Source: Sulfurovum sp. TSL1 (lineage in GTDB: Bacteria; Campylobacterota; Campylobacteria; Campylobacterales; Sulfurovaceae). Taken from it: 64,000 bases of DNA. The translations under genes and the position numbers were made by a program. The notes below the pieces were generated by a model. The model ran no database searches. It was not told where the DNA came from and was given only the letters and a program-made list of their open reading frames with translations. This document shows, piece after piece, positions 1-64,000 of the stretch (position 1 is its first letter; every line of letters starts with the position of its first letter). Location: assembly GCF_019972135.1 (NCBI RefSeq), contig NZ_BPFI01000001.1, positions 1,409,106 to 1,473,105 on the forward strand, read 5' to 3'.

Positions 1-369
1 TGTATCAAGCAACTTCACACCCGTATCTTTAAGGGCATCCACATACTTAGCCGTCAAAGTCGCTATAGAACTAGCATGAATGACCATATCCAGAATAGAA
101 CGTTCCAGAGACAGAATGGTTTTTGAGTCTCCGGAGATTAAAAGAAGTTTTTCGCCTTTACCAAAACGACTGCCGTCAGATTTTTCCCACTCCAGTGTCA
201 GGTCATACATCTGTGCCAAGGCATCGACATACTCCTGACCCGCAAGTACACCATCACTCTTGGCAATGATATATGCCCGTATGGGTTTGCTTGTACTGAT
301 ACGTGAAAAGAGGTCCCCACGCCCCAGGTCTTCGGCCACTAAAGCCTTTAAAAATCTCTCTTTTAACAT
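1..369 (-). CDS. nadC: Nicotinate-nucleotide pyrophosphorylase (quinolinate phosphoribosyltransferase), N-terminal part
   Basis: The first 123 codons of a gene that runs off the left edge of the window. NadC decarboxylates quinolinate and joins it to PRPP to give nicotinate mononucleotide, the step after NadA in de novo NAD synthesis. The visible N-terminus carries the family's early E-D-L-G-R-G-D-L motif and a later S-D-G-V-L-A-G stretch typical of the NadC N-terminal domain. The catalytic barrel lies outside the window. The ATG overlaps the nadA stop codon by one base (TAATG), so the two genes are translationally coupled in one minus-strand operon. Confidence 0.88.
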   Translation of the reverse strand, partial: MLKERFLKALVAEDLGRGDLFSRISTSKPIRAYIIAKSDGVLAGQEYVDALAQMYDLTLEWEKSDGSRFGKGEKLLLISGDSKTILSLERSILDMVIHASSIATLTAKYVDALKDTGVKLLDT

Positions 370-1376
370 TATTTTATCGCCAGCATGCGTTCTAATGCCA
401 CATTGGCATATTTGATCGTGTCTGGGTCCACTACGATCTCATTGATCGGCTTGTTATCCTCTATGGACTTGAGTGTATTGTACAGATCTTCCAACGTCGT
501 TTCATTCATCGTCGGACACTCCGGTTTAGTGGAAGAGAGTACATAGGTATTACCCTTTCGCATTCTATTCACAAGATTATACTCTGTACCGATGGCTACT
601 TTTTGTTCAGGGTCAAGGTCGTTGACATACTTGATCAGCTGTGAGGTAGAACCTGCAAAATCTGCTGCGAGTACGACACTTGGATCACATTCTGGGTGTA
701 CGGCTATTTTAATGCCCGGGTACTTGTTTCGATAGAACTCCACGTCATCTACCGTAAAGAGTTGATGCACAGAACAGAACCCGTTAAAACAGATGATATC
801 TGCTTCTTTGGGGTCACACTCTTTTCCGTCTACCTCTACACCGATCACACAGGACTTCAATCCCATCTGTATCGCGAAATTCTGCCCTAGACATCTGTCT
901 GGCACAAAAAGGATCTTCTTTCCGCTCTCCAAACCTTTCTCGATGATCTTGTAGGCATTGGAAGAGGTACATACCAGTCCTCCCATCTTCCCTACCTTTG
1001 CCTTGACCGAAGCATCAGAGTTGATATAGGTAATAGGCAGTATATCCTCTTTGGCGATACCTCTGTCTACCATATACTGTACAGATTCGTCAAAGTAAGA
1101 GCCATCCATCATACGTGCCATTGCACAGCATGCGATCTTTGGCATAAGTACACGTTTTTCAGGGGCAATGACCTTGACACTTTGGCCCATGAACCCCACA
1201 CCGCAAAAAACGACCCAGGGGTTTGTATCTGCCTGGCATCTGCGTGCCAACTCAAGACTGTCCCCAGTGATATCAGCCATTTCAAATACTTCATCACGCT
1301 GATAATAGTGTGCCACTACCGTGACATTCAATTCTTTTTTTAGTCTGTTTATCTCAGCTTTAAAATCTATACTCAT
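369..1376 (-). CDS. nadA: Quinolinate synthase A
   Basis: Condenses iminoaspartate with dihydroxyacetone phosphate to quinolinate in de novo NAD synthesis, using an oxygen-sensitive [4Fe-4S] cluster. The 335-residue length is normal for the compact form of the family. Three cysteines fit the cluster ligands: F-C-G-V-G-F-M-G, V-C-T-S-S-N-A and C-P-T-M-N-E near the C-terminus. A-H-Y-Y-Q-R near the N-terminus and H-P-E-C are also family hallmarks. It is the first gene of a nadA-nadC operon transcribed leftward, divergent from plsY. No nadB lies in the window. Confidence 0.96.
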   Translation of the reverse strand: MSIDFKAEINRLKKELNVTVVAHYYQRDEVFEMADITGDSLELARRCQADTNPWVVFCGVGFMGQSVKVIAPEKRVLMPKIACCAMARMMDGSYFDESVQYMVDRGIAKEDILPITYINSDASVKAKVGKMGGLVCTSSNAYKIIEKGLESGKKILFVPDRCLGQNFAIQMGLKSCVIGVEVDGKECDPKEADIICFNGFCSVHQLFTVDDVEFYRNKYPGIKIAVHPECDPSVVLAADFAGSTSQLIKYVNDLDPEQKVAIGTEYNLVNRMRKGNTYVLSSTKPECPTMNETTLEDLYNTLKSIEDNKPINEIVVDPDTIKYANVALERMLAIK

Positions 1377-1412
1377 ATTATATATCCTTAACTATTGTGG
1401 CTATTTTATCAA

Positions 1413-1437
1413 AATTCGGTTAAAATTGCAGTATAAA
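1413..1437. promoter_or_regulatory. Divergent nadA / plsY promoter region
   Basis: The 80-bp gap between the divergent nadA and plsY genes holds a TAAAAT-like -10 box for nadA on the minus strand (within 1413-1420) and a TATAAA box at 1432-1437 for plsY on the plus strand. Neither has a clear -35 box, which is usual for sigma-70 promoters in Campylobacterota. No operator-like palindrome was seen. Confidence 0.4.
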
Positions 1438-1456
1438 TTTTAATTGTGGACAAATC

Positions 1457-2080
1457 ATGGACTTTTTAACAAATCAGAATATTTTACTCTATCTCTCAGC
1501 CTATCTTATAGCCGGGATCCCTTTTGGATACCTGCTCGCTAAAAAGTTTGCAGGGGTGGATATCAAAGAAGCCGGAAGCGGGAATATCGGTGCGACCAAT
1601 GTGCTTCGTGTGGTCAAAGAGCAAGACCCGAAACTGGCAAAAAAACTGGGAGCGGTCACACTCTTTTTAGATGCGATCAAAGGTGTGGTTGTGATACTCG
1701 CAGCCATAATGCTCGGTGCGCCTGAAAGTGTACTCTGGACCATTGCCGTACTGGCTGTTGTCGGTCACTGTTTTTCTGCATTTTTGTTTTTTGAAGGGGG
1801 GAAAGGTGTGGCAACCGGCTTTGGTGTACTGCTCATTATGATGCCTATTCCTGCGCTGATTGCCATTGTGGTTTGGCTGGTTGCAGCGAAAGGGTTAAAG
1901 ATCTCATCACTCTCGTCACTGATCGGGCTCGTAGCGTTCATCATTGCCTCTTATCTCATCTATCCTGAAGTACCTGGTATAGGTTCCCATGCCCCTATCT
2001 GGATCATTGCATTCATCATCTTTTATAAACATATCCCGAATATCGTAAGACTCTTCAAAAAAGAAGAAGGCAAAGTCTAA
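1457..2080 (+). CDS. plsY: Acyl-phosphate:glycerol-3-phosphate acyltransferase PlsY
   Basis: Inner-membrane enzyme that transfers an acyl group from acyl-phosphate (made by PlsX, also in this window) to glycerol-3-phosphate to start phospholipid synthesis. The 207 residues form several hydrophobic membrane spans. The family motifs are visible: G-S-G-N-I-G-A-T-N in the first loop and F-F-E-G-G-K-G-V-A-T in the central loop. folB follows after a single base, so the two are probably co-transcribed. Confidence 0.95.
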   Translation: MDFLTNQNILLYLSAYLIAGIPFGYLLAKKFAGVDIKEAGSGNIGATNVLRVVKEQDPKLAKKLGAVTLFLDAIKGVVVILAAIMLGAPESVLWTIAVLAVVGHCFSAFLFFEGGKGVATGFGVLLIMMPIPALIAIVVWLVAAKGLKISSLSSLIGLVAFIIASYLIYPEVPGIGSHAPIWIIAFIIFYKHIPNIVRLFKKEEGKV

Positions 2081-2081
2081 T

Positions 2082-2408
2082 ATGACCATTCATATAGAGG
2101 ATCTGACGTTTGATGTGATCATCGGCTTACTGGACTTTGAACGGGATAGACCCCAGCGTGTCATCATCAACCTTCAAGCGTCTTATGATTACAGCGATGA
2201 TCAATTTATCGATTATGCGGACATGGTACTGCTGATACAGAATGAACTCAAAGAAAAACGCTATGAGCTATTAGAAAATGCGCTTTTAGGCCTCAAAGAA
2301 TTACTCACTATCACTTACCCGAAGCTGCAGACACTTTCACTCAAGATTTCAAAACCGGATATCTTGGCCCAATGTACGGTTTCCTTAAGTAAAACTTGGA
2401 ATTTTTAA
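2082..2408 (+). CDS. folB: Dihydroneopterin aldolase
   Basis: A 108-residue protein of the FolB family, which cleaves 7,8-dihydroneopterin to 6-hydroxymethyl-dihydropterin and glycolaldehyde in folate synthesis. The N-terminal pattern I-H-I-E-D-L-T-F-D-V-I-I-G (usually ...G-I-x-G) and the D-R-P-Q-R-V-I-I-N segment match the family, as does the short single-domain length. It begins one base after the plsY stop. FolC for the same pathway is encoded at 18184-19350. Confidence 0.82.
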   Translation: MTIHIEDLTFDVIIGLLDFERDRPQRVIINLQASYDYSDDQFIDYADMVLLIQNELKEKRYELLENALLGLKELLTITYPKLQTLSLKISKPDILAQCTVSLSKTWNF

Positions 2409-2438
2409 AATTTTTTTAAAAAGCGCTCTTTTTTATGT

Positions 2439-2444
2439 TATAAT
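2439..2444 (+). promoter_or_regulatory. Extended -10 promoter of the HsrA-like regulator
   Basis: TATAAT preceded by TGT (TGn extended -10) in an AT-rich stretch between folB and the regulator gene. It lies about 38 bases before the chosen ATG and gives the regulator its own promoter, separate from plsY-folB. Confidence 0.55.
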
Positions 2445-2481
2445 ATTAAACAAATCTTAAAGATTAAAAAAGGTGCATGTT

Positions 2482-3156
2482 ATGAGAATATTGATCATAG
2501 AAAATGAAGTGACACAGAGTAAAACACTTTCAGATACGTTGACGCAAGAGGGTTATCAGAGTGATGTGGCTGAAAATCTTGATGATGCAAGATATTTTCT
2601 GCAGATCAGAAACTATGACCTAGTACTGCTTGGATGGCCATCGGGCAGTGATAAGAATCTGGATATCATCTCTACTATCAAAACAGAAGCACATAAAACC
2701 TCTGTCATTGTTCTTTCTGAACGGGAAGACAAAGAGAGTGAGATCAAAGCACTTAGATCCGGTGCCGACGATTTTGTCAGAAAACCTCTTGATTATGATA
2801 TTTTACTGGTACGTATTGAAGCGAAACTACGGTTTGGTGTTTCTAACATTATCGAAATCGAAGATCTTATCATTAATCCTGAAGAAGAGAAGATCATCTA
2901 TGAGGGTGAAGAGATAGAGCTCAAAGGTAAACCGTTTGAAGTCTTGACACATCTAGCGATGCATAAAGATCAGATCGTCTCTAAAGAGCAGCTGCTTGAT
3001 GCGATCTGGGAAGAGCCGGAGCTGGTTACACCCAATGTCATTGAAGTCGCCATCAACCAGATCCGTCAGAAAATGGATAAACCTTTAGATATCACTACGA
3101 TCGAAACGGTCAGAAGACGTGGTTACAGGTTCTGTTTCCCTAAAAAGATCTCTTAG
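2482..3156 (+). CDS. hsrA: Orphan OmpR-type response regulator of the HsrA/HP1043 type
   Basis: A 224-residue regulator with an N-terminal receiver (about 1-115) and a C-terminal winged-helix DNA-binding domain. From about residue 120 to the end it closely matches my recall of Helicobacter pylori HP1043/HsrA, including K-G-K-P-F-E-V-L-T-H-L-A and the E-V-A-I-N-Q-I-R-Q-K-M-D-K-P recognition region. The receiver is degenerate: the position normally held by the phospho-accepting Asp is Gly (L-V-L-L-G-W-P-S-G, about residue 51) and the acidic pocket is E-N-E. HsrA-type proteins are known to act without phosphorylation and to be essential. No histidine kinase is adjacent. I chose ATG 2482 over GTG 2473 because an AAAAAAGG Shine-Dalgarno sequence lies 8 bases before it. 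Confidence 0.9.
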   Translation: MRILIIENEVTQSKTLSDTLTQEGYQSDVAENLDDARYFLQIRNYDLVLLGWPSGSDKNLDIISTIKTEAHKTSVIVLSEREDKESEIKALRSGADDFVRKPLDYDILLVRIEAKLRFGVSNIIEIEDLIINPEEEKIIYEGEEIELKGKPFEVLTHLAMHKDQIVSKEQLLDAIWEEPELVTPNVIEVAINQIRQKMDKPLDITTIETVRRRGYRFCFPKKIS

Positions 3157-3546
3157 ACCAAATTTCCAAGAACACATTTGGGTGTTTTCTTCCTCACGGG
3201 ATAAAAACACCTCATCCTACCAAAAAAACCAAACTTTTTTATCCTGGTACCTGTGCATTTTACAGTACTACCTTAAGAGATGATCAGAATACTGGCCTTT
3301 GCCCTTCTTCATGGTTTATTATTACAAAAATCAGTCCATTTCACACCTGGGATATTACGGGATTTTGTCTATAATTTCATCGTAAAAACAAGATACAAAA
3401 CTGCAGCTAAAACAGACTATCATCCCTGTTCAATTTTACAAAAAAACGACCAAAGTAAAATTTTATTATCAATTCACAGATAATTTAATTTAAGCATAAG
3501 CTTTGTTCCGTTATAACTCCTATAAATAACATATATAGAGGAAACC
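3157..3546 (+). other. 390-bp gap between hsrA and ferredoxin
   Basis: No convincing gene. A weak hairpin (GGTGTTTT at 3181-3188 pairing with 3204-3211, 15-base loop) could end hsrA transcription. A TATAAT at 3370-3375 could start a transcript toward the ferredoxin or a small RNA. Further AT-rich boxes precede the ferredoxin, which has its own AGAGGA ribosome-binding site. A 67-codon ORF at 3280-3483 has no Shine-Dalgarno sequence or recognisable similarity and was not accepted. Confidence 0.4.
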
Positions 3547-3798
3547 ATGGCATTAGTAATAACTGACGAATGTATCGCATGTGACGCATGTAGAGAAGAA
3601 TGTCCAAATGAAGCAATCGAAGAAAATGATCCAATTTATCTTATCGATCCTGACAGATGTACAGAGTGTGTAGGTCATTTTGACGAACCTCAATGTATCG
3701 CAGTATGTCCCGTAGACTGTATTGTCCCGGATCCTGACAATGTGGAGAACGTTGAAGAGTTAAAATTCAAATATGACAAACTGCAAGAAGAAGAGTAG
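3547..3798 (+). CDS. fdxA: 2[4Fe-4S] ferredoxin, Alvin type
   Basis: An 83-residue cytoplasmic electron carrier. It has C-x2-C-x2-C-x3-C-P starting at residue 9 and a second set with the longer C-x2-C-x8-C-x3-C-P spacing (E-C-V-G-H-F-D-E-P-Q-C) seen in Allochromatium-type ferredoxins and in Helicobacter. Such ferredoxins serve as partners of oxidoreductases such as pyruvate:acceptor oxidoreductase. A good AGAGGA ribosome-binding site precedes the ATG. A second, longer ferredoxin with the same spacing lies at 28550-28912. The symbol is by analogy with Helicobacter. Confidence 0.9.
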   Translation: MALVITDECIACDACREECPNEAIEENDPIYLIDPDRCTECVGHFDEPQCIAVCPVDCIVPDPDNVENVEELKFKYDKLQEEE

Positions 3799-3805
3799 TT
3801 AGTCC

Positions 3806-5329
3806 ATGTCAAAGCGAACTGCTATCATTGATATCGGTTCGAACTCAGCAAGACTTGTGATCTTTGAAAAAACAAGTCGTTACGGCTTTCATCTTATTTG
3901 CGAACAAAAATCCAAAGTTCGTATTGGTGAAGGTGCCTATGATAAAGAGGGGTATCTTCAACCCATTGGTATCAAAAGAGCCTATTTCACTTTAAAATCC
4001 TTCCTTCATACCATAGACAAATATGAGGCAAACAAAACACTTTGTGTTGCAACTTCTGCACTGAGAGATGCACCAAACGGAAAAGAGTTCGTCCAATGGA
4101 TCAAAAAGGAACTTGGACTTTCCATCAAAGTGATCGATGGCAACAAAGAGGCAAAATATGGCGGTATCGCTGCAGTAAATTTACTGCCTATCAGCGAGGG
4201 GATCAGTATAGACATCGGAGGAGGCTCATCCGATATGACACTCATAAAACACGGGTATATCGTCGATACCTACTCGCTTGACCTTGGTACCGTAAGACTC
4301 AAAGAACTCTTTTTTGATAAAGGGCTCACTCCTGCAGATATAAACGAAAAAGCAAAAGCATATATACAACAAGCCCTGGCTCAACTTCCAGAGCATTTTA
4401 AACATACACTGGCCATTGGTATAGGGGGAACTGCAAGAACCCTTTCTAAGGGGATTATGAAACAGGTTTGCTACCCTTTAGATAAACTACACGCTTTTTC
4501 CTATCATGTGCAAGAGCACAAAACCTATCTTGATGCCATCCCACTCTCCAGCGCAAAAAATCTTCAACGGTTTGGATTGAAAAAAAACCGCTATGATACG
4601 ATACGCGAGGGGACACTGATCTTCAATGAAATTCTTTCCCATATCGGTACAGAAACGGTTATTTCTAGTGCCGCAGGTGTAAGAGAAGGGGTGTTTTTGG
4701 AACAGTTGCTTAAAAAGGACAATCTCAAATTCCCAAGCCGTATCAATCCCAGTGTGATCTCGATATTGGATAGATTTCAACCTTTGGTCAATATACAAAA
4801 AAACCAGAAAACAAAACGCAAACTCGCGTCAAACCTTTATACACTGCTGCAACGGGATATTGATGATGGGAAACAGTATGAAAAAGAACTGCTGTGGGCA
4901 GTCAAACTCTCCAGTATCGGACAGACACTGACGGTTTACCGGTCACATCAGCATGCCTTTTATATTGCCATGCAGGAGTTGAATTACGGTTTTACCCATA
5001 AAGAGATACTTCTTATATCATTCCTGTTGCGAATGAATGAAAAGGAGCTGTTGAACAAACCGCTCTTTAAACACTATAAACCGCTTCTTCCGGAAAAAAG
5101 CACCCTGCTTTGGTTAAGCTTTATCTATACCCTTACTGTACTTCTGCAAGAAGCCTCCAACAGTGCCGGCATCACATTTGCCTATGAAAACAGAACACTC
5201 CGTATCCTCTCTGACAAACCCTTATACCTGGCAAAAGAGACAGTGAAAGCTTTAGAAAAGCCTATACCGTTTGCCATCATTATAGAAGATGAAAGTACCG
5301 TGCCTAAAAATAAAAAGTTGGGAATTTAA
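3806..5329 (+). CDS. ppx: Exopolyphosphatase / pppGpp phosphohydrolase (Ppx/GppA)
   Basis: A 507-residue ASKHA-fold phosphatase that removes terminal phosphate from polyphosphate or converts pppGpp to ppGpp. The N-terminal phosphate-binding motif is I-D-I-G-S-N-S-A-R-L and the second is I-D-I-G-G-G-S-S-D. A helical HD-like C-terminal region follows after about residue 320, as in full-length Ppx/GppA. It starts 7 bases after the ferredoxin stop, so the two are probably co-transcribed, although no shared function is evident. Whether polyphosphate or pppGpp is the main substrate cannot be read from the sequence. Confidence 0.92.
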   Translation: MSKRTAIIDIGSNSARLVIFEKTSRYGFHLICEQKSKVRIGEGAYDKEGYLQPIGIKRAYFTLKSFLHTIDKYEANKTLCVATSALRDAPNGKEFVQWIKKELGLSIKVIDGNKEAKYGGIAAVNLLPISEGISIDIGGGSSDMTLIKHGYIVDTYSLDLGTVRLKELFFDKGLTPADINEKAKAYIQQALAQLPEHFKHTLAIGIGGTARTLSKGIMKQVCYPLDKLHAFSYHVQEHKTYLDAIPLSSAKNLQRFGLKKNRYDTIREGTLIFNEILSHIGTETVISSAAGVREGVFLEQLLKKDNLKFPSRINPSVISILDRFQPLVNIQKNQKTKRKLASNLYTLLQRDIDDGKQYEKELLWAVKLSSIGQTLTVYRSHQHAFYIAMQELNYGFTHKEILLISFLLRMNEKELLNKPLFKHYKPLLPEKSTLLWLSFIYTLTVLLQEASNSAGITFAYENRTLRILSDKPLYLAKETVKALEKPIPFAIIIEDESTVPKNKKLGI

Positions 5330-5343
5330 AAAGAGTGTTGCGA

Positions 5344-5361
5344 GCAAGGGTTCACCCTTGC
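5344..5361. terminator. Bidirectional hairpin terminator between ppx and bamA
   Basis: A perfect 7-bp stem (GCAAGGG / CCCTTGC) with a TTCA loop lies between two convergent genes, 14 bases after the ppx stop. A T-rich stretch follows on the minus strand after a short spacer; no T-run follows on the plus strand. It could serve both genes. Confidence 0.5.
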
Positions 5362-5379
5362 CATTTGGATGGAGAAATG

Positions 5380-7680
5380 CTAGAATTTACTCCCCATAGA
5401 GAACTCAAAGGCTGCTGTTTGATCCAATGGGTCATCATCGATCGGATAGGAGAATACGAGATTGATCGGTCCAAATCCTGACTGCCACTCTAGAACCACA
5501 CCCGTTGATGATCTTGTGATCTCATCAAAACTATCTTCACCGATCATTCCGTAATCATAAAAGAATGCCAGTCTCATCTTTGCCGCTTCAGAAAGAGGGA
5601 TACTTGCTTCGACACTTGCAGAGGCTCTATGGAGACCCCCCGTACGCGTAAAAGTCGTTGGGTCCAATGGTGAAAGCGTATACGGTTGATATCCTCTGAC
5701 AGACCCTATACCCCCTAAGAAGAGCTTTTCTGCGATAGGAAGATATGAGTTATCATCTTTTGCAATCGTTGTCATTCGTCCTTTCAGACGCAAGATAAGG
5801 TCATAATCGATCCAGTCTTCCAATCCATAATAGAGTCCTATTTTTGCACTTGTTTTTAAAATATTGGCATATCCGCTAGGATAATCGATCTGTTCGGTTG
5901 CATTCAGGTCATCTCCATCCAATTGCCCATATTCAAAATTCAGCGCTGCGATCATCCCTTCCCTTGGTACATAGAAATCATCTGTGTTGTCAAAACTTAT
6001 ACTTGCAAAGAATGAAGTCTTTTTATACTGGTCATTATAGAGATTAAAATAATAGTTATCGAACAGTGTAGTATTGGTATCATTGATCGTTGACTGATTA
6101 TCAACATATCCCATCCCTACAGAGGCATGGAAATATCTATAGAACTCTCTACCTATATTCAGAGATCCACCCAACTGGTCTTGTGTATAGTCTATATATT
6201 CATACTCTTTTTTATACAAACTGAGTCCCAAACTATACATACTGTCCCACACTTTTGGGTTGACAAAAGAGAGATTGTAGTTTGTTGAGATCTTTGATAC
6301 TTCAAAGCCTAAGGTCGTATTGATACCTGAACCAAAGAAGTTTCGATCTGAAATAGATGCATTGAACATCAGACCTTCATAACTTCCGTATCCACCACCC
6401 GCAGAGATCGTACCAGTGGATGTCTCTTTGACTTTCACAAGAAGGTTGATCTTATCTGCTGAGATCCTCTGACTCTCAACGTCGACTTTTTCAAAGAACC
6501 CTGTTCTTCCCAGTGCATTCTTTGAATCCTTAAGATCTCTGGCACTGAACGTATCGCCAGGTGCCAAATAGATATAACGGCGGATCACCCTGTCTTTGGT
6601 CGTGTCGTTACCCGAAATGATCACATCGTTAATCGTCACTACTTCTCCCGGTTCAACTACATAATTCAGATTAATGATCTTCTTCTCGGGATCTTTATGC
6701 ATTTGAGGGGCAACTTTTACAAAGGCATAACCAAGATTCCCTACTTCCTCTTCCAAGATACTGATATCTTTTCGCATACGCTTAATGTTAAAGATCTTAC
6801 CCTCTTTCAAAATCAGTTTATCTTTAAGATCCTCGGTGTTCAGCCCTTTGACATCTTGCGTAATACCTATGGTTCCTACACGATATTGTACACCTTCAAT
6901 GACCTGGTAATCCACTTTGGCCTTGTAAGAACCAAAATCTACCCTCATCAGCGGTTTACTTACATAGGCATCCAAATAGCCATGTCTCATATAGACATCT
7001 TTGACCCTATACGCATCATACTCAAGTTGATCTACCGTCGCTTCACCATTGTTTCTCCAAGGCATCCAACCAAGGAAATCTTTTTCTTTGTTCGCCAGCT
7101 CTAATTCAAGATCATTTTGTACCAACGCCTCAGCACCCACAAAGTTCTGTTCCTGGATAATGATCTTCTCACCTTTGTTTACATCAAACACGATGGATAT
7201 ACTGCTTTCACCTACAGGGGTCGTACTCACATCCACCACCGTGTCATAATAGCCTTGACTTTCCAACTTGGCGATCAGTGTTCTTTTGGCCTTCTTTACA
7301 CGTCTTTCATCATAAAGATCACCTTTTTTAAGACCTATGCCTTCCAGAAGCTTCATGCCATCATCACCCGATCCATATCCTTTGATATCCACATTTGCGA
7401 TAGCCAGTTTTTCTTTAAAATGATAAATAAGTACACTGCCCTGCTGGTCTACCCATACATCTTTAAAATACCCCTGTGCAAAAAAGTTTTTAATGGAACG
7501 GTTGATCTTCTCCGCATTTATCTCTTCACCCACACGGATGCCGGCAATCTCTTTTGCACTTGTTGGGGAAAGATGTGCAAGTCCTTCAAATTTAATCTGT
7601 GTAACTTTCTGAGCTGAAAGAAGCGAACCAACAAGCATCCAAGAAAGTAGTATCTGAACCAGTGCCGTCTTTTTGATCAT
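5380..7680 (-). CDS. bamA: Outer-membrane protein assembly factor BamA
   Basis: The core of the outer-membrane beta-barrel insertion machine (Omp85 family), 766 residues. It starts with a signal peptide (M-I-K-K-T...L-L-S-A) and continues with a periplasmic stretch of POTRA domains over roughly residues 25-420. The C-terminal half is a barrel that ends in Phe (G-S-K-F), as outer-membrane proteins do. The conserved loop-6 motif is present as G-S-V-R-G-Y-Q in the final third. It is transcribed alone, divergent from tyrA. Confidence 0.95.
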   Translation of the reverse strand: MIKKTALVQILLSWMLVGSLLSAQKVTQIKFEGLAHLSPTSAKEIAGIRVGEEINAEKINRSIKNFFAQGYFKDVWVDQQGSVLIYHFKEKLAIANVDIKGYGSGDDGMKLLEGIGLKKGDLYDERRVKKAKRTLIAKLESQGYYDTVVDVSTTPVGESSISIVFDVNKGEKIIIQEQNFVGAEALVQNDLELELANKEKDFLGWMPWRNNGEATVDQLEYDAYRVKDVYMRHGYLDAYVSKPLMRVDFGSYKAKVDYQVIEGVQYRVGTIGITQDVKGLNTEDLKDKLILKEGKIFNIKRMRKDISILEEEVGNLGYAFVKVAPQMHKDPEKKIINLNYVVEPGEVVTINDVIISGNDTTKDRVIRRYIYLAPGDTFSARDLKDSKNALGRTGFFEKVDVESQRISADKINLLVKVKETSTGTISAGGGYGSYEGLMFNASISDRNFFGSGINTTLGFEVSKISTNYNLSFVNPKVWDSMYSLGLSLYKKEYEYIDYTQDQLGGSLNIGREFYRYFHASVGMGYVDNQSTINDTNTTLFDNYYFNLYNDQYKKTSFFASISFDNTDDFYVPREGMIAALNFEYGQLDGDDLNATEQIDYPSGYANILKTSAKIGLYYGLEDWIDYDLILRLKGRMTTIAKDDNSYLPIAEKLFLGGIGSVRGYQPYTLSPLDPTTFTRTGGLHRASASVEASIPLSEAAKMRLAFFYDYGMIGEDSFDEITRSSTGVVLEWQSGFGPINLVFSYPIDDDPLDQTAAFEFSMGSKF

Positions 7681-7754
7681 CGTTAAGCCTTAGTGTAATT
7701 TGCCAATATTCTATCGGTTTTTCGATAAGAACCTCATAAGAAACAGATAAATCA

Positions 7755-7763
7755 TGCTATACT
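7755..7763 (+). promoter_or_regulatory. Extended -10 promoter of tyrA
   Basis: TG-C-TATACT (TG at 7755-7756, TATACT at 7758-7763) forms an extended -10 element 27 bases before the tyrA ATG, in the 109-bp divergent gap with bamA. A TGAGGT ribosome-binding site lies just before the start codon. Confidence 0.55.
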
Positions 7764-7789
7764 CTGCCAAAAAATGAGGTAGGTATTTT

Positions 7790-8632
7790 ATGGCTAAAAT
7801 CAAAGTCGGTATAGTTGGTTTAGGACTTATGGGTGGATCTTTAAGTCTTGCGCTTCAAAAGCACTCCAAAGAGTACTATTTCATGGGGATGGACCATAAT
7901 GAACTCCATCGTTCACAAGCCCTTGAACTCGGTCTTGTTGATGAAATCTGTACCTCTACCGAAGCACTCAAAAGTTGTGAGATCATTGTCCTTAGTATCC
8001 CTGTGGATGGCATTATCTCTGTTATTCAACAGTTAGGTACTTTGAGTGATACCTGCACAGTGATCGATCTTGGAAGCACCAAAGAGAAGATCTCCCGTTC
8101 CGTCCCATCTGAGATTCGGCACAATTTTGTGGCTGCACACCCTATGACAGGGACTGAAAAATTTGGTCCTACTGCTGCTCTTGAAGACCTCTATACGGAC
8201 AAAGTGGTTGTACTCTGTGACCTTGAAAAAAGTGGGGAACATCAACAAAATGTTGCCAAAAAACTTTTTACTGATATAGGTATGAATATCGTCTGTATGG
8301 GTGCGAAAGAGCATGACAGACATGCAGCCTTCATCTCCCATATGCCCCATGCGATCAGTTATTCCTTGGCAAATTCTGTGATGGCGCAGGAAGATTCCAA
8401 AAGTATTGTTGCACTGGCAGGCGGTGGATTTAAAGACATGAGCCGTATTGCGAAATCTTCTCCCAATATGTGGGAAGATATCTTTCGACAGAACAAGACC
8501 AATGTACTTGAAGCGATCAACTCCTTTCAGTCAGAACTGAAAAAATGCCAAAAGATGGTAGAGAATGAAGAGTGGGAGACGCTGAACGCTTGGATGAGGG
8601 AAGCCAATACTCTACATGATATCTTAGACTGA
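7790..8632 (+). CDS. tyrA: Prephenate dehydrogenase
   Basis: NAD(P)-dependent oxidative decarboxylation of prephenate to 4-hydroxyphenylpyruvate in tyrosine synthesis. The 280-residue length fits the monofunctional form. The Rossmann motif V-G-L-G-L-M-G-G-S-L is at residue 8 onward, and the conserved H-P-M-T-G-T-E-K-F-G-P segment and the I-S-H-M-P-H-A histidine region follow in order. The phenylalanine branch enzyme PheA is at 33588-34646. Confidence 0.94.
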   Translation: MAKIKVGIVGLGLMGGSLSLALQKHSKEYYFMGMDHNELHRSQALELGLVDEICTSTEALKSCEIIVLSIPVDGIISVIQQLGTLSDTCTVIDLGSTKEKISRSVPSEIRHNFVAAHPMTGTEKFGPTAALEDLYTDKVVVLCDLEKSGEHQQNVAKKLFTDIGMNIVCMGAKEHDRHAAFISHMPHAISYSLANSVMAQEDSKSIVALAGGGFKDMSRIAKSSPNMWEDIFRQNKTNVLEAINSFQSELKKCQKMVENEEWETLNAWMREANTLHDILD

Positions 8633-8648
8633 CACTGCCTCAATACTA

Positions 8649-8666
8649 TCGTGAAACGCTTCACGA
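8649..8666. terminator. Hairpin between convergent tyrA and batD
   Basis: A 7-bp perfect stem (TCGTGAA / TTCACGA, loop ACGC) overlaps the last bases of batD and lies 16 bases after the tyrA stop. There is no clear T-run on either strand, so a terminator role is a guess from position. Confidence 0.35.
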
Positions 8667-10163
8667 CTGCTTAATGCGATCCACCATCTCTTTGAGTGCT
8701 TTTTTGTCTATCTGGACAGATTTATCACCATTTTTACGGGCATAGAGTTTACGTACCATCTCTTCTATCTCTACATCCTCGCTCATATGACCATACAATA
8801 GTTTCAGTGCTTCTGTCTCGTTATAAGGAGTTGAAGTTCGTCTTGTTACGCGAGGCAACCATCTTAGAACAGGCAGGAACAGCATACCTAGGACAAAGGC
8901 TGCCGCCAACATCCACCATGCTACACTTTTTACCTCTACTTCTTTTTCTACGACCACTTCTTTGGTCTGAACAGGTTGTGATCTATTGGTTTGTACCACA
9001 CCGTTTGTATCGGGTTTGTTGATGGATGCTGATGCAGTAGATGATTGCTTAATGGTAATATCATAGGCATTCACCGTAAGCGCTTTGAGCTGTTTATCTT
9101 TTGGTCTTAACACAGAAAAACTTCGTGCCGGTATGACAAAGTCCTCATCTGCTATAAAGGCAAAACTTTTACTGTAACTGCTGTATAGCTCTCCATCCAC
9201 AACTTTTGTCTCTACTTTAGCTTCATCACTATAGACGGTTACCCTATCGATCTCATATTTTGGAAATTCGAAACTTTCCAGATTACCTTTCCCCTCTATC
9301 TTGACTGTGAGGTTGACCGGTTTGTTGGCTTTTACCTCTTGGGCATCAATGGTGGTGTTGATCGTAAAATCACCTACAAGGTCACTCTCCTGGACCTGAG
9401 GTAGAACTTCTATCTGAAGACTATTCGATGCTACCTGCTTCCATTTTGTACCAAAGGTCATACCGAAAATATCTCTTCTGCCTCTATCGGCTACCCCCAC
9501 TTTGGCATAGGCAGGACTTGCTGTAAAATTCCCTTCTGCTTGTGGGGTAAGAAGATAGCGTACTTCCTGAACTTGATAGTTACCCTTGATATAGGCATTT
9601 TTCTCACCGGCATCTGTTACGGTAAATCCTGGAAAACCAGGCGGTGTATACTGGATATCCTGTGAGAGCCTTACACCATTTTTCAAAGAAAAATAGACCG
9701 TTACCATCAGTGATTCACCTACCATCACTTTCGTTTTATTGGCATGCATCTGCAAGGAGAACATAGCACTGTTCTCTCCTAACGATGCATTGGACTTCAC
9801 GACTTTTATCTCAATGGGCTGGGTGTTATATCTTTTGCCGTCTATCTTCACTTCATAAGAAGGGATGGTGACATTTTTATCGGGTACAAAAGTGAAGGTT
9901 TTTGTCGTTGCGTGCTCGCTTTTCATTGTTCCGTTGATATAGCTATAGGAGCTGCTGCTTCCGGAATGGGCAGCTATGACACTCTGTCCATCGATCATTT
10001 GGATATCCGGAAATTCGGCGTCATCTCCTATGGCTTTAATGCGTAGCTCAACAGTATTACCACTGACAACCTCTGTACTTGATACCGTGGCCTCTACGCC
10101 ATCAGCCCGCATCACTTGTAAAACCAATGTCATCATAGACAATACTTTACCAAGGTTTCGCAT
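8661..10163 (-). CDS. batD: BatD-like protein (BatD family)
   Basis: A 500-residue exported protein with an N-terminal signal segment and long beta-rich, immunoglobulin-like repeats with the family phrase G-E-S-L-M-V-T-V-Y-F-S-L. A transmembrane helix near residue 425 (W-W-M-L-A-A-A-F-V-L-G-M-L-F) is followed by a short cytoplasmic tail. It is the last gene of the moxR-bat operon. I use ATG 10163, with AAGGAG 5 bases before it, rather than the upstream ATG at 10193. It overlaps batC by 17 bp. Bat proteins are linked to stress or oxygen tolerance and envelope assembly in other bacteria; the exact role is unknown. Confidence 0.85.
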   Translation of the reverse strand: MRNLGKVLSMMTLVLQVMRADGVEATVSSTEVVSGNTVELRIKAIGDDAEFPDIQMIDGQSVIAAHSGSSSSYSYINGTMKSEHATTKTFTFVPDKNVTIPSYEVKIDGKRYNTQPIEIKVVKSNASLGENSAMFSLQMHANKTKVMVGESLMVTVYFSLKNGVRLSQDIQYTPPGFPGFTVTDAGEKNAYIKGNYQVQEVRYLLTPQAEGNFTASPAYAKVGVADRGRRDIFGMTFGTKWKQVASNSLQIEVLPQVQESDLVGDFTINTTIDAQEVKANKPVNLTVKIEGKGNLESFEFPKYEIDRVTVYSDEAKVETKVVDGELYSSYSKSFAFIADEDFVIPARSFSVLRPKDKQLKALTVNAYDITIKQSSTASASINKPDTNGVVQTNRSQPVQTKEVVVEKEVEVKSVAWWMLAAAFVLGMLFLPVLRWLPRVTRRTSTPYNETEALKLLYGHMSEDVEIEEMVRKLYARKNGDKSVQIDKKALKEMVDRIKQS

Positions 10164-10992
10164 CTTCACTCCTTTGACCTTTTTTACCTTCACCCATCTG
10201 ATACATCATCGTAGGTGTTTTTTTCTGTCCCATCTTTTTCATAAGACGTTTTAACTCCTGCTCTTTGAGCTTCTCTTCTTTATTCATCTTTTTTTGCTCT
10301 TTGGGCTGATCTGACGCTTTGTCACCTTTTTTCTCTTGGGACTTTTTCTCTTTTTGAGCGTCTGATTTCTCTTTATCCCCCTCTTTTTCCTTCTGTTCTT
10401 CTTTGTTTTTTTGATCTTTCTTTTTTTGATCTTTATTCTGTTTGTCCTGTTTTTTCTTTTGATCTCTGTTTTTTTGGTCCTGTTGTTTCTTCTTTTGGTC
10501 TTTTTGCTCTTGATTCTGATTTTGATCCTGCTTTTGCTTCTCGTCTTTATTTTGTTGCTGATCTTTATTTTGATCCTGTTTCTTTTGCTCTTCTTCTTTT
10601 TGCTTCTGTTTTTTGGCTAACTCAAGGTTGAATCTTGTATCCTCATCCTCTCTCATTTCCAGGGCTTTTTCATACGATGCGATGGCTTTGTCCCACTCTT
10701 TTTTCTGAAACTGACTGTTACCGATATTATGGAGCCTTGTTGCGTCATCTACACCTTCCGCCTTTTCATAGGCTTTGATCGCCTCATCATATTTTTTATC
10801 TTTATAGAACGCATTTCCTATGTCATACTGTTTTTCAGGGCTCTTTACATCTAAACTGTTCAATAAGGCTGCACTCTTACCATACTCTTTCGCCTCATAG
10901 GCCTGCTTTGCTTCTTTGATGGTTTTAAAGTCGGTAAGCCCGGCATGAAGTAAAGTAGCCATACTTATCACCCATAAGATCACTCTTCTCAT
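10147..10992 (-). CDS. batC: BatC-like TPR protein with highly charged tail
   Basis: A 281-residue protein with a signal peptide and about three TPR units (residues 25-130, with G-N-A-F-Y-K-D-K-K-Y-D-E-A-I-K-A-Y as a clear helix pair). A tail of about 120 residues follows, made almost only of Lys, Gln, Glu, Asp and Asn. The tail is encoded by a purine-rich low-complexity DNA stretch (about 10250-10610). TPR proteins with such tails are standard BatC/BatE partners of the two VWA proteins. It overlaps batB by 4 bp. The tail is likely disordered. Confidence 0.85.
   Translation of the reverse strand: MRRVILWVISMATLLHAGLTDFKTIKEAKQAYEAKEYGKSAALLNSLDVKSPEKQYDIGNAFYKDKKYDEAIKAYEKAEGVDDATRLHNIGNSQFQKKEWDKAIASYEKALEMREDEDTRFNLELAKKQKQKEEEQKKQDQNKDQQQNKDEKQKQDQNQNQEQKDQKKKQQDQKNRDQKKKQDKQNKDQKKKDQKNKEEQKEKEGDKEKSDAQKEKKSQEKKGDKASDQPKEQKKMNKEEKLKEQELKRLMKKMGQKKTPTMMYQMGEGKKGQRSEDAKPW
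10250..10612 (-). repeat. Low-complexity purine-rich tract inside batC
   Basis: Repeated short units on the coding strand made of CAAAA, AAAGAT and CAAGAT-type triplets encode the Lys/Gln/Asp-rich tail of BatC. The pattern is irregular rather than a clean microsatellite, but such tracts are prone to in-frame length change between strains. Confidence 0.6.
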
Positions 10993-11960
10993 ACGTCTCT
11001 CCTTCTAGGCATCGAACTCAATGAAACAAGCAGCAGTAGCAGTCCAAATCCCAATGGATAATAAAAATACTCCACACGCTCTTTTACCGTCACTTCACCC
11101 TGCTGCTGGTTTTGATATTTGCCTTTTATGACAGAAACCAATTGTGTGATATCTTCTTTCCCCGTACTTGCTACCACATACGCACCATCATTCTCTTTGG
11201 CGACCTCACCCAATGCATCGTTTCTTTGTGTAATGGCTATGGTACCGTCTTCAAGCGTAAAAGGTTTGCCATTCTCGTCGATGACCGGAGCGCCTTTTTC
11301 AGTTCCTACCAGTACGACATACAGGTCGATATCATTTTCTTTGAGTATCTCTGTAAAACCTGCAATGGCCTCTTCATCTCCACCATCTGTAAAAAGTACC
11401 AGTATCTTAGGTCTCTTTTTTTCCAGTAAAGAACTTGCCAGTTCACCCAACGCTGAATAGTCTGTAGAACCCATGTTGATATAGCTGTCATCTACACCGC
11501 CCACCATCATTTTCAGAGTCTCTTTATCACTTGAAAAGGGTGCCAGTACAAACGGACTGTAAGCAAAGGCCACTACCCCTACCTCATCGCTCGGCATGGC
11601 ATCAAACAATACATTCATCTTCTTTTTGGCGAACGTCAAGCGGTTGGGGTAGACATCGGTACTCCGCATAGAACCGGAGATATCCAATGCCGTCAGCAGT
11701 GTCAATCCTTGCACTTCTACGATTCTGTCACCCTTTTCCATCACCGGTCTGGCCATAGCAACGATCATCAGAAAGAGTGCCAGGAGCATCAGTATGTTAC
11801 GTACGACCATCGGCATACTCTCGTCTGTCGCACTCAAACGTTTGAGTACCTTCTCATCAAAGATACGTGCAAGTCTCTCTTTGTTTGTCGAGATAAGAAA
11901 CGCAAAGATGACAAAAGGGACAATGAGCGCCCAAAAAAACTGAGGATTGACAAAACTCAT
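10989..11960 (-). CDS. batB: BatB-like VWA-domain membrane protein
   Basis: A 323-residue inner-membrane protein with two N-terminal hydrophobic segments, a von Willebrand A domain and a final transmembrane helix (F-Y-Y-P-L-G-F-G-L-L-L-L-L-V). The metal-ion-dependent adhesion site is complete, beginning with D-I-S-G-S-M-R-S near residue 93. It sits between batA (2-base gap) and batC (4-bp overlap), the usual order for Bat operons. The paired VWA proteins are thought to work with the MoxR ATPase. Confidence 0.9.
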   Translation of the reverse strand: MSFVNPQFFWALIVPFVIFAFLISTNKERLARIFDEKVLKRLSATDESMPMVVRNILMLLALFLMIVAMARPVMEKGDRIVEVQGLTLLTALDISGSMRSTDVYPNRLTFAKKKMNVLFDAMPSDEVGVVAFAYSPFVLAPFSSDKETLKMMVGGVDDSYINMGSTDYSALGELASSLLEKKRPKILVLFTDGGDEEAIAGFTEILKENDIDLYVVLVGTEKGAPVIDENGKPFTLEDGTIAITQRNDALGEVAKENDGAYVVASTGKEDITQLVSVIKGKYQNQQQGEVTVKERVEYFYYPLGFGLLLLLVSLSSMPRRRDV

Positions 11961-11962
11961 CT

Positions 11963-12880
11963 CTATACCCCCCTACTGTTTCTAATGTAAATAAACAACA
12001 ACAGACTCAGGATGGCCAAAAAGAGCGGATAGATGTAGAGATAGGTATGCTGCACGATCTTTTTGTCATCGATCTTTGTTGCCTCAAGTTTGTCTATCTC
12101 TGCATAGACTTGAGAGAGTGTCGTGGCATCTTGTGCACCAAATGCCAACCCTTTACCCGCATCCGCCAATGCCTGTAGATACTGCGCATTATAATCACGT
12201 GCATCCCCTACACCTATCGCATAGAGTTTAATATCACGCTTTTCTATCAGACTTTTTACCTCTGTGAACGGTACCTTGCTCATATTGTCTATACCGTCAG
12301 TCAGCAAAATGGCGATCTTTGATCTGGCCTTGCTTTTACTCAAGAGATTGTAACTCTGCACGATGGCATCATTGATCGCTGTTCGTTTCCCTGCCATACC
12401 CATCTCTTGCATTTTTGTAATGTCTGTTAAAAACTTTTTTTCAAAGGTAAGCGGTGATGCGATAAAGGCAATGTCTGCAAACGTGACCATACCTATACGG
12501 TCATTCTCTCTTTTTTCTATAAAATCACCCACGACCTCTTTGACCACATCAAACTTGTTTCTCCATGGATCAGAAGGATCAAACCCCTGCTGTCGCATCG
12601 AATCACTCGAATCGATGATAAGCACAATGTCACGTCCCTCTTTTTTACTGTTCGAGTAACTTTTTGTGATGACCGGAGAAGCCAAAGCGATCACGGCTGC
12701 TGTGATCCCCACCCACTTTAACACGGAGAGCAAAGAGGACTTGCCTGCACTCTTTGCCATGAGTGTGTTCACATGAGGGAAAAAGAGTGCACGGCTTCTC
12801 TCTTTACACCAAATACTGCAAAGGATAAACAAGATCAATACCCCTGACAGAATCGGATATTCAAAACTAAACTGACTCAT
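11963..12880 (-). CDS. batA: BatA-like VWA-domain membrane protein
   Basis: The first VWA protein of the Bat operon, 305 residues, with N-terminal membrane helices, a VWA domain whose metal site reads I-D-S-S-D-S-M, and a C-terminal helix. I use ATG 12880 (M-S-Q-F-S-F) rather than ATG 12895, since it has AGGTGG just upstream. It overlaps the DUF4381 gene by 14 bp. The metal motif differs from the canonical DxSxS only in spacing of acidic residues (D-S-S-D-S) and looks functional. Confidence 0.9.
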   Translation of the reverse strand: MSQFSFEYPILSGVLILFILCSIWCKERSRALFFPHVNTLMAKSAGKSSLLSVLKWVGITAAVIALASPVITKSYSNSKKEGRDIVLIIDSSDSMRQQGFDPSDPWRNKFDVVKEVVGDFIEKRENDRIGMVTFADIAFIASPLTFEKKFLTDITKMQEMGMAGKRTAINDAIVQSYNLLSKSKARSKIAILLTDGIDNMSKVPFTEVKSLIEKRDIKLYAIGVGDARDYNAQYLQALADAGKGLAFGAQDATTLSQVYAEIDKLEATKIDDKKIVQHTYLYIYPLFLAILSLLLFIYIRNSRGV

Positions 12881-13277
12881 CCGCCACCTGCACATAGAGG
12901 TTGAATTTGTTAAGGGTATCCTGATCTACTGCATCCGCCTCTTTTTTATATTTATACTGTTCAAGCAGTGGTTCAAGTTGAGAAAAAAGCTCTTTTCGTC
13001 TCTCATCTGTGGCCAAGAGCCTTGCATAGTGTGTGGCCTCATACGCAGACTTCTTCGTCTCTTTCCAGTCTATCTTTTTCATCGCCTCAAGATAGCCTTT
13101 GGCAAGGTTGATCTTTCTGTTGTCCCAGAGCTTCTTCGCTACAAAAAAGACAACAGCTGCTACCAAGAGAATGGCAAAGTCGATCAAACCCCAATAGATA
13201 TAATAAGAACTGTCCGGGATCTCAAGTAAAGGTTTGATGTCCCTAAGCTGTTCATTGATGTTTGCTGTTTGATTCAT
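12867..13277 (-). CDS. DUF4381-like membrane protein of the Bat operon
   Basis: A 136-residue protein with an early L-R-D-I-K-P-L-L-E-I-P segment, one transmembrane helix (about residues 28-48) and a helical C-terminal half. Short proteins of this design (DUF4381) sit between the DUF58 gene and batA in many MoxR operons. It follows a 26-codon ORF with 1 base between stop and ATG; the GGAG inside the end of that ORF serves as its ribosome-binding site. Confidence 0.75.
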   Translation of the reverse strand: MNQTANINEQLRDIKPLLEIPDSSYYIYWGLIDFAILLVAAVVFFVAKKLWDNRKINLAKGYLEAMKKIDWKETKKSAYEATHYARLLATDERRKELFSQLEPLLEQYKYKKEADAVDQDTLNKFNLYVQVADESV

Positions 13278-13278
13278 T

Positions 13279-13359
13279 TTATACTCCTGCCTTCATGGCT
13301 ACACTACGTTCCGACCATTTCGGTTCCGTCACTATGGACGTAAAACTGTTTACTTCCAT
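13279..13359 (-). CDS. Putative 26-residue ORF in the moxR-bat operon
   Basis: ATG at 13359 with GAGGAG 7 bases upstream opens 26 codons (M-E-V-N-S-F-T-S-I-V-T-E-P-K-W-S...) ending in TAA at 13279, one base before the ATG of the DUF4381 gene. It fills almost the whole 92-bp gap after the DUF58 gene. The ribosome-binding site and tight coupling favour translation. No similarity is recognised, and it might instead be an intergenic repeat that happens to be open. Confidence 0.4.
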   Translation of the reverse strand: MEVNSFTSIVTEPKWSERSVAMKAGV

Positions 13360-13369
13360 TTTACGCTCC

Positions 13370-14197
13370 TCACCTCATTCGTTTCATTAATTTGAGTGCC
13401 GGTTCTTCATGCGTATAGATCTTGGAAAACCGTATCCCCTGTTTTTTAAACTGTTTGTAGAGTTTTTCATCATTGTCATGCAACGCTTTCTTGTAGTTTT
13501 TCAGTGTGGCACTGTTCACATCACCTTCAAAACTCTGTTTGCTCTCCATATCTATGAGTCTGAGATATCCCAGTTCAGAAGGATCCTCTTCAAACCTGTC
13601 ACGTACCATCACGGCAAAGACATCATGTTTTTTACTCAGTAGCTTCAAATCTATATCACCTACAAAATCAGATACGATAAAAAGCAGAGACTTCTTTTTC
13701 AGACGGTGATGCAGCATCTCGACCAAGGCAGAAAAATCACCCTCTTTTCCTATCGGGTCAAATGCATAGACATCTTCCACTGCTTTATGTACGGAAAAAA
13801 GTTTTTTACTTGCTTTACTTGCTTCATACAGCTGATCTGCAAAGATCATGTGTGAAAACAGATCACTGTTCTTTACAGCAGAAAAACCAAGAGTAGCCAC
13901 GACTTCAGCGATAATGTCCGACTTTTGTTTTACGGTGCCAAAATAGACAGACCCGCCGAGCATCGAAACGACCACGACATTAAGCTCCCGCTCCTCTTTA
14001 TAGATCTTTACAAAAGGTTTACCCAGTTTTGCCGTTGTTTTCCAGTCTATCTTACGGACATCATCACCGTAGACATATTCACGGAGTTCTACAAACTCAA
14101 AGCCTTCACCCTGAAAGAGAGAGGCATTGTTCCCCAGCATATCTCCATAGACCTGCTTTTTGGTTTTAAGGATAATCTTCTTTACAGCTTTGTTCAA
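13370..14197 (-). CDS. DUF58 domain protein of the MoxR/Bat operon
   Basis: A 275-residue protein with the DUF58 signature: E-F-V-E-L-R-E-Y-V-Y-G-D-D-V-R-K-I-D-W-K at about residues 35-54. A VWA-like fold carries the rest. DUF58 proteins are encoded next to MoxR ATPases and are thought to be partners or substrates in metal-dependent assembly. The gene begins 11 bases after the moxR stop. Confidence 0.9.
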   Translation of the reverse strand: MNKAVKKIILKTKKQVYGDMLGNNASLFQGEGFEFVELREYVYGDDVRKIDWKTTAKLGKPFVKIYKEERELNVVVVSMLGGSVYFGTVKQKSDIIAEVVATLGFSAVKNSDLFSHMIFADQLYEASKASKKLFSVHKAVEDVYAFDPIGKEGDFSALVEMLHHRLKKKSLLFIVSDFVGDIDLKLLSKKHDVFAVMVRDRFEEDPSELGYLRLIDMESKQSFEGDVNSATLKNYKKALHDNDEKLYKQFKKQGIRFSKIYTHEEPALKLMKRMR

Positions 14198-14208
14198 ACC
14201 AGATACCT

Positions 14209-15156
14209 CTAAGGGATTGGAACAGCAGCTAAGATCTTCTCTATGATCTCATCTTGTGTCACCTCTTCCGCCTGTGCTTCATAAGAGAGTATGATACGGT
14301 GGCGAAGGATCTCTTTGGCGATATAGGCGATCTCTATAGGCGAGACATAGTCCTGCCCTTTCAGGTAAGCGATCGCACGGGCAGCTTTATACATATCGAT
14401 ACTTGCACGCGGACTCGCGCCAAATTCGATATACGCTTCTAGCGCTTCAAGACCATAGGCCTTCGGATCACGCGTAGCAGCTACAAGTTCTATAATATAC
14501 GCTTCTATCTCTTCATCCATGTGCACCTGAAGCGCTTCTTCCCTGATCTTGTTGAGATCCTCAATGGTTGCTACCTGTTGGATCTCTCCAAAACTGTTAT
14601 TGGCTACACGTCTTGCGATCTCCAACTCTTCTTCTTTGGTATTATAACCGACCACCACTTTCATCATAAATCTGTCAAGCTGTGCTTCGGGAAGTTCATA
14701 GGCACCTTCCTGTTCTACCGGGTTCTGTGTCGCCATGACCAAAAAGGGAAGGTCTATTTTGAATGTTTCATCTCCGATGGTTACCTGTCTCTCCTGCATC
14801 ACTTCGAGTAGTGCGGACTGTACTTTAGCCGGAGCACGGTTGATCTCATCGGCCAGTAAAAGGTTGGTAAAGATAGGGCCTTGTTTGATCTTAAATGTAT
14901 TGTTTGAAGGATCATAGATCTCAGTCCCTATGATGTCAGAAGGAAGCAGATCAGGAGTGAACTGTACACGTTTGAAGTCCAGTCCCAGTGTCTTTGCCAG
15001 CGCATTCACCGCGGTCGTTTTTGCAAGTCCGGGAACACCCTCCAGCAGGATGTGCCCGCGGCAAAGTAAACCTGCCAAAAGCCCTTCGATCATCTTGTCC
15101 TGTCCGACAAGGACTTTAGAGATTTCTATTTTGATGTTTTCTATGGTTTGACTCAA
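14209..15156 (-). CDS. moxR: MoxR-family AAA+ ATPase
   Basis: A 315-residue AAA+ chaperone-like ATPase. Walker A reads G-V-P-G-L-A-K-T and Walker B L-L-A-D-E-I-N-R-A; the sensor motif A-T-Q-N-P-V-E-Q-E-G and the lid domain follow. It is the first gene of the bat operon and probably activates the VWA proteins encoded downstream. The start is TTG at 15156 with GGAG 6 bases upstream; there is no better ATG near it. Confidence 0.94.
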   Translation of the reverse strand: MSQTIENIKIEISKVLVGQDKMIEGLLAGLLCRGHILLEGVPGLAKTTAVNALAKTLGLDFKRVQFTPDLLPSDIIGTEIYDPSNNTFKIKQGPIFTNLLLADEINRAPAKVQSALLEVMQERQVTIGDETFKIDLPFLVMATQNPVEQEGAYELPEAQLDRFMMKVVVGYNTKEEELEIARRVANNSFGEIQQVATIEDLNKIREEALQVHMDEEIEAYIIELVAATRDPKAYGLEALEAYIEFGASPRASIDMYKAARAIAYLKGQDYVSPIEIAYIAKEILRHRIILSYEAQAEEVTQDEIIEKILAAVPIP

Positions 15157-15180
15157 GTTACTCTCCTACATTTTTATCTG

Positions 15181-15194
15181 AAAAGTATACTTTT
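15181..15194. promoter_or_regulatory. Palindromic promoter element upstream of moxR
   Basis: AAAAGTATACTTTT is a perfect 14-bp palindrome in the 71-bp gap between mfd and moxR and contains TATACT, a good -10 box, on the minus strand. It lies 25 bases before the moxR start. It could be the operon promoter and also a binding site for a dimeric regulator; only the palindrome itself is observed. Confidence 0.45.
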
Positions 15195-15227
15195 GTGAGG
15201 TTAATTGAAGGTTAATATCTGAGGATA

Positions 15228-18200
15228 CTACTTCAAATACCCCATGGCTGTAGCGATAATGTCATCATCATCTTTACTAGGTGATTTAAGTACCACTCTC
15301 TCTTTATTCTCATCCATGAATTCGATAAAGACATTTTCTCCATATGAAGAGACTTTGGAGATGCCTTTTTCTCTTGCCAGAACCTTCATGACGATCACAT
15401 CAATGAACTGTCTGGTAATGACATCGAGTTTTCCAAACCTGTCTGCTATCTCTGCTTCTATCTCATACACCTCTCCTGTAGTTTCACAGAGAGAAAGACG
15501 CCGGTAGAGTTCCAAACGCAGTCTGTCCTCTTCTATCAGTTCTTCATTGAGGTAGGCATCAATAGAGAGTTTCATATCGATGTTCTGCGCTACTTCCTTG
15601 TCTTGTCCGGAAAGTTCTTTGATCGCATCTTCAAGCATACGCAGGTAGAGTGAGTATCCTATCTGCTTGATGTGACCCGACTGTGCCTCCCCGATGATAT
15701 TCCCTCCGCCACGTATCTCAAGATCGTGAAAGGCAAGTACGGCACCGCTTCCCAGATCTGAATGCGACTCCAGTGCAAGTAGACGGCGTTTTGCGTTGTC
15801 TGTCAGACGCTCTTTATCGGTGACCATGAAGTAGCAGTATCCCTCTTTGGCCCCACGTCCCACACGCCCGCGAAGCTGATGCAGATCTGCGATACCGAAA
15901 TTGTCGGCCCCGTCAACGATCATCGTATTGGCATGAGGCATATGTATCCCCGACTCCACGATCGAAGTAGAGAGCAGCACATCATACTCACCAGTGCCAA
16001 AAAGCATCATCTCATCTTCGGTCTCTTTGGCCGAGATCTTGGAGTGAAGCACTGCTATGCGCAGTTTAGGAAGTACTTCAAGCAGTTGCTTCTTTTTCTC
16101 TTCGATCCCTGCAATGGAGTTGAAGACATAAAATATCTGTCCACCGCGCCGCATCTCTCGAAGTATGGCCTCTTTGATGACCTTATCATCGTAACTCTTC
16201 ACAAACGTACGTACCCCTTGACGCTCTGTCGGCGGTGTAAGGATCTCGGAAAAAGACTTGACTTCTGACATCGCAAGGTTCAAAGATCTCGGTATCGGTG
16301 TGGCAGACATGCTGAGAAGGTGTACATCGATGGAGATCTCTTTGAGCGCCTCTTTCTGTTTTACGCCGAACTTATGCTCTTCATCGATAATGACCAGCGC
16401 CAGGTTCTTAAACTTCGCCTTGAGCAACGCATGGGTTCCTACCACCACGTCAATCGTCCCTTCCTGCAAGCCTTTGAGCGTAGCATTTTTCTCTTTGGTC
16501 GTAGAGAACCTGTCCAGCTTGGCGACTTTTATATCATACCCCTGAAAACGCTCTTTCAGGCTTTTGTAATGCTGAGAACTCAGCAGGGTCGTAGGTGCGA
16601 TCATCATCGCCTGGTAACCGTTCTTGACCGCTACGAACATCCCGTTCATTGCCACTTCTGTTTTACCGAACCCTACATCAGCCGAGAGCAGCCTGTCCAT
16701 CATCCTGCCTGAGCTCATATCATCGAGCATATCATTGATAGCACGCTCTTGGTCTTCTGTATGCACAAAACCGGCCTGCGACATAAAGATAGCATGTTCT
16801 TCCATGTTTCTTTTGAACTTGATACCTTTTTTCAAATGACGCTGTGCCGAGAGGTTGATGATCTGTGAAGCGATGGCAAAAAGCTTTTCTCTGACTTTTT
16901 CCTTAAGCTTCTTGAAACTGGCTTTCCCCAGCTTATCAAGTATCGGCAATGCACCGCCTTCAGCCACATAACGGTCTATCACTTCAAGATTGGAGACGGG
17001 AATGAGCAATGCATCTTGATTTTGATAATGCATCACTACAAATTCACTGGTCGCCCCCAGTACATCACGTTTTTCTATCCCTTTAAAGATACCTACCCCG
17101 TAATTCTCATGCACCACATAGTCACCGGGCTTCAGTTCATCCAGAATGATCGTCGCTTTTTTTACCTTTTTGCGTTTAAGAGGCTTGTTGAGTGAAAGAA
17201 TGAGTTTGTCTGCACCCAAAAGATTGACGATACCCTCCTGATAGACAAACGCTATATTTTCAAAAGAGTCCAACTGGGAACCGCGTACGATACTCTCATT
17301 TTTAGCAATGATCGTGATCTCTTTGTCTTTGTGGGATTTGAGTAGTTTATTGGGGTCCACTGCTTCAAGGTCACGGTATTTATGCCCTTCCGGGATGGCA
17401 GGCAGTACAAATGCATTTCGTGGGACAAGCGGTTGATCCAACTCGTACACTTCTTTCAGTTCATCCTCCAAGGCAGAGGCAAAAACGCCGTCAAACAGTG
17501 TTAAAGCGCTCTCCCCCAGATCATCCAGATGCCATAGTCCAAGCGAATCAATATCTTTGACAAAAGTATCATAACTGCTTCGTTCGGTTCTGTTCCTGAG
17601 TGCCTCATACTGGGTTTTGTTCAGTGCCAAAAATGCCGGCGTGAAGGTCAAAGATTCCAGCTCATCGTTGGAACGTTTCTGTGTCCCTTCATCATAGTAC
17701 TGGATGGTCTCCACCTCTTCATCAAACAAAGAGATACGGTACGGCCTCTGTGCATCTATAGGATAGATATCTATAATGTCGCCACGAAAAGAGACTTCTC
17801 CATGGCTGGCAGCAATGTCCGTAAAATGGTATCCCCACTGATACAGTGTATCCTTGAGTTCCTGCATATTTAAAGTATCGCCGAATTCTATGGACCTGCT
17901 ATCAAACAGTTCCGCTTTTGGGAAAGGGATAAGCAGTGTACGCAGCGGTGAGACCAGTATCTTTTTCTTTGTACTTTTATAGAAAGAAGCCAACTGTATG
18001 AACAACTGATGTATCTCTTCATCATAGGCGCGCAGATCTTCCCCTACGCTCACTCGAAGGTCTGGCAACACAAAGGTGTCAAATCCAAGTAACATGGCTA
18101 TATCTCGTATCTGAACTGCTTCCTTGTCATCTTTACAGATCAGCAGTTTTTCTTCTTGTAACGCTTCTAGGTATTCGTAAATATTACTTTGGTACATCAC
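15228..18200 (-). CDS. mfd: Transcription-repair coupling factor Mfd
   Basis: A 990-residue superfamily 2 translocase that frees RNA polymerase stalled at DNA damage and recruits UvrA. The RNA polymerase-interacting segment (K-P-G-D-Y-V-V-H-E-N-Y-G-V-G-I-F) is near residue 355. Walker A is S-A-D-V-G-F-G-K-T and Walker B is I-I-D-E-E-H-K-F-G. A RecG-like second motor half and C-terminal domain follow. It is about 150 residues shorter than the E. coli protein, as is usual in Campylobacterota. It overlaps folC by 17 bp. Confidence 0.95.
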   Translation of the reverse strand: MMYQSNIYEYLEALQEEKLLICKDDKEAVQIRDIAMLLGFDTFVLPDLRVSVGEDLRAYDEEIHQLFIQLASFYKSTKKKILVSPLRTLLIPFPKAELFDSRSIEFGDTLNMQELKDTLYQWGYHFTDIAASHGEVSFRGDIIDIYPIDAQRPYRISLFDEEVETIQYYDEGTQKRSNDELESLTFTPAFLALNKTQYEALRNRTERSSYDTFVKDIDSLGLWHLDDLGESALTLFDGVFASALEDELKEVYELDQPLVPRNAFVLPAIPEGHKYRDLEAVDPNKLLKSHKDKEITIIAKNESIVRGSQLDSFENIAFVYQEGIVNLLGADKLILSLNKPLKRKKVKKATIILDELKPGDYVVHENYGVGIFKGIEKRDVLGATSEFVVMHYQNQDALLIPVSNLEVIDRYVAEGGALPILDKLGKASFKKLKEKVREKLFAIASQIINLSAQRHLKKGIKFKRNMEEHAIFMSQAGFVHTEDQERAINDMLDDMSSGRMMDRLLSADVGFGKTEVAMNGMFVAVKNGYQAMMIAPTTLLSSQHYKSLKERFQGYDIKVAKLDRFSTTKEKNATLKGLQEGTIDVVVGTHALLKAKFKNLALVIIDEEHKFGVKQKEALKEISIDVHLLSMSATPIPRSLNLAMSEVKSFSEILTPPTERQGVRTFVKSYDDKVIKEAILREMRRGGQIFYVFNSIAGIEEKKKQLLEVLPKLRIAVLHSKISAKETEDEMMLFGTGEYDVLLSTSIVESGIHMPHANTMIVDGADNFGIADLHQLRGRVGRGAKEGYCYFMVTDKERLTDNAKRRLLALESHSDLGSGAVLAFHDLEIRGGGNIIGEAQSGHIKQIGYSLYLRMLEDAIKELSGQDKEVAQNIDMKLSIDAYLNEELIEEDRLRLELYRRLSLCETTGEVYEIEAEIADRFGKLDVITRQFIDVIVMKVLAREKGISKVSSYGENVFIEFMDENKERVVLKSPSKDDDDIIATAMGYLK

Positions 18201-19350
18201 TCTTCTTTTGCATTTTATTTAAAAATTCTTCTACGACATAAAATGAACCAAAAACCAGATACTGTTCATTTTTGTCTATCTTTCCCTCAAAGTAGCTATA
18301 GTTCATACCTACTTTTTGAATGGCTTTTTCTATCTCACTCAAAGTGGTCGCTCTTTGTGAATCAATGGGGATGATCTCTACATGTTTGACCTTAGGTTTC
18401 AGTGTTTGTAGCACAGCTTCATAATCTTTGTCATCAAGACTGTTATAGATAAGGATCACCTTATTATCCAATGCTTTTTCTATTGCCTTTGCCGCTAAAG
18501 GGTTATGTCCCACATCGATACGGATGTTTTGTGTCAAGGGATAAAAACGTCCGAAGAGTTCCAAGGTGCGAAGATCATTGATATTGTAAGAGATATCCAA
18601 AATATCCAAAGCCTGCAGTGCCACTGAAGCATTCTCGATCAAATACTCTCCCCATAACTTCTCTTTTGCGATAACTTTCAACTTCGACACACTCTGGGAT
18701 GAAGGTAGATGGAGATACAGTATGGCACCCTTCTCCTCCACGATCTTTTGGGCAACATCCAGTACCTCATCATAGACTTGCGGCGCCAGCAATACTTGCT
18801 TTTGTATACTGCGTATTTTCGTACCGGCTATGGCTTCGATGCTTTCACCCAAGAAAGCCTGATGGTCTATGCCTATCGGCGTGATGACAGAAAGTGCCTT
18901 ATCACAGACATTGGTCGCATCGAATTCTCCGCCTAACCCTGCTTCCAAAACCATCAGATCACAATTTTCAAAGACCACAAAGGCTAGAAGTGTCGTATAC
19001 TCAAAGTAACTCAGACTTTCACTCAACTCCTTACCCAGGATGACAAAAAGACTTTGATGTGCTGCTTCAAGTACGTCATCCGGACTGTCACTGCCGTTGA
19101 GCCAGATACGTTCATTGAACTTTAAAATATGAGGAGAAGAGAAGTGTCCGACCTTCAGACCGCTTTTATAAGCCAAATATGCGATCATACGACCCGTTGA
19201 ACCCTTTCCGTTGGTTCCCACGATATGCACCGTTCTAGGCTGTCTGATATGTGGTTTCAACAGACCATAGGCATGATGTACACGCTGATGGTCTATTTCT
19301 TTATAGTAAAGAGGTTTATGTTGAAGAAATGTATCAAAAGCGTCCATCAT
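18184..19350 (-). CDS. folC: Dihydrofolate / folylpolyglutamate synthase
   Basis: A Mur-ligase-like ATP enzyme of 388 residues that adds glutamate to dihydropteroate and folates. The P-loop is V-G-T-N-G-K-G-S-T and is followed by the F-S-S-P-H-I-L-K-F-N-E-R-I signature. The central G-L-G-G-E-F-D-A-T-N motif and the I-D-V-G-H-N-P motif complete the family pattern. It lies between lptE (4-bp overlap at the start) and mfd (17-bp overlap at the end). Confidence 0.95.
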   Translation of the reverse strand: MMDAFDTFLQHKPLYYKEIDHQRVHHAYGLLKPHIRQPRTVHIVGTNGKGSTGRMIAYLAYKSGLKVGHFSSPHILKFNERIWLNGSDSPDDVLEAAHQSLFVILGKELSESLSYFEYTTLLAFVVFENCDLMVLEAGLGGEFDATNVCDKALSVITPIGIDHQAFLGESIEAIAGTKIRSIQKQVLLAPQVYDEVLDVAQKIVEEKGAILYLHLPSSQSVSKLKVIAKEKLWGEYLIENASVALQALDILDISYNINDLRTLELFGRFYPLTQNIRIDVGHNPLAAKAIEKALDNKVILIYNSLDDKDYEAVLQTLKPKVKHVEIIPIDSQRATTLSEIEKAIQKVGMNYSYFEGKIDKNEQYLVFGSFYVVEEFLNKMQKKSDVPK

Positions 19351-19862
19351 TTCGTTTCTTTTAACATCCCTTTAGCACTGACATATGCCAGGAATTCATC
19401 CAGTGCTTTTCCCAATCCTAAACGTAGAGCCTCTATTCTCAGTGCAGAAGAGGTCAATGAACTTTCCTGAATATCTGATTCAACAATACTGCTGATTGTT
19501 TTCCTTTCTCTACCCTCTTTAGTGACCATATAAAACTTGACCCTGATGACTGCGCGGTACCGAGTGACATAACCATTTTCATAGGAAAGCGGTATAAAAG
19601 TGCTTCCTGCATAAGAGAGCCTGATTTTACTTTGTGCCTCTTCTTTAGAAACGATACGTCCCTTAAATCGTGTGTAGACCAAACGGTTCATCTCATCTTT
19701 TACATAAGGTGCATTTTCAGGTTCAGCCCTGTCAACACTGACCTCCACATACACTGTATCGGAAAAAACATGCTGGATCATATGAGAAGAGGGTTTATAT
19801 CCGCATGCACTGACAAGTAAGAGTATACTGACGGTCATCCAGAATTTTAAAATCATACGCAT
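19347..19862 (-). CDS. lptE: LPS-assembly lipoprotein LptE-like
   Basis: A 171-residue lipoprotein: a signal peptide ends in a lipobox (L-V-S-A-C-G-Y-K-P, Cys at about residue 20), followed by a compact alpha/beta domain. Its size, the C-G-Y-K-P start of the mature protein and the phrase D-T-V-Y-V-E-V-S fit the LptE-like proteins that plug LptD in the outer membrane. An LptF/G permease is at 35975-37057. The assignment rests on weak similarity typical of this fast-evolving family. Confidence 0.72.
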   Translation of the reverse strand: MRMILKFWMTVSILLLVSACGYKPSSHMIQHVFSDTVYVEVSVDRAEPENAPYVKDEMNRLVYTRFKGRIVSKEEAQSKIRLSYAGSTFIPLSYENGYVTRYRAVIRVKFYMVTKEGRERKTISSIVESDIQESSLTSSALRIEALRLGLGKALDEFLAYVSAKGMLKETK

Positions 19863-19886
19863 ACGTCCCTCTCTTTTTATATTTTT

Positions 19887-22328
19887 TTAGCTTGGTTTTA
19901 CCGCTAAATTCACTAATTTATTCGGTACCACGATCTCTTTGACGATACTCATGCCTTCAAGCCATTTTGCTCCGGCTTCTTTTGCTGCAGACAGGATCTC
20001 ATCTTGCGTGGCAGAAGGGTTCACCTCTATCTCCGTACGTTTTTTACCGCCTATCATGACGACATACAGAACACTCTCCTGCACAAAGACCTCTTCTTTC
20101 ACTTCAAGGACCGACTGCAGGTTTTTACGCCCGAACAATACTTCACTCAGTTCTGTTGTCACATGAGGAATGATAGGTTCAAGAAGGTTGAGCATAATAT
20201 ACAACCCTTCGGTCCAAACAGCTCCATCATCTTGTTTATCCAATGCATTCAGAGCTTCCATACAGGCTGCAATGAGTGTATTGAAGGCAAATGTCTTCTC
20301 ATAGACATCGGATGATTTTTGCAGGGCTTCATACACTTTGACACGGGCAAGTTTTGCCTCTTTGCTCAAAGACCCTTGATCGATCTGAGGCAAGCTGTTC
20401 TGTGTCACTTTCTCTTTTCTGTCATAGAGTTTTTTGATGAACCTAAATGCACCCTCTACTGCGGAATCGTTCCACTCAAGCTCTTTGGCCGGCGGTGCGG
20501 CAAAAAGGGTAAAGAGTCTGGCCGTATCTGCACCATACTTCTCTACCAGTGCATCCGGGTCTACCGTATTTCCTTTGGATTTACTCATCTTCGCACCGTC
20601 CATCAGCACCATTCCCTGGGTCAAAAGCCTCTCAAACGGTTCATTGATATCATGGTAACCAAGATCACGCAGTACTTTTGTAAAGAAACGTGCATACAAC
20701 AGGTGCAAGATGGCATGTTCGATCCCGCCGATATACTGATCTACTCCCAACCAGTAATTCGCTTCCTCTTTGTCAATACCGACTTCATTCCACTTCTTAG
20801 GGTTGGTCGCATAACGGAACTGGTACCAGCTTGACTGTACAAAGGTATCGAGTGTATCTGTTTCACGTACAGCCTCTTCACCACACTTGGGACAGGCACA
20901 GTGCTTCCATGTCGGATGATTATCCAGAGGATTCCCCTCACCTGTGATCTCTACATCTTCAGGCAGAGCGATAGGAAGATTCTCTATCTTTTCAGGTACG
21001 AGTCCGCAGCTCTTACAATGTACAAAAGGTATAGGCGCACCCCAGTAGCGCTGGCGGCTGACACCCCAGTTTCTCAGTTTGAAGTTTGTCGTGCCTTTTC
21101 CGAATCCTGCCTCTTCGAACATCGCAATGATCTTCGCTTTAGCCTCGTAATTGCCCAACCCTGTAAAAGCTGCAGAATCAACAAGCTCTCCTTCAAGCGT
21201 ATAGGGCAGTTCTTCCCCTCCGCTGATCACTCTTTTGATCGGAAGATCATATTTGCTTGCGAACTCGAAGTCTCTCTCGTCATGTGCTGGTACAGCCATA
21301 ACCGCTCCGCCGCCGTAAGAGGCCAGTACAAAGTTCGCTGTCCATACAGGGATCTCCTCTCCGGTAAGAGGATGGATCACAGAGATACCAAGAGGATATC
21401 CCTCTTTGTCCGCCTGTGCTCTTTCACGTTCTGTCATGTTGGCGATATGCGTGATCTTCTGCGCTGTAGCTTCATCAAGCAGATCATGCTCTACAAGATA
21501 CTTCGTGATAGGGTGTTCCGCTGCCAGTGCAGAGTATGTGACACCGTAGATCGTATCTGGACGTGTGGTAAATACCGTGTATTTGTCAAAATGTCCACCC
21601 AATTTCTCTTTGCTCGCAGCACTGAGTTCAAATTCAAATTCGAGCCCCTGGGATTTACCTATCCAGTTGCTTTGCATCGTCAGTACCTGTGAAGGCCACT
21701 TCCCTTCAAGCTCTTTTAGATCCTCAAGCAGGTCATCTGCATACTTGATGATGTCCAGGTAATACCCAGGCATCTCTTTGAGCTGTACTTCATTGTCACA
21801 ACGCCAGCAACACCCCTCTTCCACCTGCTCATTTGCCAGAACCGTATGACAATCCTCACACCAGTTCACCGTCGTAGATTCACGATAAAGCAGGTTCTCT
21901 TCGAACATCTTGATAATGAACTCCTGTTCCCACTTCGTATAGAGTTCATCACAGGTCGCAAATTCACGTGTTTTAGAAAATGAAAGTCCGAGTGCATTGA
22001 GCTCTTTTCTCATATAATCAATATTTGAATAGGTCCAATCCTTAGGGTGACGGCCGTGTTTGATCGCAGCATTCTCTGCAGGCATACCAAACGCATCCCA
22101 ACCGATCGGGTGGAGTACATTAAAATCCTGTTTTCTATAGTAACGTGCGAATGCATCACCTATCGCATAATTACGTACATGTCCCATGTGCAAACGCCCA
22201 CTTGGGAAAGGGAACATACTCAAGATATATTTTTTCTTTCTTGTTAAGGCATCATCCGGCTCAAAAGCCTTCTCCTCATCCCATCTGTTTTGCCATTTGG
22301 CTTCAATCTCACTTGGATTGTAACTCAT
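19887..22328 (-). CDS. leuS: Leucyl-tRNA synthetase
   Basis: Class I aminoacyl-tRNA synthetase of 813 residues. The HIGH motif appears as H-M-G-H in [13 protein letters not shown], the editing domain lies in the middle with [11 protein letters not shown], and K-M-S-K-S-K-G-N is at the C-terminal side. The [14 protein letters not shown] motif is typical of bacterial LeuRS. I prefer ATG 22328 (M-S-Y-N-P) to the upstream ATG at 22343, as the family begins close to this residue; neither has a strong Shine-Dalgarno sequence. Confidence 0.96.
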
Positions 22329-22594
22329 ATTTTCTCGCTTCATTGTTGTGATTATTTAATTAGGGAGATTATATCCAATATGGGGTTAGAAATGAATTGA
22401 AAGGGATAGATATCCTGCATCTCACCCTTCTCTCAGAGTATCAGGGGGATTTTCTACAGCACATCCGCAATCCAAGCTTAGGTAACATTTTATTGCCACT
22501 TTTTGTTCTGACTTTCCTCTTTATATTTAACTGTTTTATACCAATCAAAAGTAAAATTTAACTACAATAATAGCAATAAAACCAAGGAGTTTGT

Positions 22595-24433
22595 TTGTCT
22601 TTAGCCTTAGCAAGAAAATACCGTCCTGCAACCTTCGATGACCTCATCGGACAAGAATCCGTTTCACAAACACTCTCACTTGCACTTGAGGGGAACAGAC
22701 TCTCCCACGCCTATCTTTTTTCGGGACTTAGGGGGAGTGGAAAAACATCTACCGCACGTATCTTTGCCAAAGCTTTACTCTGTGAGAAAGGTGAGACTTC
22801 CCACCCTTGCGGTACCTGTACACATTGTATGATGGCGAGTGAAAGCAGCCATATGGATATCATCGAGATGGATGCTGCTTCCAACCGTGGTATCGATGAC
22901 ATCAAAGACCTTATAGAACATACCAAATACAAGCCAAGCTCCGCACGCTACAAGATCTTTATCATCGATGAAGTCCATATGCTTACCAATCAGGCGTTCA
23001 ATGCCCTGCTTAAAACGCTGGAAGAGCCGCCTGATTTTGTCAAGTTCATACTGGCAACGACAGATCCTCTGAAACTGCCTGCCACCATCCTTTCTCGTAC
23101 GCAGCATTTCAGGTTCAAAAAAATTCCTCAAAACCTTGTACTCAAACACTTGGAGCATATCTTGGATCTGGAGAACATAGAGTATGAAAGAGATGCCCTG
23201 GACATCATAGCGCGTTCTGGAGCGGGGAGTCTGAGAGATTCGCTTACACTGATGGATCAGGCCATTGTCTACTCCAAGAACTTTGTCGATGTCAATACGG
23301 TCACAGGGATGCTTGGCATCATTGAACCCAGCCATTTGGAAACACTGCTCTCTGACATTATGGTTAAAGATACGGCAAAAGTATTGGCCTTTATCAAAAT
23401 GGCAGCAGATTATGAAGCAGAAATGATACTGGATGAACTGACACTCTATCTCAAAGATCTGCTGCTCAATGCCAAAGGCAGATTCAGCCCGATGATCATA
23501 GAGCGTTTCTTCAGGGTGATCGCTGAATCCAAAAGTTTACTCGCTCTGGGAAGTGATAATGGATTTGTACTCTCCCTGACACTCTTTAAAATGATGGAAT
23601 CTTTGGAGATCAAAGATATAGATACCATGATACGTGGGTTGGAACAGGAACTTAAAGGGATTGAAGTCTCTGAAATTATGGTGGCCGCTCCTTCAAAGGA
23701 CATTGCAGCACCCTCTGAGATCATCACCATCACTGAAGAGGAGATCGACGCTTCACTTCCCAAAACTACAGCAGCTCAAGCAGAGCCTGTCGCAGAGGAG
23801 AGAACACCTGAAGCTTCACCTGAGGTCAGAGAAACACCGGTCATGCACCATGAGCCTACGCCTCTGATGGAAGAAGAAACAGTTCCTGCCGATATACAAC
23901 CGATGACCCAGCCAGAAGTCACACAGCCCTCGACACCGACCATAAACCCCCATCAAAAAACATTCGATGCCCTGGTACAAAAACTCTATGACAGGGACTA
24001 TGATCTGGGTGCCTGTTTTGAACGTAATATTGCTTTTGAGAACTTTGAAGATCATAAACTTACATGGGCCTCTATGGCAGAAGGCGAAGATAAAAAAATG
24101 CTCATTACCCATTGGGGATTGATCAATATGTTCGTGAAAGATATTTTTGGTTTTGAAACCAAAATTGTCAATATACCTAAAAAAAAAGTAAGTAGCGAAA
24201 CCCTAAAGGAAGAAACAGAAGAGCCGCCAAATGAGATCCCTGCACATCAGGATGCAGATGCTGCCTCCATGATAGAAGATATCGAAATGAAAAGTTCATG
24301 CATCGCTCCTGAAGCCGGAGAGACTGAAGCAGCCAAAGAGAAAGACCCTTCCACTCTGCTTGAAGAACCCATGATCAAAGAAGCTATCGCTCTCTTTGAC
24401 CCCAAAAAAGTAAGGATCAAACGTAATACCTAG
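22595..24433 (+). CDS. dnaX: DNA polymerase III subunit gamma/tau
   Basis: Clamp-loader ATPase of 612 residues starting with TTG (AAGGAG 5 bases upstream). Walker A is G-L-R-G-S-G-K-T-S-T-A-R, the zinc site includes C-x8-C-x2-C-x2-C, and Walker B reads I-I-D-E-V-H-M-L. A clamp-loader collar (to about residue 360) is followed by an acidic, Pro-rich linker, a compact folded domain near residues 450-525, a second acidic linker and a basic end (L-F-D-P-K-K-V-R-I-K). A run of nine A at 24179-24187 (codons 529-531) could cause slippage; both shifted frames stop within two codons. See findings. Confidence 0.95.
   Translation: MSLALARKYRPATFDDLIGQESVSQTLSLALEGNRLSHAYLFSGLRGSGKTSTARIFAKALLCEKGETSHPCGTCTHCMMASESSHMDIIEMDAASNRGIDDIKDLIEHTKYKPSSARYKIFIIDEVHMLTNQAFNALLKTLEEPPDFVKFILATTDPLKLPATILSRTQHFRFKKIPQNLVLKHLEHILDLENIEYERDALDIIARSGAGSLRDSLTLMDQAIVYSKNFVDVNTVTGMLGIIEPSHLETLLSDIMVKDTAKVLAFIKMAADYEAEMILDELTLYLKDLLLNAKGRFSPMIIERFFRVIAESKSLLALGSDNGFVLSLTLFKMMESLEIKDIDTMIRGLEQELKGIEVSEIMVAAPSKDIAAPSEIITITEEEIDASLPKTTAAQAEPVAEERTPEASPEVRETPVMHHEPTPLMEEETVPADIQPMTQPEVTQPSTPTINPHQKTFDALVQKLYDRDYDLGACFERNIAFENFEDHKLTWASMAEGEDKKMLITHWGLINMFVKDIFGFETKIVNIPKKKVSSETLKEETEEPPNEIPAHQDADAASMIEDIEMKSSCIAPEAGETEAAKEKDPSTLLEEPMIKEAIALFDPKKVRIKRNT
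24179..24187 (+). repeat. A9 slippery tract in dnaX
   Basis: Nine consecutive A encode K529-K531 and are followed by GTAAGTAG. Loss of one A gives TAA right after the run and gain of one A gives TAG two codons later, so slippage either way would truncate DnaX at 531 or 533 residues. This resembles the A9 tract of Thermus thermophilus dnaX, where transcriptional slippage makes the short form. Confidence 0.55.
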
Positions 24434-24448
24434 GGAGAAAAGCGCTCT

Positions 24449-25261
24449 TTAGGTATCTATCCATGCCTGTGTCACAATCTTAGGTTTATCGTCATAGATC
24501 TTGATCTTCTCAGCCCCTATACAGCGCCCATTATCATCAAGTTCAAACACAACCATTTGAAGCAATGCTTTACACTCATCAGGTACGTTGAAATGACCTC
24601 CAATACCTGTAAGCACCCGTTTAAGAGGGATTTCTGAATCCATCCCGATAACTCCGTCCCTGCACCCGGTCAGACCCACATCTGTCACATAACAGCAGCC
24701 ATCGTGTATCTGCAGGTCATCTGTAGCGACATGGGTATGTGTCCCGAGTATCGCAGAGACATCCTCTTTGAGCATATGCAAAATGACCTGTTTCTCTGAA
24801 CTTGCTTCCGCATGCATATCAAGGATGATGTGTTTGAATCCTTGTGCTTTGAGCTTCTCTACCTCTTCAACGATCATGGTAAATGGATTATCGGCCAAAG
24901 GCATGGTGTAATGTCCCATAAGATTTAAGATCGCTGTTTTATGTCCCAGGAGCGTTGTTTCATAGATACCTTTGCCCGGTGTAGCCTTAGGATAGTTCAT
25001 GGGGCGTATCAGGGGATAACTCTCAAAGATCTCAAGGATCTCTTTTTTATCAAAACTGTGATTTCCTCCCGTCATCATATCGATGCCGTATCCCAGTAGT
25101 TCAATACAGTTTTTTTCAGTGAGACCAAAACCATGACTCGCATTTTCATAGTTGGCTATCATAAAGTCTACAAAATGTTCTTGTTTGAGACGTGTTAAAT
25201 GGCGTTTGATCATCAAGCGTCCAGGTTTACCTACGATGTCACCGATAAACCCGATTTTCAA
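24449..25261 (-). CDS. ymdB: YmdB-family metallophosphoesterase
   Basis: A 270-residue calcineurin-like phosphoesterase of the TIGR00282/YmdB family. Metal-site motifs are seen in order: F-I-G-D-I-V-G-K-P-G-R at the N-terminus, N-Y-E-N-A-S-H-G, G-G-N-H-S-F-D-K, D-M-H-A-E-A-S-S-E-K and G-T-H-T-H-V-A-T-D-D. Bacillus YmdB acts on 2',3'-cAMP and affects biofilm choices; the substrate here is not known. It ends 15 bases after the convergent dnaX stop and is the last gene of the fab/pls cluster. Confidence 0.9.
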   Translation of the reverse strand: MKIGFIGDIVGKPGRLMIKRHLTRLKQEHFVDFMIANYENASHGFGLTEKNCIELLGYGIDMMTGGNHSFDKKEILEIFESYPLIRPMNYPKATPGKGIYETTLLGHKTAILNLMGHYTMPLADNPFTMIVEEVEKLKAQGFKHIILDMHAEASSEKQVILHMLKEDVSAILGTHTHVATDDLQIHDGCCYVTDVGLTGCRDGVIGMDSEIPLKRVLTGIGGHFNVPDECKALLQMVVFELDDNGRCIGAEKIKIYDDKPKIVTQAWIDT

Positions 25262-25270
25262 CGTTCTCTC

Positions 25271-26293
25271 CTACTTAGTGTTTGCTTTTCCGGTAAATGG
25301 AAGCAGTGCACTTGCCCACGTCAGTCCGCCACCGAAAGTATCGAGTAACATGAGATCACCTGTTTGCAGTCTTCCCGATTCCCAGATATCGTTCAATGCC
25401 ATAGGTATGGACGCTGCAGAAGTATTTCCATATTTCCCTACGGTAAGCACCACCTGATCTTCTCTCATCTTCAGCGCATCACCCACTGCTTTGATAATAC
25501 GGTAATTTGCCTGATGCGGGATAAAGTGCGGTATATCATCCGCATTGATCTTATTTTTGGCCAATATCTCTTTGACATCTTTTGTCAACGTTTTTACTGC
25601 CAATTTAAAGGTTTCATTTCCCTTCATCTGTACAAAGTTCAACCCTTGATCTATCACTTCCTGGCTTGCAGGATGCACAGCACCAGGTGCAGGTGTCACC
25701 AAAAAGTCCGCATAGGATCCGTCTGCACTTGCATGGATGTCAATAAATGCTTCGTCTTTATTGGATGTAGCCGAGATCACCGCAGCACCTGCACCGTCTC
25801 CGAACAAGATACATGTACTTCTGTCTGTATAATCGACCACAGAAGAGAATTTTTCTGCCCCCACCACCAGCACATTTTTTTTCATGTCTGACTCAATAAA
25901 CGCCTTTGCGATAGTCAGAAGATAGACAAACCCACTGCATGCCGCAGAGATATCAAAAGCCTGAACATCCCTGATACCTATCTTCTCTGAGATAAGACAG
26001 GCTGTGGAAGGCATGTTGAAATAATCAGGTGTTACAGTAGCACAGAGGACCAGATCGATCTCTTCTTTTGCTACACCTGAACGCTCTATTGCCACTTCAC
26101 AGGCTTTAGCAGCCATATCACTTGTATACTCATCTTCTGCAGCTATATGACGTTCTTTGATACCCGTACGCTTTACGATCCATTCATCAGTGGTATCTAC
26201 CATCTTTTCAAGATCTGCATTGGATAAAATCTTTTCAGGTACGTATGCACCTATAGATCTGAATGCCGCATATATGGGTTTTATTGGTGACAT
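25271..26293 (-). CDS. fabH: 3-oxoacyl-ACP synthase III (KAS III)
   Basis: Starts fatty-acid synthesis by joining acetyl-CoA to malonyl-ACP; 340 residues. The catalytic triad is visible: Cys in S-A-A-C-S-G-F-V-Y, His in F-I-P-H-Q-A-N-Y-R and Asn in [10 protein letters not shown]. The FabH N-terminal pattern G-A-Y-V-P-E-K is present. It follows plsX with a 108-bp gap that contains a hairpin and AT-rich promoter-like boxes, so it may have its own promoter. Confidence 0.96.
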
Positions 26294-26375
26294 AGTTGTC
26301 CTTAACGAATAATATAAAGTCTGTTATTTTACCATAAATTTATAAGTTTTAGGGGGTAGTTTCGCTGGGTGGTCG

Positions 26376-26401
26376 GTCTAAAGTACGTAGGTACCTTAGA
26401 C
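26376..26401 (-). terminator. Hairpin between plsX and fabH
   Basis: GTCTAA-A-GTAC / GTAC-C-TTAGAC with a 4-base loop forms a stem of about ten pairs with one internal mismatch, starting directly after the plsX stop codon. No T-run follows on the minus strand, so it may be a partial terminator or a processing site rather than a strong intrinsic terminator. Confidence 0.4.
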
Positions 26402-27391
26402 TTATTTGGTATCAGATAGAAGCGTTTCTATGGTTTTATTGACATCTGACTCGGTATAGCGTATCGCCTGGAATATAGCATTTTTGATGGCTTTTGCATT
26501 AGAACTACCATGAGAAATAATGGCACATCCATTGATACCCAGGAGTGGTGCACCGCCATACTCTGCATAGTCGACTTGCTTTTTCATATTTCCGAACACT
26601 TTTCTTTTCATCATCAGTGCACCGATCTTTGCCGGCAATGATTTTCGGATATGTTGTCTCATCAGTGTAAAGATGGTCGATACCACACCTTCACTTGTCT
26701 TCAGTAGAATGTTACCTGTAAAACCATCACAGACAACAACATTCACGTTACCGTTAAAGATGTCTCTACCTTCAACGTTACCCACAAAGCCTTTTAAACC
26801 TTTGAGCAGTTTAAAGGCAGCTTTGGTCAACGTATTACCTTTGGAGTCTTCAGACCCATTAGATAAAAGTCCTACCTTGGGAGAGGCGATACCTAGGATC
26901 TGTTGAGCATAGGCTTCTCCCATCGCACCAAACTCATATAGGTTCTGAGGTGTACAGTCTGTGACTGCACCTACATCCAGTACCAATGTCTTAGTAGTCA
27001 CAACACTTGGCATCAATGTGGCAAGTGCAGGCTTGGAGATATGCGGTAAACGCCCTATACGCAATGTAGCCAATGTCATGGTTGCACCACTATGGCCCGC
27101 TGAAACGACTGCAGATGCTTCTTTCTCACGTACAAGTTCTACCGCTTTATAGATAGATGATTCTTTACGCTTGAGTGCATCTGTGGCCTGATCGCTCATC
27201 GATATCACATCGGTAGCTTCAACAATTTCAACTTTGTCTGCATAATACGGGGGAAGGAAAGAACGTATCTCTTCTGTGTTACCTACTAGAATAGGGAGGA
27301 ATTTTTCAGTTTCCAGTGCTTGAACCACACCTTCTATAATAGGCTCAGGACCGAAGTCCCCGCCCATAGCGTCAATCGCGATCTTGATCAT
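26402..27391 (-). CDS. plsX: Phosphate acyltransferase PlsX
   Basis: Makes acyl-phosphate from acyl-ACP, the substrate used by PlsY (1457-2080). The 329-residue protein begins [16 protein letters not shown], the family signature, and carries S-A-G-H-S-G-A-T-M and the [13 protein letters not shown] motif. It is 5 bases downstream of rpmF, the classic yceD-rpmF-plsX-fabH order. Confidence 0.96.
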
Positions 27392-27396
27392 TAAGA

Positions 27397-27558
27397 TTAC
27401 GCTTTAGTTTTTTTGTACTCACCAGTAGTCATATTCATGTGGTGAGGCATTCTCCATGTTCCATCTGCATCTTTTACTGGCATTGGTAATGTCAATTTGT
27501 AATGTGTTCTTCTTTTCGCTGCTCTTGTGTGACTCACACGTCTTTTAGGTACTGCCAT
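27397..27558 (-). CDS. rpmF: 50S ribosomal protein bL32
   Basis: A 53-residue gene that begins [12 protein letters not shown], the unmistakable N-terminus of L32, and is rich in Lys and Arg. The C-terminal part has no CxxC zinc pairs, so this is the zinc-free form. An AAAGGAC ribosome-binding site lies before the ATG at 27558. It sits between the DUF177 gene and plsX, as in most bacteria. Confidence 0.95.
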
Positions 27559-27583
27559 TTTTTGTCCTTTGTTACAATTTTAT

Positions 27584-27958
27584 TTAATATTCCACTTCAA
27601 AATCTTCATCACTATCGGCACATTTGCTGCAATAGTTATAAGTATTTTTAAATGTATTTATTTCGCTCTGTAGTATGTACGAAATATCTATTTCGCCATC
27701 TAAAAACTCTATTATATCTAAATCATCTTTATCTTCGGATACGATATCGCTCAGTCTAAGTTGCAGTTTATTGTCCACGTCATACTTGTATGTGTCTCCA
27801 CATCTATCACAGTCCAACTCGATACTGCCGCTCATGTGTGCATCTAAAGTTACTTGATGATAACCACTCTTCTTTAAAGTCCCTACCAGTGTCACACCCT
27901 CTGAACTCACTTCAACGGGTTTCGGTGTGGAACCTATTTTGTCAAAAACTATTTTCAT
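27584..27958 (-). CDS. yceD: DUF177 / YceD family protein
   Basis: A 124-residue protein linked by gene order and bacterial genetics to 23S rRNA or L32 biogenesis. It shows the D-C-D-R-C-G motif (usually C-x-R-C) and a second C-S-K-C near the C-terminus, as in YceD proteins that may bind zinc. The start is ATG 27958, 10 bases after the ndk stop; the longer open frame extending to 28159 lies inside ndk in another frame and is not coding. Confidence 0.85.
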   Translation of the reverse strand: MKIVFDKIGSTPKPVEVSSEGVTLVGTLKKSGYHQVTLDAHMSGSIELDCDRCGDTYKYDVDNKLQLRLSDIVSEDKDDLDIIEFLDGEIDISYILQSEINTFKNTYNYCSKCADSDEDFEVEY

Positions 27959-27968
27959 AGTTTTTGAC

Positions 27969-28382
27969 TTAGTGAATTTCTCTCTGTGCAAAAAAGAAGT
28001 TAATTTCATTGATTGCATTTTCAACAGAATCACTTCCATGTACTGCATTGGCATCGATGCTGTCAGCAAAATCTGCTCTGATCGTACCAGGCTCAGCTTC
28101 TGCAGGGTTCGTAGCACCCATAAGCTCTCTGTTTTTAGCCATTGCATTTTCACCTTCAAGTACTGTTACAACAACAGGTCCTGAGATCATGAAATCTACA
28201 AGATCTTTAAAGAAAGGTCTTTCTGAGTGGATAGCGTAAAATGCTTCTGCATCTACACGAGAAAGTCTTGTTTTCTTTGTTGCTGCGATTCTAAGGCCTG
28301 CTGCTTCAAATCTTGCAAGAATCTGTCCTACAACATTTTTTGCTACTGCATCTGGTTTGATGATTGATAATGTTTGTTCCAT
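27969..28382 (-). CDS. ndk: Nucleoside diphosphate kinase
   Basis: Balances nucleoside triphosphates by phosphate transfer; 137 residues. The N-terminus [13 protein letters not shown] and the [11 protein letters not shown] segment are typical, and the active-site histidine is in N-A-V-H-G-S-D-S. It leads the ndk-yceD-rpmF-plsX run. Confidence 0.97.
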
Positions 28383-28495
28383 ACTTATATTCCTAAGCGA
28401 TTAATTTACTTCCAATATGAAATTTAGTGGAGAGTATTCGGGCGGAATTTTACCGAATAAAGTATTAAAATAAGTTTAAGTTTTGAGAGGGTTAA

Positions 28496-28504
28496 GGGGG
28501 GGGG
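28496..28504. repeat. G9 homopolymer upstream of ndk
   Basis: Nine consecutive G on the plus strand (C9 on the ndk coding strand) lie in the gap between ndk and the ferredoxin gene, 114 bases before the ndk start. Long G/C homopolymers are the usual phase-variable tracts of Campylobacter and Helicobacter. Here it is intergenic, so any effect would be on expression. Confidence 0.5.
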
Positions 28505-28511
28505 TATAAAT

Positions 28512-28533
28512 GAGACTACCAGAAGGTAGTCTC
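28512..28533 (-). terminator. Hairpin terminator of the second ferredoxin
   Basis: A perfect 9-bp stem (GAGACTACC / GGTAGTCTC) with a 4-base loop lies 17 bases past the ferredoxin stop on the minus strand. It is followed by a short AT-rich stretch and then the C9 run rather than a classic T-run. Confidence 0.6.
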
Positions 28534-28549
28534 TGTAAAGTACTAAAAA

Positions 28550-28912
28550 TTAGTCTTCTACAACATTTCTATGTGCTGCTCTGTCTTCAAGAGAAATATC
28601 ATCTCTCATTGGCATTTCAGCATCTGGGTTCTCCATAACATAGTTTAGACCATCAATGTAGTTTTCACCATTGAAGTAATCTTTGTGCTCAGCAGTGAAC
28701 GGCATATCCCAAGTAATACAACCTTCAGTTGGACATGCTTCTGCACATGCTGGAGAATCAAAGTGATCTACACACTCAACACATTTGTCAGGGTACACAT
28801 AGTAGTACTCCTCACCCGTTGGATTATCATCCTCATCTACGATTGCTTCTACTGGACATTCGTCAATACAAGCTGCACAGTTTATACATGTATCACCAAT
28901 AATTACTGCCAT
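28550..28912 (-). CDS. 2[4Fe-4S] ferredoxin with C-terminal extension
   Basis: A 120-residue ferredoxin with C-x2-C-x2-C-x3-C-P (C-I-N-C-A-A-C-I-D-E-C-P) and the C-x2-C-x8-C-x3-C-P set (E-C-V-D-H-F-D-S-P-A-C). An acidic extension of about 45 residues follows the second cluster. It is a paralogue of the 83-residue ferredoxin at 3547-3798, and the pair may serve different redox partners. It stands alone between two terminator-like regions. Confidence 0.9.
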   Translation of the reverse strand: MAVIIGDTCINCAACIDECPVEAIVDEDDNPTGEEYYYVYPDKCVECVDHFDSPACAEACPTEGCITWDMPFTAEHKDYFNGENYIDGLNYVMENPDAEMPMRDDISLEDRAAHRNVVED

Positions 28913-29033
28913 ATTTATTCCTTTTTATATAAGATAGGAAACTATAGCTAAAGATATTTAAAAAAACTTTAAACCCATTAGATAATTTGTTAAAGTGTAT
29001 AAAAATGATTCATTTATTACACTATATTAAACA

Positions 29034-30191
29034 CTAAATATTTAAATATCTTTTGATATCTTCTACCCTGTCTGTCTTCTCCCAGTTAAAACCTTCTTCT
29101 TCTCTTCCGAAGTGACCGTACGCTGCAGTTCTGCGGTATATAGGTTTAAGCAGATCCAATGCATCCATAATACCTTTAGGTGTCAGGTCAAAAAGTGACT
29201 CTACGCACGCTGTGATCTTAGATTCGTCCACTGTTGCGGTGCCATGTGTATCTACATAGATAGAGACCGGTTTGGCTACACCGATCGCATAGGCTATCTG
29301 CAGTGTTGCTCTGTCACATACACCTGCAGCCACAAGGTTTTTCGCTACGTATCTTGCCGCATATGCAGCAGATCGGTCCACTTTTGTAGGATCTTTTCCA
29401 GAGAAAGCTCCCCCGCCATGAGGACAAGAACCACCATAGGTATCGACAATGATCTTTCTACCTGTAAGTCCGGCATCTCCTTGAGGACCGCCGATCACAA
29501 AACGTCCCGTAGGATTGATATGATAGGTAATATCATCAGACATCAGCTCTGCCGGTATAACGGCTTTGATCACTTCTTCAAGTACCGCTTTTTGTACCTG
29601 TTCAAGCGTCACTTCAGGATGATGCTGCGTTGAAACAACGATCGTATCTATCGCAACAGGTTTTCCCTCTACATACTTCACTGAAACCTGTGCTTTACCA
29701 TCCGGGCGTAAAAACGGGACAGTACCATTTTTACGGACTTCCGCCAGTTTGGCTGTGATCTTGTGTGCCAATGAGATAGGCAAAGGCATCAGCTCTTTGG
29801 TCTCATTACAGGCATATCCGAACATCAATCCCTGGTCACCCGCGCCGATCTCACCTGAAGCCTGATCCACACCCTGGTTGATATCCGGGCTCTGCTCCCC
29901 TATGCCGTTGAGTACGCCTGCAGACCTATAGTCAAACCCATAACTTGCATCCGTGTACCCTATCTCTCTTACCACCTCTCTTGCAATCTCTTGCATCGGC
30001 GCATACGCTGTTGTCTTTAGTTCTCCTGCAATAACACAAAAACCATTACTCAGTAACGTTTCACAAGCCACTCTTGCCTGTGGATCTTTTTCGATGATAT
30101 AGTCAAGTATAGCATCTGAGATCTGATCAGCCATTTTATCCGGATGACCCTCGGTTACCGATTCACTTGTAAAAATGTATTCGTTAGCCAT
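29034..30191 (-). CDS. metK: S-adenosylmethionine synthetase
   Basis: Joins methionine and ATP to give SAM; 385 residues. The signature motifs are present: [14 protein letters not shown] near the N-terminus, [12 protein letters not shown] and the [19 protein letters not shown] phosphate-binding loop. It is downstream of dxs, separated by a 248-bp gap with strong hairpins, so it probably has its own promoter. Confidence 0.97.
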
Positions 30192-30378
30192 TTTTTTCCT
30201 TTAATTAATTCTCATTGAAGTATGGCAAAGCAATGCTTCAATTTTCCAGAGAAGCTGCCCTTTGATACCTCTCACTTCTGCTCTAAAGAGCGATGCCGAT
30301 AAATCACTCAATGATTTTCGGTCAAGTTTCGCCATTCGGCTCAGAGAATTTTGAAATATTTGTTCACTGTCACTGAAC

Positions 30379-30410
30379 TTGATACAATACCTCAAAAGGT
30401 ACTGTATCAA
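30379..30410 (-). terminator. Thirteen-pair hairpin between dxs and metK
   Basis: TTGATACAATACC at 30379-30391 pairs with 30398-30410 with one G-U pair and a 6-base loop. It lies about 30 bases after the dxs stop on the minus strand and probably ends the hisC-dxs transcript. No clean T-run follows. Confidence 0.5.
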
Positions 30411-30420
30411 ATACAGCTTT

Positions 30421-30446
30421 CATGTAGAAGAAGCCTCCTCTACATG
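30421..30446 (-). terminator. Hairpin at the end of dxs
   Basis: CATGTAGA / TCTACATG, 8 perfect pairs around a 10-base loop, spans the last codons and stop of dxs. Together with the larger hairpin at 30379-30410 it forms a double stem-loop after the gene. Confidence 0.4.
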
Positions 30447-32245
30447 ATCTTTTGTGCCAATTGCTCCGGCAGTATCCCCAAAGACTCTTCTACCAACCTG
30501 GTATTACCATGGGTGATAAATGCATCAGAATACTCAAATGTTGTCAATGCCACATCCTGAATCTTTTTTTGACTTAAAAGTTCCAGGATCGCTGAACCCA
30601 CGCCCCCCTGTGCTGCAGAATCAGAAAAAACAAACCATTTTTTATACTTAGTGCTTAAATCCACAAGCATCTCTTCATCCAATGGCTTAACAAAACGCAG
30701 GTCCAGCACGGCAGGATCTGCTTCAACCAGTTCGGCCACTTTTTGGGCACGTCCGACACCATTACCGTACCCGATAAAGAGTATCTCTTCACCCTCTTTG
30801 AGCAAAACGGACTTCCCCAGTTCATAGGCCGGACTCTCTGTGTCTTCTGCCAAAAATGCCCCTCTAGGATATCTAAAAGCACAAGGGTGGTCATACTCTT
30901 TGGCAAATTGCATACAGAGCTTCATCGTTGTTTCATTGTAGGGTGCCAGCAGCGTCATGTTAGGAATGCCCCTTAAATAAGAGATATCAAAAGCACCCTG
31001 ATGTGTCTCTCCATCCTCTCCCACAATACCTGCTCTGTCCAGCGCGAATGCGACACCCAGGTCCATGAGCGCGATATCATGGATGACCTGATCATACCCG
31101 CGTTGCAAGAATGTGGAGTAGATCGTACAGAAAGGTTTAAATCCTTCTTTTGCCAATGGCCCCATAGAGGTCACAGCATGCTGCTCTGCGATGGCAACGT
31201 CCCAAAAACGCTCAGGGTATTTTTTAATGGCAGCACTTAAACCCGTACCGCTTGGCATTGCAGCTGTCACACCGACCACTTTGCCATCTTCATCTGCAAG
31301 TTCTACCAGGGTATCGGAAAAAATAGCGGTTGCAGCCTTAGCCACTCCGGTTTTTTTAGGCGTTTCACCTGTTTTAAGGTCAAAAGCACTGACCCCGTGC
31401 CAATGCTCTTTGGTCCCTTCAGCGATCTCGTACCCCTTCCCTTTAGTGGTCTGTGCATGTATGAGTACCGGTTTGCCTAATGCTTTGGCGACTTCCATCG
31501 TCTCGATAAGGGATTCAATATCGTGTCCGTCCACGGGTCCGATATACTCGATACCCATCTCTTCAAATATAATACCCGGCGTAATGAGCTTGAAAGACTC
31601 TTCAAACCGTTTTGCCATATAGGTCGCACCTTCAGGCAGATGATCCAGGACCTTTTCTACCCTGCCCTTGAATTTCTGATAAAATGAACCGGCCATCGTT
31701 TGAGAAAGCAGTTTACTGATGGCACCGATGGGTTTGGCGATACTCATTTCATTGTCGTTCAGGATGATCACTACAGGGTATTTTCTGTCTCCCAGTTCGT
31801 TCAGGGCCTCATACACCATCCCAGCGCTCATACTTCCATCACCGATAAAGGCAACAGGTATCCTTTTTTCACCTTTCAGTGCTATGGCTTTGGCTGCACC
31901 CACTGCCAGTGAAATAGAGGTCGAACTGTGCCCTGCCACATAATAATCATACTTGGATTCTTTGGGTTTGGTATATCCGCAGATACCGCCAAACTGTCGT
32001 AAAGAATCAAACCTGTCCCATCTGTCCGTCAAGAGTTTATGGGCGTATGCCTGATGACTGACATCAAAAATAAAAGGGTCCTTCTCTACATCAAACACTT
32101 TATGCATAGCCACGATAAGATCTGTTGCACCCATAGTAGAACTCAGGTGTCCACCGTTTTTACTTACCGTATCCAATATCTTTTGTCTGATCTCTCCGGC
32201 TAAAGTATTGAGTTCGTCTATGGAATGTGCTTTTATATCTATCAT
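30440..32245 (-). CDS. dxs: 1-deoxy-D-xylulose-5-phosphate synthase
   Basis: Thiamine-diphosphate enzyme that starts the MEP isoprenoid pathway from pyruvate and glyceraldehyde 3-phosphate; 601 residues. The ThDP motif G-D-G-S-M-S-A-G-M-V-Y-E-A-L-N, the I-H-A-Q-T-T-K-G-K-G-Y segment and D-R-A-G-I-V-G-E-D-G-E-T-H-Q-G in the Pyr domain are characteristic. It follows the 70-residue small gene by 4 bases. Confidence 0.96.
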   Translation of the reverse strand: MIDIKAHSIDELNTLAGEIRQKILDTVSKNGGHLSSTMGATDLIVAMHKVFDVEKDPFIFDVSHQAYAHKLLTDRWDRFDSLRQFGGICGYTKPKESKYDYYVAGHSSTSISLAVGAAKAIALKGEKRIPVAFIGDGSMSAGMVYEALNELGDRKYPVVIILNDNEMSIAKPIGAISKLLSQTMAGSFYQKFKGRVEKVLDHLPEGATYMAKRFEESFKLITPGIIFEEMGIEYIGPVDGHDIESLIETMEVAKALGKPVLIHAQTTKGKGYEIAEGTKEHWHGVSAFDLKTGETPKKTGVAKAATAIFSDTLVELADEDGKVVGVTAAMPSGTGLSAAIKKYPERFWDVAIAEQHAVTSMGPLAKEGFKPFCTIYSTFLQRGYDQVIHDIALMDLGVAFALDRAGIVGEDGETHQGAFDISYLRGIPNMTLLAPYNETTMKLCMQFAKEYDHPCAFRYPRGAFLAEDTESPAYELGKSVLLKEGEEILFIGYGNGVGRAQKVAELVEADPAVLDLRFVKPLDEEMLVDLSTKYKKWFVFSDSAAQGGVGSAILELLSQKKIQDVALTTFEYSDAFITHGNTRLVEESLGILPEQLAQKIM

Positions 32246-32249
32246 CTTT

Positions 32250-32462
32250 TTATTTCCCTAGCAAATAGGCACTCAGCAGTTTTTTTGTGAAAACGATCTG
32301 GGCATCATCATACACCAAACCTAGATCATCTGCCAAATTTTTCAGTTCTTTTTTCGTTACTTTGTTCATCGTATTCTGCTGGACCTTGTGTTGGATAAAA
32401 TCATCTAAAATAAAAGGCTTCACCTCTACTTCATCTGCTTTGACCACCTCAACTTTTTTCAA
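32250..32462 (-). CDS. Small protein of unknown function between hisC and dxs
   Basis: A 70-residue hydrophilic protein (M-K-K-V-E-V-V-K-A-D...) with a helical C-terminal half that includes L-A-D-D-L-G-L-V-Y-D-D-A-Q-I-V-F-T-K-K-L-L. Its ATG overlaps the hisC stop by 4 bp and dxs starts 4 bases after its stop, so it looks like a translated operon member. I do not recognise a family. Confidence 0.7.
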   Translation of the reverse strand: MKKVEVVKADEVEVKPFILDDFIQHKVQQNTMNKVTKKELKNLADDLGLVYDDAQIVFTKKLLSAYLLGK

Positions 32463-33553
32463 GCTATCACTTCTAAAAAATGTTTAAAGAAGACATCATT
32501 TTGTTTTGCTGTGCCTATCGTGATCCTCATGGCATTCATTCCATAGGAGGCAAGGTTACGGATGATGACACCGCGTTTAAGCAGCGCATCCGCTATCTTT
32601 GTGGCATCCATACTTTCATCAAACATATAGGTAATGAAATTCGTATAACTCTCTATGTATTCAAATCCCTGTTCTTCTGCAAAAGCCTCGTAGCGTTTGA
32701 TCTGCTCCTGATGCAGTGCGATAGACGCTTCTACAAAACTGTTATCTTTGCATGCCTCTATGGCCACGGCCAAAGAGAGTGTAGAGATATTAAACGGGGG
32801 TCTCATTTTATGCAGTTCTTTGATCAGTTCGGCCTGTGCGATACCATATCCTACACGCATACCGCCCAGACCATGTGCTTTGGAAAATGTACCCAGATAG
32901 ATGACATTCTCATACTCCAACAGGTCATTTGGCGTGATCGCATATTGTGGATCTTTGGCTGCAGCATACTCCATATAGGCACCGTCCACAACGACCAGTG
33001 TATCCTTATCTACTGCATGAATGATCTTTAAGACCTCTTCTTTACTTGTCGCATCCCCTGTAGGGTTGTTCGGTGTACAGAGGTAAATGATCTTTGGTCT
33101 ATGCATACGGTAGGCTTCCATAAATTCATCATACTTATGCGTATAGCTTGCCGTACGAAGGATTCTTGCACCCATCTGCTTTGCATAGATCTCATACATG
33201 GCAAAGGTCACTGCAGACATCAATACAGAAGCGTTTTCATCCAAGAGTGCACGAGAAACGAATTCTATCACCTGGTCAGAACCCGCACCGATGATGATAT
33301 TGTCATCATGGACATGAAACTTTCTGCTCAATGCGGCCTTAAGTTCGAACATACTGTCATCAGGATACAGGTGCGCGATGTCAGCATTGGACCTGATCAC
33401 TTTGGCGATAGCCGGGTTTGTACCTATCGGGTTTTCATTGGAAGCGAGTTTTACCACGTCTTTCGCAGCAATACCGAATTGACGTACCACAAGCTCTATA
33501 GGTTTACCTGCTTCATATGTTTGAATGTTCTCTAATACTTTGTTAAATTTCAT
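32459..33553 (-). CDS. hisC: Histidinol-phosphate aminotransferase
   Basis: PLP enzyme of 364 residues acting in histidine synthesis, often also on aromatic amino acids. The start L-A-S-N-E-N-P-I-G, the P-N-N-P-T-G-D loop and the PLP lysine in T-F-S-K-A-H-G-L-G-G-M-R-V-G-Y are diagnostic. It sits just after pheA, which suggests a role in phenylalanine and tyrosine transamination as well. Confidence 0.95.
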   Translation of the reverse strand: MKFNKVLENIQTYEAGKPIELVVRQFGIAAKDVVKLASNENPIGTNPAIAKVIRSNADIAHLYPDDSMFELKAALSRKFHVHDDNIIIGAGSDQVIEFVSRALLDENASVLMSAVTFAMYEIYAKQMGARILRTASYTHKYDEFMEAYRMHRPKIIYLCTPNNPTGDATSKEEVLKIIHAVDKDTLVVVDGAYMEYAAAKDPQYAITPNDLLEYENVIYLGTFSKAHGLGGMRVGYGIAQAELIKELHKMRPPFNISTLSLAVAIEACKDNSFVEASIALHQEQIKRYEAFAEEQGFEYIESYTNFITYMFDESMDATKIADALLKRGVIIRNLASYGMNAMRITIGTAKQNDVFFKHFLEVIA

Positions 33554-33587
33554 ACTGATTCTTCTCCATCCCTGCTTACTGCTTATT

Positions 33588-34646
33588 TTAAATATCGTCT
33601 ATCTCTTTCACATAAGAACCTAATATTTTGATCTCATCTTTATGTTTTTCCAAAATAGGTTTGATATGTGTATCATTTTGGTGCCCATGAAATTCTATAA
33701 AAAAGATCGACTCCCCCTCTACGATATGCGACTTGATCTTTGTCAGGTTCACATGTGCCTCTTCAAAATCATTCAGAAAATTCACTAAAGAACCCGGTTT
33801 ATTCGAAAGCCTTACCAGTAAAGAGGTTTTATCGTTCCCTGATGCCGCATTTTCAAAGTCAGAGATAATGAAAAAACGTGTTCTGTTGTTCGTATCATCT
33901 TCTACATTATTGAAACGTATAGGCAGGTTATTTAATTTTGCTGCCACTGCAGGACAGAGTGCTGCAGCAGTGTCATCTTTTAGGGCAAGTTTTGCCGCTT
34001 TCACGGTAGATTCCACAGGGATATGTTCTACTTCATCTAATCCCAGGTCCTGTAGAAACTTACGGCATTGTCCAAAAGCGATATCTTTAGAGTAGATCTT
34101 TGTGATCTTTGTGATATCATCACTGACTGTGGCAAAGGCCATATGTACATCCAGGCACACTTCGGCAATGATCTTAAGGTCATACTCGTCCAGGCAATTG
34201 ATCGTATCACTGACAATGCCGTTAGACGAGTTTTCTATAGGGATGACTCCAAATTTTGCTGTGCCTTTTTTGACTTCACGAAACACACCCGGGATAGAGC
34301 TGATAGGCAAGTATGCACTCATGGCTCCAAACTTGTTCTCGGCTGCCTGATGCGTAAAACTTGCTTCAGGCCCTAAATAGGCTACACCTTCAGGAAGCTC
34401 AAGATTTCTGGCCACGGCAAACATCTCTAAAAAGAGTGCGTCTATCGCCTGATCGGTCAGTTTTCCTTTATTTTGACTTTTTAAGCGGTTCAGAATAGCC
34501 TGTTCACGTTCAGGACGGTAGATAGGTGCACCGGTTGTATTCTTCACTTCGCCTACCTGATGTACCAACTCCATACGTTGATTATAGAGTTCTAACAAGG
34601 CATCATCGATGCTGTCTATCTTTACTCTCAGCTCCTCTAAAGTCAT
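33588..34646 (-). CDS. pheA: Chorismate mutase / prephenate dehydratase (P-protein)
   Basis: Bifunctional enzyme of phenylalanine synthesis, 352 residues. The first 85 residues are an AroQ chorismate mutase (L-R-V-K-I-D-S-I-D-D-A-L-L-E-L-Y-N-Q-R). The dehydratase follows with Y-L-G-P-E-A-S-F-T-H-Q-A and N-R-T-R-F-F-I, and an ACT regulatory domain with N-K-P-G-S-L closes the protein. I use ATG 34646 (M-T-L-E-E-L), since the longer frame to 34688 would overlap lysA and lacks a family-like start. An AGGA lies about 9 bases upstream. Confidence 0.93.
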   Translation of the reverse strand: MTLEELRVKIDSIDDALLELYNQRMELVHQVGEVKNTTGAPIYRPEREQAILNRLKSQNKGKLTDQAIDALFLEMFAVARNLELPEGVAYLGPEASFTHQAAENKFGAMSAYLPISSIPGVFREVKKGTAKFGVIPIENSSNGIVSDTINCLDEYDLKIIAEVCLDVHMAFATVSDDITKITKIYSKDIAFGQCRKFLQDLGLDEVEHIPVESTVKAAKLALKDDTAAALCPAVAAKLNNLPIRFNNVEDDTNNRTRFFIISDFENAASGNDKTSLLVRLSNKPGSLVNFLNDFEEAHVNLTKIKSHIVEGESIFFIEFHGHQNDTHIKPILEKHKDEIKILGSYVKEIDDI

Positions 34647-34668
34647 ATGCTCATCCTGCCTTTTTGCT

Positions 34669-35880
34669 TTACTTATCCAGATACTCAAGCTCTAAACGTA
34701 CTTGGTCTTCATACGTTTCACGCTGACGTATCAGTCTGTCTTTCCCGCCTTGAAGTGCCACTTCTGCAGCTTTTGCACGTGTATTGTAGTTACTTGCCAT
34801 CGTAAATCCATAGGCACCTGCAGAATGCACCACGATAAGGTCATTATGTTCCAGCGGCGGAAGAGGCACGTTTTTACCGAAGAAATCTCCGCTTTCACAT
34901 ACCGGTCCTACGACATCTGCAGGTGTCTTTTCACCCTCTTGGAGCACCGCCTCGATCTTATGATACGCATTATAGAGGCTTGGACGAATAAGATCGTTCA
35001 TTGCACCGTCTACAATGACAAAACGCTTCCCGTCATTGACTTTTTCATAAAGCACCTTGGTAAAAAAGGCACCGGCATTGGCAACCATGTAACGTCCCGG
35101 TTCACAAAGCAGCGTCACATCAAGTCCTTTGGTCGCTTCAAATATGGCCTGGGTATACACTTCAGCAGGTATGGTGACCTCATCATCATACACGACACCG
35201 ATACCCCCGCCTACATCAAAGAACTTAATATCGATCTTGATCGCTTTAAGTGAACGAACCAGGTCTGCTACGATCATACATGACTCACGTATAGGCTCGA
35301 TCTTTGTAAGCTGCGAGCCGATGTGGAAATGGATCCCCACAGGATTTAAAAACTCCGATCTGTTGGCATAGATATACATGCGTTTTGCCATATCTATCTC
35401 TACACCGAATTTGTTTTCATGCAATCCAGTTGAGATATACGGGTGTGTTTGCGGGTCGATATTAGGATTGACCCTGATAGAGATACGTGCTTCTTTACCC
35501 AGCTCTTTGGCTACCATCTCTACACGTTTCATCTCCGCTTCACTCTCCAGGTTAAGCAGTAAAATATCCTGTTCCAGTGCTTCACGTATCTCATCATCAC
35601 GTTTTCCTACACCGGAGAAAATGATCTTATATTTATCTACACCTGCTGTCAATGCACGTTTGACCTCACCGATACTCACACAGTCAGCACCCGCACCAAG
35701 CTTGGCCAAGTGAGCGATCACAGAAAGGTTCGAATTTGCTTTTACTGCATAATTGATAAGTGATTTTTTACCTGCAAACGCATCTTTCAGTGTGTTATAT
35801 CTATTTTCAATATAATCAAAATCATATATATACAAAGGCGTGCCGTATTTTTCTGCCAATGCTTTATAATCAATATTCAT
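34669..35880 (-). CDS. lysA: Diaminopimelate decarboxylase
   Basis: PLP enzyme of 403 residues that makes lysine from meso-diaminopimelate. The PLP lysine is in I-N-Y-A-V-K-A-N-S-N near residue 45; the H-I-G-S-Q-L, G-G-G-I-G-V, E-P-G-R-Y-M-V and C-E-S-G-D-F-F motifs follow in the fold-III order. It starts a lysA-pheA-hisC amino-acid run on the minus strand. Two TAAAAT-like boxes lie in the 94-bp gap upstream. Confidence 0.96.
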   Translation of the reverse strand: MNIDYKALAEKYGTPLYIYDFDYIENRYNTLKDAFAGKKSLINYAVKANSNLSVIAHLAKLGAGADCVSIGEVKRALTAGVDKYKIIFSGVGKRDDEIREALEQDILLLNLESEAEMKRVEMVAKELGKEARISIRVNPNIDPQTHPYISTGLHENKFGVEIDMAKRMYIYANRSEFLNPVGIHFHIGSQLTKIEPIRESCMIVADLVRSLKAIKIDIKFFDVGGGIGVVYDDEVTIPAEVYTQAIFEATKGLDVTLLCEPGRYMVANAGAFFTKVLYEKVNDGKRFVIVDGAMNDLIRPSLYNAYHKIEAVLQEGEKTPADVVGPVCESGDFFGKNVPLPPLEHNDLIVVHSAGAYGFTMASNYNTRAKAAEVALQGGKDRLIRQRETYEDQVRLELEYLDK

Positions 35881-35974
35881 GTATCCTGTCCTGTATGCTC
35901 AATACCCTGAGTCTATTTTAGGGTGATTTTATCTAAAAGTTGATTAAAAGGTACATTTAAAGTGCTGGAGGGGA

Positions 35975-37057
35975 TTACAGAAGGCTTCTTTCATCTGTAA
36001 AATAGATATACATGGCATAGGCCCACAAAAGCATGACAGGGAGTATCGCTGTCACTTCAGGAAGTAAAACACCATTGCCTCCCATTTGACTCAAACCAAA
36101 CAATATACCCCAAATTCCAAATGTTACACCCAAAGAGAGTGCGATCACTCCACCCATATTCATCATTCTGGCATGAAACGGGAGTTTGAAAAATAAAATC
36201 AGTAACAGGGCCAGTGAAAAAAGTGGTACGACCACTTTGTCATAGAAGGATGCCCTGATCTTATCTGAACTGAGATTTTGTTTATACAATAGCTCCCATG
36301 TCATATAGGCATCCCGTATATTCAATGCTTTACCTTCATACAGTGACTCTATGATCTTAGGTTTATAGCCCTCTAATGTCTCTATACGTGCTTTATGTTC
36401 TACGGTATATCTTTTCAATTCCCCGTTTTCATAGATATGTGTCTTCAGCGTCGCATCATGTGCCGTCCATGTTTCACCATCGAATGTTGCTACAGGCGCA
36501 TTGATCGTATACCGTACCTGATACCCTTCGACTTTGAAGATCGTGATATCTTTGATCTTTTTTTCTATAGGATCAAGCTTGGTGATATAGACAAAAGTAT
36601 CATTGTATTTGAAAAAAAGATCATTCACATCATAGGTACCCAATTTATTTTCCAGAAGGAATTCCGCTTTGTCCTTTGCATAAGAAAACTCTGTGGTATG
36701 CAAGGTTAAAAAAATGATATAGGTCAAAGCGCTGACTGCGAATAATGGCAAAAAAAGTCTTTTTTTACTATACCCAAAGGCATGAAACGCTCCCATAGTG
36801 TTGTTTTTAACCAGTGCGAGCTTCGTCATAATGAGCGCAAAAACGATCGCCAAAGGGTACAGTAAACCCAGTGCTTCCTGCCACATGTAAAAAATATAGA
36901 GTATTTGATAGTTCGAAGCAATATCAAGTTTCTGTAGATGTTGAAAATAATCGATCGCAGCAAAAGCAAAAGAGAGACCGAACAAGATCGACAATAGGTT
37001 TTTACTATAAAGTTTGACCAGGTATCTAAAGTGTAATGAGGGGTTCAAGAGACTCAC
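35975..37057 (-). CDS. lptG: LptF/LptG family LPS export permease
   Basis: A 360-residue inner-membrane protein with about three N-terminal helices, a periplasmic beta-jellyroll region (residues about 130-260) and three C-terminal helices, the YjgP/YjgQ layout. It would form part of the LptBFG ABC transporter that lifts LPS from the inner membrane. The assignment to LptG rather than LptF is uncertain. It overlaps pth by 4 bp, an unrelated partner. Confidence 0.82.
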   Translation of the reverse strand: MSLLNPSLHFRYLVKLYSKNLLSILFGLSFAFAAIDYFQHLQKLDIASNYQILYIFYMWQEALGLLYPLAIVFALIMTKLALVKNNTMGAFHAFGYSKKRLFLPLFAVSALTYIIFLTLHTTEFSYAKDKAEFLLENKLGTYDVNDLFFKYNDTFVYITKLDPIEKKIKDITIFKVEGYQVRYTINAPVATFDGETWTAHDATLKTHIYENGELKRYTVEHKARIETLEGYKPKIIESLYEGKALNIRDAYMTWELLYKQNLSSDKIRASFYDKVVVPLFSLALLLILFFKLPFHARMMNMGGVIALSLGVTFGIWGILFGLSQMGGNGVLLPEVTAILPVMLLWAYAMYIYFTDERSLL

Positions 37058-37626
37058 AGGTCCAAGCCTTCTATAGATTTCAGGCTGTACTTTGACTTCA
37101 CCTCATTCAGTTCCTCTTTTGATAGTACTTTACAAGCCTCTGCAACATGTGTTATCAAACGCTCCAACATTAGATTTTCTTCTGGTGAAAAGTCTTGCAG
37201 AACATAATCTGCTACCTGTGACTTGTGTTCCGGCTTCCCCACACCTACTCTCACACGCAGATACTCTTTTGTGATATGTGCATCAAGCGATCTGAGTCCA
37301 TTATGACCGCCATGGCCCCCACCTCTTTTAAAACGTACCGCACCGAAAGGAAGATCGATATCATCATGGATCACAATGATATCTTCAAGTGGCACTTTGA
37401 AAAAATGTTTTACAGGCTGTACAGAGGTTCCTGAAAGATTCATAAATGTGGTAGGTTTTAAAAAAAGTGAATTGGCTGCGCGATATAGCTTGCCGTGAAA
37501 AGAAGTTTTGGAGATATCTCTGGCGTCAAAGTCATTGACAAGTTTGTCGATGACTTTAAAACCGATATTGTGTCGTGTATTTTCGTATTGTGATCCCGGA
37601 TTACCTAGACCCACGAAAAGTATCAC
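37054..37626 (-). CDS. pth: Peptidyl-tRNA hydrolase
   Basis: Releases tRNA from dropped-off peptidyl-tRNA; 190 residues. The N-terminal signature G-L-G-N-P-G-S-Q-Y-E-N-T-R-H-N-I-G carries the catalytic His at about residue 19. The K-P-T-T-F-M-N-L-S-G loop and H-D-D-I-D-L-P catalytic Asp region are present. It follows rplY by 21 bases, a widely kept pair. Confidence 0.96.
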   Translation of the reverse strand: MILFVGLGNPGSQYENTRHNIGFKVIDKLVNDFDARDISKTSFHGKLYRAANSLFLKPTTFMNLSGTSVQPVKHFFKVPLEDIIVIHDDIDLPFGAVRFKRGGGHGGHNGLRSLDAHITKEYLRVRVGVGKPEHKSQVADYVLQDFSPEENLMLERLITHVAEACKVLSKEELNEVKSKYSLKSIEGLDL

Positions 37627-37647
37627 GACTGTGCTTTCATGCTAGAA

Positions 37648-38184
37648 CTATTTAGCTTTGATCACACCACAGATAGCAACATCTGGTCTGTCCATCATTT
37701 TACAGTTTGCCGGTACTTCCACATCTCTAACAAGAATAGAGTCATCTCTGTTCAATGGTTCTACATTAAGATCAAATTTCGCCGGCATATCTTCAATAGC
37801 CCCTCTTACTTTTAATCTTCTTTTAGACATCACAAGTACACCTTTGTTCTTAAGTCCAACTGGTGTTCCGTGCGTGACAACCGGTACAAGGAAGTTTGTT
37901 ACTTGACCTGGTACTGCTACTCTTAGGTCCACATGAGTCACATCACCGTTCACCGGGTGTAGTTGATACTCTTGAATAAATACATTGATCTCTTTATCGC
38001 CAACTTTCACTGGGAATGCAAGTGCCTGTTTATTTCTTACAGTTCTTGCGAATTCACCACGTTTAAATGCAGCGTTGATATTTTCAACACCATTTGCATA
38101 AATGTTTGCGATTAGATAACCATCTCTTTTAAGCTGCTTTGCATTGCGCTTACCGATACTCTCTCTAACGATACCTTCTAACAT
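37648..38184 (-). CDS. rplY: 50S ribosomal protein bL25 (Ctc type)
   Basis: A 178-residue L25 with the general-stress CTC C-terminal domain. The N-terminal domain binds 5S rRNA; features include R-E-S-I-G-K-R-N-A-K-Q-L-K-R-D-G and a V-T-H-V-D-L-R motif. An AAAGGA ribosome-binding site and a clear TATAAT promoter lie upstream. It is the first gene of rplY-pth-lptG. Confidence 0.94.
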   Translation of the reverse strand: MLEGIVRESIGKRNAKQLKRDGYLIANIYANGVENINAAFKRGEFARTVRNKQALAFPVKVGDKEINVFIQEYQLHPVNGDVTHVDLRVAVPGQVTNFLVPVVTHGTPVGLKNKGVLVMSKRRLKVRGAIEDMPAKFDLNVEPLNRDDSILVRDVEVPANCKMMDRPDVAICGVIKAK

Positions 38185-38254
38185 ATTTGTCCTTTGTTAC
38201 TTGTGTATAATTTTTTTACCCTATCCATTGCTGCATGGAGTAAAATAGACGCGA

Positions 38255-38260
38255 ATTATA
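38255..38260 (-). promoter_or_regulatory. Promoter of rplY-pth-lptG
   Basis: A TATAAT -10 box on the minus strand, preceded by GGG and set in AT-rich DNA, lies about 70 bases before the rplY start. The leader between it and the ATG can form a small CCAT/ATGG hairpin of unclear meaning. Confidence 0.6.
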
Positions 38261-38276
38261 CCCACTTTGTATTAAA

Positions 38277-39416
38277 CTATGCTTCATCCTCTTTAAAAGC
38301 AAAGACATCCACCTCTTTTTCATAGGCATGTTCATCGACGATCGCACCTTTTCCGACACCCTGCATTTTAAGTTTCATATCTGACGGGTTGGTTGCATAT
38401 TCAAGTGCGATCTCTTCTGTGATCTCACCTCTGCGGAAAATATCTAAAAGTGCCTGGTCAAAGGTCTGCGTACCGTAGATCTCTTTCCCCTCAAAAAGAG
38501 CATCAGGGATCTCAGTATCTCTGTTCTCCGCTATAAGCTGCTCGATCCTAGCTGTTTTTTTAAGGATCTCGATCCCTGCAACCCTTCCGCCACGCTTTGT
38601 AGGAATCAGTCTTTGAGAGATAACCCCTTGAAGTACCGAAGCAAGAGACATACGAATACGGTTCTGTTCCTCGTTACCGAACATACCGACAATCCTGTCT
38701 ATGGTCTCTTTTGCATCCAGTGTATGCAGTGTTGAAAAAACAAGGTGCCCGGTATTGGCTGCGTGAAGCGCAATATCGATCGTTTCCAAGTCCCTCATCT
38801 CCCCGACAAGGATAATATCGGGGTCTTCTCTCAGTGCTGCTCTTAGTGCATCAGAAAAAGAGTGTGCATCCGGACCTATCCCTCTTTGGTTGATCAGGCA
38901 TCCTCTGTCTTTGTGTACAAACTCTATCGGGTCTTCTACCGTGATGATATGTTTTTTTGATTCTCTGTTGATCTTGTCCAGGATCGCAGCCAGGGTCGTT
39001 GATTTACCAGATCCTGTCACGCCGGTTACAAGTACAAGACCTCTTTGTATCTGGGCAAATGTTTTGATCACAGGCGGTAAATTGAGTTCATCCAGTGTCA
39101 ATATCTTCACCGGAATAATACGGAAAACCGCGCTCAAACCATCCATTTGAAAAAAGAAGTTCACACGAAATCTATTGTCGGATCCCATGACATAGGAAAA
39201 ATCCAGGTTTCTATCTGTTTGTAGCTTTTCATATTGATCGGCAGTCGTGATCTCCTGAGCCAGCTTGTCCATCATCTCTGCACTCAGTTCATCCTTCCCC
39301 AGCACTTTGAGTACACCATGTACACGTACTCTGACTTGGGAACCTGACTTAAGATGAAGGTCACTCCCATTGTTGCTGATCATTGTTCTAAGATAGAGCT
39401 TGAGTTTTTCTTCCAT
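38277..39416 (-). CDS. pilT: Type IV pilus retraction ATPase, PilT/PilU family
   Basis: A 379-residue secretion-type hexameric ATPase that powers pilus retraction. It has a PAS-like N-terminal domain, Walker A G-V-T-G-S-G-K-S-T-T, the Asp box D-P-D-I-I-L-V-G-E-M-R-D and the His box T-G-H-L-V-F-S-T-L-H-T. The PilT motif A-I-R-N-L-I-R-E is not seen. The end (T-Q-T-F-D-Q-A-L-L-D-I-F-R-R-G-E-I) resembles PilU more, so it may be the PilU-type paralogue. No other pilus gene is near. Confidence 0.88.
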   Translation of the reverse strand: MEEKLKLYLRTMISNNGSDLHLKSGSQVRVRVHGVLKVLGKDELSAEMMDKLAQEITTADQYEKLQTDRNLDFSYVMGSDNRFRVNFFFQMDGLSAVFRIIPVKILTLDELNLPPVIKTFAQIQRGLVLVTGVTGSGKSTTLAAILDKINRESKKHIITVEDPIEFVHKDRGCLINQRGIGPDAHSFSDALRAALREDPDIILVGEMRDLETIDIALHAANTGHLVFSTLHTLDAKETIDRIVGMFGNEEQNRIRMSLASVLQGVISQRLIPTKRGGRVAGIEILKKTARIEQLIAENRDTEIPDALFEGKEIYGTQTFDQALLDIFRRGEITEEIALEYATNPSDMKLKMQGVGKGAIVDEHAYEKEVDVFAFKEDEA

Positions 39417-39445
39417 ACGGATCCCTTTGATATGTAATTTGTAAT

Positions 39446-40441
39446 TTATTTTAAACTGTCAAGCATCTCTTGGAATGCTTTTTCAAATGCTGCAAGCCCC
39501 TCTTTTAAGAGTTGACTATACACTTTATCCATATCAAATCCGTTATCAGCCAGTTTTGTGAAATACCCCTTGATCTCACTCTCTTCCAAAGGGAATTTAG
39601 GTGCCGGTGCGTTTTTGGCGATGAATGCTTCTATCGTTGCAAGCGGTGCCGTATTGACAGAGTGTGGCGCAAGCAGTCCTCTCATATAGTAATCCGCAGG
39701 AAGGTCATCCCCTTTTACACCGGTACTTGCAAAAAGTGTACGTACACTAGGCGTATGGTTTGCTTCGATAAGATTATAGATCTTTGCCGCATTATAAATA
39801 CCCGTTTTAGATACAGGGAGACCCTCTTTTTCCAGATCAGCATCCAGTAATCTGTCAAAACGGCTGACAAAAACAGAGATCACTGCTTCTGCTCTCAAAC
39901 CGCCATCTTTTTCAAAACAATCCAAGCCTTTTTTCATGGCCTTCAAAGCTTTTTTTGTCTGTTTCGGGGAGAAGATCAATGTGGCATTCACAGAGATACC
40001 TGTACTGAGCAGTTGGGTCATGGCATCATATCCTGCTTCCGTCGCAGGCACTTTTACCATGACATTAGGCTCACCGATGGCCTCAAAGAGTCGTTTCCCT
40101 TCGGCGACCGTACCTTCTGTATCGTTCGAAAGGAAAGGGTCTACCTCTATGGAGATATACCCGTCATTCCCTTCATCATACAGAGGTCTTAATGCCTGTG
40201 CGGCAGTACGGATATCTTCTATAGCCAGTGCTTCATACTTCTCTTTCGGGCTTTTACCTGAAAGAGAAGCCAGCTGCTCTTTATAGGCAGGCGAAGTAGT
40301 AATCGCAGAAGCAAAAATAGACGGATTACTCGTAGCACCATTAATGATGCCTTTTTCAATTAATGCAGAAAAATCATTTTTCAGAAAATCTCTTTCTACA
40401 AAATCCAACCATAAAGAGAACCCTATATCTCTATTCACCAT
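39446..40441 (-). CDS. tal: Transaldolase
   Basis: Transfers a dihydroxyacetone unit in the non-oxidative pentose phosphate pathway; 331 residues. The N-G-A-T-S-N-P-S-I-F segment and the Schiff-base lysine in N-V-M-V-K-V-P-A-T are diagnostic. I use ATG 40441 (M-V-N-R-D-I-G-F-S-L-W), which has GGGAG upstream; the longer frame to 40516 runs inside aat and is not supported. It overlaps aat by 11 bp. Confidence 0.93.
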   Translation of the reverse strand: MVNRDIGFSLWLDFVERDFLKNDFSALIEKGIINGATSNPSIFASAITTSPAYKEQLASLSGKSPKEKYEALAIEDIRTAAQALRPLYDEGNDGYISIEVDPFLSNDTEGTVAEGKRLFEAIGEPNVMVKVPATEAGYDAMTQLLSTGISVNATLIFSPKQTKKALKAMKKGLDCFEKDGGLRAEAVISVFVSRFDRLLDADLEKEGLPVSKTGIYNAAKIYNLIEANHTPSVRTLFASTGVKGDDLPADYYMRGLLAPHSVNTAPLATIEAFIAKNAPAPKFPLEESEIKGYFTKLADNGFDMDKVYSQLLKEGLAAFEKAFQEMLDSLK

Positions 40442-41168
40442 CTTTATACTCCCAGCTAAAATGCTGCCATGAACCAAAATCAGTAGGTTTTTCAAGCGTC
40501 TTTTCCAAAGCATCAAGGAAGATATCCCTCTCGACCACTTCAGCGCCCAAACCTATCATATGATCTGTTTTCATCTGACAATCTATAAAATCATAACCTC
40601 TACTGCCTAAAACATCACTTAGTGCTTTAAATGCGACCTTGGATGCATCAGAGACCAAAGAGAACATCGACTCTCCAAAAAAGGCTTTCCCCAGGGCAAT
40701 GCCATACAATCCACCTACCAGTTTTCCCTCTTTATAAACTTCTACACTATGAGCGACCCCTTCCTCATACAGGCGTATATAGGCTTCTTTTATCTCACTG
40801 ACGATCCAAGTGCTTTCCTGACCTTCTCGGTAGACTGTCGCACAGTGCTTGATGACATCTGAAAATCTTTGATCAAACGTCACAGTGAATTTTCCTGAAC
40901 GCAGTACCCTTCTAAATGATTTACGTATTTTAAATTTTTCAGGATATAAGAGCAGGCGCGGGTTCGGTGACCACCAGAGAATGGGATCCCCTTGACTGTA
41001 CCAGGGGAAGATCCCTTTTTTGTAAGCGGCGATCAATCGATCAGATGAGAGATCCCCTCCATAGGCAAGAAGACCTTCATCCGGAGCTAAACGCGGGTCG
41101 GGGAATGCGGTAGAATCTTTACGCAACGGAGGGATAAAATAGTCATCTTCCTCAAACATGGATGCCAA
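40431..41168 (-). CDS. aat: Leucyl/phenylalanyl-tRNA:protein transferase
   Basis: Adds Leu or Phe to the N-terminus of proteins that begin with Lys or Arg, marking them for the N-end rule; 245 residues. The family motifs F-P-W-Y-S-Q-G-D-P-I-L-W-W-S-P-N-P-R and G-L-Y-G-I-A-L-G-K-A-F-F-G-E-S-M-F are clear. The neighbours downstream in function, ClpS and ClpA, are encoded next to it, so one locus holds the full Leu/N-degron pathway. A TTG at 41168 has AAGGA 7 bases upstream; ATG 41159 is the alternative. Confidence 0.95.
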   Translation of the reverse strand: MASMFEEDDYFIPPLRKDSTAFPDPRLAPDEGLLAYGGDLSSDRLIAAYKKGIFPWYSQGDPILWWSPNPRLLLYPEKFKIRKSFRRVLRSGKFTVTFDQRFSDVIKHCATVYREGQESTWIVSEIKEAYIRLYEEGVAHSVEVYKEGKLVGGLYGIALGKAFFGESMFSLVSDASKVAFKALSDVLGSRGYDFIDCQMKTDHMIGLGAEVVERDIFLDALEKTLEKPTDFGSWQHFSWEYKDGE

Positions 41169-41203
41169 CTATTTATCCTTTATCCGTGGTACGTAAATTT
41201 GAC

Positions 41204-43393
41204 TTATTTACTGTCAAATGAAAAATCTAGTTTTTCATCTTTATAAGTTACTTTGACCGAACCGCCTTTTTTGAGTTTTCCAAAAAGTATCTCATCGGTC
41301 AATGCTTCTTTGACCTTGGCATCTATCACACGTGCGATGTGTCTAGCACCGTAACGTGCATCGTAGCCCTCTTTGGCCAAATACTCTTTGGCTTTTTTAC
41401 CCAAGGTCACTTTGACATCTTTAGGCTTCAGCAGGAGGTTGAGTTTATCTATTTCTTTCTCGACGATGGTCACAAGTACATCCAATCCGAGTGCATTGAA
41501 CTCTATCGTCGCACTGAGACGGTTTCTAAATTCAGGCGAGAAGAAAGCTGCAAGTGCTTTATCCGTTTTGACCGAAGTGTCTTTATTGAATCCCATAACA
41601 TTAGGCTCTTTGGTACCGATGTTCGAAGTCATAATGAGTATCACATTTTTAAAATCCGAAACGACACCGTTGTTATCTGTCAACTTTGCACCATCCATCA
41701 CCTGAAGTAGAATATTCATGATATCAGGATGTGCTTTTTCTATCTCATCAAGGAGCAACACCGTATGCGGGTGTTTTTTGATCATTTCGGTCAACAACCC
41801 GCCTTGCTCATACCCTACATACCCTGGAGGTGCACCGACCAAACGGCTGATGGTATGTGCTTCCATGTACTCGCTCATATCCAGCCTTTCGAAATGTACA
41901 TGCATCGTTTTTGCAAGCTGTGTCGCAAGTTCTGTCTTACCTACACCCGTAGGCCCGACGAAGAGAAAACTTCCTATAGGTCTGTTAGGTGCATTAAGCC
42001 CCGCATAGGAACGTTTGATCGCAGTTGCCAATGCTGTGATCGCTTCATCCTGCCCGATGATATGAGAAGCCAGATCTTTCTCCAGTGATTGAAGTTTCTT
42101 CGTATCGTCCGTACCTATGACCGTTGAAGGAAGTTTCATGATCTTCGCAACGCTCTCTTCAATGTCTTTAGATTTTACCGTGACGCCCTCTTCTCCTCTT
42201 AGCATAAAGTGTGCACCCACCTCATCGATGATATCCATCGCTTTATCAGGCAGGAACCTGTCATGCAGATACTTGACAGAAAGGTCAATAGCCGACTGCA
42301 GTGACTCATCTGTAAATGTGATCTTATGGTAATCCTCATACTTGTGTTTGATACCCTGCAAAATGGTCATCGTATCTTCAATACTCGGTTCTTCCACATC
42401 CACTTTTGCAAACCTTCGGCTGAGCGCCTTGTCTTTGTCAAAGAAGTTTCTGAACTCTGCATAGGTGGTTGCACCGATACACTTCAGGTCACCGCGTGCA
42501 AGTGCAGGTTTCAGTAAGTTGGATGCATCCATGCTTCCACCGCTTGTTGCTCCTGCTCCTACCATCGTATGGATCTCATCGATAAACAAAATGGCATCTT
42601 TTTCTAACGTGAGTTCCTTGATGATACCTTTGAGACGTTTTTCAAAATCCCCTCTGTATTTGGTGCCGGCAACCAAAGAACCCATATCCAAAGCAAACAC
42701 TTTTGCGCTTTTGAGTACCTCCGGTACATCCCCTTCAGAGATCTTCAGAGCCAAACCTTCGGCAATGGCTGTTTTACCTACGCCGGGTTCACCCACAAGC
42801 AGAGGGTTGTTCTTTTTCCGTCTACAGAGCGTTTGCATCACACGTTCTATCTCGTCCACACGGCCTACTACCGGGTCTATTTTGCCTGTTTTGGCCAAAG
42901 ATACAAGCTCTACGGTAAACTGCTCTAAAAGGGTCTCTCCCTCTTTTTTCTCTGTTGGACCATCTTTTACTTTGTCATAACGATGTGATATCACTTCAAG
43001 TATATCTACACGCGCGATACCCTCTTTTTTCATAAGGTAGACCGCATAGGAGTGTTCCTGCATAAAGATCGCTGCGATCATATCACCTATACTGGCTTCT
43101 GTTCTACCTGCACTGTGGATATGTGTCATCATGTCATTGATGGCACGAGAGAGTGCTACCGTCTCAAAGGGTTCTACCGCTTCTTTCAGAATAGGGATGG
43201 TCTTGGCAATATGCTCGGTGATACCTGTCTCCAATCTCTTAAGATCTGCATCAAGTATAGAGAGTATCTCTTGACCGGCTGCACTTTTGACTATAGACAA
43301 AAATACATGCTCTACAGTCAAATATTCATGTCTGTTCTCTTTTGCATATCCCACAGCTCCCTTAAATACATCATTTAATGCAATACTAATCAT
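41204..43393 (-). CDS. clpA: ATP-dependent Clp protease ATP-binding subunit ClpA
   Basis: AAA+ unfoldase of 729 residues that feeds substrates to ClpP. A double Clp-N domain is followed by two ATPase modules, with Walker A G-E-P-G-V-G-K-T-A-I-A-E and G-P-T-G-V-G-K-T-E-L-A. The missing long middle domain separates it from ClpB. I use ATG 43393, one base after the clpS stop, with GAGGAT in the end of clpS; the longer frame to 43435 overlaps clpS. Confidence 0.95.
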   Translation of the reverse strand: MISIALNDVFKGAVGYAKENRHEYLTVEHVFLSIVKSAAGQEILSILDADLKRLETGITEHIAKTIPILKEAVEPFETVALSRAINDMMTHIHSAGRTEASIGDMIAAIFMQEHSYAVYLMKKEGIARVDILEVISHRYDKVKDGPTEKKEGETLLEQFTVELVSLAKTGKIDPVVGRVDEIERVMQTLCRRKKNNPLLVGEPGVGKTAIAEGLALKISEGDVPEVLKSAKVFALDMGSLVAGTKYRGDFEKRLKGIIKELTLEKDAILFIDEIHTMVGAGATSGGSMDASNLLKPALARGDLKCIGATTYAEFRNFFDKDKALSRRFAKVDVEEPSIEDTMTILQGIKHKYEDYHKITFTDESLQSAIDLSVKYLHDRFLPDKAMDIIDEVGAHFMLRGEEGVTVKSKDIEESVAKIMKLPSTVIGTDDTKKLQSLEKDLASHIIGQDEAITALATAIKRSYAGLNAPNRPIGSFLFVGPTGVGKTELATQLAKTMHVHFERLDMSEYMEAHTISRLVGAPPGYVGYEQGGLLTEMIKKHPHTVLLLDEIEKAHPDIMNILLQVMDGAKLTDNNGVVSDFKNVILIMTSNIGTKEPNVMGFNKDTSVKTDKALAAFFSPEFRNRLSATIEFNALGLDVLVTIVEKEIDKLNLLLKPKDVKVTLGKKAKEYLAKEGYDARYGARHIARVIDAKVKEALTDEILFGKLKKGGSVKVTYKDEKLDFSFDSK

Positions 43394-43394
43394 C

Positions 43395-43694
43395 TTAACT
43401 ATCCTCTTCAATGGTTGCGAGTAATGGAAACTCATTTTCTTTGGCCTTTTGCTTGACCTGCTGTGCTTTGGTTTGTGCTATTTCAAAGCTGTATACACCA
43501 CATATGGCTTTATCTTTTTCATGTATCTGCAACATGATCTGTTCTGCCTGTGTATGTGTCTTATGAAAGATCCCCATCAGTACTTCCACAACAAAATCCA
43601 TACTCGTATAATCATCATTATGCAGTAACACTTTAAACATTTGCGGTTCGTGTAACTCTAAATCTAGCTCTAACTCTTCTTCAAACTTTGGCAT
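43395..43694 (-). CDS. clpS: Clp protease adaptor ClpS
   Basis: A 99-residue adaptor that binds N-degron substrates and docks on ClpA. The motif L-L-H-N-D-D-Y-T-S-M-D-F-V-V-E-V-L (residues about 23-39) is the ClpS hallmark and includes the Asn-Asp residues that bind the substrate amino group. It is directly upstream of clpA and close to aat. Confidence 0.96.
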   Translation of the reverse strand: MPKFEEELELDLELHEPQMFKVLLHNDDYTSMDFVVEVLMGIFHKTHTQAEQIMLQIHEKDKAICGVYSFEIAQTKAQQVKQKAKENEFPLLATIEEDS

Positions 43695-43758
43695 CTTATG
43701 TTAAAATCCTCATAAATTATTCTATATACTATTATACAAAAAAAATGGAGAAAAGCAA

Positions 43759-44391
43759 GTGCGATCACTTTTCATCACTGCCACAGGCACCAATATCGGT
43801 AAAACACATACCACCGTTCAACTCATTGAAGCGTTTGCTGCCAGAGGTTTGTCTGTGGGTGCATTTAAACCTATCGAAACCGGTGTAAGCGCCTTACCTG
43901 ATGATGCCAGTTTACTCTTAAAAGTTTGCCAAAAGGTAAACAAGAATTTCCTTGATCTCACTCCGGAAGATATTACAGCCTACACCTTTCCCCTCCCTGC
44001 AGCCCCTTTTTGTGCAGATACAAAACAAGAGATAGTGATTGAGAAGATCATAGAAAAATATCACGAACTCTCACAGCTTTGTGATATCCTTTTAGTAGAG
44101 GGTGCGGGTGGTCTGATGGTCCCTGTAACCAAAGATTTCATGATGATCGACCTGGCCAAAAAACTGGGTTCCAAAGTACTTTTGGTCACACCCAGCAGAT
44201 TGGGATGTATCAATGATACCCTACTCTCCATGGAAGCCTTAAAATCACGTGATATTGAATTTGACTGGTGTGTAAACCTGTTTGAGGACAAGGGGAATTT
44301 TGCTGAAGTCACGCAGCCTTTTTATGATGCAGTCTTCCCTGAGTGGTGGAGTGCTGAGGAAGGCATACAAAGATTTATTAGCACCTATTAG
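43759..44391 (+). CDS. bioD: Dethiobiotin synthetase
   Basis: Closes the ureido ring of dethiobiotin in biotin synthesis; 210 residues. The N-terminal P-loop T-A-T-G-T-N-I-G-K-T-H-T-T and the V-E-G-A-G-G-L-M-V-P motif are diagnostic. The start is GTG at 43759 with TGGAG 8 bases upstream. No other bio gene is in the window. pyrB follows after 34 bases. Confidence 0.93.
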   Translation: MRSLFITATGTNIGKTHTTVQLIEAFAARGLSVGAFKPIETGVSALPDDASLLLKVCQKVNKNFLDLTPEDITAYTFPLPAAPFCADTKQEIVIEKIIEKYHELSQLCDILLVEGAGGLMVPVTKDFMMIDLAKKLGSKVLLVTPSRLGCINDTLLSMEALKSRDIEFDWCVNLFEDKGNFAEVTQPFYDAVFPEWWSAEEGIQRFISTY

Positions 44392-44425
44392 TTATAATTA
44401 CAAAATTTCATCCATAAGGCTCACT

Positions 44426-45304
44426 ATGCAACATTTGGTAGATACCACCACCCTATCTGACACACAAATACAACAACTACTTCATGATGCCAAAACGTTT
44501 AAAGCACAATGCCCTTCTCAACTGCTTAGAGACAAGCTCCTCATTACCCTTTTCTTCGAGGCATCGACACGTACACGCAGTTCGTTTGAAGTCGCAGCAA
44601 AAAGACTGGGTGCTGCTGTGGTACACCTTGATCCGGGTAAAAGCTCTACCAATAAAGGCGAATCCCTTGAAGATACCTTTGCAAATCTTTGTGCCATGGA
44701 ACCCGATGGGGTCATCATCCGACACTCTGACAATGATGCACCTGGAATCTTGGCTGATATGCAGATGACTTCTGTGATCAATGCAGGTGCGGGTAACTAT
44801 GCGCACCCTACCCAGGCACTCCTTGATCTCTTTACATTGATCGAACATTTTAATGGTGAGATTGAGGGTAAGACCATTGCCATTGTAGGTGATATCGTCA
44901 GCTCACGTGTGGCGAGTTCCGGTATGCGTCTGCTTACGCGCATGGGAATGAAAATCATTTTAGTTGCACCCAAACCCTTTATGCCCAAAAGCGATCTGCC
45001 GCAATATGAAAAACTTGAAGATGTCCTGGACAAAGTAGATGTCATCATGTCTCTCAGGGCACAATTGGAACGTCATGCTTCTCCGATCTTTGATGATTAT
45101 GAAGAGTATGCGAAACACTACTGTATCAACCATGATCGTTTAGGGGACAGAGATATCCTGGTACTACATCCCGGTCCGGTCATGAGAAACATAGATATCT
45201 CTGATGCAATGCTCAAAGATGAACGATGCAAGGTGCTTGAACAGGTTAAAAATGGTGTCTATATGCGTATGGCAATTTTAAAATTATTACTTTTAGACTC
45301 TTAA
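44426..45304 (+). CDS. pyrB: Aspartate carbamoyltransferase catalytic subunit
   Basis: Forms N-carbamoyl-aspartate in pyrimidine synthesis; 292 residues. The carbamoyl-phosphate motif is F-E-A-S-T-R-T-R-S-S-F-E, followed by the K-G-E-S loop, H-P-T-Q-A-L-L-D and H-P-G-P-V-M-R-N. I use ATG 44426 (M-Q-H-L-V-D-T-T); the upstream extension to 44282 lies inside bioD. No pyrI is adjacent. Confidence 0.95.
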   Translation: MQHLVDTTTLSDTQIQQLLHDAKTFKAQCPSQLLRDKLLITLFFEASTRTRSSFEVAAKRLGAAVVHLDPGKSSTNKGESLEDTFANLCAMEPDGVIIRHSDNDAPGILADMQMTSVINAGAGNYAHPTQALLDLFTLIEHFNGEIEGKTIAIVGDIVSSRVASSGMRLLTRMGMKIILVAPKPFMPKSDLPQYEKLEDVLDKVDVIMSLRAQLERHASPIFDDYEEYAKHYCINHDRLGDRDILVLHPGPVMRNIDISDAMLKDERCKVLEQVKNGVYMRMAILKLLLLDS

Positions 45305-45319
45305 AATGGCTATTGTTTG

Positions 45320-45437
45320 GTCGCTGAGCACTGAGTGTGCCATTATGAAAGCGTGCATATTGCGAAGCACACGCTGTAATAATGTAGCACACTTGCGAGG
45401 CGACGCTTTTTTGCCTACTTTTTTTTAAAAAAAGTAG
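45320..45437. repeat. Nested hairpin repeat between pyrB and pabB
   Basis: Nested inverted arms run from 45320 to 45404: GTCGC/GCGAC, AGTGTGC/GCACACT, ATTAT/ATAAT and AGCGTG/CACGCT around a 14-base loop. A second palindrome follows at 45415-45437 (CTACTTTTTTT / AAAAAAAGTAG) behind TTTTTTGC. The same GCCTACTTTTT...AAAAAAGTAGAGA frame occurs at 57786-57848, so this is one copy of a dispersed repeat family. The second palindrome could also act as a terminator of pyrB. Confidence 0.6.
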
Positions 45438-45458
45438 AGATAGAAGTTAGGGTATAAA

Positions 45459-46433
45459 ATGATATGGCTTAATAAAGACAATGGTTTTGAACACATTAAT
45501 ACCCTTGCTAAACAGCGTACCCCTTTTCTTTTTATCATCTCTTTTGATGGTGAGAAGATCTTTGCCAAACCCCTTGATGCGCTGGATGATGATATTTTCT
45601 ATAAACTGGAAGATTGGCGTAACTACCCTGTGCAACAACGTACAAAAACGTTTACTTTCTCCAGATCCCCTGTTGATTTCGTCACTTACAAAAAAGCGTT
45701 TGCTACAGTACTAGAAGAGATACGTTCCGGTAATACCTATCTGCTTAACCTGACATTCAGAACACCTATCGAGAGTAACTTCACCCTTAAAGAGATCTTC
45801 ACCTATGCCAGGGCCAAGTTTAAACTCTATTTTAAAGATGAATTTATCTGTTTCTCTCCGGAACGTTTTGTGGAAATAGAAGAGAATACCATTGCCACCT
45901 ACCCTATGAAGGGAACCATCGATGCCCATCTCCCAAATGCTAGAGAGGCTATTTTGGCCGACACCAAAGAGATGGCAGAACATGTGATGATCGTCGATCT
46001 GATGCGTAATGACCTGGGGATCATCGGTTCAGAGATCAACGTTGAGAAATTTCGTTATGTCGAGAAGATCAAAGCGGGTGAAAAAGAGCTCCTGCAGGTC
46101 AGTTCCAAGATCACAGCAACACTTCCTTCCGACTGGAGAGATCACTTAGGTACACTTCTCAGCCAGATACTTCCCGCAGGCTCTATCTCCGGGACACCCA
46201 AAAAGAGTACAGTCAATATCATCAAAGATGTAGAGAATGTTGACAGAGGGTTTTATACCGGTGTCTTTGGTGTGTTTGACGGTGAATCCTTACGCTCCGG
46301 TGTCATGATACGTTTCATTGAAAAAGAAAACGACACACTTTTCTACAAAAGCGGTGGAGGCATTACCATAGATTCTGATGCCCAAAGTGAATATAATGAA
46401 CTGATAGACAAGATCTACTTGCCATTACAATAA
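45459..46433 (+). CDS. pabB: Aminodeoxychorismate synthase component I (PabB)
   Basis: Chorismate-binding enzyme of 324 residues that makes 4-amino-4-deoxychorismate for folate. It shows the G-N-T-Y-L-L-N-L-T motif, the Y-P-M-K-G-T-I-D segment, D-L-M-R-N-D-L and the L-P-A-G-S-I-S-G-T-P-K-K motif. It is shorter than E. coli PabB because the N-terminal region is reduced. It is separated from pyrB by the hairpin repeat at 45320-45437. No pabA or pabC is in the window. Confidence 0.9.
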   Translation: MIWLNKDNGFEHINTLAKQRTPFLFIISFDGEKIFAKPLDALDDDIFYKLEDWRNYPVQQRTKTFTFSRSPVDFVTYKKAFATVLEEIRSGNTYLLNLTFRTPIESNFTLKEIFTYARAKFKLYFKDEFICFSPERFVEIEENTIATYPMKGTIDAHLPNAREAILADTKEMAEHVMIVDLMRNDLGIIGSEINVEKFRYVEKIKAGEKELLQVSSKITATLPSDWRDHLGTLLSQILPAGSISGTPKKSTVNIIKDVENVDRGFYTGVFGVFDGESLRSGVMIRFIEKENDTLFYKSGGGITIDSDAQSEYNELIDKIYLPLQ

Positions 46434-46532
46434 AAAACTACTTTATGCTTCTCCGATGAGCATTCTCACGGTTATTTGCAATTTTCTCAAAAATTTTGTA
46501 CACTGTTTGATAGAATTAAAGTGAGGTGCATC

Positions 46533-46778
46533 ATGTCCAAAATTGTTTCACGCATTCTCTTCTCTTTCTTTTTACTGCTTCAACATAGTGCCATTGCAGA
46601 AGAGAATGAAACCAAAGGTCCCCAGCCAGAAGTCATGCAGGAAAAGCAAAACATAAAAGAAAGAGCCGGAGTACAAGAGCCTAAAGAAGCACTTTCAGAA
46701 GCACAAAAAGAAGCTATCGCTGCCGAACAGGCCGAGTTGCGTGAAGCAGGTATGGAACCCGAGCCTCTACCTGAATAA
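46533..46778 (+). CDS. Small secreted Glu/Ala-rich protein
   Basis: An 81-residue protein with a signal peptide (M-S-K-I-V-S-R-I-L-F-S-F-F-L-L-L...A-I-A) and a mature part of about 58 residues rich in Glu, Gln, Lys and Pro, probably disordered and periplasmic. I use ATG 46533 with GAGGTG upstream rather than the frame opening at 46476. It is convergent with the lipoprotein gene, with 2 bases between stops. Function unknown. Confidence 0.6.
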   Translation: MSKIVSRILFSFFLLLQHSAIAEENETKGPQPEVMQEKQNIKERAGVQEPKEALSEAQKEAIAAEQAELREAGMEPEPLPE

Positions 46779-46780
46779 AA

Positions 46781-47305
46781 CTAACGGCATCCCCTTATGG
46801 GTCTGTGTATCCATACATAGTCCGGGTCATCCTCTACTTTGGAGAAATAGAGTTCGCCCGAATCTCTCCACGGATCTATGATAATACCCTCTTTTATTGT
46901 TCCACCTTTAACGACCACGACCAGGGCATTATGTTCAAAAAAGTATTCTCCCACATTTGCACCTATTAAATGGAACTCAAAAGAAGTATAGTGCTTCTTA
47001 GACAAATAGAGATATAGAGCATCACTCCAATGATAACAGAGTCCTTTTTCCCGCAGACCCACGGTCACTAAAAAATTGTGAAACTGAGGAGGGTAGGTCA
47101 TTTCAAACGCTTCTGTCAATTGCTTTGTTTTATGAAAAATATCTTTGGAAAGCTGCATCGCCTCACTTTGGGGAACCGTGCTGTCCAACGACTGGAAAAG
47201 CAGTGAAAGTTCTTTCACCTTGGTTTGCGATACGGAAGGTGCAGTCACCATACATCCTGCAAGCAGAAACGAAAGTATAAAGAATTTAAGAGAGTATCTG
47301 AGCAT
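46781..47305 (-). CDS. Lipoprotein with a possible Cys-His-Asp catalytic triad
   Basis: A 174-residue protein with a lipobox (F-L-L-A-G-C, Cys18). The mature part has G-L-C-Y-H-W-S-D (Cys90), E-H-N-A-L-V-V (His125) and I-I-D-P-W-R (Asp144), in the order and local context of papain- or transglutaminase-like enzymes. I do not recognise a named family. It overlaps the rhomboid gene by 20 bp, so it is the last gene of the PqqD-rsmG-rhomboid operon. The triad is inferred from pattern only. Confidence 0.65.
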   Translation of the reverse strand: MLRYSLKFFILSFLLAGCMVTAPSVSQTKVKELSLLFQSLDSTVPQSEAMQLSKDIFHKTKQLTEAFEMTYPPQFHNFLVTVGLREKGLCYHWSDALYLYLSKKHYTSFEFHLIGANVGEYFFEHNALVVVVKGGTIKEGIIIDPWRDSGELYFSKVEDDPDYVWIHRPIRGCR

Positions 47306-47975
47306 AGTGATCAGGAAGGTAGGAGATAATGGCTAAAATGAGCAGTATCATTGCACTGCTGTAACCCCATATCCATTTTGGATCTTTCGAAAGTACAAAA
47401 CCGCCTATAAAACCGATTATAAGCCCCCCGATATGTGCACTGACATCAATGGAGGGGATAGAAAATCCTATGACAAGGTTGATCGCAATGATGATACTAA
47501 AGTCTTTCATGAATGCTTTCGTATGTGAAGCGATCTTTTCTCTATGTGCCAGGAAAAATCCTGCCAATGCACCAAAAACGCCAAAGATCGCACCCGATGC
47601 CCCTACCCCCACAGAGACAGGATGTATATACAAAGAGACAAGTCCCCCGATAATCCCGGAAAAGAAGTAAATGCTTAGGTAAGATTTTGTATCAAAGTAC
47701 ATCTCTGCCCCACGTCCTACGATATAAAGAGAGAACATATTCATCAGAAGATGGGTCATACCGCCATGCAGGAACATAGCGGTCAGTAGCCTCCACCATT
47801 CACCTTTAAGCACAGTCAGTGGACCGAACAATGCACCTATATCCACGAGGACCTGCATATCCATGTCACTGAGACTTTGGCTCATCAATGCAGAGAAAAG
47901 ATAGACCACACTGCTGGATGCTATCAGTATATAGGTAAGTGTATAACGTTGGATGTCAGCCTTCATAGATCGCAT
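47286..47975 (-). CDS. Rhomboid family intramembrane serine protease
   Basis: A 229-residue membrane protein with about six hydrophobic spans. The catalytic serine is in G-V-G-A-S-G-A-I-F-G (Ser127) and the histidine in S-A-H-I-G-G-L (His181); the early W-W-R-L-L-T-A-M-F-L-H-G-G and H-L-L-M-N-M motifs are standard. It cleaves membrane proteins near their ends. Its start overlaps the preceding gene by 20 bp; M4 is an alternative start. Confidence 0.93.
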   Translation of the reverse strand: MRSMKADIQRYTLTYILIASSSVVYLFSALMSQSLSDMDMQVLVDIGALFGPLTVLKGEWWRLLTAMFLHGGMTHLLMNMFSLYIVGRGAEMYFDTKSYLSIYFFSGIIGGLVSLYIHPVSVGVGASGAIFGVFGALAGFFLAHREKIASHTKAFMKDFSIIIAINLVIGFSIPSIDVSAHIGGLIIGFIGGFVLSKDPKWIWGYSSAMILLILAIISYLPDHYAQILS

Positions 47976-48342
47976 CTGCGAAAATCACACCATCCACACC
48001 ACCCCGGGCTATTTTACTGATCTCTTTCTCGCTATGGATGAGGACTAAGATGCGAGAATCAAAAAGATACTCATTCGCGATAGGCTGGATCATCAATGCA
48101 TGATCTTCCTCACAGATGATATATTTTGCTCCTAAGGCATTTGCAAAGAGTGCATCCTCCAAATTATTTGCTACGATGGCAAAAGGTATATTGTTCTCCT
48201 GACAATGCACAGCATAGGCATGAGAGTCCACTAAAGGTTCAAGTAAAATGATATCATCAGTCTGACTTTTCTCAATACATTCAAGAGAAAAAACTTTAAA
48301 AAACCGATTACTTTTTATCCATGGGTGTCCAATTATGATCAT
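47956..48342 (-). CDS. Conserved-looking protein of unknown function
   Basis: A 128-residue alpha/beta protein with alternating hydrophobic strands (M-I-I-I-G-H-P-W-I, D-I-I-L-L-E, I-P-F-A-I-V-A-N, A-K-Y-I-I-C-E, I-L-V-L-I-H) that suggest a small Rossmann-like or receiver-like fold without obvious catalytic residues. The start is ATG 48342 with AAAAGGAA upstream; the longer frame to 48372 overlaps the previous gene. It is coupled to the rhomboid gene by overlap. Confidence 0.7.
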   Translation of the reverse strand: MIIIGHPWIKSNRFFKVFSLECIEKSQTDDIILLEPLVDSHAYAVHCQENNIPFAIVANNLEDALFANALGAKYIICEEDHALMIQPIANEYLFDSRILVLIHSEKEISKIARGGVDGVIFADAIYEG

Positions 48343-48359
48343 ATTTATTCCTTTTAGTT

Positions 48360-48572
48360 TTATGGTGTACATTCTGTAGAACAGTAATACTTACCGCCTA
48401 CAATGATACTCTCTTTCACAGTCACATAGGTATGACAGGTTGCACATTCCACAAGTGTATCATCATCCAACTTTTTTTCATGTGGGCTTTTCCCGAATGT
48501 CGGAAGCTTTCCGCCAAAAAACTTATAAATAAGCACGGCGGCAATAACAAAAATAAGTAATTTTAAGATCAT
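48360..48572 (-). CDS. Small membrane-anchored zinc-ribbon-like protein
   Basis: A 70-residue protein with one N-terminal membrane helix (about residues 3-20) and a C-terminal C-A-T-C-H-T-Y-V...Y-Y-C-S-T-E-C, giving two Cys pairs (C-x2-C and C-x3-C) that probably bind zinc. This layout matches the PP0621-like small proteins found in many proteobacteria. It overlaps rsmG by 4 bp. Confidence 0.7.
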
Positions 48573-49159
48573 TCTTCATTCTTTATATAGAGGTAATTTC
48601 GTTGATTTTTTTGTACTATATCATATCTTAGCTGATGTTGCACATCTTCTATCTCGTCAAATACCCGAGATCCTTTGTAAAAAAGATATTCGGTATGGGA
48701 ATCACTTATGTTTTCGGTCAATTCCAAAAGCAGTTTTGTGTTGGTGACGGCACGTGAACTGATCATATCGAACGCTTCATGCTCTACTGTTTCAACGCGT
48801 TTAGCTTCTACCGTGACATTGGAAAGTCCCAAATCTATGGCTGCATACTTTAAAAAAGAGACACGTTTTTTCAGCGGCTCAGCCAACACTACTGTAGTAT
48901 CTGGTAATGCAATGCCAAGTACCAACCCGGGAAAACCTGCTCCTGTCCCTACATCCAAGAGTGTTTTGGGTTTTTTTATAAATGTCAAAGGATACAGTGA
49001 ATCGACGATATTGACATAGATCGCATCGATCGTTTTGGCTCCCGTAAGATTATGGATCTGGTTCCATTCATGCAAAAGTGAAGCGAAACGCTCCAACTTG
49101 ATGATGATATCACTTGATAAAATGATCCCCTCTGCATCTAAATATTGTGATAGGTTCAA
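48569..49159 (-). CDS. rsmG: 16S rRNA (guanine527-N7)-methyltransferase
   Basis: SAM-dependent methyltransferase of 196 residues acting on G527 of 16S rRNA. Motif I reads [13 protein letters not shown] and the H-N-L-T-G-A-K region precedes it, as in GidB/RsmG. It overlaps the PqqD-like gene by 4 bp upstream and the small zinc protein by 4 bp downstream. Confidence 0.95.
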
Positions 49160-49434
49160 TACTTTTCCACCTTCACCAACCCACTCTTGAGTAATTTATC
49201 TACAAACTCAGAAAGATCTTTCTCTAACACTTCTTCTTCCACATCATACTGTTCCAACAGTGTTTTAAAAACCTCTTTCAATGTTTCTTTCTCCTGCATT
49301 GCCTGCCAGATAGCTGTACCTACTTCATCCAGTCCAAAGTAGTTCTCACTTTCCATATCAAGCAGTACCATCTCACCATCTACTTCCTGGGCAAATACTG
49401 TATCTGAAAATGTGATTTTTTGATCAAGATCCAT
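49156..49434 (-). CDS. PqqD-like protein (RiPP recognition element fold)
   Basis: A 92-residue protein with the PqqD pattern: an early beta region, [21 protein letters not shown] (residues about 26-46) and a helical C-terminal half. In RiPP systems this winged-helix fold binds leader peptides. An HprK-like gene, the usual partner in many genomes, is at 52634-53545. I use the second ATG, with GAGGA about 10 bases upstream. It heads the rsmG operon and has its own promoter. Confidence 0.85.
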
Positions 49435-49467
49435 ATTGTTTCTTTTCCTCATTGACTTTGTTGCAAA

Positions 49468-49473
49468 ATTATA
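49468..49473 (-). promoter_or_regulatory. Extended -10 promoter of the PqqD-rsmG operon
   Basis: TG-A-TATAAT on the minus strand, about 34 bases before the PqqD-like start codon. It separates this operon from the secreted-protein cassette upstream. Confidence 0.6.
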
Positions 49474-49540
49474 TCATGATATTCAATAATACGCTAATGG
49501 TAAAACTAGTTTGATTGTATGTATACTATTTAAAGGAGAA

Positions 49541-49564
49541 GCACACCGATAACATCCGGTGTGC
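49541..49564 (-). terminator. Terminator of the secreted-protein cassette
   Basis: GCACACCG pairs with CGGTGTGC (8 perfect pairs, 8-base loop) 16 bases after the lipoprotein stop on the minus strand, followed by TTCTCCTTT. It probably ends the riboswitch-controlled transcript. Confidence 0.6.
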
Positions 49565-49579
49565 ATATGGTAATTAAAT

Positions 49580-50455
49580 CTATTGTCCCATAGGTCTAGG
49601 CAATATTGTGAGATCGACCTGAGTGTCCATTTCTGAGGCATACTGTTTGAACGATGCACCTTTGTAAAGCGCACTCGATTTAGCTGATCTCTCCTGTACC
49701 TTTTCCGGTACTTTTTCAGTGTCCAGAACCCATCTGAAGGTTCGTGCCGTTTGACCATTCATGTTGAAGGTATAGCTTTGGAGTTTACCCTCTGCATAGG
49801 CAGAGACCAAAACCTCATTGCTTTCAGCATCCACCAATTGCATTCTTCCCATCAAATCCTCATCTGTCTGAGGTGTCTGATCAAAACGTGTTCTTCCCGT
49901 TGCATCTGTATGTGAAGTGACTGTATAAGCATTCCAACGTAGCGTCACTGTACGCTCAGGATTTGAGTTGACTGTAAAAGTCCATTCATCATACTTCAGC
50001 TCTGGATTGTGAAAATCTGTGACATAGTTCTTACCCTCTTGTGAAAAATTCACAGAGAGAAAAGGGAGAAGCTCTCCTTCACCATTTTTTACAAATGGTC
50101 GAGGCATCGACTTAAGATCATAGGCATCAACTTCGTTGCTTGCAACTTCCAATTGTCCAAACCTGTCATTGTCAAAGAGAAGTTTGCTTTCAGGATCTTC
50201 AGCAACGATCTGTACTGACCACTGTGCTGTCAACTGATCAGGCGTGGATGTATCCCCACCATCGCCACTTTCTGAAGTATCCATACTATCTGACGTATCA
50301 GTATTGGAAGGAGTATCCATGCTAGATGGAGGAGTATCCGTACTAGGGTTATAATTCCCGTCATCCGTAGATATTGATCCACCACCACAGCCAAGTAGAA
50401 GTAAGCTTGCTGCCATTACTGCTAAGATATTATATTTTTTCATAAAATTCATCAT
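49580..50455 (-). CDS. Lipoprotein with Asp/Ser/Thr-rich linker, unknown function
   Basis: About 291 residues. A signal peptide ends in a lipobox (L-L-L-L-G-C-G-G-G) and is followed by a stretch of about 50 residues of Asp, Ser, Thr, Pro and Gly, a typical flexible spacer for surface lipoproteins. The rest is a beta-rich domain with an aromatic W-T-F-T-V-N-S and R-W-N-A-Y-T pattern and no recognised family. The start is ATG 50455 with GGGAG 6 bases upstream; other in-frame starts lie at 50458, 50452 and 50443. It is the last gene of the cassette. Confidence 0.75.
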   Translation of the reverse strand: MMNFMKKYNILAVMAASLLLLGCGGGSISTDDGNYNPSTDTPPSSMDTPSNTDTSDSMDTSESGDGGDTSTPDQLTAQWSVQIVAEDPESKLLFDNDRFGQLEVASNEVDAYDLKSMPRPFVKNGEGELLPFLSVNFSQEGKNYVTDFHNPELKYDEWTFTVNSNPERTVTLRWNAYTVTSHTDATGRTRFDQTPQTDEDLMGRMQLVDAESNEVLVSAYAEGKLQSYTFNMNGQTARTFRWVLDTEKVPEKVQERSAKSSALYKGASFKQYASEMDTQVDLTILPRPMGQ

Positions 50456-50465
50456 CACCTACTCC

Positions 50466-51920
50466 CTAATTTGCTTTGCCGTTAGGTACAATCAAATTTA
50501 TCTCTTTCCCAATACTATTGGTACAATTCATCTCAACCCAGAATCCATCAAAATAGTCAATTGAATGAGGCAATAAGCTGGTGTCAGTTCCTATTATGTC
50601 GTATCCATTGTTACCAACATTGTATATCCAAATCTGGTTGCTCATTATATTGTTCTTAAACGCATCATCCGGATGCATTACCGTTATTACTCCAGTGTCC
50701 AGATCCTTCACTTCAACTCTGTAATCCCCCCAGTATGTCTTGGTAGAACTAACGGATCCGACAAGATTATAGAGATATGCATTCGTATCACCTTCAGTAC
50801 AACTCTGTAGCGCATAGCGATAGCAACCTTTCTTTGTTGTAGTACATCCATCCTTTGTCTTCATCTTATGATCCCAGACTACCGGGTTCAATCCAAGCAC
50901 CTTTAATTCAGTATCTTTTATTGTTCCTAGTAAGTATCCACGGTTTTTCTCTAATTTCACACCCGGATTAAGTTTGGTATAATAACGTTCATGCGTTGAC
51001 GCATTATAATCACGTTGATAGACTATCCACTCTCTACCATATGTAGAAGTGTTCAAATCATCTCCAAAAAAATCAGCTACTGTAACTGGGTTAGTTGCAC
51101 TGATTTCTGCTGGTGCTTTAACCATATGCCAACCTACTGTCATATTAGGACCAGCTGTCATATTAGGACCCACTTCAAGGAATCCAGAAAAGTCAGTAAA
51201 GATCAAATACTCTAAATCAACATTGATGTTCGTACTCATATCTAAAACAAGTGATTCAGCAGAAATAGCACCCCATAGATCTATTTTTAAATTATTCACT
51301 GCATACTTAGAATAGAGATACCCACTCATACATGCACCATTGATAAACGGATCAATATCTTCTATATACATAGCAAATTTATCCGGATTTAGATAAGGAA
51401 TGCCTGCTTCACAGTTGTTCTCACCATTCGTGAGGTCAACTTCCGATTTTACCATAAGCGTAACCGAACCGTTGGTATCTGCCGGTACCACCTGACCATT
51501 CACTATATACGTATCGATCTTGTAAAGACCGGGATTCATGATCAGTTTACCAGGTTTACTTCCGGAAGCATTTCCCGCTCCATCAACCACAATGCGTTTA
51601 TAAACACCAGGGTCAATAGTTTGTACATTATCCTTTTGGACACGGATATTTGGAGCACGTTTAAAGTCTGTTGCCAAAAAATCTGCATCGATCATAGCAT
51701 ATGGCGCCAAAACTCTAGATGTCAGTGCTGTTATCGTACTACATGGAGTGGCTACACCGTCTTCTATACAGTTGGCACTATCCAAAATATTATCGACACT
51801 CAAGTCAATATTTACATTAATACCGCTTGGAAATATTTCTGTTGCTTTAACAGCAAAAGCTGATGTCGAAAACACACCCATTATACCCAACAGTATAATT
51901 ATTTTACTACCTCTGATCAA
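50466..51920 (-). CDS. Exported 484-residue protein, unknown function
   Basis: A signal peptide (M-I-R-G-S-K-I-I-I-L-L-G-I-M-G-V-F...A-F-A) precedes a long beta-rich mature protein with several cysteine pairs and Asn/Asp-rich segments; no family is recognised. A short repeat G-P-N-M-T-A / G-P-N-M-T-V lies near residue 255. It starts with TTG at 51920, which overlaps the TGA stop of a 13-codon mini-ORF as TTGA and lacks a well-spaced Shine-Dalgarno sequence of its own, so translation is probably coupled. The lipoprotein gene follows closely. It could be a surface or secreted adhesin-like protein. Confidence 0.75.
   Translation of the reverse strand: MIRGSKIIILLGIMGVFSTSAFAVKATEIFPSGINVNIDLSVDNILDSANCIEDGVATPCSTITALTSRVLAPYAMIDADFLATDFKRAPNIRVQKDNVQTIDPGVYKRIVVDGAGNASGSKPGKLIMNPGLYKIDTYIVNGQVVPADTNGSVTLMVKSEVDLTNGENNCEAGIPYLNPDKFAMYIEDIDPFINGACMSGYLYSKYAVNNLKIDLWGAISAESLVLDMSTNINVDLEYLIFTDFSGFLEVGPNMTAGPNMTVGWHMVKAPAEISATNPVTVADFFGDDLNTSTYGREWIVYQRDYNASTHERYYTKLNPGVKLEKNRGYLLGTIKDTELKVLGLNPVVWDHKMKTKDGCTTTKKGCYRYALQSCTEGDTNAYLYNLVGSVSSTKTYWGDYRVEVKDLDTGVITVMHPDDAFKNNIMSNQIWIYNVGNNGYDIIGTDTSLLPHSIDYFDGFWVEMNCTNSIGKEINLIVPNGKAN
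51135..51170 (-). repeat. 18-bp tandem repeat inside the exported protein gene
   Basis: Two near-perfect 18-bp units (core GTCATATTAGGACC on the plus strand) encode G-P-N-M-T-A and G-P-N-M-T-V side by side. The unit keeps the frame, so copy changes would lengthen or shorten the protein by six residues. Confidence 0.6.
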
Positions 51921-51958
51921 ACTCTAAGAACGTTGCTGATTTTATTAATTCTAATCAA
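51917..51958 (-). CDS. Coupled mini-ORF 3 (13 codons)
   Basis: TTG at 51958 opens M-I-R-I-N-K-I-S-N-V-L-R-V, a near copy of mini-ORF 2, and stops at TGA 51917-51919, overlapping the TTG start of the exported protein at 51920. The exported protein begins M-I-R-G-S-K, clearly the same ancestral sequence. Confidence 0.35.
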   Translation of the reverse strand: MIRINKISNVLRV

Positions 51959-51996
51959 ACTCTTAGAACGTTGCTGACTTTATTATATCTGATCAA
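51955..51996 (-). CDS. Coupled mini-ORF 2 (13 codons)
   Basis: TTG at 51996 opens M-I-R-Y-N-K-V-S-N-V-L-R-V and stops at TGA 51955-51957, which overlaps the TTG of the next mini-ORF. Its start overlaps the stop of mini-ORF 1 in the same TTGA way. Translation is plausible only by coupling; the peptide itself has no recognised function. Confidence 0.35.
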   Translation of the reverse strand: MIRYNKVSNVLRV

Positions 51997-52025
51997 ACTC
52001 GTCTAACGTTGCTGATTCTCATCAT
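51993..52025 (-). CDS. Coupled mini-ORF 1 (10 codons), first link of the chain
   Basis: ATG at 52025 (or 52022) encodes M-M-R-I-S-N-V-R-R-V and stops at TGA 51993-51995. A strong GGGAG lies 3 bases before the first ATG and 6 before the second, the only good ribosome-binding site between the 64-residue peptide gene and the exported protein. It may be the entry point for ribosomes that translate the exported protein by reinitiation. Confidence 0.4.
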   Translation of the reverse strand: MMRISNVRRV

Positions 52026-52069
52026 ACTCTCCCTTCAATGTATTTTAATTTTTTACAAACCTTTACCCT

Positions 52070-52264
52070 CTAACCAAAGTTCTGTGGTTCATTTATAGGG
52101 CAGTCAAAAGGATCAGTAGCACAACTAGCAGCTGCAATTGTTGGCTTTGCCAAAGAACCCAACACTATCAATGCCGGTGCTTTGTAGAGCGCCCTTTTTA
52201 AAAATGTCCGTCTCTCTTTTTTTAATTCTTTGTCTGTAACTTTGTTAGCTTTTTCTAATTTCAC
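52070..52264 (-). CDS. Small peptide with Tat-like signal, first gene after the riboswitch
   Basis: A 64-residue protein: a charged N-terminus (residues 1-18), the twin-arginine motif E-R-R-T-F-L-K-R-A, a hydrophobic stretch A-P-A-L-I-V-L-G-S-L-A and a probable A-x-A site near T-I-A-A-A-S. The mature end would be about 18 residues with two cysteines (C-A-T-D-P-F-D-C). The start is GTG 52264 with AGGG 6 bases before it. It could be a Tat-exported peptide or a RiPP-like precursor, given nearby PqqD- and HprK-like genes, but neither is shown. Confidence 0.7.
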   Translation of the reverse strand: MKLEKANKVTDKELKKERRTFLKRALYKAPALIVLGSLAKPTIAAASCATDPFDCPINEPQNFG

Positions 52265-52340
52265 TCTTTTCCCTATATTCTATATTGTAGTAAGTAAATC
52301 TTATTCACTTACAAGCCTTCTAAAGCCATTTTCTAAGCGT

Positions 52341-52382
52341 AATTAAAAATAAAAAAATATATTAAATCACTCTTAATATATT
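52341..52382 (-). terminator. AT-rich intrinsic terminator, likely riboswitch expression platform
   Basis: On the minus strand a perfect 10-bp stem (AATATATTAA / TTAATATATT, loop GAGTGAT, at 52356-52382) is followed directly by TTTTTATTTTT. It lies between the c-di-GMP-I-like aptamer and the 64-residue peptide gene, the usual place for a transcription-control platform. The stem has no G-C pair, so its strength is uncertain. Confidence 0.6.
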
Positions 52383-52420
52383 TTATATTTATACATATTT
52401 TAATAAGTAAAAATTCATTG

Positions 52421-52516
52421 GGCAACCTGGCGATCTTCTCATTTGCTATAAAGTTATAGCATCAAAGACCCATGGCTTTCTGACCCCGCCTCACGACAGG
52501 TGTAGCATTATCAATT
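52421..52516 (-). ncRNA. c-di-GMP-I (GEMM) riboswitch aptamer candidate
   Basis: Reading 5'-3' on the minus strand: TGATAATGCTACACC, a stem CCTGTC-GTGA-GGCGGG capped by a GNRA tetraloop (P2), GTCAGAAAGCC matching the GACGCAAAGCC core, GGGTCTT pairing with AAGATC (P3) around an inner hairpin GCTATA-ACTT-TATAGC, and the 3' core GATCGCCAGGTTGCC matching GATAGCCGGGTTGCC of the family. The 5' core is GCTACACC where GGCAAACC is usual, so ligand choice is not certain. The RNA lies 156 bases before a small secreted-peptide gene. Confidence 0.8.
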
Positions 52517-52577
52517 AGTAGTCTAACCAAAAGAAATTAAATATAAACTTAAATTTCATTCACACCAATACACCAAA

Positions 52578-52608
52578 ATTATACGCAAATTTGTCAAATA
52601 AATGTCAA
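52578..52608 (-). promoter_or_regulatory. Promoter of the riboswitch transcript
   Basis: On the minus strand TATAAT (52578-52583) has TTGACA at 52603-52608 (19-base spacer) and a second TTGACA at 52592-52597. It lies just after the HprK-like stop and about 60 bases before the aptamer, so the cassette need not depend on read-through. Confidence 0.6.
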
Positions 52609-52633
52609 ATTTATGTTATATCTCTTTTATAGA

Positions 52634-53545
52634 TTAACTATTTTCTGTGACTTCATTGTATGATACTATTGTTTCATACACTTCATCCAGCCTCTTGAGG
52701 TCCCAGGGTATGCTGACCTGATACACGGGTATATGTTTTGACATCTGTGTAAAGAAATCAAAGCGTTCCTTTTTCATAAAAGAAAAATCGATAAAAGTGC
52801 TATAGTGAAACGCTTTGAACTTCTCTATGCCTTTGAGTTCATTGATCTCCACTATTGCATCGGGTTCACATTTTTTCAACAGATACACTGCATGAAGCGG
52901 TTTCGGTTCTGTTGCAAAGTTTTTTACCGGGTAGCCCAGTGCCTCTAACTCTCTGTAAGGTCTATGAAAAGGGTAAGAAGCGATAGCATAGTATCTATCA
53001 CCACGTTTATTGATAGCCATGGAGTCATCTGAGAGCATCGTATGCCCTTTTTGTATGAAGTAGTCTGTCAATGTAGACTTTCCTCCAAAAGAGAAAGCCG
53101 AAAAAAGTACAGGTTTTCCTTTGATCTCAACAGCCCCGACATGCAAGATACGATACTTTCTTTCAAGTTCCAACACCAGTGGGAAAAAAGTGTGATAGAT
53201 CCAAAAACGAAGTCGTTCGGGTGTGTAGTTCTTACCTTTTCTGTAGATGATCTTTTTGTCTGATCCCTCCCAGATAAGCGCCACTACCTCTTTGATCTCC
53301 AATGCCCAGGTGAACTCTCCATCAGCTTTTCCAAAAGGATGCATACTATGGTATCGTGCTTTCTGTCCTGACATATCAACCCAATCAGTCTTAAGGGGGA
53401 AGTCATCCAATAGTGAAGGTTTAGAAGATGCTATGACCTGTATCGTTGGATTTTCAGGATACAGTGAAGGATCAGAAGGAAAAGAGAGAAACTCTTTTTG
53501 TAACACAGGCTCACTCTTAAAATCAAAACGGTGACCAAAGACCAT
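52634..53545 (-). CDS. HprK-like serine kinase family protein
   Basis: A 303-residue protein whose C-terminal half resembles HPr kinase: I-L-H-V-G-A-V-E-I then a P-loop F-S-F-G-G-K-S-T-L (about 151-159) and L-S-D-D-S-M-A-I (Asp173-Asp174). Its N-terminal half is not the normal HprK domain. HprK-like proteins occur next to PqqD-like proteins in several RiPP and related systems, including lasso-peptide loci. The start has AAGGA 5 bases upstream. It is separated from ribA by a hairpin. Its substrate is unknown. Confidence 0.78.
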   Translation of the reverse strand: MVFGHRFDFKSEPVLQKEFLSFPSDPSLYPENPTIQVIASSKPSLLDDFPLKTDWVDMSGQKARYHSMHPFGKADGEFTWALEIKEVVALIWEGSDKKIIYRKGKNYTPERLRFWIYHTFFPLVLELERKYRILHVGAVEIKGKPVLFSAFSFGGKSTLTDYFIQKGHTMLSDDSMAINKRGDRYYAIASYPFHRPYRELEALGYPVKNFATEPKPLHAVYLLKKCEPDAIVEINELKGIEKFKAFHYSTFIDFSFMKKERFDFFTQMSKHIPVYQVSIPWDLKRLDEVYETIVSYNEVTENS

Positions 53546-53566
53546 CTCTTTCCTTTTTCGGGTGAT

Positions 53567-53590
53567 GATAACAATTTTCTGATTGTTATC
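53567..53590 (-). terminator. Hairpin between ribA and the HprK-like gene
   Basis: GATAACAAT / ATTGTTATC, 9 perfect pairs with a 6-base loop, lies 35 bases after the ribA stop and 21 bases before the HprK-like start. No T-run follows, so termination may be weak. Confidence 0.4.
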
Positions 53591-53625
53591 TTGTGCCAGA
53601 AGAGCCTATCGAAGAACAGGCTGGA

Positions 53626-54207
53626 TTAAAGCAGATGCCCCATCTGGTCTTTCTTGACTTGAAGATAGCCTTCATTATATGGGTTTGGAGTGATCTGGAT
53701 TGGTAGACGTTCTACGATCTTAATGTCACCCAAGCTCTCTATCTTTTTAGGGTTATTGGTAAGCAGTTTCAGCTTTTTAATGCCAAAATGGTTTAAGATA
53801 AACTCAACCACTTCATAGGTACGTTCATCCGCTCTAAAACCAAGCTGATGGTTTGCCTCTATAGTGTTAAATCCTGCATCTTGAAGTGCATAGGCATTCA
53901 CTTTATTGAGCAGCCCTATGTTGCGTCCTTCTTGACGATGGTAAATGATCATCCCACCCTCTTTTGCAATGAGTTCCAGTGCATATTGAAGTTGTTCTCC
54001 ACAATCACACTTCACTGAACCAAGTGCATCACCGGTCAGACATTCAGAATGCACTCGTACGATCGGTTCGTCCGATAAGTTATCTGTGAAAATGGCCAAA
54101 TGCTCTTTACCTTCACCATTTTTTGTTATTTCTTTAAAGGCCTGTATCTTAAACGTGCCATATTTGGTTGGTAACGTAGCGATTTGTGATATATCTATAG
54201 TAATCAT
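53626..54207 (-). CDS. ribA: GTP cyclohydrolase II
   Basis: First step of riboflavin synthesis; 193 residues. The zinc site is in V-H-S-E-C-L-T-G-D...C-D-C-G-E-Q-L, and the Y-H-R-Q-E-G-R-N-I-G-L-L-N-K motif and the L-L-T-N-N-P-K-K motif complete the family. The start is ATG 54207 (M-I-T-I-D-I-S); the longer frame to 54384 runs into hemB and is not used. It is divergent from hemB. Confidence 0.94.
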   Translation of the reverse strand: MITIDISQIATLPTKYGTFKIQAFKEITKNGEGKEHLAIFTDNLSDEPIVRVHSECLTGDALGSVKCDCGEQLQYALELIAKEGGMIIYHRQEGRNIGLLNKVNAYALQDAGFNTIEANHQLGFRADERTYEVVEFILNHFGIKKLKLLTNNPKKIESLGDIKIVERLPIQITPNPYNEGYLQVKKDQMGHLL

Positions 54208-54262
54208 GATGAGATTATACTTTAAGAATGAACAATTAATAATTAATAATTCATAATTAGTG

Positions 54263-54268
54263 TAAAAT
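54263..54268 (+). promoter_or_regulatory. Promoter of hemB
   Basis: TAAAAT with TG just before it at 54261-54262, 31 bases before the hemB ATG, in a 91-bp divergent gap rich in AATTAATAA-type repeats. An AAGG ribosome-binding site follows. Confidence 0.5.
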
Positions 54269-54298
54269 ACTTCAAAAGATATCGTAAGGTTAATAAAT

Positions 54299-55270
54299 AT
54301 GTTCGCACGTTTTAGAAGAAAAAGAATCAATCCTGTCCTAAGAGACCTGCTCCAGGAGACCCATCTTTCCGTCAATGATTTCATCTACCCGCTTTTTGCA
54401 AAAAGCGGTACAGGCATTAAAGAAGAGGTAGGTTCTATGCCCGGTGTCTTCCAAATGAGCATTGATGAGATCGTTAAAGAGTGTGATGAGCTCAAAAAAC
54501 TTGGTATCTACGCTATCATCCTCTTTGGTATCCCCGACACCAAAGACTCTGTAGGGTCTGATGCCCTGTGTGAACATGGGATCATCGCACAGACCGTACG
54601 AGAGGTCAAAGCTGCCCACCCTGATATGTTTGTGGTGACTGATCTCTGTTTCTGCGAATACACGGACCACGGGCACTGCGGGGTACTTGACCCGGTACTC
54701 CATACGGTTGACAATGACATTACACTTGACAACCTGGCGGCACAAGCCGTAGTTCACGCCAAAGCAGGTGTAGATATGATAGCCCCTTCGGGCATGATGG
54801 ACGGAATGATCACCGCCATACGGAACGGACTGGATGAGGCAGGATTTGTAAACCTTCCTGTCATGTCCTACTCTACCAAATTCGCTTCTGCCTATTATGG
54901 TCCTTTCCGAGATGTCGCTGAATCCAGCCCGAGTTTTGGAGACAGAAGATCTTACCAGATGAACCCGGCGAACAGAAATGAAGCCATTCAGGAGAGTATA
55001 GAAGATGAAAAAGAGGGTGCGGATATCCTGATGGTCAAACCTGCACTTGCCTACCTTGATGTGGTAAGAGATGTGAAGAACAACACTTCCCTGCCTCTGG
55101 CTGTTTACAATGTTTCCGGTGAATACTCGATGCTCAAAATGGCAGCCAAAGCGGGTGTGATAGACTATGAGAAAGTGATGATGGAAACACTTCTGTCATT
55201 TAAACGTGCCGGCGCAGATATCATCATCACCTATCATGCAAAAGAAGCAGCAATATTGCTTCAAAAATAA
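54299..55270 (+). CDS. hemB: Delta-aminolevulinic acid dehydratase (porphobilinogen synthase)
   Basis: Joins two aminolevulinates to porphobilinogen in heme synthesis; 323 residues. The zinc-binding cysteine region D-L-C-F-C-E-Y-T-D-H-G-H-C-G and the two active-site lysines (S-Y-S-T-K-F-A-S-A and M-V-K-P-A-L-A-Y) are present. HemN, also in heme synthesis, is encoded at 56347-57714. Confidence 0.97.
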   Translation: MFARFRRKRINPVLRDLLQETHLSVNDFIYPLFAKSGTGIKEEVGSMPGVFQMSIDEIVKECDELKKLGIYAIILFGIPDTKDSVGSDALCEHGIIAQTVREVKAAHPDMFVVTDLCFCEYTDHGHCGVLDPVLHTVDNDITLDNLAAQAVVHAKAGVDMIAPSGMMDGMITAIRNGLDEAGFVNLPVMSYSTKFASAYYGPFRDVAESSPSFGDRRSYQMNPANRNEAIQESIEDEKEGADILMVKPALAYLDVVRDVKNNTSLPLAVYNVSGEYSMLKMAAKAGVIDYEKVMMETLLSFKRAGADIIITYHAKEAAILLQK

Positions 55271-55317
55271 CCCCTTTCTTCCCTGCATCCCTCCAAAAAA
55301 AGTGCAGGTTTGTTCAA

Positions 55318-55394
55318 CTTTCAACCTTTTATGGTAAAATGATTTCTTTTAAATTTTCAACCTTTACCTATCTATAAAAATACAAGGTTGAAAG
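55318..55394. repeat. Repeated CTTTCAACCTT boxes upstream of argF
   Basis: CTTTCAACCTT at 55318-55328 recurs as TTTTCAACCTT at 55354-55364 and in inverted form as AAGGTTGAAAG at 55384-55394, flanking a TAAAAT -10 box at 55335-55340. The spacing allows either a hairpin in the leader or a repeated operator for argF. Confidence 0.5.
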
Positions 55395-55410
55395 ATATGA
55401 GGATACAGTG

Positions 55411-56346
55411 ATGAGACACTTTTTGACACTCAAAGATTTTACAAAAGATGAGATCTTGGAGATGATAACATTAGCACAGAAGATCAAGAAACAGACAAAG
55501 CAACGCAAGTTCGTACCCTATATGGAACACCAAACGCTTGGGATGATATTTGAAAAGAGTTCCACCCGTACGCGTGTGAGTTTTGAGACAGGTATCTACC
55601 AGCTTGGTGGTGTGGGACTCTTTCTCTCTGCTAATGACATACAGTTGGGACGTGGTGAGCCGATGAAAGATACGGCCCGTGTTATCAGCCGTATGGTCGA
55701 TATGGTCATGATACGTACCTTTGAACAGTCCAAACTTGAAGAGTTCGCAAATTACTCCAAGGTTCCTGTGATCAATGGATTGACGGACTCTTACCATCCT
55801 GTGCAACTCATGACCGATTACCTCACGATGATAGAATACGGTAAAGATAAAGATCCTGTGGTTGCCTATGTCGGTGACGGGAACAATATGACGCACTCCT
55901 GGCTGATGCTTGCAGCGAAACTTGGATTTGAACTGAGAGTCGCTACGCCTAAAGGGTATGAGTGTGATGAAACGATCGTCAAAGAGGCACTTGAAATAGC
56001 CCAAGAGAGCGGTGCGAAGATCACCTTTGGCAACGACCCGAAAGAAGCGGTCAAAGAGTGTGATGTCGTGACGACAGATACTTGGGTCTCTATGGGACAA
56101 GAAGATGAAAAAGAAGCACGTATTCGTGTATTTGATGGTTATATGGTAGATGAAGCAATGATGTCATTGGCTAAACCTGATGCCATCTTCTTGCACTGCT
56201 TGCCTGCATACAGAGGCTACGAAGTGAGTGAGGAGACGTTTGAGAAACATGAAGAGGTCATCTTTAGTGAAGCAGAGAACAGACTCCATGCACAAAAAGG
56301 TATCATGGTGTGGTTAGATGCACATCGTAATGATGGAATCGACTAA
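55411..56346 (+). CDS. argF: Ornithine carbamoyltransferase
   Basis: Makes citrulline in arginine synthesis; 311 residues. The carbamoyl-phosphate loop is [10 protein letters not shown], the H-P-V-Q region follows, and D-T-W-V-S-M-G and H-C-L-P-A-Y-R-G mark the ornithine side. ATG 55411 has AGGA 7 bases upstream; a GTG at 55408 is the only nearby alternative. hemN starts directly after the stop. Confidence 0.95.
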
Positions 56347-57714
56347 ATGAGCAATATAGATTTCGAAAAGTTCAGTAAATACTCCAGACCGGGGCCAAGA
56401 TATACCTCTTACCCTACAGCCTTGGAGTTCAGTGATGACTTCAAATATGAGGACTATATACACTACCTGGAAAACGCAAAAGAGAAACTCTCACTCTATG
56501 TACATCTACCCTTCTGTAGGTCAGCATGTTATTTCTGTGGATGTAATGTTGTCTTTACTTCCAAAGAAAAGAAGCTTTCGCAATACATAGAATACTTGAA
56601 AAAAGAGATTGATCTTTTGGCTGAACATATCGATACATCCCGTGAAGTGATACAATTTCACTTTGGCGGGGGTACCCCGACATACTATAAAGCCTTTGAA
56701 CTTGATGAGATCGTCACTTACATCAAATCGAAGTTTCCCAATTGGAGCAAAGAAGCTGAGATCAGCTGCGAGATAGACCCGCGTTTCTTTAACGAAGATC
56801 AAATGAAAGTCTTCAAAAAACACGGGTTTAACCGTATCAGCTTTGGGGTACAGGATCTTGATGAAAAAGTGCAAAAAGAGATCCATCGTGTACAACCTTT
56901 AGAGCTCACCCAAAAGTCTGTAGATCTGGCTAGAAAGTATGGAGTAACCTCTATCAACACCGACTTCATTTATGGATTGCCTTATCAGACCCTGGAAACG
57001 TTCAAAGAGACCCTTGAACTCTCTACACAACTCGATCCTGACAGGGTCGCTGTCTTTAACTATGCCCATGTGCCTTGGCTGATGAAAACACAGCGAAAAT
57101 TTGATGAAACGACACTGCCCACACCGGATGTAAAACTGCAGATCTTCCAGTACACTATTGACTTTTTTGAAAGTAATGGATATAAGATGGTAGGTATGGA
57201 CCATTTCGCCAAACCCGAAGATGAACTGTTTGGGGCTATCGAAAAAGGTGAGCTTCACCGAAACTTCCAGGGATACACCACAAAAGGGGGTGCGAACCTT
57301 GTGGGTATCGGTCTGACGAGTATTGGTGAAGGTGAGCGTTATTATGCACAGAACACCAAAGATATGAAAGCCTATGAGGCTGCACTCGATGCAGGAAAAC
57401 TGCCTTTCGAACGAGGGGTGATCCTAAGTGATGACGACTATCTTCGTAAAGCAGTGATCATGGAGCTTATGGCAAACTTTTCCATAGATATCAAAAGAGT
57501 CGAGAGTGAGCATCACATAGATTTTAAAACATACTTTGCGGATGCCTTAGAAACCTTGCAGGAGTTTGTAGAAGCTGGTCTGGTCGCTATCACTGAGGAT
57601 AAGATCACCGTAAGCACCACCGGAACCCTGCTGATACGGAACATAGCAATGCCGTTTGATGCCTATATGAAAAAGTATGCCCAAAGCAAGAAAAGCTTTT
57701 CAAAAACGGTATAA
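56347..57714 (+). CDS. hemN: Oxygen-independent coproporphyrinogen III oxidase
   Basis: Radical-SAM enzyme of 455 residues that decarboxylates coproporphyrinogen III. The cluster motif is L-P-F-C-R-S-A-C-Y-F-C-G-C, followed by the F-G-G-G-T-P-T SAM-binding motif and the HemN C-terminal domain. The ATG directly follows the argF stop, which suggests co-transcription. Its use fits an anaerobic or microaerobic life. Confidence 0.95.
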   Translation: MSNIDFEKFSKYSRPGPRYTSYPTALEFSDDFKYEDYIHYLENAKEKLSLYVHLPFCRSACYFCGCNVVFTSKEKKLSQYIEYLKKEIDLLAEHIDTSREVIQFHFGGGTPTYYKAFELDEIVTYIKSKFPNWSKEAEISCEIDPRFFNEDQMKVFKKHGFNRISFGVQDLDEKVQKEIHRVQPLELTQKSVDLARKYGVTSINTDFIYGLPYQTLETFKETLELSTQLDPDRVAVFNYAHVPWLMKTQRKFDETTLPTPDVKLQIFQYTIDFFESNGYKMVGMDHFAKPEDELFGAIEKGELHRNFQGYTTKGGANLVGIGLTSIGEGERYYAQNTKDMKAYEAALDAGKLPFERGVILSDDDYLRKAVIMELMANFSIDIKRVESEHHIDFKTYFADALETLQEFVEAGLVAITEDKITVSTTGTLLIRNIAMPFDAYMKKYAQSKKSFSKTV

Positions 57715-57730
57715 TTTTTTTAGTAATAAT

Positions 57731-57848
57731 GTTGATCCGAACGCCCTTGATAGCGAAGCGATTCGAGAGGATCAACGATTTTTGCCTACTTTTTCTCTTG
57801 TGAAGTGAAGTGGTGACAGAGTCATCACTCTCTTTGAGAAAAAAGTAG
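57731..57848. repeat. Nested hairpin repeat between hemN and the Fe-S protein
   Basis: GTTGATCC (57731-57738) pairs with GGATCAAC (57769-57776). A second set pairs CTACTTTTTCTC (57786-57797) with GAGAAAAAAGTAG (57836-57848), around an inner GTGGTGAC / GTCATCAC stem. The frame TTTTTGCCTACTTTTT...AAAAAAGTAGAGA is shared with the element at 45320-45437, while the stems differ in sequence. Confidence 0.6.
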
Positions 57849-57886
57849 AGAAGAAAACCTAGCATAAAGAGGAAACAGTAAAAACA

Positions 57887-59191
57887 ATGAGTAAAAAATT
57901 AGAAGAGATTTTTAACTTTACCGACACCAGTGAAGCCTGTATCAAATGCGGGAAATGTATCCCAGTATGTACCATCCATCAGGTCAACCCGGATGAAACC
58001 ACTTCTCCTCGTGGTTTCATTGACCTTTTAGGTGCCTATCAGAAAGGAGATCTGGAACTGGATAAAAATGCCAAAGATATCTTCGAATCTTGTTTCTTGT
58101 GTACCAACTGTGTCGATGTCTGCCCCAACTCGCTCGCAACGGATATGATCATTGAAGAGGTACGTGCGGATATCGCTGATAAATTTGGTATCGCATGGTT
58201 CAAACGCGCGTTTTTCTACCTGCTTCGCCACCGTAAGATCATGGACCTGGTGATGAAACTCGGCTTCATGTTCAAAACCTGTGCATTGTCTGTGGATGAA
58301 AAAGGCAGAGGTCTTAGAGCAAGATTTGCCCTCCCGATGGTAAAAAAAGGAAGATTGCTTCCATCATTGGCTAAAACAAGCTTTTTAAACAGCCATCCTG
58401 AAGAGATACCGGCACCAAAGCAAGAGAAGAAAAACCCTCGTGTAGCCATCTTCATTGGATGTCTTGCCAACTATAACTATACCGATATCGGTGAGAGTCT
58501 GGTGGAGATACTGAAGCAGTTGAACATTGATGTGTTCATCCCTAAAAAACAGCTCTGTTGTGGTGCACCTGCCTACTTTACCGGGGATGTGGATTCTGTA
58601 GAGTATATGACCAAAAAGAATATCGAATACTTTGAGGGTTTTATGGAGGAGTGTGATGCCATGTTGATCCCTGAAGCAACCTGTTCTGCGATGGTGAAGC
58701 ATGATTGGCAGGTCTTCTTTGAAAATCATCATATGCCTGAATGGAAAGAGCGTGCACAGAAAGTAGCCGAGAAGATCCATATGGCAACAGCTTGGCTCTA
58801 CAACAACACCGATCTGCTCAAACTACTGGAAGAAAAAGGTAAAAAGTTTGATGACGTCGTCACCTACCATGACCCTTGTCATGCGAGGAAAGTACAAGGT
58901 ATCTGGCAGGAACCGCGCAATCTGCTTGCGCAGAGCTATCCGATGAAAGAGATGAGTGATCCAAACCGCTGTTGTGGATTTGGCGGGGTCACCATGCAAA
59001 CGGAGAAGTTTCACCTTGCAGAGGCTGCCGGAAAACCCAAAGCAGCCATGATCAAAGATACAAAAGCCAAATATGTCAGTGCAGAGTGCAGTGCGTGTCG
59101 TGTACAGCTCAGCGAAGCGATGAACAATGCCGATGTGGAGACGATCTTTAAGAATCCTTTAGAACTTATCGCTGAAGCGCTTAAGGATTAA
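57887..59191 (+). CDS. Fe-S oxidoreductase of the GlcF / HdrB-like (CCG) family
   Basis: A 434-residue protein with two N-terminal [4Fe-4S] motifs (C-I-K-C-G-K-C-I-P-V-C and C-F-L-C-T-N-C-V-D-V-C-P) and two CCG domains (L-C-C-G-A-P and R-C-C-G-F-G-G) ending in C-S-A-C-R. This layout is found in GlcF, LutA/GlpC and heterodisulfide-reductase-like subunits that carry electrons from organic-acid or glycerol-3-phosphate oxidation. No dehydrogenase partner is adjacent, so the substrate cannot be named. Confidence 0.85.
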   Translation: MSKKLEEIFNFTDTSEACIKCGKCIPVCTIHQVNPDETTSPRGFIDLLGAYQKGDLELDKNAKDIFESCFLCTNCVDVCPNSLATDMIIEEVRADIADKFGIAWFKRAFFYLLRHRKIMDLVMKLGFMFKTCALSVDEKGRGLRARFALPMVKKGRLLPSLAKTSFLNSHPEEIPAPKQEKKNPRVAIFIGCLANYNYTDIGESLVEILKQLNIDVFIPKKQLCCGAPAYFTGDVDSVEYMTKKNIEYFEGFMEECDAMLIPEATCSAMVKHDWQVFFENHHMPEWKERAQKVAEKIHMATAWLYNNTDLLKLLEEKGKKFDDVVTYHDPCHARKVQGIWQEPRNLLAQSYPMKEMSDPNRCCGFGGVTMQTEKFHLAEAAGKPKAAMIKDTKAKYVSAECSACRVQLSEAMNNADVETIFKNPLELIAEALKD

Positions 59192-60432
59192 CCAAAACGG
59201 CAGGCATCTCCTGCCTTAATGACAAAGATATTATATCCGTCTACATATTTATATTCTAAACCACACCCTAGTTTTTCCAAGATATTATGTACAATATAAA
59301 GTCCCAGACCAAAACCTGAACTTCTTTTTTCCTCTTGGGAAAAAGGTTCTACATAATAAGCGAGTGGATGCTGCAGTTTCTCGCCTTTGGAACTGATCTC
59401 CAAACCATTACCGACTGTTTTGAGTGTCACATGCTTATCCTTGCTGTACTTGATCCCATTGTCCAGCAGGTTTTTTATGGCCAAAGAGAGCAGTTTGACA
59501 TCCGTGGCCAAAGCGATATTTTTTACATCTACCGTCACATTATCTTTAGGCATCATCAAAAGCTCTTGACTTCTTCGTATCACTTCATCAAGCATCACAT
59601 ACTCAAAAGTAGGTTCAAAACTTTGCGTGGTCACCCTCTCTATCTCCGCAAGTTCCGAGATCAGTTCATTCATCCGTTCAAACGCACGAACAAGTATCTT
59701 TTTACTGGCTTCATCCTCCATCATCTCAACCACGATACGCCCCTTGGTAATAGGCGTTTTAAGCTCATGCATCACGTTGCGCATAAAAAGGTTTTTAGAG
59801 GTACTCAACGCATTGATATGCACAATGGCATCATCAAAACTTTTTGCGATCTTTCCTATCTCATCATCATAGAGATAGGTAACCCGTGTCTGCATATCAC
59901 CCTGCGCAAATCTTTGTATCTGTTTGTGTAGTTTCTTTAAGGGATAGAGCTTTCTTAAAACCGCCAAATAGAGTATAAGAAGCACAGCAATAAGAAACAC
60001 ACCCAACGCCACAGCGATCTCGAAATAATAATTCTCTGCCCTGTCATCTTCCAACAAAAGATTGTGCTGCATACGCTGTACATAGATATAATGTTCATCT
60101 TCTATTTTGAATACCCTCACCTGCCCAAGGGAAGAACCTCCGGTAAACACTGTTTCACCTTCCGTCTCTATCTGCTGTTTGATCTTTGTCGCCTTCTTCT
60201 CAGAGAGTGGTTTCACACGTAAATCTTTGTAGAGAGCATCCAGGTCTTCTTTCCCCGGATTGAGCTGTAATTTTGAGAGAAACGTAATGGAGATCAGTTG
60301 ATAGCGTTTATACTCTTCGATCTTATGTCGGTCTTTATCCCAGGAAAGAAATAGTAAAAATGTAGCGATCAAGATCAAAATGGCTACAGAGAAAAGAATA
60401 TGTATAAAGGTGGTTACAGATAGGTTTCTCAT
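59188..60432 (-). CDS. Sensor histidine kinase (ArsS-like)
   Basis: A 414-residue membrane kinase with an N-terminal helix (about 10-30), a periplasmic sensor of about 110 residues, a second helix near 140-160, a HAMP linker, the H-box M-H-E-L-K-T-P-I-T-K (His about 220) and an ATPase domain with N-L-L-D-N-G-I-K-Y-S and F-G-L-G-L-Y-I-V. The T-P-I-T-K form of the H-box is like that of ArsS acid sensors of Campylobacterota. It overlaps its regulator gene by 4 bp. Confidence 0.88.
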   Translation of the reverse strand: MRNLSVTTFIHILFSVAILILIATFLLFLSWDKDRHKIEEYKRYQLISITFLSKLQLNPGKEDLDALYKDLRVKPLSEKKATKIKQQIETEGETVFTGGSSLGQVRVFKIEDEHYIYVQRMQHNLLLEDDRAENYYFEIAVALGVFLIAVLLILYLAVLRKLYPLKKLHKQIQRFAQGDMQTRVTYLYDDEIGKIAKSFDDAIVHINALSTSKNLFMRNVMHELKTPITKGRIVVEMMEDEASKKILVRAFERMNELISELAEIERVTTQSFEPTFEYVMLDEVIRRSQELLMMPKDNVTVDVKNIALATDVKLLSLAIKNLLDNGIKYSKDKHVTLKTVGNGLEISSKGEKLQHPLAYYVEPFSQEEKRSSGFGLGLYIVHNILEKLGCGLEYKYVDGYNIFVIKAGDACRFG

Positions 60433-61109
60433 ACTCTGTCAGTTAAAAGGTATCCTACGCCACGGATAGGTTTAATGTAGATATTATCGGGATCGATCTT
60501 CGCGATCTTCTGTCGTATCCTTGAAATGATGACATCAATATTTTTAATGGAACTTTCATCATCAATATGTTCACTTTCATATAAAAGCTGCTCTCTTGAA
60601 ACAGAACCGTTTTTATGCTGCAGGAGCATGCCCAAAATATCATACTCCGCAGCCGTGAGTTCCAAGGACTTACCTTTGAATCTGATCTCTCTGGCATTGG
60701 GATCGGCAACAAAAAGTGCTTCATTTTCCTGCACTTTCTCATCCACACTGTGTGTACGTCTCAAGATCGTTTTGATACGTGTCACCAGTTCTCTGGGATC
60801 ATAGGGCTTTGGCATATAGTCATCTGCCCCGCGTTCCATACCGATCACTTTATCGGTAATATCATCTCTCGCCGAAGAGATGATAATAGGAATGTTGCTG
60901 ATCTCACGTATTTTAGGGATCACTTCCAACCCATCCATACCCGGCAGGGTCAGATCTAAAATGATCAGGTCAAATTCATGCTGGGTTAAGAGTGACAGTC
61001 CTATATAAGGGTCTTCAGCACCTATGACTTCCATATCATATTTCGTAAGATAGTTTGTTAAGATGAGTGCTAGTTCCGGATCATCTTCTATAATAAGTAT
61101 TTTTATAAT
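60429..61109 (-). CDS. OmpR-type response regulator, apparently starting with ATT
   Basis: 226 residues: receiver (phospho-acceptor Asp52 in I-I-L-D-L-T-L-P-G-M-D-G) and winged-helix DNA-binding domain, partner of the kinase encoded downstream. The first ATG in frame is at 61034, which would delete strand beta-1 and the acidic pair. The frame is open upstream and encodes (M)-I-K-I-L-I-I-E-D-D-P-E-L, a normal receiver start, but there is no ATG, GTG or TTG; ATT at 61109 has AAGGAAG 5 bases before it. It lies 19 bases after the AI-2E-family permease stop. Confidence 0.85.
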   Translation of the reverse strand: MIKILIIEDDPELALILTNYLTKYDMEVIGAEDPYIGLSLLTQHEFDLIILDLTLPGMDGLEVIPKIREISNIPIIISSARDDITDKVIGMERGADDYMPKPYDPRELVTRIKTILRRTHSVDEKVQENEALFVADPNAREIRFKGKSLELTAAEYDILGMLLQHKNGSVSREQLLYESEHIDDESSIKNIDVIISRIRQKIAKIDPDNIYIKPIRGVGYLLTDRV

Positions 61110-61114
61110 GATGT

Positions 61115-61121
61115 CTTCCTT
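61115..61121 (-). promoter_or_regulatory. Shine-Dalgarno sequence that points to the ATT start
   Basis: AAGGAAG on the minus strand ends 5 bases before ATT 61109. No equally good site precedes ATG 61034. It therefore decides the start of the response regulator. Confidence 0.65.
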
Positions 61122-61128
61122 ATGTAAC

Positions 61129-62172
61129 TTAAGTGATCAGTTTACTTTGTTCTTTATGATTATAATCTATATATACTTTAGTAATCGCAATTAAAAATGA
61201 AGTAATTGCCGGGCCCAATATCATCCCCCAAAAGCCGTAGGTACTCATCCCTGCGATAATAGAGAAAAAGATAACGATCTCATTGATCTCGATCGTACTT
61301 TTCAATAGGTCTTTTTTGATCACTTTGATAATGACGGGTTTAATGAAGGTATCGGCGATAATAGAAATCACCACAATAGAATACCCCGCAATAAAAATAG
61401 CCGTGTTTGCATCCATATTTGACCAGGAATATAAAGCCACAGGTATCCAGACAATGGCTCCTCCGATGACAGGTATCAAGGAGGAAAAACCATAGATCAC
61501 ACCAAAAAGCAGCCCGTTAAACCCGAAGTAGCTTACCATGATCCCAAAGAGAAAGCCTTCAAAAATGGCTGTCACGACGATCGAATAGAAAACCACTTCC
61601 ATCGTAGATGAAACCTCGTGTATCATCTTGGCACTTTTCATTCTGCTCACAGGCATCAGTGCACGTATCAGATCAAAAAAGCCTTCCCCGTAGAAGTTAA
61701 ATAGGAAATAAAAAACAAGTACGAGGATCATATTCTTTACAAATCCAAGACCCGCACTTCCGGCTGTGGTCATATACGAGGTTGACTCTCGGATATATCC
61801 GGCGATCCTTTCGTCACTCAAACCTACCTCACTCCACTCTTTGAGATAGGGTATTTTTTGTGTAAAGGTTTGAACAACCGAGGTCACCTCATTAATGGTT
61901 TCAATATCGAGTTGAGCGATATACCCTACCCCTGTGGTTGCCATATAGATGATAGGTGCAAAAAGTATCAAGATCAAAAGCGAAGAGGTAAGCATCGCAC
62001 TCATCTTTCTGGAATTAAAATACTTGATCAACTTTTTTGTCAGGTTATACGTTCCCATAGTAAGCAACATTGCCACCACGATCGAAAGTAAAAAAGGTTT
62101 ATAGATACTATAGGCACCCATCAGTGAAAGTACAAAAAGCATAGTGATCGTGATACTTTTATTCGTTATCAA
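61129..62172 (-). CDS. AI-2E family (PerM-like) membrane transporter
   Basis: A 347-residue protein with about eight membrane helices and the family's central region [20 protein letters not shown], including the I-P-V-I-G-G segment. Members export small molecules such as autoinducer-2 or act as Na+/H+ antiporters; the substrate is unknown here. It overlaps ruvB by 14 bp and precedes the two-component genes. Confidence 0.88.
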
Positions 62173-63172
62173 AAAGTCCGTCCTTCAACCCGCCAAGCTT
62201 AAAGTGTTCATAACTCTTTTGTGTGGCGATACGCCCGCGTGCGGTTCTTTCGATATACCCGTTGGCTATCAGATAAGGTTCCAGGACATCTTCGATCGTA
62301 CCTTCATCTTCACTCAGTGCTGCACCTATGGTACTCAGCCCCATAGGTTTGTTTTTCGCAGAAACAAGCAATTCCAAAAGTTGTATATCCTGCTCATCGA
62401 ACCCTAAACTGTTGACACCCAGTTCATCTAAAGCGTATCGGGCTCTTTGCAACGTCACTTCTGCTTCATTTGCCACTTCAGAGAAATCTCTCACACGTTT
62501 GAGTAAACGCAGTGCGATACGTGGTGTGCCTCTGCTTCTGCGTGCTATCTCCGTCGCTGCATGTTTTTGGGCCGGTTTTTCCAATTTCTGTGCAGCCTGT
62601 GCAACGATCCGGGCTAACTCATCAGGCGTATAGAACTGCATACGGAAATGCATGCCAAAACGCTCTCTAAGAGGGTTGGAGAGCATCCCTGCTCTTGTCG
62701 TTGCCCCGATCAGTGTAAAACGGGGCAGGTCTATCTTTACCGTCTGTGCAGCAGGCCCGGAACCTATAATGATATCCAAACGGAAATCTTCCATCGCCGG
62801 GTAGAGTATCTCCTCTATGGCCGGGGACATACGATGGATCTCATCGATGAACAGAATGTCACCCTCTTCGATATTGGTCAACAGTGCCGCCAGGTCTCCT
62901 GCTTTTTCGATCATCGGCGCTGCGGTTGTTTTAATGTTGGCCCCCATCTCTGTAGAGATGATATTTGCAATGGTCGTCTTCCCCAGGCCCGGAGGTCCGA
63001 AAAAAAGAATGTGGTCTAAGGCCTCTTCTCTTTTTTTACTTGCTTCTATAAAAACTTTCAGATTCTTTTTGATCTTCTCTTGACCGATATACTCATTCCA
63101 TGAACTAGGACGAAGGGTTGCTTCATATGAAACCTCTTCGTCAAAACGTTCTATTTCAACCATACGTTCCAT
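62159..63172 (-). CDS. ruvB: Holliday junction branch-migration ATPase RuvB
   Basis: AAA+ motor of 337 residues. [12 protein letters not shown] starts the family part; Walker A is [12 protein letters not shown], Walker B is F-I-D-E-I-H-R-M, and the arginine-finger region and a winged-helix domain follow. ATG 63163 is an alternative start. ruvA and ruvC are not in the window. Confidence 0.97.
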
Positions 63173-63175
63173 TTT

Positions 63176-63469
63176 TTACTCTACCACCAATCGATTGACT
63201 ACTATCCCTGAACTTTCAACGGAACGCGCGACTGAACCTGCCAAAAATTTCTGCTTTTGCGTATGTACCGCACCGGATAAAATGTTTTTACCGTTTTGCG
63301 TATACACTTTGATATCTATCGTACGTAATGCCTGCGCTGTTAGCAGTTTATCTTCTATATCAGAAGCGGAACCTGCTCTGGCTACCGGACTGTATACCGA
63401 TCTATTGTCACTGCAGCCATTCAGGCATAATCCTGTAACCATTCCCATAGCAAGTAAACCTTTAGTCAT
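63176..63469 (-). CDS. BON-domain lipoprotein
   Basis: A 97-residue lipoprotein with lipobox L-C-L-N-G-C (Cys19) and a single BON-like domain (D-I-E-D-K-L-L-T-A...N-I-L-S-G-A-V...S-S-G-I-V-V-N-R-L-V). BON domains bind membranes or stabilise the envelope under stress. It lies between panB (12-base gap) and ruvB (3-base gap), so it is likely in the same transcript. Confidence 0.85.
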   Translation of the reverse strand: MTKGLLAMGMVTGLCLNGCSDNRSVYSPVARAGSASDIEDKLLTAQALRTIDIKVYTQNGKNILSGAVHTQKQKFLAGSVARSVESSGIVVNRLVVE

Positions 63470-63481
63470 TTTTTTACTGTC

Positions 63482-64000
63482 TCAATAGGTATATTCATCA
63501 CTAGGGAATTCTCTGGCTTTCACTTCATTACGGTAGGCTTCAATCCCTTTGCGTACCTGTTTTGCTCCATCAAAATACTGTTTGACGAACTTCGGTTTGA
63601 AGGCTTCAAAGAATCCGAACATATCACTCCATACGAGAACCTGCCCATCTGTAACATTTCCTGCCCCTATACCAATGGTCGGTACAGAGACCGCTTCGGT
63701 GATCGCTTTAGCCGCCTCTTGTTTCACCCCTTCAACCACGATGGCAAATGCACCGGCCGCTTCGATCGCTTTGGCATCTTCTATCAGCCTATCGATGTCA
63801 GCCTGGTCCTTTCCCCGTATCTTATAGCCACCCTCACTGCGTATGAACTGCGGCATGAGCCCTATGTGCCCAAGTACGGCAATGGAGTTTTGTGTCAGGG
63901 CTTCAACAATAGGTGCCCTCTCTTTACCGCCTTCTATTTTGACCGCTTGTGCATTGGTCTCCTGGTAGGCTCTTGTTGCATTTTTGACTGCAATTTCAGG
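63482..64000 (-). CDS. panB: 3-methyl-2-oxobutanoate hydroxymethyltransferase, C-terminal part
   Basis: The C-terminal 172 codons of PanB, which makes ketopantoate for pantothenate and CoA; the N-terminal part lies beyond the right edge. Motifs A-V-K-I-E-G-G, V-L-G-H-I-G-L-M-P-Q and G-I-G-A-G-N-V-T-D-G-Q-V-L-V-W-S-D are typical. It is the upstream gene of the BON lipoprotein and ruvB. Confidence 0.94.
   Translation of the reverse strand, partial: PEIAVKNATRAYQETNAQAVKIEGGKERAPIVEALTQNSIAVLGHIGLMPQFIRSEGGYKIRGKDQADIDRLIEDAKAIEAAGAFAIVVEGVKQEAAKAITEAVSVPTIGIGAGNVTDGQVLVWSDMFGFFEAFKPKFVKQYFDGAKQVRKGIEAYRNEVKAREFPSDEYTY

Follow-up and report, generated by a model that had tools for sequence, protein, structure and literature searches.

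The riboswitch-headed operon and its exported protein

The window, i.e., the whole stretch of 64,000 nucleotides from Sulfurovum sp. TSL1 analyzed in this study, carries on its minus strand an apparent operon consisting of a riboswitch, a small ORF, a leader of chained mini-ORFs as its third element, and genes for an exported protein, a lipoprotein, a PqqD-like protein, and RsmG. At its head, a c-di-GMP-I riboswitch aptamer was identified (52417..52516; Rfam RF01051, 52.1 bits at a gathering score of 35), which also scored 56.4 bits with RF03167, under the gathering score of 59 for that family. An HprK-like kinase gene (52634-53545, minus strand) is located upstream of this block. The small ORF (52070..52264, minus strand), taken from the ORF list, encodes 64 aa, and its stop lies 44 bases upstream of mini-ORF 1. 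Reading by eye revealed the motifs RRTFLK and YxxPxLxxxGxxxxxT, the latter, present as YKAPALIVLGSLAKPT, being presumably of the lasso-leader type; a twin-arginine-like RRTFLK would be unusual on such a leader. Relatives of this ORF were found in 25 of the 78 genus genomes, many of them within similar clusters.

The gene for the exported protein (484 aa; 50466..51920, minus strand) starts at a TTG without a Shine-Dalgarno sequence, and its product displays the signal peptide MIRGSKIIILLGIMGVFSTSAFA. The C-terminal half (about 260-480; query 263-480) is common to surface-type proteins of congeners, the N-termini being variable, and LamG-type or FG-GAP domains were present in the two related exported proteins examined, those of the genomes G016 and G003. 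Judged from these similarities, a surface or adhesin-like role is likely; close homologs were not confirmed in a scan of genome contigs. On the same strand follow a lipoprotein-like gene (49580..50458, from the ORF list), found at the same position in congeners, the PqqD-like gene (49156-49452), and rsmG, whose start codon lies in a TTGA shared with the PqqD-like gene (49156-49159) and which has its own Shine-Dalgarno sequence (-7.5).

The same gene families recur in congeners between ribA and rsmG, and several congeners also harbor an ABC transporter, a lasso B2-type protein, and an asparagine-synthase-type cyclase (families named for G016). A lasso-peptide-like set is present here in the form of the leader-motif small ORF, the HprK-like kinase, and the PqqD-like protein; lasso B2 and cyclase genes are additionally present in congeners, but neither adjoins this locus. 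Riboswitches of the c-di-GMP-I type precede the exported gene or the operon in G003, G004, G012, G016, G020, and G099, with two in tandem in G016. The sister species G003 revealed a near-identical riboswitch, a homologous small ORF, the exported protein, and the lipoprotein, but no repeat. Its kinase gene lies after the riboswitch-headed block, while it lies before the block in the genome studied here.

Anatomy of the repeat array and the mini-ORF chain

TRF detected a tandem repeat with a period of 38 bp and 3.1 copies (51901..52017, minus strand; score 157), within which lie the chained mini-ORFs and the beginning of the exported gene. Along the minus strand, the order is a Shine-Dalgarno sequence, mini-ORFs 1, 2, and 3, and then the exported ORF of 484 codons. 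The Shine-Dalgarno sequence, GAAGGGAGA (52028..52036), forms a duplex of -8.7 kcal/mol with the 16S tail. Mini-ORF 1 (51993..52025; ATG ATG, MMRISNVRRV) starts at ATG 52025 or at ATG 52022, the latter being better spaced from the Shine-Dalgarno sequence, and represents a shortened first copy of the unit with three codons fewer than a full one. Its TGA at 51993 overlaps the TTG of mini-ORF 2 (51955..51996), which runs from TTG 51996 to TGA 51955, encodes MIRYNKVSNVLRV, and has a TTGA overlap at either end. Mini-ORF 3 (51917..51958; TTG 51958 to TGA 51917) encodes MIRINKISNVLRV and shares the 4-nt TTGA at 51920-51917 with the exported gene, so that all three junctions (mini-ORF 1/2, 2/3, and 3/exported gene) are stop/start overlaps of the form TTGA. 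Direct reading and a script both returned this arrangement. Thus, the chain of three mini-ORFs leading through TTGA overlaps into the exported protein exists as described in the first-pass annotation, and the arithmetic given there for the unit, 38 = 42 - 4, was correct. The setting of the leader, an operon opening with the riboswitch and the small ORF, had been overlooked there.

A 26-mer of the repeat unit was found twice in the window at an expectation of 0.00. Since the last unit takes in the first codons of the exported gene (MIRGSK, compared with MIRxNK in the mini-ORFs), the earlier suggestion that the array arose by tandem duplication of a gene start is supported. Elsewhere in this genome the 38-bp unit was not found, which makes the array a single locus; the one other match to the repeat was a 55-bp similarity at another gene start that did not contain the unit.

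Some further repeats were noticed in this genome. L002 1056-1526 (G000:C2), next to an amino-acid-permease-like gene, encodes a repetitive, methionine-rich secreted protein of the GMMGNQGMMQ type in which cysteines are clustered (CCCCCC). Short imperfect tandem repeats lie at 10400-10618 of the window, where a gene for a TPR-like protein (10147-10992) encodes its K/Q/N-rich tail, and a 111-bp tandem repeat with an in-frame period and about 3.2 copies (TRF score 618) was detected at L143 13935-14292 (G000:C1, about 823935-824292).

Translation of the exported gene

Mini-ORF 1 had been singled out in the first-pass annotation as the only one with a strong ribosome-binding site, and this proved to be the case: compared with -8.7 kcal/mol at mini-ORF 1, the Shine-Dalgarno energy at TTG 51996, 51958, and 51920 was only -2.4 to -2.5 kcal/mol, and this at zero spacing. 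At a spacing of at least 2 nt, TTG 51920 reached 0 kcal/mol. The exported frame cannot begin further upstream than TTG 51920, since a TAG stands in frame two codons before it. Starting at TTG 51920 yields a complete signal peptide, while the internal starts ATG 51881 and GTG 51875 (-3.8) would remove it or cut into it. Hence, no start elsewhere with a ribosome-binding site of its own keeps the signal peptide, a point on which the earlier reading had been made to depend. Generally, genes of this genome mostly possess a Shine-Dalgarno sequence, with a median of -5.7 kcal/mol over 359 gene calls whose starts were picked partly by that energy, which favors strong sites. Overlaps of the NTGA type are ordinary, with 19 ATGA, 3 GTGA, and 1 TTGA in 464 kb.

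Since the exported gene has no usable Shine-Dalgarno sequence and no other start retains the signal peptide, serial termination-reinitiation is probably the likeliest route into it, and also the most economical one. To this extent the proposal of a reinitiation leader is supported; selection as a chain is not (see below). In E. coli, an ORF without a Shine-Dalgarno sequence was read only by ribosomes finishing the upstream ORF, at AUGA and UAAUG junctions alike, and reinitiation at the UAAUG junction had an efficiency of about 25% (PMC9955659). Of 14 overlapping pairs tested in another study, 13 were coupled, and they differed in how far they required the Shine-Dalgarno sequence: its removal lowered reinitiation by 60-90% for three E. 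coli pairs, and for one no reinitiation was left (PMC6728339). By our own extrapolation, three links at about 25% each would pass about 1.6% of the ribosomes; restarts at TTG may do worse than this figure, and without a Shine-Dalgarno sequence they should be inefficient.

Three other mechanisms were considered and rejected. RNA structure does not appear as the main actor, the leader folding no better than shuffled sequences (z of -0.50, -0.69, +1.48, and +0.40). Programmed -1 frameshifting at GAG TTT GA would lack a slippery heptamer and face stops arranged in series, and read-through from mini-ORF 1 into the exported gene, which is in the same frame, would meet several in-frame stops.

Origin of the chain and its interpretation

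The chain is less surprising than it first appears. Translation from a start codon within NTGA runs in frame into the TGA of the following copy if and only if the period P is 2 mod 3, and at such a period a single NTGA motif links every copy, so that three links amount to one event and not to three. In simulations, 33% of random 38-bp units of this base composition were self-linking, compared with 0% at periods of 36, 37, 39, and 40 (0 or 1 mod 3). The chain thus follows from one duplication with a period of 2 mod 3, and its treatment as several coincidences is not supported. When neutral mutation was simulated at a level matching the differences observed between the copies, the three-link chain survived in 51% of the arrays, so that intact frames are no evidence of selection; nor was selection on the mini-ORF frames detectable in the differences between repeat copies. 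The notion that the chain was selected as a chain is therefore not supported, and neither is selection of the leader as a regulator.

At least three small ORFs chained into any ORF of at least 80 codons were found at about 20 places in 464 kb of this genome, for which 20 stretches (400 kb) were sampled; these are taken to lie mostly antisense or inside genes, one of them having been checked. One other chain was seen in which three mini-ORFs, each shorter than about 20 codons, run into an ORF of 150 codons or more; it sits within a larger upstream ORF, and its gene has its own strong Shine-Dalgarno sequence. The unusual part is the combination, in that a repeat array opens with a strong Shine-Dalgarno sequence, closes without one, and reaches through its last link a real gene whose product has a signal peptide.

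Comparison with relatives, using one genome per species, did not reveal the 38-bp repeat in 78 genus genomes other than this one, and a sample of 399 genomes of the order yielded nothing except near-matches at background level, which were about as frequent as with a reversed control pattern. It was also not found in genome and viral contig collections. Because the repeat was not found in relatives, the chain is, on sequence comparison, a derived feature, seen in one genome. In G003, the exported gene begins at the end of the small ORF, directly abutting it. Of 12 relatives, most have an exported gene that begins with ATG or GTG and is preceded by a Shine-Dalgarno sequence of its own, G020 being a weak case.

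With regard to known systems, the chain is a natural example of a known trick, termination-reinitiation, and not a new mechanism. The closest precedent are the mycobacterial interspersed repetitive units (MIRUs), reportedly described by Supply et al. in 1997, of which the array appears to be a variant of independent origin, with TTG starts and confined to one locus. MIRU lengths, 77 and 53 bp, likewise leave a remainder of 2 on division by 3. MIRUs are short repeats, as are the units of the array, with an internal ORF joined to the next gene through a stop/start overlap of -4 nt (review PMC12548453), and their copy number differs between isolates at some loci (PMC2734929). If the array functions at all, it would do so in the manner of a MIRU. 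However, MIRUs are interspersed at about 41 loci and apparently mobile, while the array lies at one locus, belongs to an organism that is not related, has TTG as its start codon, and includes the very start of the gene; lacking this defining interspersion, the array was rejected as a true MIRU. Operon overlaps of the ATGA, GTGA, or TTGA type that undergo termination-reinitiation share the 4-nt stop/start overlap and depend on the upstream frame (PMC6728339, PMC9955659), a dependence which we infer here. The stop/start overlap (NTGA or TRATG) that marks this class occurs as TTGA at all three junctions, and TTG 51920 has no strong independent ribosome-binding site, a feature that supports membership without strictly defining it. 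In known pairs, however, the partners are real genes, as a rule linked by a single overlap and mostly with a Shine-Dalgarno sequence ahead of the second, whereas three mini-ORFs without one are joined here. In natural uORFs and synthetic bicistronic designs, a short ORF with a strong ribosome-binding site feeds the next gene (PMC12548453); there is one short ORF in those cases. The array also begins with such an ORF, but it continues in series, and this should reduce output instead of increasing it. In M. tuberculosis, VNTR3239 upstream of fpg1 is a tandem repeat that likewise ends at the start codon and correlates with the mRNA level; the effect there is on mRNA, and no reinitiation chain is reported in the parts of that source consulted (PMC2734929). 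The array does not correspond to a phase-variable contingency repeat, in which a different repeat number turns the frame ON or OFF, given that with NTGA self-linking at a period of 2 mod 3 the link to the gene persists whatever the number of copies. In the literature searched, which was thin in subscription journals, we found no report of mini-ORFs chained in series through duplication of the start of the very gene they precede.

Starting from the anatomy of the array, the lack of another usable start, the absence from relatives, and the riboswitch-headed operon, all established here, we slightly favor a lineage-specific translational leader acting by serial reinitiation as the best explanation. 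Its main rival, which we consider rather unlikely, is a neutral minisatellite, i.e., a recent accident of slippage or recombination whose mini-ORFs do nothing, with weak direct initiation at TTG 51920 or an internal ATG or GTG. That a third of random 38-bp units self-link, that half of neutrally mutated arrays retain the chain, that the array occurs in one genome only, and that chains of small ORFs are common by chance all speak for such an accident; however, it would have to make do with a TTG 51920 without a Shine-Dalgarno sequence or with internal starts that drop the signal peptide, and the strong Shine-Dalgarno sequence of mini-ORF 1 would be wasted.

Two further explanations seem less plausible still. 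The repeats could act at the level of DNA or transcription, as regulator sites or an internal promoter with incidental frames, for which the short palindromes TGATCA and AACGTT in the unit and weak promoter-like matches in the array (TATAAT in unit 2; TTGATC-17-TATACT at 51920-51892) might be cited. Such matches numbered 5 compared with 4.6 in shuffled sequence and were thus not in excess, the unit occurs nowhere else in the genome, and even with a promoter inside the array, the gene would lack a ribosome-binding site, so that we regard this reading as very unlikely. We give a little less credence again to a decaying gene start, once read through from the ATG of mini-ORF 1 (MMRISNVRRV-LIRGSKIIILLG...) and then severed by the duplications together with a frame-breaking change, with the exported gene now silent. 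Though the only ribosome-binding site is at mini-ORF 1, in the frame of the exported gene (105 bases apart), and the joined product would be a credible signal peptide, the frame of 484 codons is intact and closes with the C-terminus of the family, and at a period of 38 a one-copy ancestor would already have been out of frame.

In the serial-reinitiation leader, a 38-bp stretch over the start of the exported gene would have been tandemly duplicated, and with a period of 2 mod 3 and TTGA in the unit each copy would have become a mini-ORF whose TGA overlaps the next TTG. Ribosomes would load at the sole Shine-Dalgarno sequence, translate mini-ORF 1, and be carried by termination-reinitiation via mini-ORFs 2 and 3 to the exported TTG. 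As ribosomes would be lost at each restart, the leader should act as an attenuator with a strength set by the number of units, and the gene would stay connected at any such number. Both this ribosome route and any effect of copy number are put forward here as suggestions from the arrangement of the locus. A more far-reaching version, a frame-proof translational rheostat in which every copy number is functional and each unit multiplies output by a fixed fraction, appears quite doubtful to us, and the same low weight is given to its corollary that slippage tunes a c-di-GMP-controlled surface protein in steps and not on/off.

If ribosomes indeed walk three restarts, the locus would be a natural series circuit for termination-reinitiation, and one to several near-identical junctions would let the efficiency per junction be measured directly, including that of TTG restarts without a Shine-Dalgarno sequence. 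Beyond this genome, the analysis yields a simple rule, namely that tandem duplications of gene starts with a period of 2 mod 3 tend toward self-linking chains of mini-ORFs. By this rule, such leaders could arise repeatedly, as MIRUs suggest, and they can be searched for in any genome.
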